64,000 bases of DNA from NCBI RefSeq assembly GCF_018413645.1, contig NZ_JAHCDA010000002.1, forward strand, positions 558,001-622,000, written 5' to 3'. Within the stretch, counting starts at the first letter, position 1. Each line of letters opens with the position of its first letter. Positions 1-64,000 of this stretch are shown here, in pieces. This stretch comes from Roseococcus pinisoli. Lineage in GTDB: Bacteria; Pseudomonadota; Alphaproteobacteria; Acetobacterales; Acetobacteraceae. Both the position numbers and the translations under genes were made by a program. The notes beneath the pieces were generated by a model. It had not been told where the DNA came from. It did not search any database and saw nothing but the letters and a program-made list of their open reading frames with translations.

Positions 1-206
1 GCCTATTGCCGTCAGCGGCTTGCAGCGACCCATGTCGGCCGATTCGAACTCACGGCGTGCCGCATGAGTTCGGGGACGCGGGGCCGAAATCGCACCTGCC
101 TGCATTCACGACTCGCGGGCTGCGCATATTTGCCTGCCGCCGGGCCATTGCCCGGCTCCCCCTAAATCCATCCCGCGGCCGAGGCCTTATGTCACGGCGT
201 GCGAAG
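1..206. other. Window-edge non-coding segment
   Basis: No reading frame here has convincing codon usage or a recognisable product. The segment lies downstream of the minus-strand cupin gene. It holds a TTCGAAC heptamer that resembles a tRNA T-loop, but the flanking bases do not pair. I see nothing else in it. Confidence 0.4.
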
Positions 207-704
207 TCAGTTCACCACACGGCGCCATAGCCGCGTGGCGCGGCTCGGCTGATGGATCGTCCAGGATTTGCGTACGTATTGCGGCACGGTCCAGGTCGCG
301 TTGGTGCCGGCACGGAAGAACACGGTGTCGCCCGGGCGTGCGGTGAAGGTGCTGCCCATGTAGTCCAGCGTGACCTCGCCCTCGTGGATATAGATGGCTT
401 CGTCCACGGCGAAGCGCCAATTGAACGTGGAGGGACCGTGCGCGGCGAAGATGCCCGACTGCACGCTGCCATTGGCCGTCGTCGAATAAGCGACGGCCTC
501 AAATCGCGGGTCGCCGCTCATCACGGTGGCTGGCGCCGCCAGGTCTCGCACCAGCGGCCGCGCCACTGCCTCTGTGGAGGCTGCGGGCATATGCGCGACG
601 TAATGCCAGGCCGATGCGGCGTGCCCCGCGACCCAAGCGGTTGCCAACCCCGCCGCGAACGCAGCCACCGCCACAGTCTTTATGCCGAATTTACCTGCTG
701 CCAA
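207..704 (-). CDS. Membrane-anchored single-domain cupin (EutQ/Cupin_3-like)
   Basis: A 165-residue protein. Residues 1-35 form a hydrophobic, alanine-rich N-terminal segment that could be a signal anchor or uncleaved signal peptide. Residues 75-150 carry a cupin core of the Cupin_3 (EutQ/ureidoglycine aminohydrolase-like) type: a DEAIYIHEGEVTL strand pair followed by ARPGDTVFFRAGTNATW. The usual metal-binding histidines are not evident, so an enzyme activity cannot be assigned. The start codon is TTG, chosen because GGAGAGG lies a few bases upstream. A run of nine G residues (minus strand) lies about 30 bases upstream of the start. The neighbours give no functional clue. Confidence 0.75.
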   Translation of the reverse strand: MAAGKFGIKTVAVAAFAAGLATAWVAGHAASAWHYVAHMPAASTEAVARPLVRDLAAPATVMSGDPRFEAVAYSTTANGSVQSGIFAAHGPSTFNWRFAVDEAIYIHEGEVTLDYMGSTFTARPGDTVFFRAGTNATWTVPQYVRKSWTIHQPSRATRLWRRVVN

Positions 705-1230
705 CGCGCCTCTCCCTAAATGATGCTGTGGTTCGCCCCCCCCCTACGGACACCGCGCGAACAACGCCGTCGCGCTGCCGCCGATAATCACCCCCGCGCC
801 TATGCTGGCCACAATGATTGCCGCGCCACGTCGTCAAGGAACGAGGAAGACGATGGCAGGACATTCGAAATGTACCGGAACTGCAGACCAGAACCTGGTC
901 TGCTTGGCGCTGGGATCATGAGAAGAACAAATCAGCGAATCTGTGTAGCTGACCTCAAACATCACGATCAAGATCGCAGGCAAAGTCCTTCTCCGTCACG
1001 ATCAACAGCTGCATGTGGACCTGAACGTCGCAGATACGGATTGAATGGGGGGTGGATTTGTCGCGCCACCGCGAGGCGGAGAATTACGATGGTCGCCCTT
1101 CCAAGGAGGCTTTTATCGAGGGAGCTGCAGCAATCTTGGAATTGATTTCCTGAAGTTGGCCTCGTAAGCACCTGAAAATGCTATCCCGCCTTTCCTGGGC
1201 ACCATTCTCTAAACGGTCGAGGTTCCCGAC
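705..1230. other. Intergenic region with possible decayed gene
   Basis: No intact gene is convincing in these ~525 bases. In plus frame 1, GAGGA at 843-847 precedes ATG 853. The first six codons read MAGHSK, the signature start of the YebC family, then diverge; stops follow at 919, 946 and 1042 in the same frame. The part at 949-1041 (LTSNITIKIAGKVLLRH and on) looks like real protein, and the frame stays open again from 1045 to 1164. A perfect 9-bp hairpin (883-891 with 895-903, loop AAC) lies inside. This may be a relic gene, but the evidence is weak. Confidence 0.3.
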
Positions 1231-1869
1231 ATGGCGAAGACCCTGTTCACCCCCTCCGGGGCCATCCACCTGCATGTCCAGGATCTCCCCCCGGATGTGA
1301 GCCTCGGCCCGGTCGTGGCCGTCGATACCGAGACGATGGGCCTGGACCCTCGCCGCGACCGCCTCTGCCTGGTCCAGCTCTCCTCGGGCGATGGCGTGGC
1401 GCATCTCGTCCAGATCGTCCCCGGCGGCGGGCCTTCGCCCAACCTCAAGGCACTGCTTGAGGATTCGGAGGTGGTGAAGCTCTTCCACTTCGCCCGGTTC
1501 GACGTCGCCGCCCTGTACCGCGGAATCGGCGCGACTGTGGCACCCGTCCGCTGCACCAAGATCGCCTCCAAGCTGGTCCGCACCTATACGGACCGGCACG
1601 GGCTCAAGGATCTCTGCCGGGACCTGCTCGGCGTCGACATCAGCAAGCAGCAGCAGACCAGCGATTGGGGCGCGCCGAACCTCACGCCCGAGCAATGCGC
1701 CTATGCCGCCAGCGATGTCCTGCATCTCCACGCCCTCTGGGCGCGGCTGGAGGGGCTGCTGCAGCGCGAGGGGCGGCTCGAACTGGCAGAGGATTGCTTC
1801 CGCTTCCTGCCGGCGCGCGGGAAGCTGGATCTGATGGGCTACGTCGACCCCGATATCTTCTCCCACTGA
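1231..1869 (+). CDS. rnd: RNase D-like 3'-5' exoribonuclease
   Basis: A 212-residue protein consisting of a single DEDDy 3'-5' exonuclease domain. Exo I is VAVDTETMGL with D32 and E34, Exo II is HFARFD with D91, and Exo III is YAASD with Y158 and D162. It therefore keeps all four metal-binding acids and the tyrosine. It lacks the C-terminal HRDC domains of full-length RNase D, matching the short form common in alphaproteobacteria. The likely role is 3' trimming of structured RNA in the cytoplasm. GAGG lies about 10 bases upstream of the ATG. A small hairpin follows the stop before the convergent neighbour. Confidence 0.88.
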   Translation: MAKTLFTPSGAIHLHVQDLPPDVSLGPVVAVDTETMGLDPRRDRLCLVQLSSGDGVAHLVQIVPGGGPSPNLKALLEDSEVVKLFHFARFDVAALYRGIGATVAPVRCTKIASKLVRTYTDRHGLKDLCRDLLGVDISKQQQTSDWGAPNLTPEQCAYAASDVLHLHALWARLEGLLQREGRLELAEDCFRFLPARGKLDLMGYVDPDIFSH

Positions 1870-1880
1870 AAACGCGCTGC

Positions 1881-1897
1881 GCGGGGCCGCGCCCCGT
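1881..1897. terminator. Convergent terminator hairpin after rnd
   Basis: CGGGGC-CGC-GCCCCG (1882-1896) is a perfect 6-bp stem between the stop codons of rnd and the convergent downstream gene. There is no T-run, so termination is plausible but not certain. Confidence 0.4.
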
Positions 1898-2593
1898 TCA
1901 CATCGCCTTCACCGCGAACCGGACCTTATTCTCCTCCGAGACGTTGATCATGCTTTCCTCGCCGTACCTGGTCTGAAGCTGCTTATGGCCGCCATTGGCC
2001 TTCAGGCGGCCGACGTTCAGGAAAACGAGCTGGGTGTAGCCCACCACTTCGATCGAGGTCCTTCCGGCCGCCTTCAGGCCGGAAGCGACGCGAAGGGCGA
2101 AGCTGCGCCGGTCGCCGTCGCCTGTAGCCACGCCATCCCGGTCCTCTTCCCGCTTGCCGCCACCCCAGCAGGTCCAGAGGCGCAGGCTGATGGACTTGTT
2201 GGCCAGGCCAAGTCTGACGAGGTCCCGGGCCAGGTTCTCGCCCACGACCTCATGCCGAACCGGGGCACCGGTGGCGATGGGGCCGAACATGCCCTCTTGC
2301 GTCGGGGTGATGTGATAGACGCCAACCCCGGCCCGGCGGCTCGCGCCATGGATGCAGACGTAGAGCCGGTCCTTCACACCGACGACTGAAAGCGGCGTCG
2401 CACTGGTGTTTCCCTGGTCGGCTCGTCCGATGAGCGTGTGGTGGCCGAAGAACCGGTTGTGGCGATTCTTCTCCTTCACCAGGGCGGCGGCAAATTCGTC
2501 CATCAAACCGTCCTCATAGGGGACGTAGACGTAGTGCTCGTACGTGAAAGGGCTCCCGTTCCGATTGACGTCGGAACGGGAGCACCCCAACAA
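1898..2593 (-). CDS. Uncharacterised protein with caspase-like (clan CD) His/Cys motifs
   Basis: A predicted 231-residue soluble protein of unknown family. Two motifs resemble caspase-fold cysteine peptidases (C14/C80 type). A hydrophobic strand ends in VCIHG (H82). After a helix-like stretch, a second strand ends in LRLWTCWGG (C142). The His-to-Cys distance of about 60 residues suits that fold, but this is motif reading only. The start is doubtful. TTG at 2593 has no ribosome site, and a perfect 13-bp inverted repeat covers the first codons. ATG at 2503 has GAGGA seven bases upstream, yet the codons between look coding, so the gene may be 5'-truncated. Its GC content is visibly lower than that of its neighbours, which suggests transfer. 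It follows hpf, where ptsN often sits. Confidence 0.6.
   Translation of the reverse strand: MLGCSRSDVNRNGSPFTYEHYVYVPYEDGLMDEFAAALVKEKNRHNRFFGHHTLIGRADQGNTSATPLSVVGVKDRLYVCIHGASRRAGVGVYHITPTQEGMFGPIATGAPVRHEVVGENLARDLVRLGLANKSISLRLWTCWGGGKREEDRDGVATGDGDRRSFALRVASGLKAAGRTSIEVVGYTQLVFLNVGRLKANGGHKQLQTRYGEESMINVSEENKVRFAVKAM
2552..2583. repeat. Perfect 13-bp inverted repeat at the start of the caspase-like gene
   Basis: Arms 2552-2564 and 2571-2583 are exactly complementary around the 6-base loop TTGACG. The repeat overlaps the first predicted codons of the caspase-like gene, so it could be a leader hairpin, an operator or a recombination scar. Nearby at 2607-2616 is the perfect palindrome GGAAGCTTCC. 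Confidence 0.6.
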
Positions 2594-2629
2594 GATTTCA
2601 GCTATGGGAAGCTTCCGATGGCAGCGATC

Positions 2630-2652
2630 GGCACGGCCGATCCGGCCGTGCC
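2630..2652 (-). terminator. Terminator hairpin after hpf
   Basis: GGCACGGCCG-ATC-CGGCCGTGCC is a perfect 10-bp stem 18 bases past the hpf stop codon. It has no T-run. It probably ends the rpoN-hpf transcript and separates hpf from the following gene. Confidence 0.55.
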
Positions 2653-2670
2653 GCCGCCCTCACGAACAAA

Positions 2671-3264
2671 TCAGGCTGAGGCTGGGTCTATCCAGCCCAC
2701 ATGGCCGTCACCGCGCCGGTAGACGACGTTGATCGTTCCGCTCGCGCTGTTCCGGAAGACGATGACCGGACTTCCCGCGAGGTCCAGGCGCATCGTGGCC
2801 TCGCTCACGGTCAGGAAGTGCAGCTCGCTGAGCGGCTCAGCCACCACGGCCGGGTGCTCCGCACCATTCATCTCGACGGCCTCGTCGCCCTCCTCGTCGA
2901 TCGGCAAGCGGTATTCACGGAGAACATCCCCGTCGCGGGACGGCGCCTGGCTGCGCGCGTGTTCGTTCACCCTTCGACGGTAGCGCCTGAGGCGCTTTCC
3001 CACATGTTCCGCCGCGATGTCGAAGGCGCGCATCGCATCCGGCCCCTGCCCCTCCCCGCGCATGGTCAGTCCGCGCCCGGCGTGCAGGTTGATGTCGCAG
3101 GCGAAATGCCCCCCATTGCTGCCCTTGGCATCCTTCCGGAAAGTGACCCGCGCCTCGAGCGCATGGTCGAAGTACTTCCCAGTGATATTGCCGAGGCCGG
3201 TTTCGACATGGGAACGCAGCGAATCGCTAGTGGCGACCTGCTTGCCGGCGACAGTGATTTGCAT
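2671..3264 (-). CDS. hpf: Ribosome hibernation-promoting factor (long HPF/YfiA)
   Basis: A 197-residue long-form HPF. Residues 1-100 are the S30AE/YfiA domain (MQITVAGKQV start, EARVTFRKD, arginine-rich helix HVGKRLRRYRRRV). Residues ~135-197 are the C-terminal dimerisation domain (LSELHFLTVSEATMRLDLAGSPVIVFRN, then YRRGDGHVGWI). Family knowledge: the protein binds the decoding centre and joins 70S ribosomes into inactive 100S dimers in stationary phase. I chose the internal ATG at 3264 because the family begins with MQI and AAGGGA lies upstream; an in-frame extension to 3579 is not protein-like. It lies downstream of rpoN, as is usual in alphaproteobacteria. Confidence 0.93.
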   Translation of the reverse strand: MQITVAGKQVATSDSLRSHVETGLGNITGKYFDHALEARVTFRKDAKGSNGGHFACDINLHAGRGLTMRGEGQGPDAMRAFDIAAEHVGKRLRRYRRRVNEHARSQAPSRDGDVLREYRLPIDEEGDEAVEMNGAEHPAVVAEPLSELHFLTVSEATMRLDLAGSPVIVFRNSASGTINVVYRRGDGHVGWIDPASA

Positions 3265-3301
3265 CTGGTCTTTCCCTTTCGAGAAGCCGCGCCCGATATT
3301 C

Positions 3302-3351
3302 GGTTGGCCAGGGCAACGGAGAGGATTCCGTGTGAGCGGAAGCAGCCAACC
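3302..3351 (-). promoter_or_regulatory. Nested hairpin in the hpf 5' leader
   Basis: GGTTGGC (3302-3308) pairs with GCCAACC (3345-3351). Inside it, ACGGA (3316-3320) pairs with TCCGT (3327-3331). This two-level stem lies 38-87 bases upstream of the hpf start codon, in the gap after rpoN. It could be an mRNA leader structure or a processing site. Its function is inferred from position only. Confidence 0.35.
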
Positions 3352-3472
3352 CTTTGATTCAACGCGAATCGATGGCGCTGGATGCGTGACCTGTCCGAAA
3401 AAACCTGAATGCCCCGACATCGACACCGGCTTCCTCTGCCCGGCCGTCATCCGGCCATCAGGGAGGTGCCCT

Positions 3473-4930
3473 TCAGGCCGTGACGGCCTTCTCGCGCCTG
3501 CGCTGAACCGAGGACGGAATGCGCATCGCTTCCCGATATTTGGCCACCGTCCGCCGGGCGATGTCCACACCTTCTTCACGCAGGCGTAACACGATGGCGT
3601 CGTCGGAAAGGACGGCTTCGGCTGTCTCGCCCTGCACCATGCCGCGGATGCGATGGCGCACGGCCTCGGCGCTGACGCTGTCCCCGCCGGCGGTGCCCTG
3701 GATCGCCGTGGTGAAGAAGTATTTCAGCTCCAGCATCCCGCGCGGCGTCGCGATGTACTTGTTCGCGGTGACGCGGCTGACGGTGCTCTCATGCATCTCC
3801 ACGGCCTCGGCCACGTCCCGCAGAATCAGGGGGCGAAGGAAGGCCACGCCATGGCGGAAGAAGGCGTCCTGCCGGCGCACGATCTCGGAGGCGACCTTCA
3901 GGATCGTGTTCGCCCGTTGCTCAAGGCTCTTCACCAGCCAGTTGGCGGTCTGCAGCTGCTCGGCGATGAAGCTGCGCTGTTCCCGATCGCGAAGACTCAC
4001 GGTGGCCCGCGCCGCGAAGCCGCGATTGACCAGCACGCGGGGCAAGGTGTCTGGATTGAGCTCCAGCACCCAGGCACCGTCGGGCGCGGCCCGCATCAGC
4101 ACATCCGGCTGGATGGTGTTGAGCGGCGCGTCGTCGCCTCCGGAACCAGGCTTGGGGTCCAGGCGCTTCACCTCGGCGATCATCTCCGCGAGGTCCTCGG
4201 AATCGACACCGCAGACCTCCATCAGGCCCCGGAGATCCCGGCGCGCGAGCATCGGCAGATTGTCGAGCAGAAGCGCCATGAAAGGGTCGTAGCGGCCCGC
4301 CTCCTCCAGCTGGACGGCCAAGCATTCCCGCAGGTCGGCACAGAACATGCCGGTCGGCTCGAAGCGCTGCATGGCGCGGCGCACGCGCTCCACCACCGCG
4401 ACGTCGCAGCCGAGCCTGGCAGCCAACGCCGCCGCGTCGAGCGTCAGCCGGCCGGAGGGCTCCAGCATGGCGAGCAAGGCGGAGCCGATCAGCCGGTCGC
4501 GCGCTTCCTCGAAGTTTAGGCGGATCTGCTCGGCCAGGCGCTCGCGCAGCGTGGGCCCCTGCCCGGCCATTTCCTCGATGCCGCTGAGGTCGTCGCTGAA
4601 ATCGGCGCGGCCGCCGGCGCCCATGCTGGGCGTGTAGGCCTCGCCGTCGTCGATGACATTGGAATAGTCGGCATCGAGCGCCGAAGCCTCGCCGATGGCG
4701 AGGGTGTCGCCGGCGGCGACTTCGGCCGAATCCGTGGCGGGGGCGACGGGCTCGGCGGCAGCGGTACGGGTCTCTTCCCGCTCGAGCAGCGGGTTGCGCT
4801 CCAGCTCCTCCTCGACGAAGGCGAGGACCTCCATGTTGGAGGAGTGCAGCAGCTTGATCGCCTGCCGCAGCTGCGGCGTCATCACCAGCGATTGCGACTG
4901 CCGCAGGTCGAGGCGAGGACCCATGGCCAT
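3473..4930 (-). CDS. rpoN: RNA polymerase sigma-54 factor
   Basis: A 485-residue sigma-54. Region I (residues ~1-50) is the glutamine/leucine-rich activator-interacting segment (LRQSQSLVMTPQLRQAIKLL). Region II is the acidic linker. Region III is the core-binding domain followed by the HTH (AEAVEMHESTVSRVT). The RpoN box ARRTVAKYRE occupies residues 458-467 near the C-terminus. It recognises -24/-12 promoters and needs AAA+ activators. ATG 4930 or the second ATG two codons later may be the true start. It sits between lptB and hpf, the conserved alphaproteobacterial arrangement. Confidence 0.97.
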   Translation of the reverse strand: MAMGPRLDLRQSQSLVMTPQLRQAIKLLHSSNMEVLAFVEEELERNPLLEREETRTAAAEPVAPATDSAEVAAGDTLAIGEASALDADYSNVIDDGEAYTPSMGAGGRADFSDDLSGIEEMAGQGPTLRERLAEQIRLNFEEARDRLIGSALLAMLEPSGRLTLDAAALAARLGCDVAVVERVRRAMQRFEPTGMFCADLRECLAVQLEEAGRYDPFMALLLDNLPMLARRDLRGLMEVCGVDSEDLAEMIAEVKRLDPKPGSGGDDAPLNTIQPDVLMRAAPDGAWVLELNPDTLPRVLVNRGFAARATVSLRDREQRSFIAEQLQTANWLVKSLEQRANTILKVASEIVRRQDAFFRHGVAFLRPLILRDVAEAVEMHESTVSRVTANKYIATPRGMLELKYFFTTAIQGTAGGDSVSAEAVRHRIRGMVQGETAEAVLSDDAIVLRLREEGVDIARRTVAKYREAMRIPSSVQRRREKAVTA

Positions 4931-4996
4931 GCTAGGGCGCCAGGCTATGGAAAGGCGATGAACGAAGGGTGAAGGCCGCTCCGTGCATCGCCGCCA

Positions 4997-5775
<779 letters not shown>

Positions 5776-5779
<4 letters not shown>

Positions 5780-6813
5780 CGCGGCGCTCCCTGCGTGGCG
5801 CCGGGTGCCGGCGTGGCCGGGCGGCTGGCACGCGGCGTCGCGCTCGGAACACCGCCGGGGAGAGGCGCCTGCTGGTCGGCCTGGGTACCCGGAACGATGA
5901 GACCCTGCACGCGCGTTCCAGGCTGGGAGATGATGCGGGAGACGCCGGTATTGAGGTTCACAAGGGCCTCCCGGCCATTCACATGATTGTCGCCGCGGGT
6001 GATGCGGACCGTGCCGAGGAGACGCGCGAGGCCGGTCGCCGCCGAATAGATGCCCCGGTCGCCGCGGATGACCTCGGCCTCGGTGCGGATCTCGACATTG
6101 CCGAAAAGCTCGACCCGGTCGAGCCGGCCCTGGCCGGGTGGCGGCCCCTGGGTGCCCTCGGTGCCGGGGCGCGCCTCGCTCGGCACGCGGACGGCAACCG
6201 CCTGCCCTGGCGCGCCGGCCGCGGTCGGCGCCGTGCCCGGCGGCGGGTCCTCCAGCATATAGGCGACGAGCGTGTCGGCGGTGATCCGCCGCCCGTCCTG
6301 CGTGACCACGAGCGCGCTGCCGCGGCCCACGGCCATGCGGCGCTGGCTCCAGTATTCCAGGCTGTCCCGCGCGGAGATGACGTTCTGCGGCGTGGTGTAG
6401 CTGATGTTGCGGCCGGTCAGGACGAGGACGGCCTGATCCATGTCATAGACGGCGCGATCGCCGACTGCGACGTCCGTCGCGGTGGAGATGCGGACGTTCT
6501 GCTCCGCTTCCATCCGCCAGATCTCGCTGCCGCCGGTCAGCGGGCTCTCGCCCGGCTGCGCGGGTTGCGCCGGGGCCGGCCGGCCGGCGGTGCCGCCCTG
6601 CGGGCGATAGCGCGCGAGGAGGCGGGCCGCGTCCACGGTGGTGCCGTCGCGCACCGCGCGTGCATTGCCGCGTGCGATGACGACCTGTTCGTTCTGCCGC
6701 CACTCGATGCCGTCATCGGCGGTGATATCGACAGGGCCGCCCTGCGACATGTCGATGCCCTGGGCCGCGGCCAGCCCCGGCGCGAGCAGCAGAACGGCGA
6801 GCAGCGCCCTCAT
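5776..6813 (-). CDS. lptA: LPS transport periplasmic protein LptA (OstA), enlarged
   Basis: A 345-residue periplasmic bridge protein. A signal peptide (MRALLAVLLLAPGLAAAQG) precedes OstA-like beta-jellyroll repeats: IEWRQNEQVVIARGNARAVRDG, later VELFGNVEIRTEAEVIRGDRGIY and VRITRGDNHVNGREALVNLNTG. It is much longer than the ~185-residue E. coli protein. The extra length comes from Pro/Ala/Gly-rich linkers (residues ~75-95 and ~190-220) and a Pro-rich C-terminal tail after ~residue 305. It overlaps lptC and lptB by 4 bases on either side. Confidence 0.93.
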
Positions 6814-7490
6814 TGCTGGCGTCCCTCCAGCACGGCATGGGCCTTGCCCGTGAAGATCATCACCGCGCCGCGATCACGCAACTCGAAGCCCTCTGATTCG
6901 ATGGTGCCGAAGGAGCCCTGCGCCCGCGTCGGCCGGTTGCCGTCGGCGCTGCCCTGGTCGATCTGGACGGAGGCCGCCTCGGTACGGAAGAGCAGCCCCG
7001 TATCATGGAAGATCCGCACGTTGCCCTCGAGGTCCAGGTGCTGGGCCGGCTTGTCATAGCGGCCGTTATCGGCCTCGATATACACCCAGGCGCCGTCATT
7101 CAGCAGAATATCGGCCTGCGGCCGGTCGAGGAGCATCAGCTCCTCCTGCCCAACCTGGCGCGCCACGCGCGCGGTGATCGTGTAGGGGCGCCCCAGATCG
7201 TCGATGCCCTGGAACCGCGGCGCCACAAGCTGCAGCGCCTCCGGCACCATGGCGGGACCGCGCCGGAAGGAAAGACGGCCGTCATTTCCCTCGAACTCCG
7301 GCCAGAGCAGCAGAAGCCCGAGCAGCCCGGCCGCGGCCAGCGGCAGCAGGAGCTTCATCGCCTGGACCAGGCGGTGGCGGCGGTCGATCGATCCGGCCGT
7401 GGGCACGTGGCGCTGACGCGAGGGCGTCAGTACCCGCCGCCGCTCATGGAGCGGCGCTCCGAAATCCGTGCGATGGACCTTTTCGCTCAT
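6810..7490 (-). CDS. lptC: LPS export protein LptC
   Basis: A 226-residue bitopic inner-membrane protein. About 45 cytoplasmic residues precede one membrane segment (LLLPLAAAGLLGLLLLW). The periplasmic beta-jellyroll follows (DDLGRPYTITARVARQ, LLDRPQADILLNDGAWVYIEADNGRYD, LEGNVRIFHDTG). It receives LPS from LptBFG and passes it to LptA. It is the first gene of a run with 4-base overlaps into lptA and lptB. Confidence 0.9.
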   Translation of the reverse strand: MSEKVHRTDFGAPLHERRRVLTPSRQRHVPTAGSIDRRHRLVQAMKLLLPLAAAGLLGLLLLWPEFEGNDGRLSFRRGPAMVPEALQLVAPRFQGIDDLGRPYTITARVARQVGQEELMLLDRPQADILLNDGAWVYIEADNGRYDKPAQHLDLEGNVRIFHDTGLLFRTEAASVQIDQGSADGNRPTRAQGSFGTIESEGFELRDRGAVMIFTGKAHAVLEGRQQ

Positions 7491-7506
7491 TGTCGGTCGC
7501 CGCCCA

Positions 7507-8490
7507 TCACGCCACGCCCAGCCGCAGCAGGTCGTGGATATGGAGCATGCCGACGGGACGGCGATCGTCGTCGACGACGAAGAGGGCCGTGATCGGCCCC
7601 TCGTTCATGATCCGCAGCGCCTCGGCCGCGAGGGCGTCGGGCCGGATGGTGCGCGGATGGGTCGTCATGACCTCGGAAACCGGGCGCTTCAGCAGGCCGT
7701 CGCCGAGGCCCGCACGCAGGGTGCGCCGAAGGTCGCCGTCGGTGATGACGCCGATCAGCCGGCCAGTGGCATCGGCGATGCCGAGGCAGCCGAAGTGCCG
7801 TGCCGTCATGGTGACGAGGCCCTCGGCCATCGGCAGGTCGGGAGGGGCCAGGGGCACCTGGTCAGCGCCATGCATGACGTCGCCCACGCGCTGCAGCCGG
7901 GCGCCCAGCTTGCCGCCGGGATGGAAAACGCGGAAATCCTCGGGGCCGAAGCCGCGCCGCTCCAGAAGGGCGACGGCCAGGGCATCCCCCATGGCCATCT
8001 GCATGGTGGTGGAGGTGGTGGGTGCCAGGCCGTTCGGGCACCCTTCCTCGGCGGGCGGCAGCACCAGGGCGATATCGGCATCGCGGCCGAGTGTGCTGCC
8101 TCCCCGGCCGACGATCACGACCAGCGGGATGCCGAAGCGGCGCGTATGCGCGACGAGATCGCCGAGCTCGGCCGTCTCGCCGGAATTGGAGATGGCCAGG
8201 ACAGCATCGCCGGGCACGATCATGCCGAGGTCGCCATGGCTCGCCTCGCCCGGATGGACGAATTGCGCCGGCGTGCCGGTGGACGCCATCGTGGCCGCGA
8301 TCTTCCGGCCCACATGGCCCGACTTGCCCATGCCGGAGACGACGACGCGGCCGGTCGCACCCGCCAGCACGAGCACGGCGCGGTCGAAGCCGTCATCGAG
8401 CCCAGCGGCCATGGCGGCCAGTGCCTGGGCCTCGAGGTTCAGGACGCGGCGGGCGGATTCGAGGCTGGAGGGGGAGAGAGCTTGATCCAC
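7507..8490 (-). CDS. kdsD: D-arabinose 5-phosphate isomerase (KpsF/GutQ family)
   Basis: A 327-residue enzyme that makes arabinose 5-phosphate for Kdo, an LPS core sugar. An N-terminal SIS domain (GKVVVSGMGKSGHVGRKIA-like segment, STGTPAQFVHPGEASHGDLG) is followed by two CBS domains in the C-terminal half (VPLAPPDLPMAEGLV through MNEGPITALFVVDDDRRPVG). I chose GTG at 8490 because it gives the family length and the stretch upstream (to 8562) does not look coding. It lies just upstream of lptC, linking Kdo synthesis with LPS export. Confidence 0.92.
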   Translation of the reverse strand: MDQALSPSSLESARRVLNLEAQALAAMAAGLDDGFDRAVLVLAGATGRVVVSGMGKSGHVGRKIAATMASTGTPAQFVHPGEASHGDLGMIVPGDAVLAISNSGETAELGDLVAHTRRFGIPLVVIVGRGGSTLGRDADIALVLPPAEEGCPNGLAPTTSTTMQMAMGDALAVALLERRGFGPEDFRVFHPGGKLGARLQRVGDVMHGADQVPLAPPDLPMAEGLVTMTARHFGCLGIADATGRLIGVITDGDLRRTLRAGLGDGLLKRPVSEVMTTHPRTIRPDALAAEALRIMNEGPITALFVVDDDRRPVGMLHIHDLLRLGVA

Positions 8491-8543
8491 CTCGCTTCTA
8501 TGGGGGCCACCCCCCCGAGGGTCAAGGCAAGGATCGTGCCAAA

Positions 8544-8567
8544 CCGTAACGTAAACCGTCAAGTAAA
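8544..8567 (-). repeat. Imperfect 12-bp tandem repeat upstream of kdsD
   Basis: CCGTAACGTAAA (8544-8555) and CCGTCAAGTAAA (8556-8567) match at 10 of 12 positions. They lie about 55-75 bases before the kdsD start. On the minus strand the region contains TTGACG, a candidate -35 element, but no good -10 stands out. It could be a regulator-binding repeat. Confidence 0.3.
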
Positions 8568-8583
8568 CAGGCGTTTGGCGACT

Positions 8584-9108
8584 TCAGACTTTCTCGGCCA
8601 CCTTGATCGCGACCTTGCAGCCGGCCTTGATCACGGCGGAAAGCAACCGGTAGGCGGGCGTCAGCTCGGCCTCGTTTTCGATCCCGATGTCACGATGCTC
8701 CAGCTCCTCGGCACGGAAGCGGGCGATGTCGGCCTTGAGGGCCTTCTCGTCGTCGCCGAGGGTGGCTTCCTGCTCCTGGTAATGCTCGTCGATCGCCTCC
8801 TCCACCGCGACGGTGCAGGCCATGGCGGCGCGATATCCCATCGCGGCCGTGGCAGCGCCGAGCGCGAAGCCGGCGACGTGCCAGAGAGGCAGCAGCGCCG
8901 TGGGCCGCACGCGGCGTTCGGCGATCAGGCGGGAGAAAGCATCGAGATGGACCTGCTCCTGTTCCTGCATGTGCTCGATGATCGGCCCGTGCCGGGTGCC
9001 ACGCAGCACGGCGAGCTGGCCCTGATAGATCCGCTTGGCGCCGTATTCGCCGGCGTGATCCACCCGGATCACCTCTTCGAGGTAGCGACGTGGCGTGGGC
9101 CGGGTCAT
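8584..9108 (-). CDS. coq7: 5-demethoxyubiquinone hydroxylase Coq7
   Basis: A 174-residue di-iron carboxylate protein of ubiquinone biosynthesis that hydroxylates demethoxyubiquinone at the membrane. The diagnostic motifs are IRVDHAGEYGAKRIY near the N-terminus, EQEQVHLDAF (ExxH), TVAVEEAIDEHY and RAEELEHRDIG (second ExxH). Its ATG overlaps the dsbB stop codon by 4 bases, so it is probably co-transcribed with dsbB. Confidence 0.95.
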   Translation of the reverse strand: MTRPTPRRYLEEVIRVDHAGEYGAKRIYQGQLAVLRGTRHGPIIEHMQEQEQVHLDAFSRLIAERRVRPTALLPLWHVAGFALGAATAAMGYRAAMACTVAVEEAIDEHYQEQEATLGDDEKALKADIARFRAEELEHRDIGIENEAELTPAYRLLSAVIKAGCKVAIKVAEKV

Positions 9109-9575
9109 GCGCGGGACTCCTTGCGGGCGAAGCTCCAGGCCAGCAGCGCGACCACGAGCCCGTAGATGGCGTTCATGCCGGCCATGGAGATCGGAAGGCC
9201 GGGGATCAGATGGACTGGAAGGTCACAGGGCTTGGACGGCGTGGGCGACAGCGACCGCATCAGATCATCGACCGACGCGCCCCCCTGCGAGCTCGGCGCC
9301 TGGCATCCCGCCAGCGGCGAGGGCCACCAGCTCCACTCCACCCCAAGATGGAACAGCGCCACCGCCACCGAGGCCAGGGCGGCGAGGCCGGCCAGGCGCA
9401 GCATGGTGCGGCGCGCGACGAAGAGGGAAAGGGCGGCAAGACCCGCCGCGACCCAATAGGGCCAGCGCTGCCACAGGCAGAGCTCGCAGGGGGCGAGGCC
9501 GAACCATCCCTCCGATCCCCTGGCAAAGAGCGGGGCTGCCAGGGACAGCACCAGGATCAGGAGGGAGCCTTGCAT
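9105..9575 (-). CDS. dsbB: Disulfide bond formation protein DsbB
   Basis: A 156-residue polytopic inner-membrane protein that reoxidises DsbA using quinone. It has four membrane segments. The first periplasmic loop carries the CxxC pair C30/C33 (LAPCELCLWQRWPY) and the second carries C91 and C117. I chose the ATG at 9575; a longer in-frame extension to 9974 crosses the small-RNA gene and is not protein-like. It is followed directly by coq7, the quinone-biosynthesis partner. Confidence 0.9.
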   Translation of the reverse strand: MQGSLLILVLSLAAPLFARGSEGWFGLAPCELCLWQRWPYWVAAGLAALSLFVARRTMLRLAGLAALASVAVALFHLGVEWSWWPSPLAGCQAPSSQGGASVDDLMRSLSPTPSKPCDLPVHLIPGLPISMAGMNAIYGLVVALLAWSFARKESRA

Positions 9576-9757
9576 ATCGCTTTGTCCCGCGTTGCATGAT
9601 CTTTCGCAACTGGCCCCGACCAATGGAAGATCAATGCCGGGATGCGCAGAAGGCCAGCCATGCGTGGGTACGGCCCGAGGCCAGGGCTCCCGCGAAGTAG
9701 CGAGGCCAGGATTCGTCGCCTGATACCGCCGCTGAACTTCCGATCCGGCGTTCGGAC

Positions 9758-9788
9758 AAAAAAAATGGCGACCCATTGCTGGGCCGCC
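9758..9788 (-). terminator. Rho-independent terminator of the small RNA
   Basis: The arms 9788-9780 and 9775-9767 form nine pairs with one G-U and a GCAA loop. Eight T residues (9765-9758 on the minus strand) follow. This is the strongest intrinsic terminator in the window, and no protein gene lies directly upstream of it on that strand. Confidence 0.85.
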
Positions 9789-9845
9789 AAGTTTAGGGAG
9801 GAAACGTCCAAGAAAGCAGGCAAGAACCGTAGTTCCTGCCGCCGA
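9758..9845 (-). ncRNA. Predicted trans-acting small RNA with anti-Shine-Dalgarno linker
   Basis: On the minus strand TTGCAT (-35) and TATATG (-10) are 17 bases apart, placing the start near 9845-9843. The transcript would be ~86 nt. Stem 1 is GGCAGGAAC-UACG-GUUCUUGCC (9840-9819): nine pairs including one G-U, closed by a cUACGg tetraloop. A single-stranded linker contains CCUCCC (complementary to Shine-Dalgarno sequences) around 9801-9796. Stem 2 is GGCGGCCCA-GCAA-UGGGUCGCC with a GNRA loop, followed by A and eight U. This is the layout of alphaproteobacterial antisense-type sRNAs, although I cannot assign a named family. 4.5S and 6S signatures are absent. Confidence 0.72.
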
Positions 9846-9850
9846 AGAGA

Positions 9851-9879
9851 CATATAGGCCCAAGGTCGCACGCATGCAA
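9851..9879 (-). promoter_or_regulatory. Sigma-70 type promoter of the small RNA
   Basis: The -35 hexamer TTGCAT (9879-9874) and the -10 hexamer TATATG (9856-9851) are separated by 17 bases on the minus strand. An inverted repeat TGCAA-N8-TTGCA (9875-9892) overlaps the -35 box. Confidence 0.6.
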
Positions 9880-9962
9880 GCGATATTTTGCATTGCAGCA
9901 TTCCTGGGATGCAGAGCTCGCGACCAGCCCCGCGTTGGCACGCCGCTTGCGATGGTCTTGCC

Positions 9963-10679
9963 ATGTCCTGCCACCCTGCCTTCGCCCTCCTTCTTTGGCT
10001 GGCCTTCACGAGCCTATGGCCCGTCCCGGCCAAGGCACAGGCTCCCGATCCCATAGCGCAATGCCGCGCCGCGATCGCGCTCGCCGAAAGGGAAGCGCAG
10101 ATCCCCGCTGGCCTCCTGCAGGCTATCGCCCGGGTGGAATCAGGACGGCGCCATCCGGAATCCGGTCTCTTCGGCCCTTGGCCCTGGACGTTGAACGCCG
10201 AGGGGCGCGGGCAATTCTTCCCTACCCGGGAGGCAGCGATTGCCGCGGTGCGGGACATGCAGAACCGGGGCGTCCGCATCATCGACGTGGGCTGCATGCA
10301 GGTGAACCTCCATCATCACCCCCGCGCCTTCGCCAGCCTCGAGGAGGCTTTCGACCCCGGCGCGAATGCCCGCTACGCGGCCCGCTTTCTCACCGAGCTT
10401 CAATCCAGCCGTGGAGACTGGATGGTCGCGGCGGGCCACTACCATTCCCAGACGCCGGAACTCGCCCAGGCCTATCGCGCGCGGGTTCAGGCCGCCTGGC
10501 CGGCCGAGCAGGCCCGGGCGCTCGCCGCAGGGCCGCCGTTGCTCTCCAATGGGGCGGAGCGTGCCCCGACACTGATGGCATCAAGCCGCGGCCGGGGCCT
10601 CGAAGCCTATCGTGCGGCCCCCATCCCCATCACAGGGCGCCGCCTGGCGATGGTGCCGGCGAGCCTGACCCGGCGCTAG
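9963..10679 (+). CDS. Lytic transglycosylase (SLT domain), secreted
   Basis: A 238-residue protein with a signal peptide (residues 1-25, ending AKAQA). The SLT/lysozyme-like domain carries the catalytic glutamate E59 in IARVESGRR. VGCMQVNLHHHP and AARFLTELQ follow, ending with the GDWMVAAGHYHSQT motif. Family knowledge: it cleaves peptidoglycan glycan strands to make 1,6-anhydromuropeptides. ATG 9963 was chosen because it immediately precedes the signal peptide. The stop codon overlaps the convergent flavoprotein stop by 4 bases. Confidence 0.88.
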   Translation: MSCHPAFALLLWLAFTSLWPVPAKAQAPDPIAQCRAAIALAEREAQIPAGLLQAIARVESGRRHPESGLFGPWPWTLNAEGRGQFFPTREAAIAAVRDMQNRGVRIIDVGCMQVNLHHHPRAFASLEEAFDPGANARYAARFLTELQSSRGDWMVAAGHYHSQTPELAQAYRARVQAAWPAEQARALAAGPPLLSNGAERAPTLMASSRGRGLEAYRAAPIPITGRRLAMVPASLTRR

Positions 10680-11866
10680 CTGCGGGTCGCGATCCATTCC
10701 AGCAGGCCCTTCGCGGCGGCCACGCCCGTCGAGAAGCAGGCCTGGAGGAGATAGCCGCCGGTCGGCGCCTCCCAGTCCAGCATCTCGCCCGCGGCGAAGA
10801 CGCCGTGCCGGTCGCGCAGCATGAAGCGGTCATCGACGGCATCGAAGCGAAGGCCGCCGGCGGAGGAGATGGCACGATCCAGGCCCTGCGCCGCCGTCAC
10901 GCGGAGCGGCAGCGACTTCATCAGCCGCTCCGCCGGCGTCGTATCGCCGCCATGGCGCGCCTCCTGGACGAGGCCGATCGCCACCGGCGACAGCCCGGCC
11001 CGGCGCAGCTGATTGGTGAGGGACAGGCCCCGGCCGCCCATCTTCCCGAGCAGCGTGCCGGCATCCAGGTCCGGCCGGAGGTCCAGGCGCAGCGTGGCCT
11101 CCCCGTCCTGGGCGAGGGCCTCGCGAAGGGGCGACGCCAGCGCATAGACCGCGCCGCCCTCGAGGCCCGCGGCGGTCACCATGGCCTCCCCCCTCACCCG
11201 CTGCCCCTGGAATTCGAGGGCGATGCGCTTGAGCGGCTGCCCCGCGAAGCGCTCGCGGAAATGCTCCGACCAAGCGAGGCGGAAGCCCATATTGGCGGGC
11301 CGCAGCGGCGCCACACCCTCCAGCAGCGGGGCCCAGGCGCCATCCGATCCCAGACGCGGCCAGGAGGCTCCGCCGAGACCCAGGATCGTGGCCGCGGCCT
11401 CGAAGCGGACCGCGCCTTCCGGCGCCTCGAAGCGAAGGGCCGCGCCGTCCCAGCCCGTCCAGCGATGCCGGGCCTTCAGGGTGACCCCCAGCCCTTGCAG
11501 ACGCCCCAGCCAGGCCCGCAGCAGGGGCGAAGCCTTCATCGTCCGGGGGAAGACGCGACCGCTGCTGCCGACGAAGGTCTCCTGCCCCAGCCCCTCGCAC
11601 CAGGCGATCAGCGCCTCGGGCGGAAAGGCGCGGATCGCTGGCTCCAGGGCGGCGCGCGCGGACCCGTAGCGGCCGAGCAGCGCCTCCAACGGCTCCGAAT
11701 GCGTGAGGTTCAGGCCGCCGCGCCCGGCGATGAGCAGCTTGCGGGCCGGCGACGGCATGTGGTCGAAGACCGTGACGCGGTGCCCGGCCTGGACCAGGGT
11801 CTCCGCGGCGATAAGTCCGGCCGGCCCGGCCCCGATGACGGCGATTTCTTGCATGGGCGCCTTCAT
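10676..11866 (-). CDS. NAD(P)/FAD-dependent oxidoreductase (HI0933/TIGR03862-like flavoprotein)
   Basis: A 396-residue flavoprotein. The N-terminal Rossmann motif IAVIGAGPAGLIAAETL binds FAD. ARKLLIAGRGGLNLTHSE is the hallmark of the HI0933/YhiN family. The C-terminus contains GVFAAGEMLDWEAPTGGYLLQACFSTG, the second FAD contact. The substrate of the family is unknown. Either ATG 11866 or the ATG four codons on may start translation. It is convergent with the transglycosylase gene, with both stops sharing the tetranucleotide CTAG. Confidence 0.88.
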   Translation of the reverse strand: MKAPMQEIAVIGAGPAGLIAAETLVQAGHRVTVFDHMPSPARKLLIAGRGGLNLTHSEPLEALLGRYGSARAALEPAIRAFPPEALIAWCEGLGQETFVGSSGRVFPRTMKASPLLRAWLGRLQGLGVTLKARHRWTGWDGAALRFEAPEGAVRFEAAATILGLGGASWPRLGSDGAWAPLLEGVAPLRPANMGFRLAWSEHFRERFAGQPLKRIALEFQGQRVRGEAMVTAAGLEGGAVYALASPLREALAQDGEATLRLDLRPDLDAGTLLGKMGGRGLSLTNQLRRAGLSPVAIGLVQEARHGGDTTPAERLMKSLPLRVTAAQGLDRAISSAGGLRFDAVDDRFMLRDRHGVFAAGEMLDWEAPTGGYLLQACFSTGVAAAKGLLEWIATRS

Positions 11867-11899
11867 AGAGCGCCATCAGGCTTGGCGGTACCAGCGCGG

Positions 11900-13507
11900 T
11901 CAGCGCGCGGCCTGAAAGCCCCGGCCTGGCACGGCAGCCAGCAGCGACCGCGTATAGGGATGCTCGGGCGCCTCGAAGACGCGGCCGATGGGCCCGCTCT
12001 CCACCACCTCGCCCTCCTTCATCACGGCCACGAGGTCGCAGACCTGCACGGCCACGCGCAGATCGTGGGTGATGAGGACGATGGATAGGCCGAGCCGTTC
12101 CCGGAGCTCGGCCAGCAGCCGCAGCACCTGGGCCTGCACGGAGACGTCCAGCGCCGATACCGGCTCGTCCGCCACCAGCACCTCCGGCTCGAGCGCCAGG
12201 GCCCGGGCGATGCCGATGCGCTGCCGCTGGCCGCCGGAGAATTCATGCGGGTAGCGATCCGTGGCGGCGGGATCGAGACCGACCAGCGCGAAGAGCTCCT
12301 TCGCCCGGGCCAGGGCCGTGTTGCGCGGCGTGCCGTGGATGATCGGGCCCTGGGCCACCAGCTCGCCCACGCGGCGGCGCGGATTGAGCGAGGCATAGGG
12401 GTCCTGGAAGACCATCTGCATCCGCTTCGCGCTCGCCCGGTGCTGGGAGGGCGACTGGGTGGCGAGGTCGGTGCCGTCCAGGCGGATCGCGCCGGCATCG
12501 GGCTTGATCAGCCGCATGATGCAGCGGGCCAGCGTGGATTTTCCCGAGCCGGACTCGCCCACGATGCCGAGCGTGCCGCCGCGTGGCAGCGCCAGCGAGA
12601 CGTCCCGCACGGCGCGAGTCACGCGCTTGTTGCGGCCGAGGAAGCCGCCGGTGCGATAGGTTTTGCTGACGCCTTCCAGCTTCAGGATGGCCTCGTCCGA
12701 GAACGGCCGGGGCGGCGGCGCGGCGAGCGGCGGCACGGCGGCGATCAGTGCCTTGGTATAGGGATGCTGCGGCGCGTTCAGCACCGCAGCCGCCTCGCCC
12801 TGCTCGACGACGACGCCGTGCTGCATGACGGCGACCCGGTCGGCGATCTCGGCCACCACGCCGAAGTCATGGGTGATGAAGAGCACGCCCGTGCCCAGCC
12901 GCCGCTGCAGGTCGCGGATGAGGGAGAGGATCTGCGCCTGGGTGGTGACGTCCAGCGCCGTGGTGGGCTCGTCGGCGATGAGCACGCGCGGGCTCAGGGC
13001 CAGGGCCATGGCGATCATGGCGCGCTGCCGCTGGCCGCCCGAGAGCTCGTGCGGATAGGCGCGCATCGCGAGCTTCGGGTCCGGGATGCGAACCTCCTCA
13101 AGCAAGGCAAGGGTGCGCGCCCTGATCTGATCGGCGGAGAGATCCGTGTGGATCGAGAACATCTCGCCGATCTGGTCGCCGACGGGGCGCAGCGGGTTCA
13201 GCGCCGTCATCGGCTCCTGGAAGATCATGGCGATGCCGGCGCCGCGGATGGCGCGCATCTCGACCTCGGTCGCCGTCGCCAGGTCCTTTCCCTCGAAGAG
13301 GATGCGGCCCGCCGTGATCCCGACCCGCGGCGGGAGAAGGCGCATGACGGCGCTGGCCGTCATGGACTTGCCCGACCCGGATTCGCCCACAACGCAGAGA
13401 ATTTCTCCCGCGCGCAGCTCCAGCGTCACGGCGTCGAGCGCATGGGGCCGGTCGGCACCCGGCGGCAGGGCGACGGTCACGCCCTCGATGGAGAGGATCG
13501 CGCTCAT
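11900..13507 (-). CDS. Oligopeptide ABC transporter, fused double ATP-binding protein (DppD-DppF type)
   Basis: A 535-residue cytoplasmic protein with two complete ABC domains in one chain. The first has Walker [17 protein letters not shown] and ADEPTTALD. The second, after ~residue 275, has [17 protein letters not shown] and ADEPVSALD. Each half ends in the oppD/F C-terminal pattern ([26 protein letters not shown]). It powers the two permeases encoded just upstream. ATG 13507 was chosen for its 4-base overlap with the permease gene and its typical SIEGVTV start; an extension to 13615 lies inside the permease gene. Confidence 0.94.
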
Positions 13508-14334
13508 CGGCCGCGCAGCCTCGGGTTCAGGGCGTCGTTGAGCCCCTGCCCCACCAGCGATACCGCCAGCACCGTCACCAGGATCGCGACGCCCGGAATG
13601 GCCGAGACGTACCATTGCACCCGCAGCACATCGCGTCCGAGGCCGATGAGGTTGCCCCAGGAGGAGACGTTGGGGTCCGAGAGACGCAGGAAAGCCAGCG
13701 CGCTCTCCAACAGGATCGCGACGGCCATCACCACGCTGGCATAGACGATCACCGGCGGCAGGGCGTTGGGCAGGATTTCCCGGAAGATGATCTGGGCATC
13801 GCGCATGCCCAGCGTCCGGCAGGCCTCGACGAATTCACGCGAGCGCAGCGAGAGGAACTCCGCCCGCGTCAGCCGCGCCGGCGCGGGCCAGGAGACGAGG
13901 CCGATGGCCACCACCACCGTCGAGATCTCCGAGCCGAAGACCGAGACGAGGACCAGCAGGAGAAGAAAGTTCGGCAGCGTCTGGAAGGCCTCGGTCACGC
14001 GCATCAGCACATCGTCCACGATCCCGCCGTAGAAGCCGGCCACCGCGCCGATGACGATGCCGATGGCCACGGCGATGGACGTCGCCACCAGCCCGATCAG
14101 CAGCGCCACGCGGGCGCCATGGAAGATCTGCGCCGCGATGTCCCGGCCGGAATTGTCGGTGCCGAGCCAGAAGCGCGCATTGGCGCCCGGCCATTGCAGC
14201 GGCCGTCCGGCCAGCGCCAGGGGATCGCGCGGGAAGAGCCAGTCGGCCGACACCGCCATGCCGATCACGAGCAGCAGCAGCAACAGGCCGACCACCGCGG
14301 CGGGGCTGCGGGCATAGTCGCGCAGGAACCTCAC
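13504..14334 (-). CDS. Oligopeptide ABC transporter permease (DppC type)
   Basis: A 276-residue inner-membrane permease. It has the N-terminal OppC segment, the motif WLGTDNSGRDIAAQIFHGAR and five further membrane helices. The EAA loop is EFVEACRTLGMRDAQIIFREILPNALP. It pairs with the DppB-type permease encoded upstream with a 4-base overlap. The binding protein at 15388-16992 should deliver the substrate, probably peptides or another family-5 ligand. Confidence 0.94.
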   Translation of the reverse strand: MRFLRDYARSPAAVVGLLLLLLVIGMAVSADWLFPRDPLALAGRPLQWPGANARFWLGTDNSGRDIAAQIFHGARVALLIGLVATSIAVAIGIVIGAVAGFYGGIVDDVLMRVTEAFQTLPNFLLLLVLVSVFGSEISTVVVAIGLVSWPAPARLTRAEFLSLRSREFVEACRTLGMRDAQIIFREILPNALPPVIVYASVVMAVAILLESALAFLRLSDPNVSSWGNLIGLGRDVLRVQWYVSAIPGVAILVTVLAVSLVGQGLNDALNPRLRGR

Positions 14335-15311
14335 CCGCCCGTCTCCTTCCCGATCCGGGGATCGAGCCGCGCATAGAGGAGGTCAACGCAGAAATTCACG
14401 AAGATCACCAGCAGGGCCGAGATGAAAACGATGCCCAGCAAGGTGTTCAGGTCGCGCTGCACCACCGCCTCATAGGCGAGCCGCCCCAGCCCGGGCAGCG
14501 AGAAGACGCTTTCCACCACCACCGAGCCGCCGAGCATGGTGCCCGCCTGCAGGCCGATCAGCGTCACCATGGGCAGCATGGCATTGCGCAGCACGTGGCG
14601 GGTAATGACGCGCGTCTCGTCCAGCCCCTTGGCGCGCGCGGTCCGCACGAAGTCGAGCGTCAGCACCTCCAGCATGGAGGCGCGCATGATGCGCAGATAG
14701 ATGGCCAGGAAGATCAGCCCCAGCGTCAGCGTCGGCAGCACGAAATGCGCCGCGATGTCGAGCACGCGATGGATCCCCGTGAAGCCCTCGCCGATGCTCT
14801 CCATGCCGCCGGCCGGCAGCCATTGCAGGTGCACGGAGAAGAGCACGATCGCCATCAGCCCGAACCAGAAGGACGGCGTGGCATAGAAGACCAGGCCGAG
14901 CGTCGAGATCACGCTGTCCGGCCAGCGATTCACGTTGCGGGCCGCGATCACGCCGAAAAGCAGGCCGAAGAAGAAAGCGAAGGAGAGCGAGGCCGTCATG
15001 AGGAACAGCGTTGCCGGCAGGCGCTCCAGGATCACGGTCGCGACGGGCTTGCCGTAGATCGCGGAGAAGCCGAGGTCGAGCTGCACCAGCCGCCAGAGGT
15101 AGTTCAGCAGCCGTGCCGGCACCGAGAGGTCGAGCCCGTAGAAGGCCCGCAGCTCGGCCATCAGCTGGGCGTCGCCGCCGCCGCCCATCTGCGCCATCAG
15201 CGCGTCCACGGTATCGCCGGGCGCGAGCTGCAGCAGCAGGAACATGCCGACCAGGATGATCAGCAGGGACGGGATGGAGGCGGCCAGTCTGCGGCCGGCC
15301 AAGGCAAGCAT
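14331..15311 (-). CDS. Oligopeptide ABC transporter permease (DppB type)
   Basis: A 326-residue inner-membrane permease with six predicted helices and the OppB/DppB layout. The EAA loop is FVRTARAKGLDETRVITRHVLRNAMLPMVT. GGSVVVESVFSLPGLGRLAYEAV is the usual C-terminal signature. It lies 76 bases downstream of the binding-protein gene, with two hairpins in the gap. Its stop overlaps the DppC-type start by 4 bases. Confidence 0.94.
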   Translation of the reverse strand: MLALAGRRLAASIPSLLIILVGMFLLLQLAPGDTVDALMAQMGGGGDAQLMAELRAFYGLDLSVPARLLNYLWRLVQLDLGFSAIYGKPVATVILERLPATLFLMTASLSFAFFFGLLFGVIAARNVNRWPDSVISTLGLVFYATPSFWFGLMAIVLFSVHLQWLPAGGMESIGEGFTGIHRVLDIAAHFVLPTLTLGLIFLAIYLRIMRASMLEVLTLDFVRTARAKGLDETRVITRHVLRNAMLPMVTLIGLQAGTMLGGSVVVESVFSLPGLGRLAYEAVVQRDLNTLLGIVFISALLVIFVNFCVDLLYARLDPRIGKETGG

Positions 15312-15324
15312 CAGCTTGGGTTCC

Positions 15325-15343
15325 GAGGGGGCTTTGCCCCCTC
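15325..15343. terminator. Hairpin between binding-protein and permease genes
   Basis: GAGGGGGC-TTT-GCCCCCTC is a perfect 8-bp stem in the gap between the binding-protein gene and the permeases. It probably attenuates read-through or stabilises the upstream message, a common way to give excess binding protein. Confidence 0.5.
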
Positions 15344-15354
15344 AAGCTCTCCCA

Positions 15355-15375
15355 GCAAGAACCTCAGGTTCTTGC
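15355..15375. repeat. Second inverted repeat in the same gap
   Basis: GCAAGAACCT-C-AGGTTCTTGC is a perfect 10-bp inverted repeat with a single-base centre, 12 bases from the first hairpin. It may be part of the same attenuator. It resembles stem 1 of the small RNA (AAGAACC/GGTTCTT), which may be coincidence. Confidence 0.5.
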
Positions 15376-15387
15376 CTCTCCGGTCAC

Positions 15388-16992
15388 TCACGGCGCGATC
15401 CAGAGGTCGTGCCAGCTGGACGAGCCCCAGCGCGGCATGTTCGCGTAGTTGCGCAGCCGCCGGTTGAAGGCGCTGAGGAAGAGCTGCTCCACCGGATTCC
15501 ACATCAAGAGCTCGCCATTCCCGCGCCGGACGAAATCGGCATAGAGGGCCTTGCGCTTGTCGTGATCGAGCTCGGTCGCGGCCGCGTCGATGATGCCGTC
15601 GATCACCGTGTCGGAAAAGCCGAACTGGTTCGTCCAGGGGGCGCCGCGCGGCGAGCCGGTGCGGTACCAGACCGTGGTCGAGACCGCCGGGTCGTTGCGA
15701 TACTGGTGCCAGCCGGTCGCCAGGTCGAAGTTCCAGTCGTTGTAGACCGTCCGCAGGAAGCCGGCGGCATCGAGCCGCACGATCTCCACGCGCACGCCCA
15801 CCTCCTGCAGCGACTGCTGGATGAAGGTGGAGAAGAGCGCGATGTCCTCGCCCCAGGGTGCCGGTGTCAGGCGCAGATTGAAGCGCACGCCGCCCGCCCC
15901 GCGCCGATGCCCCGCCTCGTCGAGCAGGCGCATCGCGAGCGCCTTGTCGTAGGGGTACTGGGGCATGGGCCCGGACGGGTAGAAGTCCGTCGAGACAGTC
16001 GGGATCGGCCCTGTCCCCGGCTTGGCGTAGTCGGTGTTGAGGAAATTCTCGATGAAGAAGGGAATGTTGATAGCGTGCGCCAGCGCCTTGCGCACGCGGA
16101 TATCGGCCAGCAGCGGGTTGCGGAAGTTGAACTCCAGCGTGTTGGTGCGCGGATTGCCCTCATTGCCGCGCGTCGTCACCTCGAAGCGCGGGTCGCGGCC
16201 AAGCCGCGCGAGGTCCGACAGCGCCAGCGCCGAGAAGGGGCTAAAGAGGATCTGCCCCGCCTCCATCTGCGCCGCCGCCGCCGAGCGGTCGTTGATCACG
16301 CGCCACACCACGCGGTCCAGATAGGGAAGGTTGTTGCGCCAGTAGTTGGGGTTGCGCTCGGCGATGATGAACTGCCCGCGCTCGTACTGGACGAACTTGA
16401 AGGGGCCGGTGCCGATCGGCGCGGTATTCGCCGGATTCTGGCGGATATCCGTGCCCTCATAGATATGCCGGGGCGAGACGTAGCCGAGGTCCGGCAGCGC
16501 GCGCAGCAGCAGGCCGAGGGGCATGGGCCGCGAGTAGCGGAACACCGCCGTATGGGCGTCCGGCGTGTCGACGGCCTCGAGGAAGAGCTGAACGGCGGTG
16601 CCGTAGTTCAGGATCTTCTTCCACATCTCCATCGCGGTGAACTGCACGTCCGCCGAGGTGAAGGGCTTGCCGTCATGCCAGGTGACGCCCTGGCGCAGCC
16701 GGAAGGTGATGGCGAGGCCATCCGGCGAGGATTCCCAGGATTCGGCCAGGCAGGCAGTGGGTTGCCCGTTGGCGTCGAGATCGACCAGCGGCTCCTGGAT
16801 CTTGCCGCCGACGATATAGACGCCGGTGGAGGCCTGCAGGCTCGGGTTCAGGATGCGCTGCTCGGTGGCGAAATGCACCGTCATGACGCCGCCGCGGCGC
16901 GGAGTTTCCTGGGCCAGGGCCTGTTCGGGCGCGTTGACGCTGGCCGCGATCGCGGCGGAGGTCATCAACGCGGCGCGGCGGGAGAAATCCAT
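15388..16992 (-). CDS. Oligopeptide ABC transporter substrate-binding protein (family 5)
   Basis: A 534-residue periplasmic receptor of SBP family 5 (DppA/OppA type). The N-terminus MDFSRRAALMTSAAIAAS is a Tat-like signal peptide ending AQA. Family motifs are LAESWESSPDGLAITFRLRQGVTWHDGKPFTSADV, GTGPFKFVQYERGQ and VRKALAHAINIPFF. AGGAG lies upstream of the ATG. It is followed by the permease and ATPase genes of the same system and preceded by a VOC protein, so the ligand may be a small metabolite rather than a peptide. Confidence 0.93.
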   Translation of the reverse strand: MDFSRRAALMTSAAIAASVNAPEQALAQETPRRGGVMTVHFATEQRILNPSLQASTGVYIVGGKIQEPLVDLDANGQPTACLAESWESSPDGLAITFRLRQGVTWHDGKPFTSADVQFTAMEMWKKILNYGTAVQLFLEAVDTPDAHTAVFRYSRPMPLGLLLRALPDLGYVSPRHIYEGTDIRQNPANTAPIGTGPFKFVQYERGQFIIAERNPNYWRNNLPYLDRVVWRVINDRSAAAAQMEAGQILFSPFSALALSDLARLGRDPRFEVTTRGNEGNPRTNTLEFNFRNPLLADIRVRKALAHAINIPFFIENFLNTDYAKPGTGPIPTVSTDFYPSGPMPQYPYDKALAMRLLDEAGHRRGAGGVRFNLRLTPAPWGEDIALFSTFIQQSLQEVGVRVEIVRLDAAGFLRTVYNDWNFDLATGWHQYRNDPAVSTTVWYRTGSPRGAPWTNQFGFSDTVIDGIIDAAATELDHDKRKALYADFVRRGNGELLMWNPVEQLFLSAFNRRLRNYANMPRWGSSSWHDLWIAP

Positions 16993-17064
16993 GCCAGGCT
17001 CCTGATTTAATGCGACGCAGCATGGCGGCCGCGAACGGCCGCGGTCAATCTTGCTCTTCAGGCC

Positions 17065-17913
17065 TCAGTCTTCGGCGACGAAGCGCAGGATCGCCCCCGT
17101 CGCGCGGGATGCCGGCACGGCGACGGTCGCGCCCGGCGCGGTGCCGAGCGCCTGCGCGGCCTTCTCCAGGCTGCGCGTCGTCAGCACCAGCGCGGCGGCA
17201 CCTTCCTCCGGCAGGCCGTCGAGCGAGATGCCCGGATGGCGGGCGGCCAGCCGGTCCCGATCGAGGAAGACGATCTCCGCCCGGCCCCTGCCCGTCGGCA
17301 CAGCCACGGCGCCATCCGCCGCGGTGGAGACGGTGCTGTCGATAAGGCCGGCCATCTCGCCGGCCGCCGCCTTAGGATCCCGGGCCAGGACCTCCACCCG
17401 GGCGATGCCGGTGGCGCCATTGGCATGGGACTGGAGCTCCGGAATCCAGACGGCGTCGCGCGTGAAGTGCTGGCAGGCGAAGATGCGCATCCCGCCCGGC
17501 CGCAGCGTGACGGGCCAGTGGAAGACCTCGAACCGTGCCTCGGACATGGAGCCGTCCGGCATGGGGACGGGGCGGCCGAAGGCGATGGGGCCGGTCGCCG
17601 CCACGCCCCGGCGCTGCACCTCGGCCACGCCGGCAGCTGCGTCGTCGGTCGTGAAGGCGCAGCGCTCGATGCCCTCGCGGGTCTCGAGCCAGCGGCGAAC
17701 CGGCTCGTTGTGCGGCGTGGGCGCCAGGATGCCCAGCAGCTCCATGTAGTCGTCGCCGAACATGATCGTGTAGTTGCCCGAGCCCATCTGCGGGCTGTGC
17801 GTGCCGCGCGGCGAGAGGGTGAAGCCCAGCCCTTCCCAGTCCTTCGCCGCCGCGTCGAGGTCGCGCACCGCGAAAACCATGTGGTCGACGCCGAGGATGT
17901 GCCTGAGGGTCAT
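17065..17913 (-). CDS. VOC-family protein with glyoxalase-like domain
   Basis: A 282-residue soluble protein. The N-terminal half (HILGVDHMVFAVRDLDAAAKDWEGLGFTLSPRGTH) is a Glyoxalase_3/VOC module with a potential metal ligand at H10, and MFGDDYMELLGIL contributes a second. The C-terminal half repeats the fold (GVARVEVLARDPKA region). Family members are dioxygenases, lyases or isomerases; no substrate can be named. AGGAGG precedes ATG 17913. It sits 72 bases upstream of the oligopeptide-type ABC operon on the same strand and may act on the imported compound. Confidence 0.8.
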   Translation of the reverse strand: MTLRHILGVDHMVFAVRDLDAAAKDWEGLGFTLSPRGTHSPQMGSGNYTIMFGDDYMELLGILAPTPHNEPVRRWLETREGIERCAFTTDDAAAGVAEVQRRGVAATGPIAFGRPVPMPDGSMSEARFEVFHWPVTLRPGGMRIFACQHFTRDAVWIPELQSHANGATGIARVEVLARDPKAAAGEMAGLIDSTVSTAADGAVAVPTGRGRAEIVFLDRDRLAARHPGISLDGLPEEGAAALVLTTRSLEKAAQALGTAPGATVAVPASRATGAILRFVAED

Positions 17914-18007
17914 GGAAGCCTCCTGATTTGCCACGCAGGGCAGCAGATGCGGCGGCGCTCGGCAAGGCGGGATACTTTTGGCGCGCATTCCGCGTTAACA
18001 CGGTCAC

Positions 18008-19408
18008 ATGCCGGTCTCGCCCCCCTTCTCCCCCTCACGCGCGCATCTCGACCTCGGTGAGGCGCTCTACGACGTCGTTGCCCCCGCCGAGTTCCCAAAG
18101 CTCACGCTGCGCCACCGCGACCAGCGCTGGGCCGGGCGCATCGGCCTGGACACGCTGAGCGATGAGGAATGGGTCGCCCATTTCGGCCGGTTCGAGCCCC
18201 TGCCCGGCAGCTTCGAGGCGCCGCTGGCACTGCGCTACCACGGCCATCAGTTCCGCCATTACAACGCCGACCTCGGCGATGGGCGGGGCTTCCTCTTCGC
18301 CCAGATGCACGACCTGCAGGACGGCCGTCTGCTCGACCTCGGCACCAAGGGCAGCGGCCGGACGCCCTGGTCGCGCGGGGCGGACGGCCGGCTGACCCTG
18401 AAGGGCGGCGTGCGCGAGATCCTCGCGACCAGCCAGCTCGAGGCGCTGGGCGTCGAGACCTCGAAAAGCTTCAGCCTGATCGAGACCGGCGAGGAGCTTT
18501 TCCGCAACGACGAGCCCTCGCCCACCCGCGCCGCGGTGCTGGTGCGGCTGAGCCACTCGCACCTGCGCATCGGCACCTTCCAGCGGCTGGCCTTCCACCA
18601 GGACGCGGAGACCATGCGGCGGCTGCTGAGCCACATCGTCCTGCGCTACCTGCCCGAAGCCGAGGCGCCGACGGAGGCCCAGCGCATCGCCCGTTTCTTC
18701 ACCGTCACCAGCCGCCGCGTGGCGCGGATGGGCGCGCAATGGATGGCGGCCGGCTTCGTCCACGGCGTGCTGAACACCGACAACATCAACGTCACCGGCG
18801 AGAGCTTCGACTACGGCCCCTGGCGCTTCCTGCCGAAATACGACCCGGCCTTCACGGCCGCCTATTTCGACCATGGCGGGCTCTACGCCTATGGCCGCCA
18901 GCCGGAGACGCTGCAGTGGAACCTGGCGCGCCTCGGCGGCAGCCTGCTGCTGCTGGAGGGCAATGCCGACCTCAAGACGCCGCTGCAGGAGGAGCTGAAC
19001 GCCTTCGGCCCCATCTTCCAGAAGGAATTCGCGACCGCCGTGCTGTGGCGGCTGGGCCTGGCCCCACGCGCGCCGGATCGCGACGCCGATCTGGCTGCGG
19101 CCTTCTTCGGCGCGCTCCAGGCCAGCGAGGCACCCTTCGACCAGTGCTTCTTCGACTGGCGCGGCGGGCGAGAGCGCCCCGGCTACGAGGGTGCGGCCTT
19201 CCAGCCGTTCCGGGATGCCCTGGCCGGCTACGAGCCCGCCGGGCCCTTGCATCCCTATTTCGAGGGCGCCGCGCCCTGCACGCTCCTCATCGACGAGGTC
19301 GAGGCCCTCTGGGCCCCGATCGCCGAGCGCGACGACTGGAAGCCGCTCACGGACAAGCTCGCGCAGATCGAGACCGCGCGGCTGGCCCATGCGGGGCTCA
19401 GCGGGTGA
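18008..19408 (+). CDS. selO: Protein adenylyltransferase SelO (YdiU family)
   Basis: A 466-residue pseudokinase-fold enzyme that AMPylates Ser/Thr/Tyr residues of target proteins in redox stress. Diagnostic stretches are ALRYHGHQFRHYNADLGDGRGFLFAQ, LDLGTKGSGRTPWSRGADGRLTLKGGVREIL, FVHGVLNTDNINVTGESFDYGP (metal-binding D/N) and FLPKYDPAFTAAYFDHGGLYAYGRQP. Its length is normal for bacteria. There is no selenocysteine or C-terminal CxxC, as in most short bacterial forms. The last 11 bases overlap the convergent hydratase gene. Confidence 0.94.
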   Translation: MPVSPPFSPSRAHLDLGEALYDVVAPAEFPKLTLRHRDQRWAGRIGLDTLSDEEWVAHFGRFEPLPGSFEAPLALRYHGHQFRHYNADLGDGRGFLFAQMHDLQDGRLLDLGTKGSGRTPWSRGADGRLTLKGGVREILATSQLEALGVETSKSFSLIETGEELFRNDEPSPTRAAVLVRLSHSHLRIGTFQRLAFHQDAETMRRLLSHIVLRYLPEAEAPTEAQRIARFFTVTSRRVARMGAQWMAAGFVHGVLNTDNINVTGESFDYGPWRFLPKYDPAFTAAYFDHGGLYAYGRQPETLQWNLARLGGSLLLLEGNADLKTPLQEELNAFGPIFQKEFATAVLWRLGLAPRAPDRDADLAAAFFGALQASEAPFDQCFFDWRGGRERPGYEGAAFQPFRDALAGYEPAGPLHPYFEGAAPCTLLIDEVEALWAPIAERDDWKPLTDKLAQIETARLAHAGLSG

Positions 19409-20156
19409 AGGTCAGCTCCGCCTCGCCCAGCCCCTCGAAGACGACGCGGAAGTGGTCGCCCGGGTTGAAGTAGAGCAGCCCGGTATAGGACCCGCAGGTC
19501 ACGTACTGCCCCGCCTTCACGCCGCCGGCCTGGCGCATCATCTCGACCAGCGCCACCGCGACGGCCAGCGGATCGTCGATGGGATGGCCGCCGACCTTCT
19601 CCACGATCGGCTCGCCATTCACCTCGAGGCGGACCTTGATGCGGGCGAGGTCCAGCCCCGTCCAATCCGGTTGCGCCGCCCCGGGGACGAAGCCCGCGTT
19701 GCTGACGTTATCCGCCAGCTTGTCCCGCACGGTCGCCGCGCCCGGGTCGGCATAGCGGCTGCTCACCACCTCGATCGCGGCGCACGCGTCGAGGGCGGCG
19801 ATGATCTCCTCCCGCGCATAGGGTGCTGCCCGGGCGGGCAGGTCGCGGCGGAAACGGAAGGCGACCTCGCCCTCGATGCCGCATTGCGGCGCCTCGGCCA
19901 CCGGGAAGGTGGCCGGCGAGACGCGCAGCCCGGAGGCGAAGATCAGCCCGCGCACGCCCTCCGAGGTCGCGGTCGGCGCATTCGCCTTGTAGGCGCCGAT
20001 GGTGGCGCCCAGGCGCTTCGCGACCTCATCCTGGATCGCATGCGCCTCGCGCACGCTTTCCGGCGCCGCGCTGACCGGCAGTACCGGGATGCGCGTGCCC
20101 GACTGTCGAGCGTCCACGAGGAGGCCCGCGGCTTCGTCGATGCGTTTCGGATCCAT
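19398..20156 (-). CDS. 2-keto-4-pentenoate hydratase-like protein (FAH superfamily)
   Basis: A 252-residue soluble enzyme of the MhpD/FAH group (2-oxopent-4-enoate hydratase or 4-oxalocrotonate decarboxylase). The start DEAAGLLVDARQSGTRIPVLP and AIQDEVAKRLGATIGAYKAN are typical. GIEGEVAFRF holds the metal-binding ExE. In this superfamily divalent metal supports hydration of dienols in meta-cleavage pathways. AGGAG lies upstream of ATG 20156. It is 89 bases downstream of a Bug receptor gene on the same strand, suggesting uptake and degradation of an aromatic-derived or oxo-acid substrate. Confidence 0.88.
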   Translation of the reverse strand: MDPKRIDEAAGLLVDARQSGTRIPVLPVSAAPESVREAHAIQDEVAKRLGATIGAYKANAPTATSEGVRGLIFASGLRVSPATFPVAEAPQCGIEGEVAFRFRRDLPARAAPYAREEIIAALDACAAIEVVSSRYADPGAATVRDKLADNVSNAGFVPGAAQPDWTGLDLARIKVRLEVNGEPIVEKVGGHPIDDPLAVAVALVEMMRQAGGVKAGQYVTCGSYTGLLYFNPGDHFRVVFEGLGEAELTFTR

Positions 20157-20245
20157 GGCACCCTATCTCCTGGAAGAGAGGGAAGAATGCGCCGGATGCC
20201 CTCGCCGCCCAAGCCCCTTGGCCTGGGCCGCAGGGCAGGTTTCCG

Positions 20246-21217
20246 CTAGCCCGCCTGGGCGCCCGAAATGCGCACCATTTCGGCCCAGCGCGGCTTCTCC
20301 CGCTCCAGCCGGGCGCCGAGCTCGGCGGGGGTGGAGCCCGTCAGAATCGCGCCCATGCCGATCACGCGCTGCTGCAGCGCCGGGTCGGCCCAGGCCGTGC
20401 GGATCTCGTTCGACAGGCGCTCGGCGATCTCGCGCGGCATGCCGGCCGGCCCAGCCCATAGATGCCAGGGGCTGACGTTGAAATTGTCGACGCCCGCCTC
20501 GGCCATGGTCGGCACGTCGGGCATGGTCGGCCAGCGCTGCCCCATGGTGACCGCGAGCGCGCGCATCCGCCCCTCGCCCACGACGCCGACATAACTGGCG
20601 AGGTTGTCGATCGCCAGCTGGACGTCGCCCGAGAGCATCGCCGGGATCGTCTGCGCCGCGCCGCGGAACGGGACATGGACGCCGGGGATTCCGGCCCGGG
20701 CCAGGAAATACGCGCCGGAGAGATGGATGGAGGTGCCAACCCCGGCGGAGCCGTAGCTCACGCCCCCCGGCCGCTCCCGTCCCCAGGCGATGAATTCCTG
20801 CACCGTGCGGGCGGGCACGTATTGCGAGGGCACCGCCATCACGTTCGGCATGTCCCACATGGCGCTGATCCACTGGAAGTCCTTCGACATGTCGAAGGGC
20901 ACCGAGGGGAAGACCATCGGGTTGATGACCACCGTGTGCATGCTGACGGTGCCGAGCGTGTAGCCGTCCGGCGTGGCGCGGGCGAGCGCCTCGGCCGCGA
21001 TGTTGCCCGAGGCGCCGCTGCGCGTTTCGACCACGAAGGTCTGGCCGAGGCGCTGGCCCAGCACCTCGCAGGCCAGCCGCGTCAGCACGTCGAGCGAGCC
21101 GCCCGGCGGAAAGCCCACCAGGACGCGGACCGGGCGATTGGGCCAGGTCCCCTGCGCGAGCGCGGGCGCGGCCAGCGCCAGCGGCGGAACCGCCAGCAGC
21201 GAACGACGAGTGATCAT
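20246..21217 (-). CDS. Bug-family (TctC-like) periplasmic receptor
   Basis: A 323-residue periplasmic protein with a signal peptide (MITRRSLLAVPPLALAAPALAQ) and the Bug signature WPNRPVRVLVGFPPGGSLDVLTR. Further family motifs are VVETRSGASGN, ATPDGYTLG and VPFRGAAQTIPAMLSGDVQ. Bug proteins bind carboxylates, amides or aromatics between two lobes and feed TctAB-type permeases. No tctA/tctB lies in the window. AAGGAAG precedes the chosen ATG. It is probably co-transcribed with the downstream hydratase gene. Confidence 0.92.
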   Translation of the reverse strand: MITRRSLLAVPPLALAAPALAQGTWPNRPVRVLVGFPPGGSLDVLTRLACEVLGQRLGQTFVVETRSGASGNIAAEALARATPDGYTLGTVSMHTVVINPMVFPSVPFDMSKDFQWISAMWDMPNVMAVPSQYVPARTVQEFIAWGRERPGGVSYGSAGVGTSIHLSGAYFLARAGIPGVHVPFRGAAQTIPAMLSGDVQLAIDNLASYVGVVGEGRMRALAVTMGQRWPTMPDVPTMAEAGVDNFNVSPWHLWAGPAGMPREIAERLSNEIRTAWADPALQQRVIGMGAILTGSTPAELGARLEREKPRWAEMVRISGAQAG

Positions 21218-21270
21218 GGTCTTCCTTCCCTTGCAGGCCACTGACGGGCCCATGCGGGAAGCTTAGGACG

Positions 21271-21285
21271 CGTTCGATCCGAACG
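21271..21285. promoter_or_regulatory. Palindrome in the divergent Bug promoter region
   Basis: CGTTCG-ATC-CGAACG is a perfect 6-bp dyad between two divergent Bug genes. It could be an operator shared by both. Evidence is sequence symmetry and position only. Confidence 0.3.
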
Positions 21286-21385
21286 ATATCGCGAAGCGCC
21301 GAGGCGGCATCACGTCGCCGCTTGCCGTGGCGCACCGGGCGGCGTGTGATCGGCGCCACAAAGAACGACAATAAGGATGCAGGGA

Positions 21386-22351
21386 ATGAAACGCCGGACC
21401 GCCTTGACGCTTCCCCTCGCCCTGCCGGCGGTAGCCCTGGCCCAGAGCGCCTATCCCAGCCGGCCTGTTCGCCTCGTGGTCGGCTTTGCGGCCGGTGGCC
21501 CGACCGACGTGATCGGCCGGCTCATCGCCCAGGACATGTCCGCCACCCTCGGCCAGCCCGTGATGGTCGAGAACCGGACGGGCGCCAATGCGCTGATCGC
21601 GACGCAGTTCGTCGCGCGCGAGGCGCCCGACGGCTATACGCTGCTGCTGGCGACGCTCTCGCATAGCGTGAATGCCATCCTGCTGCCGGGAAACAGCTAC
21701 CGCCCTCTCGAGGATTTCACGCCGGTCGGCCTCGTCGCCATGCTGCCGCTGATCGCGGTGACGGGCGCCGGCAGCCCCTTCCGGGACCTCCAGCAGCTGG
21801 TGGCCGCCGCCCGGGAGGCGCCGGGCACCATCTCCTACGGCTCGGCCGGCCATGGCGGTTCGGCGCATCTCGCCGCCGCGCTGTTGGCCACCCGGTCCGG
21901 GACCGAGATGACGCATGTCACCTTCCGCGGCAACGCGCCCGCGCTGACCGAGGTGATGGCCGGCCGCGTCTCCTTCATGTTCTATCCGATGATCGGCATC
22001 GGCGAGTATGTCGCCAAGGGCCAGCTCCGGCCGCTGGCCATCTCGACCGCGGAGCGCAGCGCCGATTATCCGGAAGTGCCGACGATGCGGGAGATCGGTT
22101 ATCCCGGCTTCGAGGACTACACGCAGGGCCTTGGCGTGCTGGCGCCGGCCCATGCGCCCGCGCCGGTCGTGGCCCGGCTCAACGCGGCGGTGCGCGCCTC
22201 GCTGGCCCGATCAGAGACGGCCGCACGGCTGCTAACGCTGGGCGGCATCGCGGCCGCCTCCTCGCCCGAGGAATACGGCACCTTCCTGCGCGAGGATCTG
22301 GAGCGCTGGCGGCGGGTGATCACCGCCGCCCGGATCAGCGCCGAACCCTAG
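21386..22351 (+). CDS. Bug-family (TctC-like) periplasmic receptor
   Basis: A 321-residue receptor with a signal peptide (MKRRTALTLPLALPAVALAQ). Bug motifs are YPSRPVRLVVGFAAGGPTDVIGR, VMVENRTGANALIA and EAPDGYTLLLATLSHS. ATG 21386 was chosen because AAGGA lies eight bases upstream; an ATG three codons earlier has no suitable site. It is divergent from another Bug gene. Its stop codon shares CTAG with the convergent racemase-like gene. Confidence 0.92.
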   Translation: MKRRTALTLPLALPAVALAQSAYPSRPVRLVVGFAAGGPTDVIGRLIAQDMSATLGQPVMVENRTGANALIATQFVAREAPDGYTLLLATLSHSVNAILLPGNSYRPLEDFTPVGLVAMLPLIAVTGAGSPFRDLQQLVAAAREAPGTISYGSAGHGGSAHLAAALLATRSGTEMTHVTFRGNAPALTEVMAGRVSFMFYPMIGIGEYVAKGQLRPLAISTAERSADYPEVPTMREIGYPGFEDYTQGLGVLAPAHAPAPVVARLNAAVRASLARSETAARLLTLGGIAAASSPEEYGTFLREDLERWRRVITAARISAEP

Positions 22352-23199
22352 ACCAGCCTGCGCCGGCGCGAGCGTGCCGGCGGGTCCTTCGGGAGCATCA
22401 GCCCGCTGGCGTCGAGGCCGAGGCGGGCCAGCAGCTTCGCCTGCTCGATCGCGCAGCGGTACCCTTCCAGGACGGGGATGTCCCAACCGGCCTCGTTCAG
22501 GCGCCTCTGGAGGAAGGGCTGCATCCAATAGGCCGCCGAGCAGCCCAGCATCAGCACCTCGGCACCGTCCTCCTGGATCGCCGCCTCGGCGGCGGTGAAG
22601 GCGGCCTCCAGCATGCTGCAGGTCTCGCCGGCCAGGGCCTTTGCCTTTTCGCTCGCGATGGACGGCCGGTCGCTCCGGGTCGGGCGGGGCAGCGGGTAGT
22701 CGAGGTTGCGGATGCCGGTGCAGCGCTCCGTGAAGCGATACTCCACCACCAGCCGCGCCATCTGGACATTGTGCTTCTCGGAGATGTCGATGATCCCGAA
22801 GCGGTGACCCACCATGCTGGCCACATGCATCTGCGCGTGGCCGCAGGAGGTCACGGGAATGCCGTGGCGCCGGCCGATCTCGCGGGCCTCGGCGAAACCC
22901 GGATCGCCGCCGCCGAGCAGGACGATGGCGTCGTACCTGCCGCTCTCGCAGCCCTCGCGCACCAGGGGCAGCCGGTTGGCGCCCACGATCATGAACTCCT
23001 CCAGCGTCTCCACCCCCCAGTCGCCATGGGTGGCCGGCGCGCCGGGATGCACGTCCCACTCCACCTCCGCCAGCAGGGACGCGACGTTGTCGTAGTCCAT
23101 CACCATCTGCTCCCGCGTGCCCTCGGTCGGGCGCAGCGCATAGGAACCGCCGGCGTGGCGGAGGGCGTTGATCAGCAGCAGGCGAGGCTTGGCGGACAT
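22348..23199 (-). CDS. Asp/Glu/hydantoin racemase-superfamily protein with one catalytic Cys
   Basis: A 283-residue soluble protein. LLLGGGDPGFAEAREI aligns with the C(F/W)GDPG motif of hydantoin racemases, but the first catalytic cysteine is replaced by glycine (G96). The second, C220 in LMLGCSAAY, is kept. C119 (TSCGHAQ) is not at the classical position. Racemases need two cysteines; decarboxylases of the superfamily (arylmalonate decarboxylase type) use one. The function is therefore uncertain: decarboxylase, isomerase or a racemase with an unusual pair. It is convergent with a Bug receptor gene. Confidence 0.75.
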   Translation of the reverse strand: MSAKPRLLLINALRHAGGSYALRPTEGTREQMVMDYDNVASLLAEVEWDVHPGAPATHGDWGVETLEEFMIVGANRLPLVREGCESGRYDAIVLLGGGDPGFAEAREIGRRHGIPVTSCGHAQMHVASMVGHRFGIIDISEKHNVQMARLVVEYRFTERCTGIRNLDYPLPRPTRSDRPSIASEKAKALAGETCSMLEAAFTAAEAAIQEDGAEVLMLGCSAAYWMQPFLQRRLNEAGWDIPVLEGYRCAIEQAKLLARLGLDASGLMLPKDPPARSRRRRLV

Positions 23200-23422
23200 C
23201 CGGACGTTCCTTCTTTGGCGCGGCGTCGAGGCAGCCCGCGAGCGGGCAGAAACCTCGGCGACCGCCGCCGCCGGATTGCAGCACGATCCCGCTCGGCTGG
23301 CAGCCCGGTGCCCGGGAAGCGGATCATTCTTGCCACACCGGCGAAATTTTCTTTGAAGGTCGCGGTTTTTCAGGCGATCCGCAGCTTAGCATGACGCCGC
23401 ATTTGCCGAGCCCGTCGATCGC
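23200..23422. other. Divergent promoter region
   Basis: The region lies between the racemase-like gene and the L,D-transpeptidase gene. It is AT-richer near 23340-23375 (AAATTTTCTTTG, GGTTTTTC), which may hold promoters, but no clear -35/-10 pair or terminator can be assigned. Confidence 0.3.
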
Positions 23423-24370
23423 ATGATTCCCCCCCGCCGTTCCTTTGCCGCTTCCCTCCTCCTGGGCGGGCTGCCACTGCTCCTCGGCCGCGCGGCCTCC
23501 GCGCAGACGCGGCCGACGCCGGTCTCCGCGCGCCAGCCGGCCCCGCCGCTGCCCAGGCCGCCCCTGACCCTGGCCGACATCCGGGCGCAGCTCGAGATCG
23601 CGCGGGCCGCCCTGCCCCCCGGCCACCGCAACCGCGTCGCCGTGGAGCGCACCCTCGGCCGGCTAGACGAGATGGGGCTGGACCTCGCCTCCGGCCGCAC
23701 GATCCTGGTGAACATCGCCGCCGCCGAGGTCATGGCCTATGAGGACGGCATCGAGGTTCTCCGCTCCCGCGCCGTGGTCGGCGCCGCGCGGACGCGCACG
23801 CCGCAGATGACCACCTTCGTGACGACGGCGCGCTTCAACCCGCCCTGGTACGTGCCCGCCAGCCTGACGGCCGAGATCCGCGCCGCCGGCGCCGTGGGCT
23901 ACCAGCAGATCGGCGGTCGCTTCATCCAGCCGCCCGGCCCGAACAACGCGCTGGGCCCGATGCGCATCGGCCTCGAGAATTCGGACGGCATCTTCTTGCA
24001 CGGCACCAACCGGCCCAGCCTCTTCAACCAGGGCATGCGGTCGCTGTCGCATGGTTGCGTGCGGGTGGAGAGGGTGCGGGACTTCACCGCCTGGCTGCTC
24101 GACATGCCCGTCGCCACGGTGGACACGATGCTGGCCTCGGGCCGCACGCAGGACGTCCATCCGCTGCGGGAGGTGCAGGTGGCCCTTGCCTATCTCACGA
24201 TCTGGCCGGATCGCACCGGGCAGTTCGTCGTGCATCCGGACCGCTACGGCATGGACGCGCCGGGCGTGCGGCAGGTGGGCTTCCGGCGCGTGCTGCGGCC
24301 GTTGCCGATGACGACCGAGCAGATGGAGGCGGCGGCCCGGCAGCCGCCTCCGGAGGACGATCCCCTCTGA
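23423..24370 (+). CDS. L,D-transpeptidase (YkuD domain)
   Basis: A 315-residue periplasmic enzyme. MIPPRRSFAASLLLGGLPLLLG is a Tat-like signal peptide, followed by a proline-rich linker. The YkuD domain spans ~95-220. H193 lies in FLHGT, and the catalytic motif SHGCVR holds H210, C212 and R214. It forms 3-3 peptidoglycan cross-links or attaches proteins to peptidoglycan. No peptidoglycan-binding domain is clear; residues 50-90 may form a small helical module. No strong ribosome site precedes the ATG. Confidence 0.9.
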   Translation: MIPPRRSFAASLLLGGLPLLLGRAASAQTRPTPVSARQPAPPLPRPPLTLADIRAQLEIARAALPPGHRNRVAVERTLGRLDEMGLDLASGRTILVNIAAAEVMAYEDGIEVLRSRAVVGAARTRTPQMTTFVTTARFNPPWYVPASLTAEIRAAGAVGYQQIGGRFIQPPGPNNALGPMRIGLENSDGIFLHGTNRPSLFNQGMRSLSHGCVRVERVRDFTAWLLDMPVATVDTMLASGRTQDVHPLREVQVALAYLTIWPDRTGQFVVHPDRYGMDAPGVRQVGFRRVLRPLPMTTEQMEAAARQPPPEDDPL

Positions 24371-24391
24371 CGAGGGGCTAGGGCCCTTTCC

Positions 24392-25345
24392 TCAGCCGGC
24401 CCGGATATTCGCCCGGCGGATCGTCTCGCCCCACATGGCGCGCTCGCGGGCGATGCGGGCGGCGAAGGCCTCGGGTCCCTCGAAGCTCGGGGTCAGCCCG
24501 TTCTCCAGCATGCGCCGACGGATGGTGGCATCCGTCAGGGCCCGCTCGGCCGCCTGGGCCCATTGGCGGGCGCTTTCCGCGCTCATGTTCTTCGGGCCGC
24601 ACAGGCCGAACCAGCCCACCACCTCCAGCCCCGGGACGATGTCCGGCAGCCGCGGTGCCTGGGCGAATTCCGGCACGCCCTCGCGATCCGCCAGGGCCAG
24701 CAGCCGCAGCTCGCCGCCCTGGATCTGCCGCACGACGTCGCCGAGGTTGGTGATCATCAGATCCGCGCGGCCGGCAATGACATCCAGCGCCGCGGGCGCC
24801 GCACCGCGATAGGGAACGTGCACCAGGTCGATGCCGGCCATCGAGGCCAGCCGCGCCCCGGTCAGGTGCTGCGCCGACCCCACCCCAGCGCTGCCATAGG
24901 AGATGGTGCCCGGCCGCGCCCGCGCCGCGGCGATCACCTGGGCGAGCGTCTGGTAGGGCCCGCGGGCACCGGTCACCACCCCGTAGGAGGAGATTGCGAC
25001 ATTCGCCACGGGCACCAGGTCCGTCCCCGGGTCGATCGGCAGCACCGCGCCCGGCAGCTCAGGGCTGATCGTCATGCCGCCCATCGCGCATTGCAGCACC
25101 GTCGATCCGTCGGCCGGCCCGCGCGAGACCGCTTCGGCGGCGATGAAGCCATTGGCGCCCGTGCGGTTCTCCACCACGGGCCGCTGGCCCAGCGCGGTGC
25201 CGATCCCCTCGGCCAGCAGGCGTGAGACGAGGTCCGAGGTGCCGCCCGGCGCGAAGCCCGAGACGATTCGCGGCTGCCGGTCCTGCGCCGATGCGGTCAC
25301 CGGCAGGGCCAGGCACAGGCCGGCGAGAAGGAGGAGGCGTCTCAT
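24392..25345 (-). CDS. Bug-family receptor, second of a tandem pair
   Basis: A 317-residue periplasmic receptor with a signal peptide (MRRLLLLAGLCLALPVTASAQ). Motifs are QPRIVSGFAPGGTSDLVSR, VVENRTGANGFIAAEAV and TISPELPGA. It is clearly a paralogue of the next upstream gene, sharing TISPELPGA, SY-SAG and the ANIR C-terminus, so the pair arose by tandem duplication. ATG 25345 starts the signal peptide; an ATG five codons earlier is an alternative. It is probably the last gene of the biotin-carboxylase operon. Confidence 0.9.
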   Translation of the reverse strand: MRRLLLLAGLCLALPVTASAQDRQPRIVSGFAPGGTSDLVSRLLAEGIGTALGQRPVVENRTGANGFIAAEAVSRGPADGSTVLQCAMGGMTISPELPGAVLPIDPGTDLVPVANVAISSYGVVTGARGPYQTLAQVIAAARARPGTISYGSAGVGSAQHLTGARLASMAGIDLVHVPYRGAAPAALDVIAGRADLMITNLGDVVRQIQGGELRLLALADREGVPEFAQAPRLPDIVPGLEVVGWFGLCGPKNMSAESARQWAQAAERALTDATIRRRMLENGLTPSFEGPEAFAARIARERAMWGETIRRANIRAG

Positions 25346-25415
25346 GCGGTCGTTTCCCATTCTTGTCGTTCTTCTTGGCAGTCCCGATGCGCGGGGCGAG
25401 GCCTCGCCGCCCCTG

Positions 25416-26369
25416 TCATTCGACGCGGATATTCGCCCCCTGGATGACCTCGCGCCACGTGACCCGGTCGGCGGCGATGGTGCGGCTGAACTCCGCCGGC
25501 GCCTCGTACCGCGCGACGAGCCCATTCTCGGCGAAGCGCCGCAGCGTGACGGGATCGGAAGCCGCGACGCGGATCGCCTCGGCCCAACGGCCGACGATCG
25601 CCTCGGGCGTTCCACGGCCGGCGCAATAGCCGAACCAGCCGCTGACCGCGTAGCCCGGCACGGTGGCGCCGATCTGCGGCGTGTCCGGGAAGGCCGGCGA
25701 GCCGATGCCGTCGGCAAAGGCCAGCAGCCGCATCTCACCGGCACGGATCTGCTGCGCCGCATCGCCGAGATTGGTGATGATGAGGTCGGCCCGCCCGGCC
25801 AGGACGTCCAGCACGCCCAGAGCCGCGCCGCGGTAGGGAACGTGCAGCATCCGCACCTGGGCCAGCTGCTCAAGGCGCGCGCCGGAAAGGTGCGAGACGG
25901 CGCCGATGCCGGCACTGGCGTAGCTGACCTCGCCCGGCCGCGCGCGGGCGGCGGCCAGCACATCCGCCACCGTGCGGAACGGCGACTGCTGGCGCACCAC
26001 CATGACCTGGGAGGAATGCGCGAAATTCGCGATCGGGATCAGGTCCCGCGCGGGATCGATCGCCATATTGGCGCCCGGCAGCTCCGGCGAGATGGTCATC
26101 ACCCCGGTCGCGCATTGCACGATGGTGTAGCCGTCCGCCCCGCTGCGCGCCGCCTCGGCGGCCGCGATGAAGCCGTTGGCCCCGGTGCGGACTTCCACCA
26201 CCGGCCGATGGCCCAGCGTCGCAAACACGCCCTCGGCCAGGATGCGGTTGATCAGGTCGCTCGTCCCGCCGGCGGCGAAGCCGCCGAGGATGCGCGGCGG
26301 GCGGTCCGGGAAGGTCTGCGCCAAAGCCGTGCCCGACAGCAGCAGCGCGGCGAGCAGGAGGCGCTTCAT
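25416..26369 (-). CDS. Bug-family receptor, first of a tandem pair
   Basis: A 317-residue periplasmic receptor with signal peptide MKRLLLAALLLSGTALAQ and Bug motifs FPDRPPRILGGFAAGGTSDLINR, VVEVRTGANGFIAA and GADGYTIVQ. Its ATG overlaps the carboxyltransferase stop by 4 bases, so the receptor is translationally coupled to an acyl-CoA carboxylase. That context suggests it captures the acid whose CoA ester is carboxylated. Confidence 0.92.
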   Translation of the reverse strand: MKRLLLAALLLSGTALAQTFPDRPPRILGGFAAGGTSDLINRILAEGVFATLGHRPVVEVRTGANGFIAAAEAARSGADGYTIVQCATGVMTISPELPGANMAIDPARDLIPIANFAHSSQVMVVRQQSPFRTVADVLAAARARPGEVSYASAGIGAVSHLSGARLEQLAQVRMLHVPYRGAALGVLDVLAGRADLIITNLGDAAQQIRAGEMRLLAFADGIGSPAFPDTPQIGATVPGYAVSGWFGYCAGRGTPEAIVGRWAEAIRVAASDPVTLRRFAENGLVARYEAPAEFSRTIAADRVTWREVIQGANIRVE

Positions 26370-27922
26370 GGCCGCATTCTCAGGGCCGCGGGCGTGGGCG
26401 AGAGCAGCGGCTGCGCGAGATCGGCGAAATCGCAGAGCAGGCGGCGGGTCTCACGCGGGTCGATGACGTCCTCGACCCAGAAGGTCTCCGCCGTGCGGAA
26501 GGGCGACCGCAGCTTGTTCAGCCGATCCTCGATGCGCCCCAGCTCGGCCGCCGGGTCCTCGGCACCGGCAAGGTCGGCTGCATAGGCCGCCTCGATCCCG
26601 CCTTCCAGCGGCAGCGAGCCCCAGCGCGCGGAGAGCCAGGCGTAGCGCAGCGAAAGGCGCCCAGCCGGCTGATGCACCACCCCCGCCACGCCGAAGGCAT
26701 TGCGGATGATCATCGTGCACCAGGGCACCGTTGTCTGGTTCACCGCCGCCATGGCGCGCACGCCCAGGCGGATGGTCGCGGCTTTCTCGGCGTCCAGCCC
26801 GACCATGAAGCCTGGGCAGTCCTGCAGATAGACGATGGGGAGGTGGAAGGTCTCGGCCAGGTCGACGAAGCGGATGATCTTGGCGCAGGCATCGGCCGTC
26901 CAGGAGCCGCCGTAGAAGAACGGGTCGCTCGCCATCAGGGCCACAGGCTTGCCGTTCAGCCGGGCGAAGCCGGTGATGATGCTGCGGCCGAACATCTTCC
27001 CCATCTCGAAGAAGCTGCCCTTGTCGACCACCGTCTCGATGATGGGCCGCATCTGGTAGACGCGGCGCCGGTCGCGCGGGATGTGGGTGAAGAGCTTCTC
27101 GTCGCGGCGGTTCGGATCGTCGGCGCACTCGGTGACCGGCGGCGTGCCGTAGACCGAGCTCGGCAGGTAGGAGAGGAAGCGCCGCGCGGCCTCGAAGGCC
27201 TCCTCCTCGGTCTCCGTCGCATGGTCGACGGCGCCCGACTTGGTCTGGATCTCCCAGCCGCCCAGCTCCGTCTTCGAGAGGTCCTGCCCGAGGCGCTTCA
27301 CCACCGGCGGGCCGGCCACGAACATGGCCGACTTCTTGGTCATCACCGAGTAATGGCTGGCCGCCAGCCGCGCGGCGCCGAGCCCCGCGACCGAGCCGAG
27401 GCCCAGCGCCACGACCGGCACCATGCTGAGATTGGCGCCCGTATAGTGATAGAGGGCGCCGCCGCCCACGCCGCCCGGCAGATTGGCGCGGCCCGTGGTC
27501 TCGATGGTCTTCACGGAGCCGCCGCCGCCCGAGCCCTCGATGATGCGGATCAGCGGCAGGCGGAACTCATAGGCCATCCGCTCGGCCATGATCGGCTTTT
27601 CGCGGATCGTGGCATCGGCGGAGCCGCCGCGGACGGTGAAGTCGTCGCCCAGGAGCACGACCGTGCGGCCATCCACCTTGCCGCGGCCCATCACGCAGTT
27701 GGACGGCGTGAGCCGCTTGAGGTTGCCCTCCTCGTCGTACTCGGCCTTGCCGGCGGTGGCGCCGATCTCGTGGAAGGTGCCGGGATCGGCCATGCCGTCG
27801 ATGCGCTCGCGGACCGTGAGGCGCCCGCCCGCATGCTGGCGGGCGACCTTGTCGGCGCCGCCCAGCTCCTTGGCGTGGGACTGGCGCAGGCGCAGTTCAT
27901 CGAGCTCGGGTTGCCAGGTCAT
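26366..27922 (-). CDS. Acyl-CoA carboxylase carboxyltransferase (beta) subunit
   Basis: A 518-residue protein with the fused N- and C-lobe carboxyltransferase fold of propionyl-/methylcrotonyl-CoA carboxylase beta chains. Visible features are RERIDGMADPGTFHEIG, IIEGSGGGGSVKT, GALYHYTGANLS and the C-lobe PGFMVGLDAEKAA with a following ACC-type stretch. It transfers CO2 from carboxybiotin to an acyl-CoA. The acyl specificity cannot be read. One base separates it from the biotin-carboxylase gene. Confidence 0.93.
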   Translation of the reverse strand: MTWQPELDELRLRQSHAKELGGADKVARQHAGGRLTVRERIDGMADPGTFHEIGATAGKAEYDEEGNLKRLTPSNCVMGRGKVDGRTVVLLGDDFTVRGGSADATIREKPIMAERMAYEFRLPLIRIIEGSGGGGSVKTIETTGRANLPGGVGGGALYHYTGANLSMVPVVALGLGSVAGLGAARLAASHYSVMTKKSAMFVAGPPVVKRLGQDLSKTELGGWEIQTKSGAVDHATETEEEAFEAARRFLSYLPSSVYGTPPVTECADDPNRRDEKLFTHIPRDRRRVYQMRPIIETVVDKGSFFEMGKMFGRSIITGFARLNGKPVALMASDPFFYGGSWTADACAKIIRFVDLAETFHLPIVYLQDCPGFMVGLDAEKAATIRLGVRAMAAVNQTTVPWCTMIIRNAFGVAGVVHQPAGRLSLRYAWLSARWGSLPLEGGIEAAYAADLAGAEDPAAELGRIEDRLNKLRSPFRTAETFWVEDVIDPRETRRLLCDFADLAQPLLSPTPAALRMRP

Positions 27923-27923
27923 G

Positions 27924-29303
27924 CTAAACGGGCTCCTTCACGGCAGCTTCCAGCAGGGTCTTGCGGGCGGCTTCCAGGAAGCCGGTGTCCATTCGGGCCT
28001 CGCGCATCTCCGCACTGCGGAGCGCCGCCGCGAGGAAGGCGGCATTCAGCTTCACGCCCTCGGCCCGGCATTCGTCGAGCGCTGAGGCCAGCTTTTCCAG
28101 CGCCTCCGCCCGCGTCGGCGCATGCGCGATGACCTTGGCCAGCATGGAATCGTAATAGGGGGTGACGGCGTCGCCGGCGCGGACGCCGGCATCGACGCGG
28201 ATCCCCTCCCCCTCGGCCGGCAGCTCAAATGCCGCGAGCTTGCCCGGCGAGGGAAAGAACTGCTTAGCGGGGTCCTCGGCGCAGAGCCGGGCCTCGACGG
28301 CGTGGCCCTCCAGCCGGATGTCCGACTGCGCGAAGGGCAGCTCCTCGCCCGCTGCGACGCGGAGTTGCCACTCCACGAGGTCGAGGCCGGTGACCATCTC
28401 GGTGACCGGGTGCTCGACCTGAAGGCGGGTGTTCATCTCCATGAACCAGATGCTGTCCGGCGTCAGCGGCGGGGCCGCGATGAACTCCACGGTCCCGGCC
28501 CCGACATAGCCGACGGCCCGCGCCAGCGTGCAGGCACGGCGGCCGAGCTCGGCGCGCAGCTCGACGCTCATGCCCGGAGCGGGGCATTCCTCGACCAGCT
28601 TCTGATGCCGGCGCTGAAGGGTGCAGTCGCGCTCGTGCAGGTGCAGCACGTTGCCGTGGCTATCCGCGAGGATCTGCACCTCGATGTGGCGCGCCTTCTC
28701 GACCAGCTTCTCCAGCATCACGCGCTCGTTGCCGAAGATGGCGGCCTCGCGCCGCGCTGCCGCCAGCGCGGCCGGCAGTTCCTCGGCCGAGCGGACGCGG
28801 CGCATGCCCCGCCCGCCGCCGCCGCCGAGGGCCTTGATCATCACCGGATAGCCGATGCGCTCCGCGGCCGCCAAAAGGCCCGGCTCGGACTGGTCGCCGC
28901 CCGGGTCGCCGGGCAGGCAGGGCACGCCCGCCTTCTCGGCGATCAACCGCGCCGCGGCCTTGCCGCCCATGGCGCGGATCGCCTCCGGCGAGGGACCGAT
29001 GAACACGAGGCCGGCACGCCGGCAGGCCTCGGCGAATTCCGCATTCTCGGAGAGGAAGCCGTAGCCGGGATGGACGTAGCGGGCACCGCTGCGCTCGGCC
29101 GCGGCGATGATGGCGGGGATGCTGAGATAGCTCTCGCGCGGATGGGCGGGCCCGATGCGCTCGCCGCGATCGGCCGCACGGACGTGCAGCGCCCCCGCAT
29201 CGGCATCGGAATAGACGGCGATGCTCTTGATGCCGAGCCGCCGGCAGGTGCGCGCGATCCGCACGGCGATCTCGCCGCGGTTCGCGATCAGGACGGGGGG
29301 CAT
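27924..29303 (-). CDS. Biotin carboxylase subunit of the acyl-CoA carboxylase
   Basis: A 459-residue ATP-grasp enzyme that carboxylates carrier-bound biotin with bicarbonate. It has PVLIANRGEIAVRIARTCRRLG at the start and HPGYGFLSENAEFA. The glycine-rich ATP loop is MIKALGGGGGRGMRRV. ERDCTLQRRHQKLVEECPAP and FMEMNTRLQVEHPVTEMVTGLDLV (catalytic Glu/Asn/Arg) follow. The length matches free biotin carboxylases, with the carrier encoded separately upstream. ATG 29303 was chosen from the conserved N-terminus. Confidence 0.95.
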   Translation of the reverse strand: MPPVLIANRGEIAVRIARTCRRLGIKSIAVYSDADAGALHVRAADRGERIGPAHPRESYLSIPAIIAAAERSGARYVHPGYGFLSENAEFAEACRRAGLVFIGPSPEAIRAMGGKAAARLIAEKAGVPCLPGDPGGDQSEPGLLAAAERIGYPVMIKALGGGGGRGMRRVRSAEELPAALAAARREAAIFGNERVMLEKLVEKARHIEVQILADSHGNVLHLHERDCTLQRRHQKLVEECPAPGMSVELRAELGRRACTLARAVGYVGAGTVEFIAAPPLTPDSIWFMEMNTRLQVEHPVTEMVTGLDLVEWQLRVAAGEELPFAQSDIRLEGHAVEARLCAEDPAKQFFPSPGKLAAFELPAEGEGIRVDAGVRAGDAVTPYYDSMLAKVIAHAPTRAEALEKLASALDECRAEGVKLNAAFLAAALRSAEMREARMDTGFLEAARKTLLEAAVKEPV

Positions 29304-29307
29304 GGAC

Positions 29308-29532
29308 TCAGCGCCGCAGGGTGGCGACGGCCTGGCCTTCCTCGACCTGCTCGCCCTCGGCGACGAGGACCTCCACCACCGTCCCGGCATGCGGCGCGCT
29401 GACGGGGATCTCCATCTTCATGGATTCGAGGATCAGGATGGGCTCGTCCTCACCTACCGCGGCGCCGGCAGCAGCCGTGATCTTCCAGACGGAGGCGCCG
29501 ATTTCGGCGCGGACGGTGGTCGTTTCTGCCAT
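29308..29532 (-). CDS. Biotin carboxyl carrier protein (minimal biotinyl domain)
   Basis: A 74-residue biotinyl domain only. The biotin attachment motif ESMKME places the modified lysine at K39, and the flanking beta-hammerhead (GTVVEVLVAEGEQVEEGQAVATL) is intact. It lacks the long N-terminal extension of AccB, like the stand-alone carriers of secondary acyl-CoA carboxylases. It is the first gene of the operon, 59 bases from the divergent GntR gene, with a palindromic operator in between. Confidence 0.94.
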   Translation of the reverse strand: MAETTTVRAEIGASVWKITAAAGAAVGEDEPILILESMKMEIPVSAPHAGTVVEVLVAEGEQVEEGQAVATLRR

Positions 29533-29571
29533 GGACTTTTCCTCGCGGACGACATTTGGAAGTCGTCCTTA

Positions 29572-29585
29572 TTTGTGATCAAAAT
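29572..29585. promoter_or_regulatory. Predicted GntR operator in the divergent promoter
   Basis: TTTGTGATCAAAAT differs at two positions from the perfect palindrome TTTGTGATCACAAA. It lies between the carboxylase operon and the GntR gene, ending six bases before the GntR start codon. A near-identical site precedes the CoA-transferase gene. It is probably used for autoregulation and control of both directions. Confidence 0.6.
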
Positions 29586-29591
29586 CGCCGA

Positions 29592-30287
29592 ATGATCGCT
29601 CCTGTCAACCTCGCTCCGGAAGAGAGCGTCGCCGCCCAGGTCCATCAGCGCCTGCGCCTCGCCCTCATGCGCAGCCGTTTCCGCCCCGGCGAAAAGCTCA
29701 AGCTGCGCGTGCTGGCCGAGGAGATGGGCGTCAGCTCGATGCCCGTGCGCGCCGCCCTCGCCCGCCTCGTGACGGAGGGCGCACTGGAGCAGGTCGACCG
29801 CCGCTCGGTCCGGGTGCCCGTGCTTTCCGACGCCAGGCTGCGCGAGGTGGTGGAGCTCCGGCTGGATCTGGAAGGCAAGGCCGCCTCCCGCGCCGCCGAG
29901 CGCGCCACGCCGCCGGAGATCGACGCGCTGGCCGCCATCCATGCGGAAATGACCGAGCTGCGCCTCTCCGGCCGGATGGAGGAGATGATGGTGGCCAATG
30001 AGCGCTTCCACCGGACCCTCTGGTCGCTCGCGGAGATGCCGGTCCTGGCCCGGATCATCGAGGGGCTGTGGCTGCAATGCGGACCGCTGAATGCGGGCCT
30101 CAAGGCCATCCGCTTCCTCCATCAGCCGGAGGAGCATCCGCATCACGAGGTCATCCGCGCGCTCCGGCAGCATGACAGCGCGCTGGCCCGCCTCGCCATC
30201 CAGCGCGACATCTCGGTCTATGCCGACGCGCTGCTGCGTCGCCTGCCGGCGATCAACGCCGCCCGTCCCAATCCCGAAGCCGCCTGA
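29592..30287 (+). CDS. GntR-family (FadR/VanR-type) transcriptional regulator
   Basis: A 231-residue regulator. Residues ~10-75 form the winged HTH (VAAQVHQRLRLALMRSRFRPGEKLKLRVLAEEMGVSSMPVRAALARLV). Residues ~85-215 form an all-helical FCD effector domain (LREVVELRLDLEGKAASRAAER, NERFHRTLWSLAEMP, HHEVIRALRQHD). FCD regulators usually sense carboxylic acids or acyl-CoA. ATG 29592 was chosen to match the family N-terminus. It is divergent from the carboxylase operon and upstream of the CoA-transferase gene; both promoters hold matching palindromes. Confidence 0.92.
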   Translation: MIAPVNLAPEESVAAQVHQRLRLALMRSRFRPGEKLKLRVLAEEMGVSSMPVRAALARLVTEGALEQVDRRSVRVPVLSDARLREVVELRLDLEGKAASRAAERATPPEIDALAAIHAEMTELRLSGRMEEMMVANERFHRTLWSLAEMPVLARIIEGLWLQCGPLNAGLKAIRFLHQPEEHPHHEVIRALRQHDSALARLAIQRDISVYADALLRRLPAINAARPNPEAA

Positions 30288-30342
30288 ATTCCTCCCCGCC
30301 TCCTGGCCTGCCTGGAACTTGACGGTTCCGGGCGGGGCTAAT

Positions 30343-30356
30343 TTTATGATCACAAA
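30343..30356. promoter_or_regulatory. Predicted second GntR operator upstream of the CoA-transferase gene
   Basis: TTTATGATCACAAA is one base from the palindrome TTTGTGATCACAAA and shares an 11-base core, inverted, with the site at 29572-29585. It ends 29 bases before the CoA-transferase start, where a repressor would block transcription. Confidence 0.6.
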
Positions 30357-30385
30357 TCAGGGCGAATACGCCCCGGGAGGAAAAG

Positions 30386-32734
30386 ATGGCCGAAGCCCTG
30401 GCGGGAATCCGCGTGCTCGAGGTCGGGCAAGGCGCCGCGTTGGCCTATGCCGGCAAGCTCTTCGCCGATTTCGGCGCGGAGGTGCGGAAGATTGCCGAGG
30501 AGGCGGATCCCCTTGCCTCCGCCTGGCCAAGGCTGGAGGGGCGCTCGGCGCTCCAGGCCTGGCTGAACACGAACAAGCACCTGGTCGAGGGCGATGTCGC
30601 GGCCCTGGCCGCCTCCTGCCACGTCCTGCTGGATGCGCGCCCGACCGCCCGGGAGGCGCTGCCGCCTCACCTCGTCCATACGCGCATCTCGTGGTTCGGC
30701 GCCGAAGGTCCCTATGCGGGCTTCGCCGCCACCGACGTCACCTGCCGCGCCCTGGCCGGCGTCTTCGCCTGCATCGGCCCGGTCGAGGGACCACCCTCCA
30801 TGCTGGGTGGCATCGCCGGGCAGGTGATGGGCGGCATCGCGGCCTATATCGCCAGCACCTCCGCCCTCTGGGGCGGCGGCGGGCGGGAGATGGAGGCCAG
30901 CATCCATGAGGCGAATATCGCCATCGCCGAATACCAGGCGGCGCAGGCCGTCACCAATCCGGAGGTCGAGCAGCGGCGGGGCGTGAACCGCTTCGCGCCC
31001 ACCAGCCCCCTCGGCGTCTATCGCTGCCGGGAGGGATGGCTCGGCGTCACCATCGTGACCCCCGCGCAGTGGCGCGCCTTCTGCGAGATGGTCGGCCTGG
31101 ACGAGCTGGCGCGGGACCCGGCCTTCGCCGTCTGGCCCGAGCGCCTGGCCCATGCCGAGCGGCTGGAAAAGCTCTTCGCCGAGCGCCTGGTCGCCCGCAC
31201 CGCCGAGGAGTGGTTCGCCGAGGCCCTCGAGCGCCGTCTGCCCTTCGCCGTCGTGCCGGAGATGGACACCCTGCTCGCCACGCCCACGCATCGGGCGCGG
31301 GATGCCTTCCAGCGGGTGAAGCTCGGCGCCCTGGAATTCGAGGGGCCGACCCTGCCCCAGCGCCTCACCCGCACGTCCCCGCGCGCCCACGGCATCGCGC
31401 CGCTCGAGCCCATGGCACCGCCGCCGGCCCCCGCCGTGGCTGGCGATAAGGCCAAGGCGGCGCTGCCGCTGGAGGGTCTGCGCGTCCTCGACCTGTCGAT
31501 GGGCTGGGCCGGGCCGGTCTGCACGCGGACGCTGGGCGATCTCGGCGCCGAGATCATCAAGGTGGAGGCCATCCAGTACCCGGACTGGTGGCGGGGGGTC
31601 GATCCGCGACAGTCCTTCTTCGACCAGAAGCTCTACGAGAAGGATGTGCGCTTCGCCTTCCAGAACCGCAATAAGCGCGGGATCACGCTGGACCTCAGCC
31701 GGCCGGAGGGTGCGGCGCTGCTCAAGCGGCTCGTCGCCCAATGCGATGCCGTGGTGGAAAACTACGCCCGCGACGTGCTGCCGAAGCTCGGCCTCGACTA
31801 TGCGGTACTCCGCCATTCGCGGCCCGACCTCGTGATGCTCTCCATGCCCGCCTTCGGGGCGACCGGCCCCTGGCGCGATGCGCGGGCCTATGGCTCGACG
31901 CTGGAGCATGCCTCGGGCCTGCCCACCGTCTCGGGTCCGGCGGACGGGCCGCCGCTCACGAACCAGCTCGCCTACGGCGACCCCGTGGGCGGCATGAATG
32001 CGGCGGCCGCGCTGCTGACGGCGCTGCTGCACCGCAAATCCACCGGCGAAGGGCAGCACATCGACCTCGCGCAGGTCGAGTGCATGTTCCCGCTCGCCGC
32101 GCCCTGGATCATCGCGCAATCGGCGCTCGGCGATCCCGGCCCGCGTCGCGGCAATCGCCATCCCGACCAGGTGCCGCATGGCGCTTTCCCTTGCGAGAAC
32201 GAGGGATGGGTCGCCATCGCCGTCACCGACAACGGCGCCTGGGCGCGGCTTTGCTCCCTGCTGGACCGCGCCGATCTGGCCGGGCTCGACCTCGCGGCGC
32301 GGCGCGCGCGTGAGGGCGAGTTGGAGGCGCTGCTCTCCACCTGGACCCGCAGCCGCAACGCCGATGCGGCCATGGACGCCCTGCAGGCGAAGGGCGTCGC
32401 CGCCGGCGTCCTGCGCTGGCCGACCGAGCTTCGGCAGGACACGCATCTGCGCGCGCGCGGCTTCTGGCAGGAGGTGGACCGCCCCTTCCTCGGCCGGCAC
32501 GAGCTGCCCTCCGCCCCGATCCGCCTCGCGGGCGGGCCGCCCTTGAAGATCTTCCGGGCGGCGCCGACGCTGGGCGAGGAGAATTCGGCCGTGCTGTCGG
32601 AGCTGCTGGGGCTGTCCGCGGCCGAGCTCGCCGCGCTGGAGCAGGACGGCATCATCGGCACCGACGCCGTACCGGTCACGGCGCGCAAGCCGCGCAGCAG
32701 CCCGCAGGCCAAGCCTCAGCCAGCGAGCGCCTGA
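30386..32734 (+). CDS. Fused double-domain CaiB/BaiF (class III) CoA-transferase
   Basis: A 782-residue protein with two CaiB/BaiF domains in tandem (residues ~4-350 and ~360-750), where most family members are single-domain dimers. The C-terminal half has the full signature: LEGLRVLDLSMGWAGPVCTRTLGDLGAEIIKVE, FQNRNKRGITLDLS, and GDPVGG with the candidate catalytic aspartate D532. At the equivalent place the N-terminal half reads GGIAGQVMGG with no aspartate, so it may be a structural half. AGGA precedes the ATG. It presumably activates the imported acid for the neighbouring carboxylase. Confidence 0.9.
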   Translation: MAEALAGIRVLEVGQGAALAYAGKLFADFGAEVRKIAEEADPLASAWPRLEGRSALQAWLNTNKHLVEGDVAALAASCHVLLDARPTAREALPPHLVHTRISWFGAEGPYAGFAATDVTCRALAGVFACIGPVEGPPSMLGGIAGQVMGGIAAYIASTSALWGGGGREMEASIHEANIAIAEYQAAQAVTNPEVEQRRGVNRFAPTSPLGVYRCREGWLGVTIVTPAQWRAFCEMVGLDELARDPAFAVWPERLAHAERLEKLFAERLVARTAEEWFAEALERRLPFAVVPEMDTLLATPTHRARDAFQRVKLGALEFEGPTLPQRLTRTSPRAHGIAPLEPMAPPPAPAVAGDKAKAALPLEGLRVLDLSMGWAGPVCTRTLGDLGAEIIKVEAIQYPDWWRGVDPRQSFFDQKLYEKDVRFAFQNRNKRGITLDLSRPEGAALLKRLVAQCDAVVENYARDVLPKLGLDYAVLRHSRPDLVMLSMPAFGATGPWRDARAYGSTLEHASGLPTVSGPADGPPLTNQLAYGDPVGGMNAAAALLTALLHRKSTGEGQHIDLAQVECMFPLAAPWIIAQSALGDPGPRRGNRHPDQVPHGAFPCENEGWVAIAVTDNGAWARLCSLLDRADLAGLDLAARRAREGELEALLSTWTRSRNADAAMDALQAKGVAAGVLRWPTELRQDTHLRARGFWQEVDRPFLGRHELPSAPIRLAGGPPLKIFRAAPTLGEENSAVLSELLGLSAAELAALEQDGIIGTDAVPVTARKPRSSPQAKPQPASA

Positions 32735-32743
32735 GGGAAAGGC

Positions 32744-32766
32744 GGCGCGGACAACCGGTCCGCGCC
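32744..32766. terminator. Bidirectional terminator hairpin
   Basis: GGCGCGGAC-AACCG-GTCCGCGCC is a perfect 9-bp stem between the convergent CoA-transferase and monooxygenase genes. Confidence 0.6.
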
Positions 32767-32776
32767 CGCCGGAGGG

Positions 32777-33886
32777 TCATTCCGCGGCGGAGGAGACCGC
32801 CGGCCGGGGAACCAGGTGCCGCACGCGCGGCGCGACCTCTTCCTGCAGCAGACGCAGGGAGTTCTTCCACGCCCCCGGATTCTCCGAATAGTCGAAGCCG
32901 AAGACCAGGATGGAGCCGAAGCCGCCCACCTCCTCGTAGACACGCTCCAGCTTCTCGGCGACGGTCTTCGGCGAGCCGATGAGCCAGTTCCGCTGCGCGC
33001 AATAGGCGGCCGTCACGTCGCTGTCGGGTACCTCGGGGCTGTGCTTGAGGTAGTCGAGGAAGCCGAAATTCGCGAGCAGCGGCAGGAAGTACTCGTCCAT
33101 CATCCGGCCCATCATGCCGCCGACGGAAAGGCGCCAGGCCTCCTCATCCGTGTCCGCGACGAAGACCTCGCGCACCAGCCGCCAGTCGCGGCGGTCCGGC
33201 GTGCGGCCGGTGCGCCGGGCGCCCGCTTCCACCGAATCCCAGTGGCTCGCGACATAGGCGGGGTTGAGGTTGAGGCTCATCGGGAGGAAGCCGCGCTCGC
33301 CCGCCAGCTTCAGCGTGTCCGAATTCTTGCTGAGGCCCGCGACGGCGATCGGCGGATGCGGGGCCTGGAGCGGCTTGATGTGCGGCTTGAGGAAGCCGAA
33401 CATCGTCTCGATCTTGCTGACGGTCCAGTACTTGCCCTCGTGCTTCCAGGGGCCGTCCTCGGTCCAGGTGCGCAGGATGATCTCCAGCGCCTCGCGGGTC
33501 ATATCGCGGTTCTGGCCGGACATGCCGTCCACGTTGAAGGTGGCCCAGTCGCTCGGCAGGCCCGAGGCGGCCACGCCGAAGTTCAGCCGCCCGCCCGAGA
33601 TATGGTCGAGCATCGCCACGCGGTTCGCGAGCTCCACGGGGTGGTGGTAGGGCAGCAGGAAGCCACCCGGGCCGAGGCGGATGTTCTTGGTCTCGCGAAA
33701 GGCCTGGGCGATCAGCAGATCCGGTGCGGGATGCGGTTCCCAGGGGGCGGTGTGGTGCTCGCCCACCCAGGCCTCGTGATAGCCCATCTCGTCGAGCCAG
33801 CGCAGGACCTGGAGATCCCATTCATGTCCGTCGCGCAGCGATCGCTCCGGCGGGTGGGACGGCATCGTGAAGAACCCGAATTCCAT
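32777..33886 (-). CDS. Luciferase-like (LLM) flavin-dependent monooxygenase
   Basis: A 369-residue enzyme of the bacterial luciferase superfamily. MEFGFFTMPSHP opens the TIM barrel, followed by GYHEAWVGEHHT, GPGGFLLPYHHPVELANRVAMLDHISGGRLNFGVAAS and a C-terminal FGFDYSENPG. It needs reduced FMN or F420 supplied by a separate reductase; none lies adjacent. The substrate is unknown. It is 92 bases downstream of a LivK-type receptor gene on the same strand, with which it may be co-transcribed. Confidence 0.9.
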   Translation of the reverse strand: MEFGFFTMPSHPPERSLRDGHEWDLQVLRWLDEMGYHEAWVGEHHTAPWEPHPAPDLLIAQAFRETKNIRLGPGGFLLPYHHPVELANRVAMLDHISGGRLNFGVAASGLPSDWATFNVDGMSGQNRDMTREALEIILRTWTEDGPWKHEGKYWTVSKIETMFGFLKPHIKPLQAPHPPIAVAGLSKNSDTLKLAGERGFLPMSLNLNPAYVASHWDSVEAGARRTGRTPDRRDWRLVREVFVADTDEEAWRLSVGGMMGRMMDEYFLPLLANFGFLDYLKHSPEVPDSDVTAAYCAQRNWLIGSPKTVAEKLERVYEEVGGFGSILVFGFDYSENPGAWKNSLRLLQEEVAPRVRHLVPRPAVSSAAE

Positions 33887-33978
33887 CGTGCTTCCTCCGT
33901 CGTTCTTATGGGGAGCCTGCGCCGGGGCGCCGCTCCGTCGTCAGCTTACCCCCCTGACCCGTCTTGCCAACCGAAAGC

Positions 33979-35211
33979 TCAGCTCCTCACCATCGGGCAG
34001 CCGCCCTGGCTCAGCGGGCGCATCGCCTGCTCGGCCTCGATGGTGCCGGCGAGCTTGTAGAGGTCCCAGCCGGTCCGCACCTCGGCCGGCGTCTTCACCT
34101 CGAAGAGGTAGACTTGGTGGATCTTCCGCCCATCCTCGCGCACCCGCCCGACGCCCAGGCAATCGTCATCCGTGGGGATGGCCTTCATGCGCTCGATCGC
34201 CGCGCGGCCCGACGCCTTGGCCTGCGCCACGCCCATCGCTGCGGCCGCCTTCAGGTAATGCGTGACCGCCGAATAGGCGCCGGCATGATTGGTGCTGGGG
34301 TAGATATTGGTCGGCATGCGCGGCAGCACGCGCTGCGTGAAGCCGCGCGTGCGGTCGTTGAGGTCCCAATAGAAGGGCTCCGTCGTCAGCAGGCCCTGCG
34401 CGGCCTCGGCGCCCATGGCGCGCACATCGCCGAGGAGGCAGAGCAGGCCCACCATCCTCATGCGCCGGGTCAGCCCGAACTCATGCGCCTGCTTCACGCA
34501 ATTGACCGTGTCCGTGCCTGCATTCGCCAGGCCCAGCACCTTGGCGCGCGAGGCCTGGGCCTGCAGCAGGAAGGACGAATAATCCGTCGTCGCGGGGAAA
34601 GGATAACGAGCCTGGCCGAGCACGCGCCCGCCCGCGGCCTCCACCGCCTGCGCCGTGTCGCGCTGGAGCGCGTGGCCGAAGGCATAGTCGGCCGTCAGGA
34701 AGAACCAGCTGTCACCGCCGGCGCGCACCGTGGCGCTGCCCGCGCCATGCGCCAGCATCCAGGTGTCGTAGGTCCAATGGACGTGGTTCGGGCTGCAGCG
34801 CGGGCCGTGCAGGTCGGCCGTGGCGGGGCCGGTCGCCAGGAAGACCTTGTCCTTCTCACGCGCGAGATCGGCGACGGCGAGCGCAATGGCCGAGTTGTTC
34901 ACCTCGAGGATCGCATCCACGCCCTGGTCGTACCATTGCCGCGCGAGCGCCGAGCCCACATCGGCGCGATGCTGATGGTCGGCCTGCACCACCTCCACCT
35001 GCACCGACGTCCCGGCCCGGGCGAGGTCCTCGATGGCCTGCCGCACACACGCCAGGGTGCCGAGGCCGGAGAGGTCGCGATACGGGCCGGTGAGGTCGCC
35101 GAGAATACCGAGGCGAAGGGTCGGCGTGGCCTGCGCCCTGGCGCGGGGAATGATTCCATTCGCGACGAGAGCGCCGCCTGCCGCCAGGAATGTCCTGCGA
35201 TGACCCAACAT
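33979..35211 (-). CDS. LivK/urea-type ABC transporter substrate-binding protein
   Basis: A 410-residue periplasmic receptor of the Peripla_BP_6 type. A Tat-like signal (GHRRTFLAAGGALVANGIIPRARAQ) precedes TLRLGILGDLTGPYRDLSG and GVDAILEVNNSAIALAVADLA. The two-lobed fold (WFFLTADYAFGHALQRDT, GLANAGTDTVNCVKQAHEFGL) follows. Such receptors bind branched-chain amino acids, amides, urea or aromatic acids. No matching LivHMGF genes lie in the window, so it is an orphan. ATG 35211 was chosen from the signal peptide; a GGGAG lies upstream. Confidence 0.88.
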   Translation of the reverse strand: MLGHRRTFLAAGGALVANGIIPRARAQATPTLRLGILGDLTGPYRDLSGLGTLACVRQAIEDLARAGTSVQVEVVQADHQHRADVGSALARQWYDQGVDAILEVNNSAIALAVADLAREKDKVFLATGPATADLHGPRCSPNHVHWTYDTWMLAHGAGSATVRAGGDSWFFLTADYAFGHALQRDTAQAVEAAGGRVLGQARYPFPATTDYSSFLLQAQASRAKVLGLANAGTDTVNCVKQAHEFGLTRRMRMVGLLCLLGDVRAMGAEAAQGLLTTEPFYWDLNDRTRGFTQRVLPRMPTNIYPSTNHAGAYSAVTHYLKAAAAMGVAQAKASGRAAIERMKAIPTDDDCLGVGRVREDGRKIHQVYLFEVKTPAEVRTGWDLYKLAGTIEAEQAMRPLSQGGCPMVRS

Positions 35212-35537
35212 GTCCGAATGCTCCCTGCAGGTCTGTTCTTGGACCCTTCGCGCCAAATCTGACCCGCCGCCGCCCGCCGCACAACTGGCCGCGGTTCCGG
35301 TCCTCGTCCCGGTCGCGCTGCGCGGTGGTTTACCTCTCCGTCGCAAATGGGGTCATGATCTGGGGCCGCCGCGCGGAGCCGCTGACCAATCGCGGCTCGC
35401 GCGGAAAAAACCCTCGCCGGCCTGACAAGGCGGGGACCAAACATCAGGCGGAAAATGTCGCGCAGACGGCATCGAGGCCAAGGGACGTCTAAAGCCGATC
35501 GAGGGGCTGAGCCTTGAGGTCGGGAATGGGAGCAGGC
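35212..35537. other. Divergent intergenic region with hairpins
   Basis: These 326 bases separate the LivK-type receptor from a divergent family-5 receptor. No gene is convincing. The region holds a bulged 13-bp inverted repeat at 35369-35404. On the minus strand an imperfect stem (35431-35412) runs into T6 (35410-35405), which looks like a terminator or attenuator in the receptor's leader. Confidence 0.45.
35369..35404. repeat. 13-bp inverted repeat with one bulge
   Basis: CCGCGCG-g-AGCCGC (35369-35382) pairs with GCGGCT-CGCGCGG (35392-35404) around a nine-base loop. A6/T6 follows at 35405-35410. It may act as a leader structure for the minus-strand receptor gene or as a transcription barrier. 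Confidence 0.5.
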
Positions 35538-37139
35538 ATGAAAAGAAGCATCCGCCACCCCTGGACGGGCGCCCTCCTGGCGAGCGCCCTCGCGCTCGCT
35601 TCAGGGAGTGCCCAAGCCCAGGCCCCGAGCCAGAACCTGACGATCGGCGTCGGCGGGGCCTTCAACACAATGGACCCGCATTTCTACAACACCTCGCCCA
35701 ATGCCAGCCTGTCCTCGCATTTCTTCGAGCCGCTGGTGGTGCGCGATGCCCGGGCGGTACCGCGACCCGGCCTCGCGCAATCCTGGAGCCGGATCTCCGA
35801 CACGATCTGGGAATTCCGGCTGCGGCCGGGCGTGAAGTGGCATGACGGGCGCGACTTCACGGCCGACGACGTGGTCTTCACCTTCGGCCGGGTGCCCAAC
35901 GTCCCCAATACGGCCGGCAGCTTTGCCGGCTATATCCGCGCGGTCAGCCGGATCGAGGTGGTGGACCCGCTGACGATTCGCCTCCATACCGCCGCCCCGC
36001 ATCCCCTGTTGCTGGTCGAGCTCGCCTCGATTTTCATCGTCTCCCGCCATGCCGGCGAAGGCGCCGCGACCGAGGATTACAACAGCGGCCGCGCCGCGAT
36101 CGGCACCGGCCCCTATCGCCTTGCTTCCTATGACCAGGGCAGCCGGGTGGAGATGACGCGCAACGATCAGCACTGGGACACGCCGCAGCCCTGGGCCCGC
36201 GTCAGCTACCGCCTGATCGGCAATGACGCGGCGCGCAGCGCGGCGCTGCTGGCGGGCGATGCGGACGTGATCGATCAGGTCCCCTCCTCCGATCTCGCAC
36301 GGCTACGCCGGGATCGCCGCGTCACCATCAGCGAGATCGAGAGCCTGCGGATGATCCATGTCGCGCCCGACTGGTCGCGGCGGGAGAATCCCATTTTCGT
36401 CAGCGATGTCGCGGGGCGTCCGCTGGCGACCAATCCCTTCCAGGATCGTCGCGTCCGGCGCGCGCTCAGCGTCGCCATCAATCGCGCCGCCCTGGCCGAG
36501 CGGGTGATGGAGGGCACCGCCATCCCCAATGGGCAATGGCTGCCGCCCGGCCTTTCCACCTACAACCCCGATGTGCCCGTGCCGGCCTTCGACCCGGAGG
36601 CGGCCAAGCGGCTTCTCGCGGAGGCCGGCTTCCCGCAGGGTTTCCGCCTCACCCTGCACACGCCGAACGACCGCTACCCGAACGATTCCCGCGTGGCCCA
36701 GGCGGTAGCGCAGATGTGGTCACGCATCGGCGTGCAGACGACGGTGGAGGCCCTGCCCTGGGCCAGCTTCAGCGCGCGCGCCGCGCGTCAGGAATTCGGC
36801 ATGCGGCTCGCCGGTTGGGGAAGTACGACGGGCGAGGCCTCGATCGCGCTGGTCAATGTCTACGGCACCTATGACCGCGAGGCACGGACCGGTTCGGCCA
36901 ATTCCAGCCGCTATTCCAATCCGACGCTGGACGCGCTGGTCCGCCGCGCCGTCAGCACCGTGGACGACGCGAGCCGCGAGGCCATGCTGCGCGAGGCGGT
37001 GAAGCTGACGATGGAGGATCAGGCCAGCATCATCCTCTTCCAGCTGATCAACTTCTGGGCGGTGCGCACCGGGCTGGCCTACGAGGCGCGGATGGACGAG
37101 CGCACCACGGCGATGTCGGTCCGGCCAGCTGCGAACTGA
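35538..37139 (+). CDS. Peptide-type ABC transporter substrate-binding protein (family 5), orphan
   Basis: A 533-residue periplasmic receptor with a signal peptide (ends GSAQAQA). Family-5 motifs are LAQSWSRISDTIWEFRLRPGVKWHDGRDFTADDVVFTFGR, IGTGPYRLASYDQG and VRRALSVAINRAAL. GGGAG lies upstream of ATG 35538. No permease or ATPase genes are adjacent; the nearest complete set (40048-43773) starts 2.9 kb away on the same strand, beyond two minus-strand genes, so it may supply that transporter. Confidence 0.92.
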   Translation: MKRSIRHPWTGALLASALALASGSAQAQAPSQNLTIGVGGAFNTMDPHFYNTSPNASLSSHFFEPLVVRDARAVPRPGLAQSWSRISDTIWEFRLRPGVKWHDGRDFTADDVVFTFGRVPNVPNTAGSFAGYIRAVSRIEVVDPLTIRLHTAAPHPLLLVELASIFIVSRHAGEGAATEDYNSGRAAIGTGPYRLASYDQGSRVEMTRNDQHWDTPQPWARVSYRLIGNDAARSAALLAGDADVIDQVPSSDLARLRRDRRVTISEIESLRMIHVAPDWSRRENPIFVSDVAGRPLATNPFQDRRVRRALSVAINRAALAERVMEGTAIPNGQWLPPGLSTYNPDVPVPAFDPEAAKRLLAEAGFPQGFRLTLHTPNDRYPNDSRVAQAVAQMWSRIGVQTTVEALPWASFSARAARQEFGMRLAGWGSTTGEASIALVNVYGTYDREARTGSANSSRYSNPTLDALVRRAVSTVDDASREAMLREAVKLTMEDQASIILFQLINFWAVRTGLAYEARMDERTTAMSVRPAAN

Positions 37140-37146
37140 GAAGGGC

Positions 37147-37165
37147 GGGGGTGCGCGGCGCCCCC
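37147..37165. terminator. Terminator hairpin after the family-5 receptor
   Basis: GGGGGTGC-GCG-GCGCCCCC forms eight pairs with one G-U wobble, 8 bases past the stop codon and shared with the convergent Bug gene. Confidence 0.55.
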
Positions 37166-37173
37166 TTCCCCGC

Positions 37174-38151
37174 TTACTCCGGCCGGAGGCCCCGGCGACG
37201 GATGAACTCGCCCCAGACCTGGCTGTCGCTGGCCATGCGGGCCTGCAGGTCGGCCGGCGAGCCGGACCAGGCGATCAGCAGATTATCCGCCAGACGCTTC
37301 TGCACCGTCTCGTCCGCGAGCGCCGTCCGCACCGCGGCATTGAGCTGGTTCACGACGGGCGCCGGCATGCCGGCCGGACCCACAATGGCGAACCAGCCCG
37401 GCATGACCGGCGCATCGATTCCCGCCTCGGCCTGCGTGGGAACGTCCGGCAGGACCGGCAGGCGCTGCGCCGACACCATGGCCAGCGGCGTCACCGCGCC
37501 GGCCCGCACCTGGGCCAGCGCCACGGCCAGCACCAGGATCATCACATCCGTCTCGCCGGTGATGACGCTGGTGAGCGCCGCGGCCGTGCCGCCATAGGGC
37601 ACGTGGGTGAAGCTGACGCCGGCGCGGTCGGCCAGCATCTCCATGGAAAGATGGGTCGAATTGCCGATGCCCGCGCTGGCATAGGTCAGGCGGCCGGGCT
37701 CGGCCCGCGCGCGGCGCAGCAGCTCCGCCACACTCGTGATGCCCGACTTCTTGCTGGCCAGCAGGATGAAGGGCGCGTCCGAGGCGGGGGCAACGAAGGT
37801 GAAGTCCGTCGCCGCATCATAGGTCAGGTTCGGATAGAGGAACGGATTGAACGAGAGCTGGGACACGCCCGGCATCAGCAGCGTGTAGCCGTCGGGCGCC
37901 TGCTGCTTCAGCCCGTTGATCGCGACCATGCCATTGGCGCCGGGGCGGTTGTCCACCACCACCGGCTGGCCGAGTGCGCGGCCCATCGGCTCGGAGATGA
38001 TGCGCGCCACCACGTCGTTGGCCGAGCCCGGGGGCTGCGGCAGCAGCAGGCGGATGGGGCGCGTCGGGAATGCCTGCGCCGGCGCCTGGGCCTGGGCCGC
38101 ACCGGCGGAGAGGAAGGGGATGGCGGCGAGGCCGCGGCGGGAGATCATCAT
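37174..38151 (-). CDS. Bug-family receptor linked to a hydrolase
   Basis: A 325-residue periplasmic receptor with signal peptide MMISRRGLAAIPFLSAGAAQAQ and Bug motifs FPTRPIRLLLPQPPGSANDVVAR, VVVDNRPGANGMVAING and APDGYTLLMPG. It starts four bases after the stop codon of the CocE/NonD hydrolase gene, so the two form an operon. The receptor probably imports the hydrolase substrate or product. Confidence 0.92.
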   Translation of the reverse strand: MMISRRGLAAIPFLSAGAAQAQAPAQAFPTRPIRLLLPQPPGSANDVVARIISEPMGRALGQPVVVDNRPGANGMVAINGLKQQAPDGYTLLMPGVSQLSFNPFLYPNLTYDAATDFTFVAPASDAPFILLASKKSGITSVAELLRRARAEPGRLTYASAGIGNSTHLSMEMLADRAGVSFTHVPYGGTAAALTSVITGETDVMILVLAVALAQVRAGAVTPLAMVSAQRLPVLPDVPTQAEAGIDAPVMPGWFAIVGPAGMPAPVVNQLNAAVRTALADETVQKRLADNLLIAWSGSPADLQARMASDSQVWGEFIRRRGLRPE

Positions 38152-38155
38152 GCGG

Positions 38156-39970
38156 TCAATCCTGGAAGGGCCGGAGCGGAAGCTCGAGCGCCGAGGGGCC
38201 GTGATGTAGCGTCAGGACGGGCGGGCGGCCATGCGGGATTTGCTTGACGTGATCGGCGTCGGTGCCGGCCAGCGAGAAGCGCAGGCGACTGCCCTTCTTG
38301 AAGACCCAGGATACGGGCAGCATCACCACCCGCATGCGCTCGGCGACGCCCGGCACCAGCGGCTTCGCGTCGTCGCGGTGATAGGTGCGGAAGGGCCAGG
38401 GCGACTGGTATTCCGGCGGATGCGGCGATTCCTTGCGGTGCAGCGCCCGCAGCAGCCCCTCGGTGACGTAGCGCACCGTGCCGTCCGCCTCGACCTCGGA
38501 CAGATAACAGATGATCGACGCATCCGGCTCGCTGGAAGAGAGCGTCAGGTCGGCGATCGTGTTGCCGGTGAGCTCGGTGTCCTGCTCGAAGGGGGCGCTG
38601 TCATAGGCGGGCAGTGGCGCCTGCCTCTCCTGCCAGTCGGTGTAGTAGTCGAGGGCGTTGATCGCGGCGATCCGCTCGTAGCGCGTGCCGTGGCCCGAGC
38701 TGAAGGAGAAGTCGGTCGCATGCGCCGCCTCCCCGCCTTCGGCGGGCGCGATCTGCAGGGTGGAAGGCGCGAAGTGCAGGCGCGTGGCCGCGGGCACCGG
38801 CGGCCAGCTCGCCGCCTCCTGCCATTCTTCCGCATGCATGGAGAAGAAGTGGATGGGCGCTTCGTCGCGGAGGCCGGTGGTGCGGCCCATCAGGTATTCG
38901 TCGAAGAAGCGCAGCACCTCGCCCAGCAAGGCGAATTCCGGATCGACGCGGCCGCGCCAGGGCGAGGTGTTGCAGCGCGCGCCGTGATCCCAGGGCCCGA
39001 GCAGCAGGTGGGTCGGGTTGCCCTGCATGGTCAGGTAGCGGGCGATGGCGCCGTTGGCGTAGCCGACGCCGTCGGTCCAACCGGAGACGGCATAGATCGC
39101 AACGTCCTTCGGGATCGACTTGCAGACCGAATAGGGGCTGATATTCGCGGAGGAGAAGCCCGGGTCGTAGGGCAGCTTCTGCTCGCGGAAATTCAGGTCG
39201 GTGATGAAATCGGGCATCCGGAAATTGCCGAGATGCTGCCGCACCGCCTCCTGCACCAGCGCGCCTTCCGGATCCTCGTCGATGGGCGCGGGGCCCGCGA
39301 AATCCGGGTTGGAGAAATAGGAGATCCCGCCCAACAGGTCCCGGCGGTCATGGTCCATGGCCACCATGAGCTCGTCATAGACTTGCGCCAGCCGGTTCAG
39401 GAAAACGCCGCCGGGATAATAGTGGTCCGACCAGGTGTCCCAGACCGCGAAGAGCGGCACGATCGCCTTCACGGCCGGATGGCCAGTGCTGGCCAGGAAG
39501 TCCGAGGCCGCGCCCGGATAGGAGATGCCCGTCGCGCCGATGCGCCCGTTCGACCAGGGCTGGTCCACGATCCAGTCGGCGATCTCGCGCGCATCCTCGC
39601 GCTCGCGCGGGGAGCGGAAGCTGTCGCGCGTGCCGAAGCTGGCGCCAGTGCCGCGGATGTCCACCACGACCAGCGCGTAGCCGCGCGGGACCAGAATGTC
39701 CCTGAACTTTGCCGCATTGGGGCAGGCTTCCCCCTGCCCGCCCGGCTTCATGGCGAAGCGGCGGTAATAGGGCGTGTGGATCAGCACGGCCGGCACCTTG
39801 CCGCTGGCGCCTTCCGGAACCCAGACATCGACGGCGAGGCGGCAGCCATCGGCCATGGTGACGTAGCGCGAGATCGGCTTCGCCGGGATGCCAAGCTCCG
39901 CCGGCCGACCGGCGAGGTAGCTGGAAGGTGTCACGCGCCAGGCGGTGCTGTGCAGATCAGTGTCGGCCAC
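38156..39970 (-). CDS. CocE/NonD-family alpha/beta hydrolase (X-Pro dipeptidyl-peptidase S15 type)
   Basis: A 604-residue hydrolase. The nucleophile elbow GISYPG places the catalytic serine at S150. YALVVVDIRGTGASFGTR is the family's oxyanion/strand motif, and the C-terminal ~230 residues form the jelly-roll domain of CocE (RFSLAGTDADHVKQIP near the end). CocE/NonD enzymes cleave esters and amides, for example cocaine esterase and glutaryl acylases. There is no signal peptide, so it is cytoplasmic. It is the first gene of an operon with a Bug receptor. Confidence 0.9.
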   Translation of the reverse strand: MADTDLHSTAWRVTPSSYLAGRPAELGIPAKPISRYVTMADGCRLAVDVWVPEGASGKVPAVLIHTPYYRRFAMKPGGQGEACPNAAKFRDILVPRGYALVVVDIRGTGASFGTRDSFRSPREREDAREIADWIVDQPWSNGRIGATGISYPGAASDFLASTGHPAVKAIVPLFAVWDTWSDHYYPGGVFLNRLAQVYDELMVAMDHDRRDLLGGISYFSNPDFAGPAPIDEDPEGALVQEAVRQHLGNFRMPDFITDLNFREQKLPYDPGFSSANISPYSVCKSIPKDVAIYAVSGWTDGVGYANGAIARYLTMQGNPTHLLLGPWDHGARCNTSPWRGRVDPEFALLGEVLRFFDEYLMGRTTGLRDEAPIHFFSMHAEEWQEAASWPPVPAATRLHFAPSTLQIAPAEGGEAAHATDFSFSSGHGTRYERIAAINALDYYTDWQERQAPLPAYDSAPFEQDTELTGNTIADLTLSSSEPDASIICYLSEVEADGTVRYVTEGLLRALHRKESPHPPEYQSPWPFRTYHRDDAKPLVPGVAERMRVVMLPVSWVFKKGSRLRFSLAGTDADHVKQIPHGRPPVLTLHHGPSALELPLRPFQD

Positions 39971-40047
39971 GTCGAGTTACTCCAAAGTGCAACGAATGCG
40001 CGGCGCACCTTGCAACGCCGCGCAACGCCCGCCTAGGCTGCACATCG

Positions 40048-40965
40048 ATGGTGAAGTTCCTCCTACGCCGCCTGACCGTTGCGATCCTCGTCGCCCTCAC
40101 GGTGCTGACGTTGAGCTTCCTTCTCACGCGGCTTTCGGGCGACCTCGCGATCTCCATTGCGGGCCCGAGCGCCACGGCCCAGGACGTGGAGATCATCCGC
40201 CAGGCCTATGGGCTGAACCGCCCCGTCTACGTGCAGTACCTCGACTGGCTGTTCCGCGCGGTGCAGGGCGATTTCGGCGACAGCTACTTCTTCCGCGACC
40301 GCGTCTCGAACCTCATCGGCTCCCGGCTTCCGATCACCCTGACGCTCGGGCTCATCGGGCTTGGCCTCGCGCTGATCGTGGCGCTTCCGCTCGGCATCAT
40401 CGCCGCCGTGCGGGAGAATACCTGGATCGATCGCAGCGTGATGATGGTGGCGCTGATCGGCCAGGCCATGCCTTCCTTCTGGCTCGGCCTGCTGCTGATG
40501 GTGTGGCTCGGGCTGAACCTCGGACTGCTGCCCATCTCGGGCACGGGCGGGCCGGAATACTATGTGATGCCGGGCATCGTCCTGGCCTTCTCGGCCATTC
40601 CCTCGCTCATGCGGCTCACGCGCAGCGGCATGATCGAGGCCCTGTCCTCCGACTATATCCGCACCGCGCGCGCGAAGGGGCTGAGCCGCCTCTCCATCCT
40701 CGTGAAGCACGGCTTCCGCAACGCGGCGATCCCGGTGGTCTCCATCGCCGCCGTCCAACTCGGCTTCATGCTGGGAGGCTCGATCGTGATCGAGACCGTC
40801 TTCGCGATGCATGGCGTGGGCTACCTGGCCTGGGAAAGCATCAGCAAGAATGACTATCCCGTCGTCCAGGCGGTCGTGCTGGTGCTGGCGCTGATCTACA
40901 TCGCGCTGACCCTGCTGTCAGACCTGCTGAACGCCGTGCTCGACCCGCGGCTGCGCACGGCATGA
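40048..40965 (+). CDS. Dipeptide-type ABC transporter permease (DppB type)
   Basis: A 305-residue inner-membrane permease. VKFLLRRLTVAILVALTVLTLSFLLTRL is helix 1, YGLNRPVYVQYLDWL is typical of OppB/DppB, and YIRTARAKGLSRLSILVKHGFRNAAIPVVS is the EAA loop. It is the first of four genes joined by 4-base overlaps (DppB-DppC-DppD-DppF). ATG 40048 was chosen because the segment upstream (to 39928) is antisense to the hydrolase gene. Confidence 0.94.
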   Translation: MVKFLLRRLTVAILVALTVLTLSFLLTRLSGDLAISIAGPSATAQDVEIIRQAYGLNRPVYVQYLDWLFRAVQGDFGDSYFFRDRVSNLIGSRLPITLTLGLIGLGLALIVALPLGIIAAVRENTWIDRSVMMVALIGQAMPSFWLGLLLMVWLGLNLGLLPISGTGGPEYYVMPGIVLAFSAIPSLMRLTRSGMIEALSSDYIRTARAKGLSRLSILVKHGFRNAAIPVVSIAAVQLGFMLGGSIVIETVFAMHGVGYLAWESISKNDYPVVQAVVLVLALIYIALTLLSDLLNAVLDPRLRTA

Positions 40966-41831
40966 GCACGGCCATTCTCCCTGGCCAGGGCGCTACGCGC
41001 CGGCTGATGCGCAACGCCGGCTTCGCCATCGGCGCGCTCATCGTTGGCACGGTCTTCATCGTCGCCATCCTGGCGCCCTGGATCACGCCCTACGATCCCT
41101 TCGCGGTGAATCTCGACAACCGGCTGATCCCGCCCTCCTTCATGGAAGGGGGTTCGGCCGCGCATTTCCTTGGTACCGACCAACTCGGGCGCGACTACTT
41201 CTCGAGGCTGATCTACGGCGCGCGGATCTCGATGATCATCGGCATCGCGACCGTCATCACCTCCGGCCTGATCGGCACGACGATCGGCATCCTCGGCGGC
41301 TTCTACGGCGGGCGCGTGGATGATGTGGTGATGTTCCTCATCACCGCGCGCCTCTCCATTCCCGTGGTGCTGGTGGCACTGGCGGTGGCCGGGCTGCTCG
41401 GCAGCAGCTTCATCCTTGTGATCCTTGTCCTAGGCCTGCTGCTCTGGGATCGCTTCGCCGTGGTCGCGCGCTCGACGACGATGCAGCTGCGCACACTGGA
41501 CTATGTCAGCGCGGCCTGGTGCGCAGGCTCCTCGCAGATGAGCGTGCTGCTGCGCGAGATCCTGCCCAATATCGCGACGCACCTCGCCGTGGTCGCGACG
41601 CTGGAGATGGCGCTGGCCATCCTGCTGGAGGCCGCACTCTCCTTCCTCGGCCTCGGCGTGCCGGCGCCCCTGCCCTCCTGGGGCCTGATGATCGCGGAGG
41701 CCAAGGAATACATGTTCTTCACGCCCTGGGTGATCCTCGTCCCCGGCATCGCGCTCTTCGTCCTGGTGCTGGGCGTGAACCTGCTGGGCGACGCGCTGCG
41801 CGACATGCTGGGCACGGATCTCAGCCGATGA
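40962..41831 (+). CDS. Dipeptide-type ABC transporter permease (DppC type)
   Basis: A 289-residue permease with six predicted helices. It contains FLGTDQLGRDYFSRLIYGARIS and the EAA loop YVSAAWCAGSSQMSVLLREILPNIATHLAV. GVPAPLPSWGLMIAEAKEYMFFTPWV is the usual DppC C-terminal signature. It overlaps both neighbours by 4 bases. Confidence 0.94.
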   Translation: MSTAILPGQGATRRLMRNAGFAIGALIVGTVFIVAILAPWITPYDPFAVNLDNRLIPPSFMEGGSAAHFLGTDQLGRDYFSRLIYGARISMIIGIATVITSGLIGTTIGILGGFYGGRVDDVVMFLITARLSIPVVLVALAVAGLLGSSFILVILVLGLLLWDRFAVVARSTTMQLRTLDYVSAAWCAGSSQMSVLLREILPNIATHLAVVATLEMALAILLEAALSFLGLGVPAPLPSWGLMIAEAKEYMFFTPWVILVPGIALFVLVLGVNLLGDALRDMLGTDLSR

Positions 41832-42805
41832 GCGCACTGCTGGACGTCCGGGACCTGCGCGTCACCTTCGGCGGAACCGCAGCGGTTCGCGGCATTTCGC
41901 TGACGGTCGAGAAAGGCGAGACGCATTGCCTCGTCGGCGAGAGCGGCTGCGGCAAGTCGGTGACCTCGCTCGCGGTCATGGGGCTGCTGGCGCGTGGCGG
42001 CCGGCGCGAAGCTGGGCTTCTTTCCTTCGCCGGCACGGATATCCGGAACTACGGCGAGCGCGAGATGTCGCGGCTGCGCGGCGACCGCATGGCCATGATC
42101 TTCCAGGAACCGATGACGAGCCTCAACCCGGCCTACACCGTCGGCTCGCAGATGACCGAGGTGCTGCGCCGGCATCGCGGCACGCCGCGCGCCCAGGCCG
42201 TGGACCGGGCCGCCGAGTTGCTGGGCCGCGTCGGCATCACCGCCCCGGGGCTCCGCCTCGGCCAGTATCCGCATCAGCTTTCCGGCGGCCTGCGCCAGCG
42301 CGTGATGATCGCGATGGCACTGATGTGCGACCCAGAACTCCTCATCGCCGACGAGCCCACCACGGCGCTCGACGTCACCGTCCAGGCGCAGATCCTGCGC
42401 CTCCTCGCCGGAATCCAGAAGGAGCTCGGGCTCGGCATCCTGCTCATCACGCATGATCTGGGCGTGGTGGCGCGGATCGCCGACCGCGTGTCCGTCATGT
42501 ATGCCGGCGAGGTGGTGGAAAGCGCGCCGACCGCGCAGCTCTTCGCCGATCCGCAGCATCCCTATACGCGCGGCCTGCTGACCTGCGTGCCCGTCCCCGG
42601 CAAGGTGCGGCGCGACGAGCCGCTGGGCAGCATCCCGGGCATGGTGCCGCGCATTCCACCCGGCTATTCCGGCTGTGCCTTCCGCGACCGATGTCCGCAT
42701 ACCCATGCCGAATGCCAGGGGGACATTCCGCGCCGCGCCGCGGGACCCGGCCATGAGGTCCTCTGCACCCTGCCCGCCGGCTGGTTCGCGCGGCAGGCCG
42801 CATGA
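41828..42805 (+). CDS. Dipeptide-type ABC transporter ATP-binding protein (DppD type)
   Basis: A 325-residue ATPase. It has Walker [19 protein letters not shown] (signature with Leu in place of Gln), Walker [15 protein letters not shown] and the OppD/F C-terminus with cysteines ([15 protein letters not shown]), which holds an iron-sulfur cluster in some homologues. ATG 41828 was chosen from the overlap with the permease stop and the normal DppD N-terminus. Confidence 0.94.
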
Positions 42806-43773
42806 GCGCCGTTCCCGCCATCGAGGTTCGCGGCCTGCGCCGCATCTTCAACGTGCGCCAGGGCCTTTTCGCGCCGCCGCGCCAGGTCGTCGCGGTGGAT
42901 GACGTGTCCTTCGCCGTCCCCGCCGGCAGCGTGCTCGGCGTCGTGGGCGAGAGCGGCTGCGGCAAGTCCACCCTCGCCCGCATGATCCTGGGGCTGCTGC
43001 CGCCCAGCGCCGGCGACGTGCTGGTGGATGGCCAACGGCTCTCCGACATGGACCGCCGCGCCCGCGCGCGGCTGATCCAGCCCGTCTTCCAGGACCCCTT
43101 TTCGTCGCTCAATCCGCGGCGACGCGTGCGCGACATCGTCGCCATGCCGCTCATGGCCCAGGGCAATATCTCGCGCACTGAGATGGACCGCCGGGTGGAA
43201 GAGGCGCTGAGCAGGGTCGGCCTTTCCGTCGAGCAGGGAAGCCGCTTCCCCTCGCAGCTCTCGGGCGGCCAGCGCCAGCGGGTGGCCATCGCGCGCGCCC
43301 TGGTGCTGCGCCCGCGCATCGTCGTCTGTGACGAGCCGACCAGCGCGCTCGACGTCTCGGTGCAGGCGCAGATCCTGAACCTGCTCGCTGAGCTGCGGCG
43401 GGAGCTCGGCCTCACCTACCTCTTCATCAGCCATAACCTCGCCGTGGTGGAGCACGTCGCGAGCGAGGTGGCCGTCATGTATCTCGGCCGCATCGTGGAG
43501 ACGAATGAGAGCGAGGCCCTCTTCGCCGATCCGCGCCATCCCTATACGCGCGCGCTGCTCGCCAGCGTGCTGACGCCCGAGCCCGGCCTCGGCGTGCCCG
43601 ATGTCGGCCTGGGCGACACGATGCCGGACCCCGCCAACGTCCCCTCGGGTTGCCGCTTCCATCCGCGCTGCCCGCTGGCCTTCGAACGCTGCCCCATCGA
43701 GGCGCCGAAGCGCACACCCTATGGAGCCGGCTTCGTGGAATGCCACTTGGCGGAGACGGCCGCCGCGAATTAG
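42802..43773 (+). CDS. Dipeptide-type ABC transporter ATP-binding protein (DppF type)
   Basis: A 323-residue ATPase. It carries Walker [40 protein letters not shown] and [17 protein letters not shown], and a C-terminal GCRFHPRCPLAFERC. It completes the four-gene transporter; the likely receptor is the divergent-strand family-5 protein encoded at 44314-45861. Its stop overlaps that of the convergent ybaK gene by 4 bases. Confidence 0.94.
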   Translation: MSAVPAIEVRGLRRIFNVRQGLFAPPRQVVAVDDVSFAVPAGSVLGVVGESGCGKSTLARMILGLLPPSAGDVLVDGQRLSDMDRRARARLIQPVFQDPFSSLNPRRRVRDIVAMPLMAQGNISRTEMDRRVEEALSRVGLSVEQGSRFPSQLSGGQRQRVAIARALVLRPRIVVCDEPTSALDVSVQAQILNLLAELRRELGLTYLFISHNLAVVEHVASEVAVMYLGRIVETNESEALFADPRHPYTRALLASVLTPEPGLGVPDVGLGDTMPDPANVPSGCRFHPRCPLAFERCPIEAPKRTPYGAGFVECHLAETAAAN

Positions 43774-44243
43774 GCGATCAGGGCGGCGGCTTTTCCGCCC
43801 GTCGCTTCGAGCGCCACCTTCGGATCCAGGCGGACCTGCAGGCCGCGCTGCCCCCCGTTGAGGAAGACGAATTCCTCGGCCAGCGCCGTTTCCTCCATCA
43901 GCGTCGGCACCTCCCGTCGCTGACCGAAGGGACTTATCCCGCCGACCATGTAGCCGGTCACACGCTCGGCATCCGGGGGCTTCATCATCTGCGCCGACTT
44001 CCCGCCGAAGGCCGCCGCGACCTTCTTCATGGAGGCTTCGCGGTCCGAGGGCAGGATGATGCAGACCGGCTTGCCGTCCACCAGGGCCATCAGGGTCTTG
44101 AGCACGCGGCTCGCCGGCTCGCCCAGCGCCTCGGCAGCCTGCAGCCCCACCCGGTCGGCGCCGGGATCGTAGTCGTAGCGATGCACGGTGAAGGCGACGC
44201 CCCGCTTCTCCAGCATTTGCGTGGCGCGCGTCTGCTTCGACAT
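43770..44243 (-). CDS. ybaK: Cys-tRNA(Pro) deacylase YbaK
   Basis: A 157-residue protein of the YbaK/EbsC/ProX family that removes cysteine mischarged on tRNA(Pro) in the cytoplasm. SKQTRATQMLEKRGVAFTVHRYDYDPGA is the standard N-terminus. The conserved lysine is in AAEALGEPASRVLKTLMALVDGKPV, and MKPPDAERVTGYMVGGISPFGQRR is the hallmark C-terminal motif. It lies downstream of a family-5 receptor gene, separated by a strong hairpin. Confidence 0.94.
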   Translation of the reverse strand: MSKQTRATQMLEKRGVAFTVHRYDYDPGADRVGLQAAEALGEPASRVLKTLMALVDGKPVCIILPSDREASMKKVAAAFGGKSAQMMKPPDAERVTGYMVGGISPFGQRREVPTLMEETALAEEFVFLNGGQRGLQVRLDPKVALEATGGKAAALIA

Positions 44244-44273
44244 GGGTCTCCCTCCATCGGCGGCGGGAGATAT

Positions 44274-44300
44274 GGCGAGGCGGGGTGATCCCGCCTCGCC
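44274..44300 (-). terminator. Terminator after the family-5 receptor gene
   Basis: GGCGAGGCGGG-GTGAT-CCCGCCTCGCC is a perfect 11-bp stem 14 bases past the receptor's stop codon and upstream of ybaK. It has no T-run. Confidence 0.6.
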
Positions 44301-44313
44301 GCCCAGGCCGCCG

Positions 44314-45861
44314 CTATTTCCACTTGGCCAGATAGAACCTCGGCAGCTCGTCCGGGAAGGCCTTGAACTCGAGCTGGCGCGAGAAGGCGTAGGTGTTCAC
44401 ATAGGTATGGAGGGGCAGGAAATAGGCCTGCTCCGTGATGCGCCGGATGGCGGCCGAATAGGCACGCTTGCGCGTATCCGCATCCGAGCTCGCGCCGCCC
44501 TCGGCGAGGAGGCGATGCACCTCGGGGTCGCGCGAATAGTCGTCGAGGCTGCCCTCCCCGAACCAGTTGGGCAGGAATGCGGAGACGTCGTTGATCGAGT
44601 AGCTGCCCCAGCTTCCCATCGACATGGCAAGCTCGCCTCGCCAGGCCCGCTGGATGAGGGCCGAGACCTGCAGCATGTTGAGGCGCGCCCGGATGCCGAC
44701 GGCCTGGAGGTAGCTCTGCACCGCCTCGGACCACTGGCGCGGCTGCACGTAGCTCGTCAGCTCGATATCGAAGCCGTTGGGATAGCCGGCTTCCGCCAGC
44801 AGCTCCCGCGCCCGGGCCGGGTTGTAGTCGTAGCGGACCGCCGCATCGCCATCGCAGCCGAACTGCGAGGGGAAGCAGGGCGCGGGCGGCACGCGCGAGC
44901 CGCCGCCCACCAGGCGCTCGGCCATGCTCTCCCGGTTGATGGCGTGGCTGACGGCCTGCCGGACCTTGAGCTTGGTCATCGGGTTGTCGGCGCCGCTGCG
45001 CCCCACGGCGTCGAGCATGAGGTAGCCGACGCGCATGGATTCCTGCCGCAGCGTCTGCAGCGTGGGCAGGCGGCTGACGTTGGGGATCTGGTCCGGATTC
45101 ATGTTCCAGATCCAGTCCACGCGCTGGGCCAGCAGCTCCGTCAGCTCGGTCGCCGCATCGGTGACGAAGCGCGCCGTGATCTTGCGGATGGCCGGGCGCC
45201 CCTTCGGGCCGCCCTCGTAATATCCGTCGAAGCGCTCGTATTCGACGATGGAGGCGGAATCCACGCGGGTGATGCGATAGGGCCCAGTGCCGATCGGCGC
45301 GCGCGCATAGCCTTCCAGGCCCACGCGCTCGCGATACGCCTTCGGCCAGATCGGGCCGACCAGGGCCAGGTACTCCAGCGCCGCCGGCGTCGGGCGCTTC
45401 ATGCGCAGGCGCACGCCGAAGTCGCCGGTCTTCTCGACGTTGTCGATCCAGGAATAGTTGCTGGGCGTCGCGACGCGTGCTTCGGGCTTGCTCACCGTAT
45501 TGAGCGTGTAGACCACGTCGTCGGCCGAGAAATCGCTGCCGTCATGGAACTTCACGCCGCGTCGCAGGGTGAAGTCGATCGTCGTGCTGTCGACCTGCGT
45601 CCATTCGGTGGCCAGCGCCGGTACGATGTTGAAGGTCTCGGGATCGCGATGCACGAGGCCGTCCCAGGCCTGGTGCGCAAGGATCAGGCCGGTGCGCTGG
45701 TTGTTGTAGTAGGCATCGATGTTGGGCACGGAATCGCGGAAGACGACGCGCAGCGTATCGGCATTGCGCTGAGCTTCCGCGGCGCCGGAGACGAGGGCGG
45801 GAAGGCCGAAGCCGCCGACCGCGGCGATCCCCTTCCCGAAATGGCGACGACCGATATTCAT
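44314..45861 (-). CDS. Peptide-type ABC transporter substrate-binding protein (family 5)
   Basis: A 515-residue periplasmic receptor with a Tat-like signal (MNIGRRHFGKGIAAVGGFGLP). Motifs are LATEWTQVDSTTIDFTLRRGVKFHDGSDFSADDVVYTLNT, IGTGPYRITRVDSA and VRQAVSHAINRESM. It lies 541 bases from the DppBCDF-type operon on the opposite strand, with ybaK between, and is the most likely partner of that transporter. The two would then be controlled by separate promoters. Confidence 0.92.
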   Translation of the reverse strand: MNIGRRHFGKGIAAVGGFGLPALVSGAAEAQRNADTLRVVFRDSVPNIDAYYNNQRTGLILAHQAWDGLVHRDPETFNIVPALATEWTQVDSTTIDFTLRRGVKFHDGSDFSADDVVYTLNTVSKPEARVATPSNYSWIDNVEKTGDFGVRLRMKRPTPAALEYLALVGPIWPKAYRERVGLEGYARAPIGTGPYRITRVDSASIVEYERFDGYYEGGPKGRPAIRKITARFVTDAATELTELLAQRVDWIWNMNPDQIPNVSRLPTLQTLRQESMRVGYLMLDAVGRSGADNPMTKLKVRQAVSHAINRESMAERLVGGGSRVPPAPCFPSQFGCDGDAAVRYDYNPARARELLAEAGYPNGFDIELTSYVQPRQWSEAVQSYLQAVGIRARLNMLQVSALIQRAWRGELAMSMGSWGSYSINDVSAFLPNWFGEGSLDDYSRDPEVHRLLAEGGASSDADTRKRAYSAAIRRITEQAYFLPLHTYVNTYAFSRQLEFKAFPDELPRFYLAKWK

Positions 45862-45941
45862 GTCCGAGGCTCCCGATTTCTTGTGACGGGAGCCTAGAAC
45901 AGGTTTTCGCGGTATTGAACCTTCGAAGCGCGATCGCCCTT

Positions 45942-47288
45942 CTATTCCGCCGCGCGCGCCTGCCTCGGGAAGAAGCGGTTCTCCGGCCGCGGCAGGCCGA
46001 GATGCTCGCGCAGGGTCGTACCCTCATATTCGCGGCGGAAGAGACCGCGGCGCTGCAGCTCCGGTACGACCCGGTCGACGAACTCGTCGAGACCGCCGGG
46101 CACGTAGGGGAACATCACGTTGAAGCCGTCGCAGGCGCGGCCCTCCAGCCATTCCTCCATCGTATCGGCGATGGTGGCCGGCGTGCCGACGATGGCCGCG
46201 CCGGCATAGCCGCCGATCCGCTGCGCCAGTTCGCGCACCGTCAGGTTCTCGCGTCGGCCGAGGTTGATGGCACGCTCGCGGCCGGACTTGCTGGCCTCCG
46301 TCTCCGGGATCTCGGGCAACGGCGCGTCGGGGTCGAAGGCGCGCGCATCCACGCCGAGGATGCTGGAGAGCGAGCCGATCGCGCTCTCATAATGCACCAG
46401 ACTGTCGAGATGGGCGCGCTTGGCCCGCGCCTCCTCATCCGTGTCGCCGACGACGACGAGCGCGCCGGGCAGGATCTTCAGATGATCGGGGTTGCGGCCG
46501 GCCTTCGCGGCCCTGCCCTTCACGTCGGCGTAGAAGGCCTGCGCATCGGCGATGGGGCCACCGGCCGCGAAGATCATCTCGGCGGTCTCCGCGCCGATCT
46601 GCCGGCCGGCCTCCGAGGCGCCCGCCTGCACGATCACGGGCCAGCCCTGGACCGGACGCGCGACATTGAGCGGCCCGCGCACCGAAAGCTCCGGCCCCTT
46701 GTGGTTCAGCACATGCATGCGCGCCGGATCCCAGAAGATCCCACTCTCGACGTCGCGGATGAAGGCATCGTCCGCGAAGCTGTCCCACAGGCCGGTGACG
46801 ACGTCGTAGAACTCCCGGGCGCGCTTGTAGCGCTCGCCATGGGCCATGTGCTCGTCATGGCCGAAGTTGAGCGCGGCATCGGGATTGGCGGTGGTGACGA
46901 GGTTCCAGCCCGCTCGCCCGTTCGAGATATGGTCGAGCGACGCGAATTTCCGGGCGACATGGTAGGGGTCATTATAGGTCGTCGAGGCCGTGGCGATCAG
47001 GCCGATGCGCTCGGTCACGGCCGCCAGCGCAGGCAGCAGGGTCAGCGGATCGAAGCTCGTCACCGTGTGGCTGCGCCGCAGGGATTCGATCGGCATGTTC
47101 AGCAGGGCCAGGTGGTCGGCCATGAAGAAGGCGTCGAACTTGCCGCGCTCCAGCGTCTGCACGAGCCGTACGAGGCGCGGGAAGTTGAAGTTCGCGTCGG
47201 GCCAGGCGCCGGGATATCGCCAGGCGCCGGTGTGGATGGAGACGGGGCGCATGAAGGCGCCGAGGTGAAGCTGTCTGCGTTCGGCCAT
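45942..47288 (-). CDS. NtaA/SnaA/DszA-type flavin-dependent monooxygenase
   Basis: A 448-residue LLM enzyme of the NtaA/SnaA/SoxA(DszA) group. RRQLHLGAFMRPVSIHTGAWRYPGA opens it, with FFMADHLALLNMP, GLIATASTTYNDPYHVARKFASLDHISNGRAGWNLVTT and GQPVIVQAGASEAGRQ-type motifs. Group members use FMNH2 from a partner reductase to cleave C-N or C-S bonds (nitrilotriacetate, dibenzothiophene sulfone). No reductase is adjacent. It lies directly downstream of metNIQ, suggesting a role in organosulfur use. Confidence 0.9.
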   Translation of the reverse strand: MAERRQLHLGAFMRPVSIHTGAWRYPGAWPDANFNFPRLVRLVQTLERGKFDAFFMADHLALLNMPIESLRRSHTVTSFDPLTLLPALAAVTERIGLIATASTTYNDPYHVARKFASLDHISNGRAGWNLVTTANPDAALNFGHDEHMAHGERYKRAREFYDVVTGLWDSFADDAFIRDVESGIFWDPARMHVLNHKGPELSVRGPLNVARPVQGWPVIVQAGASEAGRQIGAETAEMIFAAGGPIADAQAFYADVKGRAAKAGRNPDHLKILPGALVVVGDTDEEARAKRAHLDSLVHYESAIGSLSSILGVDARAFDPDAPLPEIPETEASKSGRERAINLGRRENLTVRELAQRIGGYAGAAIVGTPATIADTMEEWLEGRACDGFNVMFPYVPGGLDEFVDRVVPELQRRGLFRREYEGTTLREHLGLPRPENRFFPRQARAAE

Positions 47289-47319
47289 GGGCGCCTCCTT
47301 GGCGCGTGCTTGGATCGGA

Positions 47320-47343
47320 ATTCGCCGGCCGACGCCGGCGAAT
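47320..47343. terminator. Hairpin between metQ and the monooxygenase gene
   Basis: ATTCGCCGGC-CGAC-GCCGGCGAAT is a perfect 10-bp stem in the 70-base gap. It may terminate or attenuate the metNIQ message before the monooxygenase gene. Confidence 0.55.
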
Positions 47344-47358
47344 CAGCCGTCCCGGAAG

Positions 47359-48156
47359 CTAGAAGGCAGGCACGACGGCCCCCTGGAAGGTGGAACTCAC
47401 GAAGTCCTTCACCTCCTGGGACTGGTAGATCTCGACGAGCCGCTTGGCCCAGGCGGCCTCGCGGTCCTGCTGCCGCACCACGATCAGATTGGCGTAGGGG
47501 CTGTCCGGGCTCTCGAGCGCGATGGCATCGCGGACAGGGTTGAGCGCCGCGGGGATGGCGAAGTTGGAGTTGATGGCCGCCGCCTCCACCTCGTCCAGCG
47601 CGCGCGGCAGCTGCGCCGCCTCAAGCTCCACGATGCGCAGGCGGCGCGGATTGGCGGCGATATCGGCCACGGTGGCGCGGAAGTCGGCGCCCTCGCGCAG
47701 GGTGAAGGCCCCGTTTGCCGCCAGCAGCACCAGCGCGCGGCCGCCATTGGTCGGGTCGTTCGGAATCGCGACGCGGCCGCCCTGCGGCACATCGGCGAGG
47801 CTGCGGTGCTTCCGCGAATAGATGCCCATCGGGAAGATGAGCGTCTTGCCCACCGCCACGAGCGGCAGGCGGCGGTCGCGCACCTGCTGATCCAGGAAGG
47901 GCTGGTGCTGGTAGCTGTTGGCGTCGAGGTCGCCGGCAGCCAGCGCGGCATTGGGCTGGATGTAGTCCTGGAACTCGACGATGCGGAGGGTGAGGCCGCT
48001 GCGGGCGGCGATCTCGCGCACCTTCTCCATCACCTGGGCATGCGGGCCGGCGGTGACGCCGATGCGCAGCGGCCGCTGGGCGGAACCGATCTCCTGGGCC
48101 AGGGCCGCGGTGGGCAGGGCAAGGCCGGCGAGAAGCAGGGGACGACGAGAGATCAT
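47359..48156 (-). CDS. metQ: Methionine-type ABC transporter receptor MetQ, not a lipoprotein
   Basis: A 265-residue NlpA/MetQ-family receptor. PLRIGVTAGPHAQVMEKVREIA, DYIQPNAALAAGDLDANSYQHQPFLDQQ and IPNDPTNGGRALVLLAANG are family signatures. The signal peptide (MISRRPLLLAGLALPTAALAQ) has no lipobox cysteine, so it is predicted to be a free periplasmic protein, unlike the usual MetQ lipoprotein. The ligand may be methionine or another sulfur compound. It is the last gene of metN-metI-metQ. Confidence 0.92.
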   Translation of the reverse strand: MISRRPLLLAGLALPTAALAQEIGSAQRPLRIGVTAGPHAQVMEKVREIAARSGLTLRIVEFQDYIQPNAALAAGDLDANSYQHQPFLDQQVRDRRLPLVAVGKTLIFPMGIYSRKHRSLADVPQGGRVAIPNDPTNGGRALVLLAANGAFTLREGADFRATVADIAANPRRLRIVELEAAQLPRALDEVEAAAINSNFAIPAALNPVRDAIALESPDSPYANLIVVRQQDREAAWAKRLVEIYQSQEVKDFVSSTFQGAVVPAF

Positions 48157-48172
48157 GGCGAAAGCTCCGGGA

Positions 48173-48835
48173 TCAACGGTGGGACACGCGCCGGACCAGC
48201 CAGTCGCCCAGCGACTGCAGCCCCTGCACGAAGACGATGAGGAGGATCACGACCGTCGCCATGACCTCTGGCATGAAGCGCTGGTAGCCGAAGCGGATGC
48301 CCAGATCGCCGAGGCCGCCGCCGCCGATCGCCCCGGCCATGGCCGAGAAGCCGACCAGCGAGACGAGCGCCACGGTCGTGGCCGCGATGATGCCGGGCAG
48401 CGCCTCGGGCACCAGCACCTTGAGCACGATCTGCAGGCGTGTGGCGCCCATGGCGCGCGCCGCCTCGATGACGCCCTTGTCGACCTCGCGCAGCGCATTC
48501 TCGAAGAGGCGGGCGAGGAAGGCCGTGGCGGCCAGCGCCAGCGGCACGACGGCCGCGCCCGTGCCGATGGAGGTGCCGGCCACCAGGCGCGTGAAGGGGA
48601 TGATCGCCACCATCAGGATGATGAAGGGCGTCGAGCGCGCGGCGTTCACGGTCAGCCCGATCGGCTTGTTGATCCAGGCGCGCGGGCTCAGCCCGTCCCG
48701 GTCGGTGACGTGCAGCAGCAGCGCGATCGGCAGGCCGAGCGCGACCGCAATGGCCGCCGCGGCGCCGACCATGATCAGCGTCTCCCAGAAGGCTTCGAGC
48801 AGGAGGTCCTGCATCGTGGGGGTGAGCCAGCTCAT
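48173..48835 (-). CDS. metI: Methionine-type ABC transporter permease MetI
   Basis: A 220-residue permease with five predicted membrane helices. EAFWETLIMVGAAAAIAVALGLPIALLL is the N-terminal part, INKPIGLTVNAARSTPFIILMVAIIPFTRLVAGT is the MetI signature, and EAARAMGATRLQIVLKVLVPEALPGI is the EAA loop. It works with MetN and the receptor MetQ, whose genes flank it. Confidence 0.95.
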   Translation of the reverse strand: MSWLTPTMQDLLLEAFWETLIMVGAAAAIAVALGLPIALLLHVTDRDGLSPRAWINKPIGLTVNAARSTPFIILMVAIIPFTRLVAGTSIGTGAAVVPLALAATAFLARLFENALREVDKGVIEAARAMGATRLQIVLKVLVPEALPGIIAATTVALVSLVGFSAMAGAIGGGGLGDLGIRFGYQRFMPEVMATVVILLIVFVQGLQSLGDWLVRRVSHR

Positions 48836-48887
48836 CTCGCCTCCGATCGCTGAAGGGCGTCGGCCCGAAGGCCTGAATCGGCGGCGC

Positions 48888-49943
48888 TCATGCCGGCAGC
48901 TCCTGAACCGTCAGGCCCAGCCTGCGCATCCAGGCCAGGGAGGCGCGGACCTTCTCCTCCGGCCCATAGGCGGCCAGCGCCATGACGCCGAAGGGCTCGC
49001 CGGCGATCTCGTCGATGCGGCCGGAGACGATGTTGATGTCGATGCCAAAGTCGCGACTGGCCTCGCTGACCACGGCGCGCGTGCTGTTCGGCCCGGCGAA
49101 GATCACCTGGGCCAGCTGCCGCACCTCGCCCGGCCCGGGCTCGGGCAGGCGCGCCAGGGTCGCTTCCGGCACGGAATGGCCCACGACCTCCGAGACGAAG
49201 TGACGCGTGGTGGCCTGCTCCGGGCGCGTAAAGACGTCGAAGACACGGCCCTGCTCGATGATGCGGCCGGCCTCCATCACCGCCACGCGGTCGCAGATGG
49301 CCTTCACCACGCCCATCTCGTGGGTGATGAGCAACACCGTCAGGTCCAGGCGGCTACGCAGCCCGCGGATCAGCGCCAGGATCTCCTGCGTGGTCTCGGG
49401 GTCGAGCGCGCTGGTCGCCTCGTCGCAGAGCAGGATGCCGGGCCGGGACGCCAGGGCGCGGGCAATGCCCACACGCTGCTTCTGCCCGCCCGAGAGCTGC
49501 GCCGGATAGGCGTCGCGCTTGCCCTCGAGGCCCACCAGCGGAAGGATCTCGTCCACCCGCGCCCGTCGCTCGGCGGAGGAAAGTCCGGCGACCTCCAGCG
49601 GGAAGGCCACGTTCTGGGCCACCGTCCGCCGGCTGTGCAGGTTGAAATGCTGGAAGACCATGCCGATGCCCCGCCGCGCCGCGCGCAGACCCGCATCGTC
49701 CAGCGCCAGCATGTCCTGCCCCAGCACCGAGATGCTGCCCGCATCCGGACGCTCCAGCAGGTTCACGGTGCGGATCAGCGTCGACTTGCCGGCGCCGGAA
49801 CGCCCGACGATGCCGAAGATCTCCCCCGCCCGCACCTCGAGCGAGACGTCGTCCAACGCCACCGTGCCGCCGGCGGCAAAGCGCTTGCGCAGGCCCGTCA
49901 GGACGATGGCCGTCAATTCCGAGGCTCCGGCGATATCACGCAT
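48888..49943 (-). CDS. metN: Methionine-type ABC transporter ATP-binding protein MetN
   Basis: A 351-residue ATPase. It has Walker A GRSGAGKSTL, LSGGQKQRVGIARAL and CDEATSALDPETTQ. The C-terminal ~75 residues form a NIL/ACT-like regulatory domain (FAGPNSTRAVVSEASRDFGIDINIVSGRIDEI) that usually binds methionine for feedback inhibition. The start is uncertain: ATG 49943 has no ribosome site, whereas TTG 49916 has GGAG eight bases upstream and gives a more typical N-terminus. A TACAAT hexamer at 49953-49948 would start transcription at about the ATG, favouring the TTG. Confidence 0.94.
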   Translation of the reverse strand: MRDIAGASELTAIVLTGLRKRFAAGGTVALDDVSLEVRAGEIFGIVGRSGAGKSTLIRTVNLLERPDAGSISVLGQDMLALDDAGLRAARRGIGMVFQHFNLHSRRTVAQNVAFPLEVAGLSSAERRARVDEILPLVGLEGKRDAYPAQLSGGQKQRVGIARALASRPGILLCDEATSALDPETTQEILALIRGLRSRLDLTVLLITHEMGVVKAICDRVAVMEAGRIIEQGRVFDVFTRPEQATTRHFVSEVVGHSVPEATLARLPEPGPGEVRQLAQVIFAGPNSTRAVVSEASRDFGIDINIVSGRIDEIAGEPFGVMALAAYGPEEKVRASLAWMRRLGLTVQELPA

Positions 49944-50076
49944 GATGATTGTAATATGACATGCAACCCGCCCGCGTGAAGTGATTTCGCGAGCGGGACA
50001 GCCATGCCGGAAGCTGAGCCTAGAGCTTCTTCACCCGGCCAGATGATCCCATCGGGTCGGGTGATCCTCCATAGGA

Positions 50077-51048
50077 TTATTCCGGCTGCACCCCGGCGAG
50101 CCTCAACAGCTGCTGGGCACGGTCGAAGTCGCGCTGGATGTAATCGTCCAGCTCGGCGCCCTTCTGGAAGAGCGGCACGATGGCCAGGCCTTCGAGCCGG
50201 GCCTTCACCGCCGGCTCGGCCATGATCGCCTCGACTTCTTCGGCGATCCGCGCGGTGATGGTGTCCGGCGTGCGCGGCGGCGCCCAGACCACCCACCAGG
50301 ACTGTGCGTCGACCTCGGGGAAGCCGGATTCGGCCGTCGTCGCCAGCTCCGGCGCAGCGGCGTTGCGCCGGGGCGCCGTCAGCGCCAGGCCGCGCAGGTT
50401 GCCGGCGCGGACCGGCGGCAGCATCGCCAGCATCGGGTCAATCTGCACGCCGATGCTGCCGCCCATCAGATCGGCCAGCGCGGGCGTCGTGCCGCGATAG
50501 GGCACAAGCGTGACGTCGGCGCCGATGGCCCGGGTAAACTGGATCGTGGAAAGATGGCCCGCCGATCCGAGCGCCGAGACGCCGAAGGACCAGTCGCGCG
50601 GATTGGCCCGGGCGGCGTCCTTCACTTCGGCCATGGTCCGCTGCGGACGGTTCGGGTTGCTGGCGATGAGGCAGGGCCCCTCGCCGGTCCGCGCGATGGG
50701 CTTCAGGTCGGTAAGCGGGTCATAGCCCGGATTGCGCATCACCAGCCGAGCGATGGTCTGCACGCTGGCCGAGATCAGCAGCGTGTAGCCATCCGGCGTC
50801 GCGGTCGACACCGCGATGCCGCCGATCGTGCCATTCGCGCCCGCGCGGTTGTCGACGGTGAAGGCCTGGCCTGTCCGCTCCTGCAGCCGCATCGCGACCA
50901 CCCGCGCCATGACGTCCACCGAGCCACCGGCCGCGAAGGGGACGACGATGCGCACGGGGCGCTGGGGCCAGACCGACTGCCCGAGCACCGGGGGAGCGGC
51001 CAGCGGCACGGCGGCCGCCGCGGTGAAGAGAGCTCGGCGCGTCGTCAT
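50077..51048 (-). CDS. Bug-family receptor linked to an SDR
   Basis: A 323-residue periplasmic receptor with a signal peptide (MTTRRALFTAAAAVPLAAPPVLG). Motifs are WPQRPVRIVVPFAAGGSVDVMAR, FTVDNRAGANGTIGG and ATPDGYTLLISAS. Its ATG overlaps the SDR stop codon by one base (TGATG), so the two are translationally coupled and the SDR probably acts on the imported compound. Confidence 0.92.
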   Translation of the reverse strand: MTTRRALFTAAAAVPLAAPPVLGQSVWPQRPVRIVVPFAAGGSVDVMARVVAMRLQERTGQAFTVDNRAGANGTIGGIAVSTATPDGYTLLISASVQTIARLVMRNPGYDPLTDLKPIARTGEGPCLIASNPNRPQRTMAEVKDAARANPRDWSFGVSALGSAGHLSTIQFTRAIGADVTLVPYRGTTPALADLMGGSIGVQIDPMLAMLPPVRAGNLRGLALTAPRRNAAAPELATTAESGFPEVDAQSWWVVWAPPRTPDTITARIAEEVEAIMAEPAVKARLEGLAIVPLFQKGAELDDYIQRDFDRAQQLLRLAGVQPE

Positions 51049-51764
51049 CAGAAAGTCTCCTTGTAGGGGCGCAGGTCGAGTTCCAACGTCCAGGCCGAGC
51101 GGTGCTGGCGATGGAGCTGCCAATAGGCCTCTGCGATGGCGTCGGTGTTCAGCAGCCCGTCCTCGCCGGCCGCCGCCACGCGCTCCGGCCGGCGCTGGCG
51201 CAGCCGCTCGCCGTCGATGCCGCCATCGATGACCGCATGCGCGACGTGCAGACCGAGGGGCCCGAGCTCACGCGCCGCCGATTGGGCGATGGCGCGCAGG
51301 CCCGCCTTGGCCGAGGCGAAGGCCGCGAAATTCGCCGCGCCCCGCAGGCTGGCGGTCGCGCCGGTGAAGATCAGTGTTCCGCGCCCCTTCGGAACCAGGC
51401 GCCGCGCAGCCTCCCGCCCCACCACGAAGCCACCCAGCGTGTTTGTGCGCCAGGCCTCTTCGAAGGTCTCGACGGAGATGTCGCGGAACGGCGTGCGAAT
51501 GTTCACACCGGCGTTGAAGACCACGATCTCTGGGTCTGCGGCGCGGTCGAAAAGCCTGGCGATCTCGAGGGAATCCGTCGCATCGGCGACGATGGCCTCG
51601 GCTGTCCCGCCAGCGGCCGTGATGCCCTCCACGACGGCGGCAAGCTTGTCCATCGTGCGGCCGGCAACGAGGACGCGATGGCCCTCGCGAGCAAAGCGGC
51701 GGGCGACGGCCGCGCCCAGCCCTTGTTCGGCGCCGACGCCGACGATGATCGCTTCGGTAACCAT
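51048..51764 (-). CDS. Short-chain dehydrogenase/reductase-fold protein lacking the catalytic Tyr
   Basis: A 238-residue Rossmann protein. The cofactor loop is IIVGVGAEQGLGAAVARRF. NAGVNIRTPF is the structural NAG motif. At the YxxxK position it reads FASAK, so the catalytic tyrosine is phenylalanine (F149) while K153 is kept. It may be a non-redox or regulatory member, or use another residue. ATG 51764 was chosen because the Rossmann strand begins there. It is the first gene of a two-gene operon with a Bug receptor. Confidence 0.85.
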   Translation of the reverse strand: MVTEAIIVGVGAEQGLGAAVARRFAREGHRVLVAGRTMDKLAAVVEGITAAGGTAEAIVADATDSLEIARLFDRAADPEIVVFNAGVNIRTPFRDISVETFEEAWRTNTLGGFVVGREAARRLVPKGRGTLIFTGATASLRGAANFAAFASAKAGLRAIAQSAARELGPLGLHVAHAVIDGGIDGERLRQRRPERVAAAGEDGLLNTDAIAEAYWQLHRQHRSAWTLELDLRPYKETF

Positions 51765-51879
51765 GTTGCAATGCAGCCTGCCCGGCATCGGGAGCTGATT
51801 CAAGTAACCCCCGACGGCATGACGTGGATTTTCCCAGGCATTGCCTTCACCGGCGCAAAATCCAGGCGTGCGCAGCTTT

Positions 51880-52746
51880 CTAGGCTACCGCTTCGGCCTC
51901 CGGCTCCAGGTCGACGCTGACCTCCAACTGATGCTCCCCGCCGCCCAGCAGCACGCCGCGCAAGGGGGATATGTCGGAGAAGTCCCGGCCCCAGGCCAAC
52001 ACGACATGCTCGTCCCGCACGACGATGCCGTTGGTGGGGTCGAGCTGCACCCATTCATCGCCGATCCAGGCAGAGACCCAGGCATGGGACTGGTCCGCCC
52101 CGCGCCGCCGCGCCTGGCCGGGCGGCGGCCGTGTCCGGACGTAGCCGGAGACATAGCGTGCCGGCAGGCCGAGCCCCCGCAGCCCTGCCAGCATGACCTG
52201 GCTGAAATCCTGGCAGACGCCGCGCCGCGTCCGCAGCACCTCGGAGATGGGCGTGGTGATGCTGGTCACGCCGGAGCGGAAGGCGAAGTCGCGCCCGAAG
52301 CGCGCATTGAGATCCAGCAGCCCCTCGAGCACCGGGCGGCCGGGAGGGAAGCTGGCGCCGGCATAGGCCGTCGCCTCGGCGATCAGCGGGATGGAAGGCG
52401 TGGGCAGCAGGAAATCCGCCGTGCCCGCGCAGGCCGTGGCCGTGGCGATCCATTCCCACGGCCTCGTATTCGCCGAAGCCGGCGGCGCGGGGAAATCCAC
52501 CTCCACCAGCGATTCGGCCGTCACCTCGAAGCTGTTATGGGGCGCCACGAGAAAGAGGCGCGCCGCGACATTGCCGAAATGGTCGTGCGTCTCGGTATGG
52601 TGGTCCGGCGCCGGCAGGCAAGCCAGGCGCGCCCAATGCACCCGCTGCCCGGGAAGGCTGCGCGGCTTGAGGTGCAGGAGATGGGAGGCGAGGTCCACCG
52701 GCTGGGCGTAGTCGTAGGCCGTCCGGTGGCGGAGACGGTAGATCAT
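51880..52746 (-). CDS. Transglutaminase-like cysteine protease family protein
   Basis: A 288-residue cytoplasmic protein. Residues 1-130 are the N-terminal bacterial transglutaminase-like beta domain (IYRLRHRTAYDYAQPVDLASHLLHLKPR). Residues ~150-260 are the transglutaminase core with Cys in RRGVCQDFSQVM, His in SHAWVSAWI and Asp in WVQLDPTNG. Family knowledge: such proteins accompany alpha-E and ATP-grasp genes and may act as peptide hydrolases or transferases. It is the third gene of the operon, 49 bases after the ATP-grasp gene. Confidence 0.88.
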   Translation of the reverse strand: MIYRLRHRTAYDYAQPVDLASHLLHLKPRSLPGQRVHWARLACLPAPDHHTETHDHFGNVAARLFLVAPHNSFEVTAESLVEVDFPAPPASANTRPWEWIATATACAGTADFLLPTPSIPLIAEATAYAGASFPPGRPVLEGLLDLNARFGRDFAFRSGVTSITTPISEVLRTRRGVCQDFSQVMLAGLRGLGLPARYVSGYVRTRPPPGQARRRGADQSHAWVSAWIGDEWVQLDPTNGIVVRDEHVVLAWGRDFSDISPLRGVLLGGGEHQLEVSVDLEPEAEAVA

Positions 52747-52795
52747 GCCCCACCATGCCGGATGCACGGCCGTGGCGCCACGCCGCGCGGCCGGT

Positions 52796-55255
52796 TCATG
52801 CCTCCAGGACGGCCGGTTCCCGCGTGTCCACGCCCACCGCATGCGTCTCGGAGAGCAGCGCGAAGTAGCGGCGGGCCAGACTGTCCGAGAGGTCGCCAAT
52901 GCCGGCCGCCATCTCGCGCAACAGGGGCGGAAGGTCCCGCGCCGCGGCCGCGGCCTGGTCCGGCGCGGCCAGGAGCAGGGCCGTGATGCCCTCGGCCTGG
53001 CCGAGCAGGCGCCCGGCTTCCTGGGCCGGCCCCTCCTCTTCCGCGAAGCCCGACACCTCGGCCAGGGCCGCGCGGATGCCGGCGAGCTGGAAGGCCAGCC
53101 CGCGCGGATTGGCCGGGTCCGCCAAGACGAGGTCCAGCGCCGGCGCCGGCTGCAGGACGGCGAGGTAGCGGCTGCGATAGGTGATGACGCTGTCGCAGAG
53201 CTCCAGCACCAGCCGCAATCCGGCCTCGATGCGGGCGGGCGGGCCGTCCAGCGCGACCGCGACCTCTGCCGCCACCGCCTGGGCGCGCTCCACACGACGC
53301 CCCAGCTCGAGGAAGAGCCGGGCGCCGCCCCGCACCATGTTCTCGGCAGCGATCCCGGCCACCGCATTGGCGAAACGCAGCGAGGGGATCAGCGCGCGGG
53401 CGAGTTCCGGCAGCTCGGCCGCCGGGGCACGCAGCGCTTCTTGCGCCTCACGCAGCGTCTGCTTGAGGGTCGCGTGCATATCGGCGGTCAGTCGGTCGCG
53501 GACGGCTTCCACCAAACCGCCGATACGCTCCAGCAGCCGCCGGACGGCCGGTCGCGCGGTGCGCTCCAGGCCATTGGCCAAGGGCATCAGGCTTCCCGCG
53601 CTGGGGCGCGCCTCCTCGTCGAGGAGATAGGCCTCCCGCAGGCAGGTCGTCAGCGTGGAGAGCTCGGCCAGCTCGCGCGCCAGCAGCGAGCCACGGCGGA
53701 GGCGCTGGATCGCGGCGCGCATCAACCGGGCCGCGCGGTCCAGGCGCTCGACGTAGCGGCCGAGCCAGAAGAGGTTATCCGCCACCCGCGACGGAATGGT
53801 GCCCGAGGTGCGCCGGATGGCCAGCGGCGGGCCGCTCCGCGCCGCGGGACCGATGATCGCCTCGGAAGGATCCGCCGGCACCCAGACGTCCTTGCACCAG
53901 CCGGCCGCCGGCAGCCGCCCCGTGAGCGCCATCCCCTCTGTCGCGACGCGCGCCACGCCGCCGGGCAGGACCTGCCATTGCGTCCCGTCCGAGACCGCAA
54001 AGAGGCGCAGCACAAAGGGGGTCGGCGTCAGGGTTGAGCCGACGAGGGAGGGCGCCACCGGCAGGAAGGGCAACGCGATCGCGGCCAGGCCGGCCGGCGG
54101 GCTCTCGGACGGGGGAAAGGCCGTCTCTGACGCACCTCCCTGCCCCGCCGGCCGAAAGCGCCAACTGCCGTAGCCCTCGGGCAGCGGCGGCACGGGCGCG
54201 CCCTGGGGCAGCCAATGCGTTGGCAGGGAGGGAAGCCGCAGGTTCTCGCCCAGCAGTTGGGGGCAAAGCCGCTCGAGAAAGGCGGCCAGCGCCGGGGCCT
54301 CGCCGAAGCCGCTGCCCGGCGCGTTCAGCAGCGTCAGGGCGCCATGCCGCACCGCGTCCAAAATGCCGGGGATGCCGCCGGCCGCATCGGCTTCCGGCTG
54401 GTCGAGGGGGTCGAGCGTCCCGGCATCGACGCGGGAAAGCACGAGGTCGACCGGCTGGAGCCCGGCCAGGGTCTTCAGGAAGAGCCTGCCCCCACGCATG
54501 GTGAGGTCGCCGGTCTCGACCAGCGCGCAGCCCAGCTCGCGGGAGAGGACCACATGCTCGAACCAATGCGGATCACGCGTGCCGGGCGAGAGCAGCGCCA
54601 TGGCGGGGTCGCGGCGCTCCTGCGGCGCCAGGCGGATCAGGGCCTCCTGCCAGAGCTCGAAGAAAGGGGAGAGGCCGCGCGGCTGGGCCGCGCCGAAGGC
54701 CTCGGCCATGGCCATGCTGTGCAGACGCCGGTTCTCCAGCAAGCGCCCGAGGCCTGAGCAGCGGCTCGTCCGGTCCTGCAGCACGGCCCAGCTGCCGTCG
54801 GGCCGGCGCAGCACGTCGGCGGCGTAGAGATGCAGCATGGGGCGGCGAGCCGGGCTCGAGCTGCGGCGCGCGCTGCGCAGGAAGGCGGGGCTGCCGAAGA
54901 CCAGCGGCGCGGGAATATGGCCCGCGGCGAGCAGTTCCTGCGGGCCGTAGATATCGGCCAGGACCGCATCGATCAGCCGCGCGCGCTGGGCCAGGCCGGC
55001 GGCCAGCTCGTCGAACTCCTCGGCCATGATCGGCAGGGGGACTGGGTCGAGCTTCCACGTCGCATCCGCGGCGCCGGGCAGCAGCGAGGCCACGCCGTCA
55101 TCGGCCATCGCCCGCGCGAGCCGCTCGCCGCGCTCGGCCAGCGCCGGCCGCCCCAGGCTGCCGATGATACCCATGAGCGCGCGCCAGTGCCCGCGGATGC
55201 GGCCGGCGCCCGAGACCATCTCGTCCGGCCCGCCGACCAGGAGGTCAGTCATCAT
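52796..55255 (-). CDS. Circularly permuted ATP-grasp fused to an alpha-E domain
   Basis: An 819-residue fusion. Residues ~1-470 are a circularly permuted type-2 ATP-grasp ligase (DUF404/DUF407 type): FDELAAGLAQRARLIDAVLADIYGPQELLAAGHIP, LHLYAADVLRRPDGSWAVLQDRTSRCSGLG, then DPHWFEHVVLSRELGCALVE. Residues ~485-819 are the all-helical alpha-E domain (DUF403; VADNLFWLGRYVERLDRAARLMRAA). These are separate genes in many genomes. ATP-grasp enzymes form amide bonds with ATP. The start overlaps the upstream gene by up to 11 bases (ATG 55255 or 55252). It is probably the central synthetase of this cluster. Confidence 0.9.
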   Translation of the reverse strand: MMTDLLVGGPDEMVSGAGRIRGHWRALMGIIGSLGRPALAERGERLARAMADDGVASLLPGAADATWKLDPVPLPIMAEEFDELAAGLAQRARLIDAVLADIYGPQELLAAGHIPAPLVFGSPAFLRSARRSSSPARRPMLHLYAADVLRRPDGSWAVLQDRTSRCSGLGRLLENRRLHSMAMAEAFGAAQPRGLSPFFELWQEALIRLAPQERRDPAMALLSPGTRDPHWFEHVVLSRELGCALVETGDLTMRGGRLFLKTLAGLQPVDLVLSRVDAGTLDPLDQPEADAAGGIPGILDAVRHGALTLLNAPGSGFGEAPALAAFLERLCPQLLGENLRLPSLPTHWLPQGAPVPPLPEGYGSWRFRPAGQGGASETAFPPSESPPAGLAAIALPFLPVAPSLVGSTLTPTPFVLRLFAVSDGTQWQVLPGGVARVATEGMALTGRLPAAGWCKDVWVPADPSEAIIGPAARSGPPLAIRRTSGTIPSRVADNLFWLGRYVERLDRAARLMRAAIQRLRRGSLLARELAELSTLTTCLREAYLLDEEARPSAGSLMPLANGLERTARPAVRRLLERIGGLVEAVRDRLTADMHATLKQTLREAQEALRAPAAELPELARALIPSLRFANAVAGIAAENMVRGGARLFLELGRRVERAQAVAAEVAVALDGPPARIEAGLRLVLELCDSVITYRSRYLAVLQPAPALDLVLADPANPRGLAFQLAGIRAALAEVSGFAEEEGPAQEAGRLLGQAEGITALLLAAPDQAAAAARDLPPLLREMAAGIGDLSDSLARRYFALLSETHAVGVDTREPAVLEA

Positions 55256-58200
55256 GCCGTGCCTGGCCGGCGAAGGCCCGCAGATCGAGCGTGCAGGGAT
55301 GTTCGAGACTGCGCTCCGGCTCTGCCAGGGACTGCGGCCCGGCCCGGTGGCCGAAGGGGATGAAGCGTGAGCGACGGCGCGCCTCGGCCGCATTGGCGTT
55401 CACTGGGAAGCTGTCATAGGCCATGCCGCCGGGATGCACGACCTCATGGGTGAGGCCGCCCAGGGAACGGCCGGACCATCGGTCATGCACGTCGAGAATT
55501 AGGGGCCCCTGGGCCCGGATCGTCGGATGCAGGGCGGAGGGCGGGTCCCAGGCCTTGAAGCGGATGCCGGCCACGAACTCTCCGGCGCGGCCGGTGGGCT
55601 GCAGGGGCACCGCGACGCCGTTGGCGGCCAGAAGGAAGCGCTCGGGCACCCAGTTGGTCACCTTCGCCTGAACGCGCTCGATGCTGCTGTCGACATAGCG
55701 GACCGTGCCGCCCGAGGTCTGCTCCTCGCCGAGAACGTGCCAGGGTTCCAGCGCCGCGCGCAGCTCGACCTCCATGGAGCCCAGGGAGATCTGGCCGATC
55801 TGCGGGAAGCGGAACTCCAGATGCGGCGCGAACCATTCGCGCTCCAGCGGGAAACCAAGCTGGCCGAGCTCCTCGAGCGCGCCGAAGAAATCCTCGGCGA
55901 CGTGGTGCGGCAGCATGAAGCGGTCATGCAGGCTCGTGCCCCAGCGCGTCAGCGGCCGGCGATAGGGCGCCTTCCAGAAGGCGGCGAGCGCCGAGCGCAT
56001 GAGCAGCATCTGCGCAAGGCTCATCTGCGGATGCGGCGGCATCTCGAAGGCCCGGAACTCGACCAGGCCGCGGCGGCCGCTGGACGAGCCGGGATCGTAC
56101 ATCTTGTCGATGCAGAATTCCGTCCGGTGCGTATTGCCCGTCATGTCGGCCAGGAGGTTGCGGAACAGCCGGTCGGTCATCCAGGGCGGCGGCGTGCCCT
56201 CCACCCGATCGAGCTCCCCGAAGGCGATCTCCAATTCACGCAGCGCGTCCATCCGGGCCTCGTCCACGCGCGGATGCTGGCTGGTCGGGCCGATGAAGAG
56301 TCCGCTGAAGAGGAAGCTGAGCGACGGGTGGTTGTGCCAGAAGGAGACCAGGCTGCGCAGCAGGTCCGGCCGCCGGAGAAAGGGGCTGTCCTCCGCGCGG
56401 GCGGCGCCCATGACGACATGGTTGCCCCCGCCCGTGCCGACATGCCGGCCGTCGAGCATGAACTTTTCCGTGGCGAGGCCGATCTGCCGTGCCTCCTCGT
56501 AGAGCTGGCCGGTGCGCTCCACCATCTGCGGCCAGGAATGCGCGGGATGGACGTTCACCTCGATCACCCCGGGATCGGGCGTGACGGAGAAGCTCGGCAG
56601 GCGCGGATCCTCGGGCGGCGGATAGCCTTCCAGGATCACCTTCTGGCCCGTCGCCTCGGCCGTGTCCTCCACGGCTGCGACGAGGGAAAGCCAATCCTCC
56701 AGATGGGTGAGCGGCGGGAAGAAGACGTGGATATGCCCTCCCCGCGGCTCCACGCAGAGCGCGGTGCGGGGCGAGACGGGATCTTCCTTGGCGGCTGGCG
56801 GGGCGGCGGGAGACAGCTGCCGCTGCGCGCCCGCGATGTCCTTCACGATCGGCGGGACCGGGCGAAGCTGCTCCCTTGTCGGGAGCGGCCCCTCCGTCTC
56901 CTTCGTAAAGGGGTCGGGCTCGGGCTGGGCCTCCTTCGCGCGCTCGGCCGGATCGATCCAGGGCAGCGAAGCGAGCGGCAGGCGCAGGCCCATGGGCGCA
57001 TCGCCTGGCGTCAGGAACAGCGTATCCTCGCGGAGGAACCAGCGCCCGGACTGCCAGCGGCGCTCGCCGGCCCGGGCTACGCGATGGAGCGGCAGCACCC
57101 ATCCGACAGCCCCGGCCAGCCCCTCGCGGTACAGGCGCGCGAAGCGGGCGCGCTCCAACGGATCGCCCAGCCTGCTCTCCTCGGCGACGACATTGGCCGG
57201 CAGCCGGCCCTCCCGCCAGAGGTAATAATGGACATCCTCATGGGCGGGCCGCAACAGCTCCGCCGGCACCTGGAGGCGCTGGGCCAAGCCTTTGCCGAAG
57301 GCCTCGGCTTCCGCCGCGGTGGCCCGGCCCTCGTCATCGTCCGAGGCGAGCAGGGCGGGGTTGCGCCACACCGCCTCGCCATCCGTGCGCCAATGGGCGG
57401 ATAGCGCGAAGCGGGGCAGCGGTTCGCCGGGATATTGCTTGCCCTGGCCGGTATGAAGGGCGGCGCCCTTGGCCCAGAGCGGCAGCAGACGGCGCAGCAA
57501 CCGCCCGGCATAGGCGCGCTTGGTCGGCCCCAGGGCGTCGGTGTTCCATTCGGCCGCATCCGGATCCGCCGCGGCGACGAAGGTGGGCTCCCCACCCATG
57601 GTCAGGCGCATGTCCTGCGCGCGGATGGCCTCGTCCACGCGGGTACCGGCGGCCTCGATCGCCTCCCAGACCGCGGGGGCATAGGGCTTGGTGACACGCG
57701 GCGTCTCACGCAGGCGCGTCACCGTCATCTCGAAGCCGAATTCAGTCTCCGCCTTCTCGACGAGACCCGAGATGGGCGCGGCCGATTGCGGCTCCGGCGT
57801 CGCGGCGAGCGGGATATGCCCCTCGCCCGCCATCATGCCGGAGGTCGCGTCGAGCCCGACCCAGCCGGCGCCGGGCAGATAGACCTCGGCCCAGGCGTGC
57901 AGGTCGGTGAAATCGGTCGTCGGGCCCTCGGCGCCGCCGTCGACCGGCTTCTGGTCGGCCACCAGCTGGATGAGGTAGCCCGAGCAGAAGCGCGCGGCCA
58001 GGCCCAGATGGCGCAGCGCCTGGACCAGCAGCCAGGCGGAATCCCGGCAGGAGCCCCTGCCCTCGTTCAGCGTGTGCTCCGGCTCCCAGACGCCAGGCTC
58101 CAGCCGCACGATATAGGCGATGCGCGACTGCACGAGCTGGTTGACCGCCACCAGCATGTCCACCACGCGCTGCCTGTGCCGCGGGATCTGCGCGAGCAGC

Positions 58201-58586
58201 GCCTGGAGCAGCGGCCCCGTGGGCTCGAGGCGGCGAAAGGGCGCGAGCTCCTGGTCCAGGACGGGATCGTAGGCAAAGGGATAGTGCTCGGCCTCGGGCT
58301 CCAGGAAGAAGTCGAAGGGGTTGATGGCCGCCATGTCGGCGACGAGATCAACCGTCACCTCGAAACGCGTGACCCGCTCGGGAAAGACCACGCGGGCCTG
58401 AAAATTGCCCTGCGGGTCCTGCTGCCAGTTGATGAAGTTCGGCCGGGGCTCGACCTTCAGCGAATAGGCAAGGACCGGCGTGCGCGCATGGGGCGCGGGT
58501 CGGAGCCGGATGGTCTGTGGCCCCAGGGTTACGGCGCGGTCGTAGGAATAGCTGGTCTTGTGCGTGAGGGCGACGTGGATGGACAT
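55245..58586 (-). CDS. Transglutaminase-like protein fused to DUF2126 putative amidoligase
   Basis: A 1113-residue protein. Residues 1-300 are a transglutaminase module ([31 protein letters not shown]; catalytic Cys in [12 protein letters not shown], His in [11 protein letters not shown], Asp in WVGLDAT). From ~residue 330 the DUF2126 region ([50 protein letters not shown] stretch, [16 protein letters not shown]) resembles glutamine-synthetase-like COOH-NH2 ligases. It has no signal peptide. ATG 58586 was chosen because it directly precedes the transglutaminase fold. It is the first gene of the operon, divergent from an aminotransferase. Confidence 0.9.
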
Positions 58587-58693
58587 GCGCGGCCGATATC
58601 CCTGCAGCAAGGTTCCGCCGACTATAGGCACGTTCTTGCTGCACTGCACCGACCGGATTGCCTGATTCCGGCGGCAGCCCCCATGCTGGCGGC

Positions 58694-59773
58694 ATGCAGC
58701 CCCTCTTCCCCCTCGACGACTTCCACATCACCCCCGGCGTCGCGCATCTCTGCGCGGGCGGGAAGACGCCGGCCCTGCGCAGCGCGGCCGATGCCGTCGT
58801 CCGCTACCTTGCCGACAAATCGGAGGGGCCGACCGGCGACGTCCGGCAGGAGGAGGAGATCCTCGGCCTGCGCCGGCGGCTCGCGGCCTCCTGGCGCTGC
58901 GGCGTGGAGGATATCGGCCTCGTCTCCTCGGTGGCCGAGGGCGTGGCCATGCTCGCCGGAAGCCTCGACTGGCGTGAGGGCGACGAGGTCGTGGTGCCCG
59001 ACATCGAATACCCCTCCCTGGCCGCCCCCTTCGCCCTGCAACCGGGCGTGACGCTGCGCGTGGCGGAGGGCGCCGGCGGGATCGCCGCTGTCGTGACGCC
59101 GCGCACGCGGGTCATCGCCGTCAGCAGCACCAGCTTCCTCAATGCCGAGCGCGCGGACCTGCCGGCCCTGCGCGCCCTGGCCGATCGCACGGGCGCGCTG
59201 CTCGTGGTGGACCACACGCAGTCGGCCGGCTGGATGCCCATCGAGGCCTCCCTCGCCGACTTCGCCTTCGCCGCGAGCTACAAGTGGCTGCTCGGCATCT
59301 CGGGCATCGCCGTCGCCTACTGGAATCGCGCGCGGCAGCCGGGCTGGGCGCCGCGCAGCGCCGGCTGGTACTCCATGGCGAGCCAGGCCCGGCCCGACTG
59401 GCGCGAGCCCATCGGTCTCGTGCCTTCGGCGATGCGCTTCTGCCGCGGCAATCCCAATCACGCCGGCGTCTACGTGCTGAACGCCGCGCTCGACTACCTG
59501 GAGGCGCATCCCGGGGTGGAAGCGCATGTGACGGGCCTCGCCCGGGAGCTTCGGCGTCGGTGCCTGGAGGCGCAGCTGCCGATGATGACGCCCGAGCGGC
59601 ACGGCGCCAGCGTCTGCCTGCCGCATCCCAGGGCGGCGGAAGCGGTGCGCGCGCTGGAGAGCCAGGGCATCCTGACCTGGAACGGCCGAGGCCGCATCCG
59701 GGTGAGCTTCCACGGCTACAATGACGGGCGCGACGTAGAGCGCGCCTTCGAGGGGCTGCTCGCCGTTTTCTGA
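58694..59773 (+). CDS. Class V (NifS-like) PLP-dependent aminotransferase
   Basis: A 359-residue PLP enzyme of the class V fold, which includes isopenicillin epimerase, kynureninase and cysteine desulfurase types. VSSTSFLNAERADLPALRALADRTGALLVVDHTQSAGWMPI holds the PLP-binding aspartate, and AASYKWLLGISGIA gives the Schiff-base lysine K197. There is no desulfurase cysteine loop. ATG 58694 gives the normal length. It is divergent, 107 bases from the amidoligase operon, and could supply or process an amino-acid-like building block; that link is inference. Confidence 0.88.
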   Translation: MQPLFPLDDFHITPGVAHLCAGGKTPALRSAADAVVRYLADKSEGPTGDVRQEEEILGLRRRLAASWRCGVEDIGLVSSVAEGVAMLAGSLDWREGDEVVVPDIEYPSLAAPFALQPGVTLRVAEGAGGIAAVVTPRTRVIAVSSTSFLNAERADLPALRALADRTGALLVVDHTQSAGWMPIEASLADFAFAASYKWLLGISGIAVAYWNRARQPGWAPRSAGWYSMASQARPDWREPIGLVPSAMRFCRGNPNHAGVYVLNAALDYLEAHPGVEAHVTGLARELRRRCLEAQLPMMTPERHGASVCLPHPRAAEAVRALESQGILTWNGRGRIRVSFHGYNDGRDVERAFEGLLAVF

Positions 59774-59801
59774 CCGCTGCCCGCCTTCCATTTCGCTGGC
59801 G

Positions 59802-59827
59802 GAATGCCGAACCCTCTTTCGGCATTC
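59802..59827 (+). terminator. Terminator after the aminotransferase gene
   Basis: GAATGCCGAA-CCCTCT-TTCGGCATTC is a perfect 10-bp stem 28 bases past the stop codon, without a T-run. Confidence 0.6.
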
Positions 59828-59928
59828 GCGGTTTGCCTGCGTCGCTCATCCGGCTATGACCGCGCCACGTTCACGAACGGCCGGCGGCAAGGTCTGGTCG
59901 AAGCATCAAAATGGGGAGTGGGAAACGT

Positions 59929-61941
59929 ATGGCGGAGGCGCGCCCGACGGATGAAGTAAATACCGCAGTCGACGACATGGAATTCGCCAATGCGCGGCGG
60001 GAATTACCGGGAATTGCCGGCTTCGTCTGGCGTGCCGCAGCGGTCGCCTTCGTCGCGTTCCATCTGTGGTTTCTTCTGGTCCAGCCGGTGGACCCGACCA
60101 TCACGCGCGCAATTCATGTTTTCTTCGGCGCGGCGCTCGGCTTCGCTCTCTTCGCGCCCCGCGCCAGCGCCACGGCGGAACGAAGCATCCCGATCTACGA
60201 CTGGGTGCTGATCCTCGCCTCCCTCGCCATCCCTTTCCACTACATCCTGGATGCCGACGGCATCGAGATGCGCAGCTTCATGGGCCCGAATTCGACGGAC
60301 CTCTGGGTCGCGGGGATCGGCATGCTGCTCGTGCTGGAATTCGCGCGCCGCACCGCGGGCCTCGTGATGCCGATGATCGCGATCATCTTCATCACCTACT
60401 GCTTCGTCGGCCCCTGGCTGCCGGGCATCCTCTTCCACCGCGGCGTCTCCTTCGACCAGGCGCTGGTGGAGCTCTTCGGCAATAACGGCGTCCTCGGCAC
60501 GATCGTGCAGGTCAGCGCCAGCTTCATTATCATGTTCGTGGTCTTCGCGACCTTCCTGCAGACCTCCAAGGCCGGCGACTACTTCAATGACGTCGCGCTG
60601 GCGGCCGTGGGCCGGTTGCGGGGCGGCCCGGCGAAGGTGACGGTGCTGTCGGGCATCATGTTCGGGGCCGTCTCGGGCTCGGCCGTGGCGAATGTGGTCG
60701 CTTCCGGCGCCTTCACCATCCCGATGATGCGGCGTGTGGGCTACGACCGCCCCACAGCAGCCGCGATCGAGGCCACCAGCTCGACGGGCGGGCAGATCAC
60801 GCCGCCCGTCATGGGCGCCGGCGCCTTCATCATGGCGGAGGTGCTGGGCATCCCCTACATGGACATCGCGCTGGCCGGCCTCATCCCTGCCCTGCTCTTC
60901 TACGTCGCGAACTACATTCACTGCGACCTCAATGCCCGCAAGCTCGGCATCCGCGGCCTGCCGCGCAACGAGCTGCCGCGTTGGACCAACCTGCTGCGGC
61001 GCGTCTACATGGCCGCGCCCCTGGTGCTGCTGATCTATATGCTGGTCCAGGGCTTCTCGCCCTTCCGCGCAGCCGCCTGGGGCATCGCCGCGACGCTGGT
61101 CATCATGGCCTTCACCGCGCTCACCCATCGCCTGACCATCCAGCGCGAAGGCCTGGTCACGGCCGTCCTCGGCTCCGTGAAGGAGACAGCAGAGGCCATC
61201 TACGAGACGCTGCACGGCAGCATGCGCGAGGTCATGCAGCTCATCGCCGTCTGCGCGGCGGCGGGCGTGGTGGCCGGCGTCATCGGCGTGACCGGCGTGG
61301 GCGGGCGCTTCGCCAACATGCTGCTCGAGGTCGCCGGAACCTCGTCCTTCCTGGCCATGATCTTCGCCATGGTCGTCGCCATCGTCCTGGGCATGGGCGT
61401 CCCCACGACGGCGGCCTATGCCATCGCGGGCGCCGTGGTGGCGCCGGGCCTGATCCGCATCGGTGTCGAGCCGCTGGTGGCCCATATGTTCATCTTCTAC
61501 TACGCCATCCTCTCGGCCATCACGCCGCCCGTGGCATTGGCCTCCTTTGCCGCTGCCTCGATGGCACGGGCGGATATGTGGCGCACCAGCGTGATCGCGC
61601 TGAAGCTCGGCCTCGCGACCTTCATTGTGCCCTTCATGTTCTGGCTTTCGCCTGCCCTGCTCGCTCAGGGCGAGCTCAGCACTATCCTGATCGCCTTCGT
61701 GACGGCGGCCTGCGGCGTCTATCTGCTGGCCTGCGCGACCGAGGGCTGGATGCAGACCGGACCGCTGACCCTGCCGCTGCGGCTGCTCTCGGCCGGAGCG
61801 GGCCTGATGATGATGGTTCCGGAGCACTACACGGATCTGATCGGCCTCGCGATCGGGGTGCTGCTGCTGCTGCGCCAGCGCCGTGTCTATCCGACCGATT
61901 ACATTGTCGGCCGCGGGGCCGGGGTGACGGCCGGCGGATAA
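59929..61941 (+). CDS. TRAP transporter fused permease (DctQM, TAXI type)
   Basis: A ~670-residue polytopic protein in which the small 4-TM (DctQ) and large 12-TM (DctM) TRAP subunits form one chain, as in TAXI systems. Motifs are FLQTSKAGDYFNDVALAAVGRLRGGPAKVTVLSGIMFGAVSGSAVANV, AIEATSSTGGQITPPVMGAGAFIMAE and MGVPTTAAYAIAGAVVAPGL. It is a sodium- or proton-driven organic-acid importer. ATG 59929 has GGAG ten bases upstream; ATG 59911 is an alternative. Its receptor gene is convergent, not in the same operon. Confidence 0.94.
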   Translation: MAEARPTDEVNTAVDDMEFANARRELPGIAGFVWRAAAVAFVAFHLWFLLVQPVDPTITRAIHVFFGAALGFALFAPRASATAERSIPIYDWVLILASLAIPFHYILDADGIEMRSFMGPNSTDLWVAGIGMLLVLEFARRTAGLVMPMIAIIFITYCFVGPWLPGILFHRGVSFDQALVELFGNNGVLGTIVQVSASFIIMFVVFATFLQTSKAGDYFNDVALAAVGRLRGGPAKVTVLSGIMFGAVSGSAVANVVASGAFTIPMMRRVGYDRPTAAAIEATSSTGGQITPPVMGAGAFIMAEVLGIPYMDIALAGLIPALLFYVANYIHCDLNARKLGIRGLPRNELPRWTNLLRRVYMAAPLVLLIYMLVQGFSPFRAAAWGIAATLVIMAFTALTHRLTIQREGLVTAVLGSVKETAEAIYETLHGSMREVMQLIAVCAAAGVVAGVIGVTGVGGRFANMLLEVAGTSSFLAMIFAMVVAIVLGMGVPTTAAYAIAGAVVAPGLIRIGVEPLVAHMFIFYYAILSAITPPVALASFAAASMARADMWRTSVIALKLGLATFIVPFMFWLSPALLAQGELSTILIAFVTAACGVYLLACATEGWMQTGPLTLPLRLLSAGAGLMMMVPEHYTDLIGLAIGVLLLLRQRRVYPTDYIVGRGAGVTAGG

Positions 61942-61955
61942 GGCTCCGCGCTGAG

Positions 61956-61987
61956 AAAAACCCGGTCACGCGGCGGCGCGTGACCGG
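61956..61987 (-). terminator. Rho-independent terminator for the TAXI receptor gene
   Basis: CCGGTCACGC (61962-61971) pairs with GCGTGACCGG (61978-61987). On the minus strand the stem is followed by GTTTTT, making it an intrinsic terminator for the receptor gene. Confidence 0.75.
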
Positions 61988-61994
61988 AAAGCAT

Positions 61995-62024
61995 GGCGCC
62001 GTGGTCCGGATGGACCACGGCGCC
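61995..62024. terminator. Second strong hairpin between the TRAP genes
   Basis: GGCGCCGTGGTCC-GGAT-GGACCACGGCGCC is a perfect 13-bp stem between the convergent TRAP genes and next to the first terminator. It probably blocks read-through in both directions. Confidence 0.65.
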
Positions 62025-62045
62025 GGTCGTCTTACCCGAAGGCCA

Positions 62046-63038
62046 TCAGGCCAGGATGAGGTTGTCCGGGATCGTCTGGCCGGCCTCGCGGAGGTAGCGC
62101 GCCGCGCCGGGGTGATAGGGCAGGAAGGTGTTCTTGCCCGCATTGGCCGCGACCGTCTCCGACGCGGCGGAGATCGCCTGCCGCAGACGCGGCTGCGTGC
62201 CGAGCACCGCCTTCAGCATCTCGTAGACCAGGTCCTCGGGCAGCGAGCGATGGCCGATGGCGAAGTTGTACATGCCCACCACCCGCAGCTCGCGGCCTGC
62301 CGTGCGATAGGTGCTGGCCGGCAGGGTGCTGGGCGAGAGCTCGGGGAAGTTGCTCGTCAGCCTCGTCACCTCCTCGGGCGTGAAGTCGAGGAAATTGATC
62401 TCACCCGAGGTCTCGGCTTCCGAGAAGGCCGGGACCGGCACACCCGACGCGAAGAGGAAGGCATCCAGCAGGCCGTCCTGCAGCTGGCCCGACATGTCGC
62501 TTCCCGAACCGAAGCGGACGGAGCCCGGACGATGGCCGAGGGTGTTCAGGATCAGCGGGAAATAGGTGCCGGGCGTGCCGCCGCGCGGCCCCACGCCGAC
62601 ATTCTTGCCCGCGAGCAGCGCCATCGAGGTGATGCCGCTGCGCTTCAGCGCGATGCCGTGGAACGGCGTGTCATACATCGGGAAGAGGGCGCGGATGTCC
62701 CGGAAGCGATTGCCCTGCGTCCAGTCCCCCTGCCCGTTCCAGGCCTGCAGCGCGACGCCCATGGTCGTCATGCCGATCTCGACCTCGCGGCGCTGCACCA
62801 GGATGATGTTCTGGTTCGGCCCCTGGGTCGTGCGGAAGGAGACGTTGATGCCCGTCGCTTCCTGGACGAGCTGGCCCCAGGCGGGTCCGTATAGGGCATA
62901 GGTACCGCCCGGCGCCGCCGTTCCCATATTGAGGGCCCGAGGCCAGGCGGCATTGCGGGGCTGCGCAAAGGCCTGGCTCACGAGGGCGGGCGCGGCGATC
63001 GCCAGCGCCGAGCTGGCAAGAAGAGTGCGGCGTTGCAT
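62046..63038 (-). CDS. TAXI-family TRAP transporter solute receptor
   Basis: A 330-residue periplasmic receptor with a Tat-like signal peptide (MQRRTLLASSALAIAAPALVSQAFAQ). The core has LNMGTAAPGGTYALYGPAWGQLVQEATGINVSFRTTQGPNQNIILVQRREVEIG and GVGPRGGTPGTYFPLILNTLG, typical of TAXI proteins, some of which bind glutamate or other acids. GGAGGA precedes ATG 63038. It should deliver ligand to the fused permease encoded convergently. Confidence 0.92.
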   Translation of the reverse strand: MQRRTLLASSALAIAAPALVSQAFAQPRNAAWPRALNMGTAAPGGTYALYGPAWGQLVQEATGINVSFRTTQGPNQNIILVQRREVEIGMTTMGVALQAWNGQGDWTQGNRFRDIRALFPMYDTPFHGIALKRSGITSMALLAGKNVGVGPRGGTPGTYFPLILNTLGHRPGSVRFGSGSDMSGQLQDGLLDAFLFASGVPVPAFSEAETSGEINFLDFTPEEVTRLTSNFPELSPSTLPASTYRTAGRELRVVGMYNFAIGHRSLPEDLVYEMLKAVLGTQPRLRQAISAASETVAANAGKNTFLPYHPGAARYLREAGQTIPDNLILA

Positions 63039-63154
63039 GAGAGCTCTTTCCTCCGGTTTATGGCCGGAAGAATGCCCCACTCGGCCGCCGGAGGAAATCC
63101 GTATTAACACGGCGTAACGCTGGCCGCCCCGGAAAGCTCCTCGGCCGCGACGAG

Positions 63155-63949
63155 TTACCGCCCCTTGAAGACCGGCGCGCGCTTCTCGCGGAAGGCCGTC
63201 AGCCCCTCGCGCAGATCCTCACTCTTCTGGCTGGCCCGCGCGCGCTCGATGGCGCCGGCCTCGTCGAAATCCTGCCGCGCGATTTCGTTGAGGCTGCGCT
63301 TCACGCCCTGCACCGCGAGCGGCGCGAGCGAGGCGATCCGCGTCGCCAGCGCATCCACCCGCGCATCGAGCTGGTCGGCCGAAACCACCTCGGTCAGGTA
63401 GCCGATGGCCAGCATCTCGGACGCGAAGATCTTTTCGGCGGTCAGAAACAGCTTCTTTGCCGCATTAAGGCCAAGCCGGCTGACATAGCGCTTCATGCCG
63501 GCGGGATAGTAATGGAGGCCGATCCGCGCGGCAGGCATGAACATCTCGGCCTGCTCAGTGCCGATCCGGAAATCGCAGCACAGGGCGAAATCCGTCGAGC
63601 CGCCATAGACGCCGCCATTGAGCCGGCAGATCACGGGAACCTTCAGGTTTTCCAGCGCCGTGCCCACGCTTTCGAAGGAAGGGCCGCCGTCCGCCGCGGT
63701 CACCTCGGCATCGGGCCGGTTCGCCATGTCGCCCAGGTGGTAGCCGGACGAGAAGGACTTGCCCGTTCCCGTCAGGATGACCACGCGGATGGCGGGATCG
63801 GCCTCGATGGTCTCGAAATGCTCGAGAAGCTTCAGCAGATCGGGCGGCTCGATGCGGTTATGCACCGCCGGCCGGTTCAGCCGGATGGTGGCGCGCGCGC
63901 CGTCGATCGTGAGCAGCGGCGTCGTGGCCTCGGCCTGCATGCCGTCCAT
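63155..63949 (-). CDS. Crotonase-fold (enoyl-CoA hydratase/isomerase) protein without the hydratase Glu pair
   Basis: A 264-residue crotonase-fold protein. The CoA/oxyanion motifs are present: SSGYHLGDM and NGGVYGGSTDFALCCDFRIG. However, the first catalytic glutamate (rat E144) is D120 and the second (E164) is A140 (FMPAARIGL in place of FGxPE). Classical hydration is therefore unlikely; isomerase, hydrolase or other crotonase chemistry is possible. AGGAG lies 11 bases upstream of ATG 63949. It may share a transcript with the downstream TAXI receptor (116-base gap). Confidence 0.87.
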   Translation of the reverse strand: MDGMQAEATTPLLTIDGARATIRLNRPAVHNRIEPPDLLKLLEHFETIEADPAIRVVILTGTGKSFSSGYHLGDMANRPDAEVTAADGGPSFESVGTALENLKVPVICRLNGGVYGGSTDFALCCDFRIGTEQAEMFMPAARIGLHYYPAGMKRYVSRLGLNAAKKLFLTAEKIFASEMLAIGYLTEVVSADQLDARVDALATRIASLAPLAVQGVKRSLNEIARQDFDEAGAIERARASQKSEDLREGLTAFREKRAPVFKGR

Positions 63950-64000
63950 GGGGGCTCTCCTGGTTCGTTGGCGCGCAAGATACGCGAATCATCCGCTTAA

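What the first reader, a model, noticed from the sequence alone, without database searches (positions are those of the whole stretch)
9758..9879. Unannotated small RNA with anti-Shine-Dalgarno linker between dsbB and a transglycosylase gene
Seen directly: a 17-bp-spaced promoter (TTGCAT/TATATG), a nine-pair stem with a cUACGg tetraloop, a CCUCCC single-stranded linker, and a terminator stem with a GCAA loop followed by eight U. All parts are in the right order and spacing for an ~86-nt transcript, and no protein gene explains the terminator. Known: several alphaproteobacterial sRNAs use CCUCC-type loops to block ribosome binding sites. Inference: this is a trans-acting regulator, possibly of the many transport genes. 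Family assignment is open.
Basis: partly seen in the sequence, partly recalled or inferred. Interest (0 to 1): 0.72.

Follow-up and report, generated by a model that had tools for sequence, protein, structure and literature searches.

The report
MmgR-type sRNA under predicted PhaR control
The sequence is a small regulatory RNA gene of a known family (alpha-r8/MmgR), and its surroundings suggest that the cell's carbon-store (PHB) sensor controls it and that it damps the making of carbon-uptake receptors, a testable new link within a known kind of system.

Summary
In detail: promoter, 9-pair UNCG-type hairpin, CCUCCC linker and terminator lie on the minus strand where stated. "Family assignment is open" is wrong: Rfam RF00519 (suhB/MmgR) matches with 50.5 bits, cut-off 41. 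The RNA carries the alpha-r8 10-mer UUUCCUCCCU and is one of three copies in this genome; 44 of 60 genomes searched, own one included, have the family. It lies divergently beside the same transglycosylase gene in 67 of 80 related loci.

New here: a PhaR (AniA) box core, YGCRNYGCR, stands just before the -35 in 37 of 37 distinct copies of this type, but in 1 of 18 of a second type. One of three phasin promoters of the same genome has the same layout. PhaR binding of the mmgR promoter was shown in Sinorhizobium (PMC12542648). Start regions of TctC/Bug uptake receptors (at least 150 genes) pair better with the RNA than those of other genes.

Best reading: stored PHB titrates PhaR, the RNA rises, and its anti-Shine-Dalgarno seed blocks receptor translation. 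Membership near certain; PhaR control likely; receptor targets a supported prediction without experiment.

The parts
9889..9897 (-). PhaR (AniA) box-like core TGCAATGCA (YGCRNYGCR) just upstream of the -35
   Evidence: motif from PMC12542648 (passages); such a core in 37/37 distinct type A copies and 65/66 distinct copies beside the transglycosylase gene
9874..9879 (-). -35 element TTGCAT
   Evidence: TTGC at this place in most type A promoters, by eye
9851..9856 (-). -10 element TATATG (17-nt spacing)
9758..9843 (-). alpha-r8/MmgR-type small RNA, about 86 nt (start inferred from the promoter, end from the U run)
   Evidence: RF00519 match 9751-9824, 50.5 bits, cut-off 41; fold z -5.4
9819..9840 (-). 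5' hairpin, nine pairs, UACG (UNCG-type) loop
   Evidence: all cells paired in 14 same-genus sequences
9795..9804 (-). seed UUUCCUCCCU (family 10-mer, anti-Shine-Dalgarno CCUCC)
   Evidence: its first nine bases occur in all 92 loci fetched around RF00519 hits (duplicates included, 65 distinct places); 10-mer described in PMC12559287
9758..9789 (-). intrinsic terminator: 10-pair stem, GCAA loop, eight U
   Evidence: compensatory changes in the stem
9963..10679 (+). divergent neighbour: SLT-domain transglycosylase gene, recurring partner of this copy
   Evidence: PF01464; 67 of 80 related loci carry the sRNA beside it
9105..9572 (-). dsbB, downstream on the same strand, separated by the terminator (not part of the sRNA)
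   Evidence: PF02600; distance 141 to 1273 nt in the loci where it was found

Best explanation
It is an alpha-r8 (MmgR/SisA-type, Rfam RF00519) small RNA gene of an acetobacterium close to Roseococcus and Rubritepida. Shown here by computation: family membership, conserved stems and seed, and a conserved PhaR-type box at the promoter. Inferred: (1) PhaR represses the promoter when no PHB is stored; PHB granules titrate PhaR away and the RNA is then made, together with a phasin. (2) The UUUCCUCCCU seed, helped by Hfq, pairs with ribosome-binding sites and lowers translation. (3) In this genome the main target class is the very large set of TctC/Bug solute-binding receptors, so that full carbon stores damp further uptake. 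The two other copies have the core of the seed but no box of this kind, so they may apply a similar brake under other signals.
For: RF00519 above cut-off; three copies in the genome; 44 of 60 genomes have the family. Stems: 99.0% of 308 cells paired; covariation score 0.267 against 0.155 shuffled, 0 of 500 as high; slid versions 0.047-0.103. PhaR box: 37/37 type A, 1/18 type B, 5/10 others; background 139 of 1072 segments of 120 nt. Of 80 transglycosylase loci 67 hold the RNA; 65 of 66 distinct ones have the box (background 223 of 5021 segments of 41 nt), 22 of 66 a second one near the start. One phasin promoter has the two-box layout. PhaR, phasins, PhaC, Hfq are present. RNA and PhaR co-occur: 38 both, 6 RNA only, 3 PhaR only, 13 neither, p 2e-6. 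Targets: 98 Bug against 219 other genes, duplex energy p 8e-7; 0 of 100 CCUCC-keeping shuffled seeds separate the classes as well. GGGAGGAAA before ATG: 6 of the 13 frames of 80 aa or more are TctC genes; in the genus 13 of 24. Elsewhere, by experiment: PhaR binds the mmgR promoter; SisA represses targets, with pairing of this seed predicted for them.
Against: No transcript, Hfq binding, PhaR binding or repression is shown in this organism. Receptor genes are paralogues and may share ribosome sites by descent; they also pair better with the 16S tail (p 0.003), and in absolute strength on Bug sites 8 of 100 shuffled seeds do as well as the real one. Of 35 hexamers tested, the two most enriched before Bug genes are not in the seed complement. 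Gene starts come from a home-made caller. Sites lacking the first G are receptor-rich too: 7 of 35 sites against 6 of 21. Only one of three phasin genes showed the boxes. Six genomes have the RNA with no PhaR found; three of these are at least 90% complete, and one (G018) keeps the box. Genome size confounds the co-occurrence.
Confidence: 0.6

Rival explanations
1. It is an ordinary alpha-r8 RNA that tunes PHB storage through phasin mRNAs, as MmgR is thought to do; the match to uptake receptors is only shared Shine-Dalgarno sequence among paralogues.
For: Family and PhaR box as above. MmgR affects phasins and PHB in S. meliloti (review passages). One phasin mRNA pairs well, -18.6 kcal/mol, reached by 3.7% of non-Bug genes. 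Bug genes pair better with the 16S tail too.
Against: The other two phasin mRNAs pair less well, -16.2 and -9.4. None of 100 seeds shuffled around a fixed CCUCC separates Bug from other genes as the real seed does. In one Bug group seen in six same-genus genomes GGGAGGAAAC is kept while the spacer to the start varies.
Confidence: 0.3
2. It is a leader or attenuator of dsbB rather than a free sRNA.
For: Same strand as dsbB, ending about 186 nt before its start.
Against: A full terminator lies in between. In relatives dsbB was found at 141 to 1273 nt, or not found in the stretch, while the recurring neighbour is the divergent transglycosylase gene. Two further copies lie elsewhere, one between an RNase J and a class II tRNA-synthetase gene.
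Confidence: 0.03
3. It acts mainly as a general translation damper or sponge partner through CCUCC, without a defined target class.
For: The seed contains the generic anti-Shine-Dalgarno core. SisA in Caulobacter has a broad network and is itself sponged by CrfA.
Against: Bug genes remain favoured after subtracting the 16S pairing energy, p 7e-4.
Confidence: 0.15

Closest known systems
MmgR (alpha-r8, Rfam RF00519), Sinorhizobium meliloti
   Same: Family model matched over its full length; anti-Shine-Dalgarno seed before a terminator; a PhaR (AniA) box at the promoter, bound by PhaR there (PMC12542648, passages).
   Different: This copy lies beside a transglycosylase gene; three copies, where S. 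meliloti has one; strong 5' hairpin with a UNCG-type loop; predicted targets are TctC/Bug receptors.
SisA-D (alpha-r8), Caulobacter crescentus
   Same: Same 10-mer; several copies with unlike promoters; repression by SisA shown (PMC12559287: abstract, sections 7 and 9, Discussion passages).
   Different: sisA lies beside an FGase gene and the sis promoters share no motif there; here one copy type has a PhaR box. A CrfA-like sponge was not sought here.
AbcR1/AbcR2 (alpha-r15)
   Same: Anti-Shine-Dalgarno sRNAs whose predicted targets are rich in ABC-transporter mRNAs (review PMC7143759, passages).
   Different: AbcR has 114-120 nt, three stem-loops and two anti-SD motifs; this RNA has about 86 nt, two main hairpins and one motif.

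Membership tests
alpha-r8 / RF00519 (suhB, MmgR) | Covariance-model score above the curated cut-off over the whole model | tested here: met
   50.5 bits, cut-off 41, model 1-77 of 77
alpha-r8 / RF00519 (suhB, MmgR) | 10-mer UUUCCUCCCU | tested here: met
   9804-9795 on the minus strand
alpha-r8 / RF00519 (suhB, MmgR) | Rho-independent terminator downstream of the 10-mer | tested here: met
   compensatory changes
alpha-r8 / RF00519 (suhB, MmgR) | Hairpin upstream of the 10-mer (called weak in Caulobacter, PMC12559287) | tested here: met
   Present but strong, nine pairs
alpha-r8 / RF00519 (suhB, MmgR) | Usual (not defining) position beside an N-formylglutamate amidohydrolase gene | tested here: not met
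   Neighbours of the window copy are DsbB and SLT; of the C6 copy RNase J and a class II tRNA synthetase; of the C7 copy an NlpA protein and a protein without Pfam match; only near neighbours, within about 1.5 kb, were looked at
alpha-r8 / RF00519 (suhB, MmgR) | Hfq binding | not testable with these tools
   An hfq gene is present; binding needs an experiment
PhaR (AniA) regulon | YGCRNYGCR box at the promoter | tested here: met
   9897-9889; 37/37 type A copies; one mismatch to the full 21-mer of PMC12542648, counted by eye
PhaR (AniA) regulon | PhaR binding, and more RNA without PhaR | not testable with these tools
   phaR gene present
AbcR (alpha-r15) | Two anti-SD motifs and three stem-loops in 114-120 nt | tested here: not met
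   One motif, two main hairpins, about 86 nt; no other Rfam family reached its cut-off in the window

The most novel reading that the evidence does not exclude
A carbon-satiety brake: PHB granules titrate PhaR, freeing an alpha-r8 sRNA that shuts down translation of many of the 150 or more TctC/Bug uptake receptors at once, with sibling sRNAs applying a similar brake under other signals. It would be old in Acetobacteraceae, and its PhaR-to-sRNA step would be shared with Sinorhizobium.
Probability: 0.4. Interest if true: 0.66.

Novelty: new member of a known kind. Interest (0 to 1): 0.45.

Why it matters
PMC12559287 (Discussion passages) states that MmgR had been the only characterised alpha-r8 RNA and that no direct base-pairing partner of MmgR has been identified. 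A PhaR-type box kept across genera ties the RNA to the carbon-storage sensor well outside Sinorhizobium. The predicted receptor regulon gives a concrete target class to test in a lineage whose genome holds at least 150 TctC genes. My searches of the held library showed, by their listings only, no paper on sRNA control of TctC receptors in Alphaproteobacteria or on PhaR control of an sRNA in Acetobacteraceae; the library lacks most subscription journals.

Tried and rejected
A GGAGGB-N-ATG pattern as a Shine-Dalgarno control was useless: 1746 hits against 269 for the pattern read backwards, rows cut, many likely inside genes. A 4-pair GUUU/AAAC stem that would put CCUCCCU in a loop: three of its four pairs never vary and the fourth breaks in 3 of 14 rows; 58 of 65 distinct copies can form all four pairs, but the minimum-energy fold does not form them, so it is not claimed. 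The dsbB-leader reading was rejected (see rivals). Weak Rfam matches (rpsL_pseudo, NmsRb, sau-6072, ncS025) lie far below their cut-offs. Specificity for the ninth pair (GGGAGGAAA against HGGAGGAAA) was not supported: 6 of 21 and 7 of 35 sites lie before TctC genes. Paper searches returned no paper.

Rows dropped: copies were found by the string TTTCCTCCC, and type A was defined by TTGGACG before it, so those letters are invariant in A1 and A2 by construction. A1 holds 25 of 37 distinct type A copies. A2 holds 14: same-genus copies with the same 5' hairpin; three same-genus copies with other hairpins and four rows identical in that span were left out, as were the other genera. The energy test used 317 called genes after removing duplicates and none of the loci fetched by ribosome-site pattern. 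Genus pattern: 61 hits (4 own), 2 for the pattern read backwards; loci existed for 28 of the 57 hits outside the own genome, 24 of them with a frame of 80 aa or more. Not all RF00519 hits were fetched: of the matches mainly the stronger ones were taken.

Full report
WHAT IS THERE. The sigma-70 scan lists no promoter, but in 37 distinct type A promoters TTGC at the -35 and a cTA-type -10 recur at nearly the same distance in most (listing, by eye; a crude automatic test of the -35 passed 27 of 37).

WHAT IT IS. Rfam RF00519 (suhB, "Makes More Granules Regulator RNA, mmgR") matches 9824-9751 on the minus strand with 50.5 bits, cut-off 41, over all 77 model positions. The genome has three copies over the cut-off: the window copy, here called type A (UUGGACG before the seed); one on contig C6 between an RNase J gene and a class II tRNA-synthetase gene, type B (GUGUGACUGGCG before the seed); and one on C7 beside an NlpA-type protein gene. 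Of 60 genomes searched, the own one included, 44 have a match, 43 of them over the cut-off. The family is alpha-r8: MmgR in Sinorhizobium and SisA-D in Caulobacter, with UUUCCUCCCU and a terminator (PMC12559287, section 7 and Discussion passages). The organism is close to Roseococcus and Rubritepida: contigs of same-genus genomes have the lengths of records so named, e.g. 1351182 bases (inference).

CONSERVATION. In 14 same-genus sequences with the same 5' hairpin, 99.0% of 308 pair cells are standard pairs (shuffled 93.7%), 17 cells change on both sides (shuffled 4.9) and the covariation score is 0.267 (shuffled 0.155; 0 of 500 as high); sliding the partners gives at most 0.103. The number of pairs with a double change (4) is not above shuffles (158 of 500 as high), and related sequences can exceed shuffles without structure. 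TTTCCTCCC occurs in all 92 loci fetched around covariance-model hits (65 distinct places); the tenth base differs in at least two copies. The window copy's recurring neighbour is the divergent SLT transglycosylase gene: of 80 loci fetched by that protein, 67 hold the RNA, found by its exact core. The records name Roseococcus, Rubritepida, Neoroseomonas, Elioraea and others, and Tepidicaulis, which lies outside the Acetobacteraceae as I recall. The other 13 of 80 were not followed up. Several of the 80 are the same genomes as, so the two sets overlap.

PhaR BOX. Every distinct type A copy (37 of 37) has YGCRNYGCR at -84 to -97 from the core, just before the -35; type B has a box in the region in 1 of 18, the remaining copies in 5 of 10, background 120-nt segments of the same loci in 139 of 1072. 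Type A copies are not all orthologues; some genomes have two. In the transglycosylase loci 65 of 66 distinct copies have the box, background 41-nt segments 223 of 5021; 22 of 66 have a second one near the expected start, for which I computed no background. This is the core of the PhaR (AniA) motif WNWDDNYGCRNYGCRNHHWNW of S. meliloti, where PhaR shifts the mmgR promoter in EMSA, loss of PhaR raises MmgR, and PHB sequesters PhaR (PMC12542648, abstract start and passages). In the window's own genome one phasin gene has two such boxes around a CTTGCA -35 and a TAGATA -10 (by eye), the layout that many relatives' sRNA promoters show; the other two phasin genes showed no such box before the gene. 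PhaR, three phasins, two PhaC and one Hfq are present. Over the 60 genomes the RNA and PhaR co-occur (38 both, 6 RNA only, 3 PhaR only, 13 neither; p 2e-6). Many small genomes lack both, so size confounds this. Of the six RNA-only genomes three are under 90% complete; G018 (91%) keeps the box.

TARGETS. The perfect complement GGGAGGAAA 2-9 nt before ATG occurs 21 times in the own genome and 0 times for the pattern read backwards. Thirteen of the 21 open a frame of 80 aa or more, and 6 of these 13 are TctC/Bug genes by place. The genome has at least 150 TctC genes (150 of 160 candidates were scored). Choosing genes without regard to the ribosome site, 98 Bug genes pair better with the seed region than 219 other genes (median -15.0 against -11.7 kcal/mol, p 8e-7). 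The difference for the 16S tail is smaller (p 0.003), and none of 100 seeds with CCUCC kept and the rest shuffled separates the classes as well; but 8 of 100 bind Bug sites as strongly in absolute terms. GAGGAAAC stands before 6 of 98 Bug and 0 of 219 other genes, one of 18 strings tried in that call; of 35 hexamers tested the two most enriched are not in the seed complement, the next two are. In the genus 13 of 24 testable GGGAGGAAAC sites belong to Bug genes, among them one group in six genomes whose spacer varies while the site stays. Limits: paralogy, home-made gene starts, no experiment, and sites lacking the ninth pair are receptor-rich as well (7 of 35 against 6 of 21 sites).

MODEL. 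Shown elsewhere: PhaR sensing of PHB and binding of the mmgR promoter; repression of targets by SisA, with seed pairing predicted. Shown here by computation: membership, conserved box, bias of receptor start regions. Inferred: PHB accumulates, PhaR is titrated, the RNA is made, receptor translation falls. The main rival, a phasin-centred role, gets mixed support: -18.6, -16.2 and -9.4 kcal/mol for the three phasins.

VERDICT. I put membership at about 0.97, PhaR control at about 0.8 and the receptor regulon at about 0.5; these are judgements.

Noticed in passing
window 9865-9884 (minus strand) and the same place in some same-genus copies (listing): In some same-genus promoters an imperfect palindrome ATCGCTTGCATGCGAGCGAT overlies the -35; it is less symmetric in the window copy. 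It could be a second operator.
   Followed up: no
whole genome G000; six in the window, at about 20366-26252 (four), 37186-38010 and 50101-50907: At least 150 TctC/Bug receptor genes in a 4.8-Mb genome, a very large expansion.
   Followed up: partly
L002 about 1480-1510: The type B copy between the RNase J and class II tRNA-synthetase genes has a pyrimidine-rich hairpin arm (UUCCUCUUUCU) that resembles the 16S anti-Shine-Dalgarno tail (recalled), and lacks the PhaR box.
   Followed up: no
window 9105-9974 (minus strand): A mechanical 289-aa open frame runs through the sRNA into dsbB; only the part from 9572 on was tested and matched DsbB.
   Followed up: partly
window 30375-30388 (plus strand): A perfect GGGAGGAAA site stands before the start of a CaiB-like (by eye) gene inside the window; predicted target of the sRNA.
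   Followed up: no
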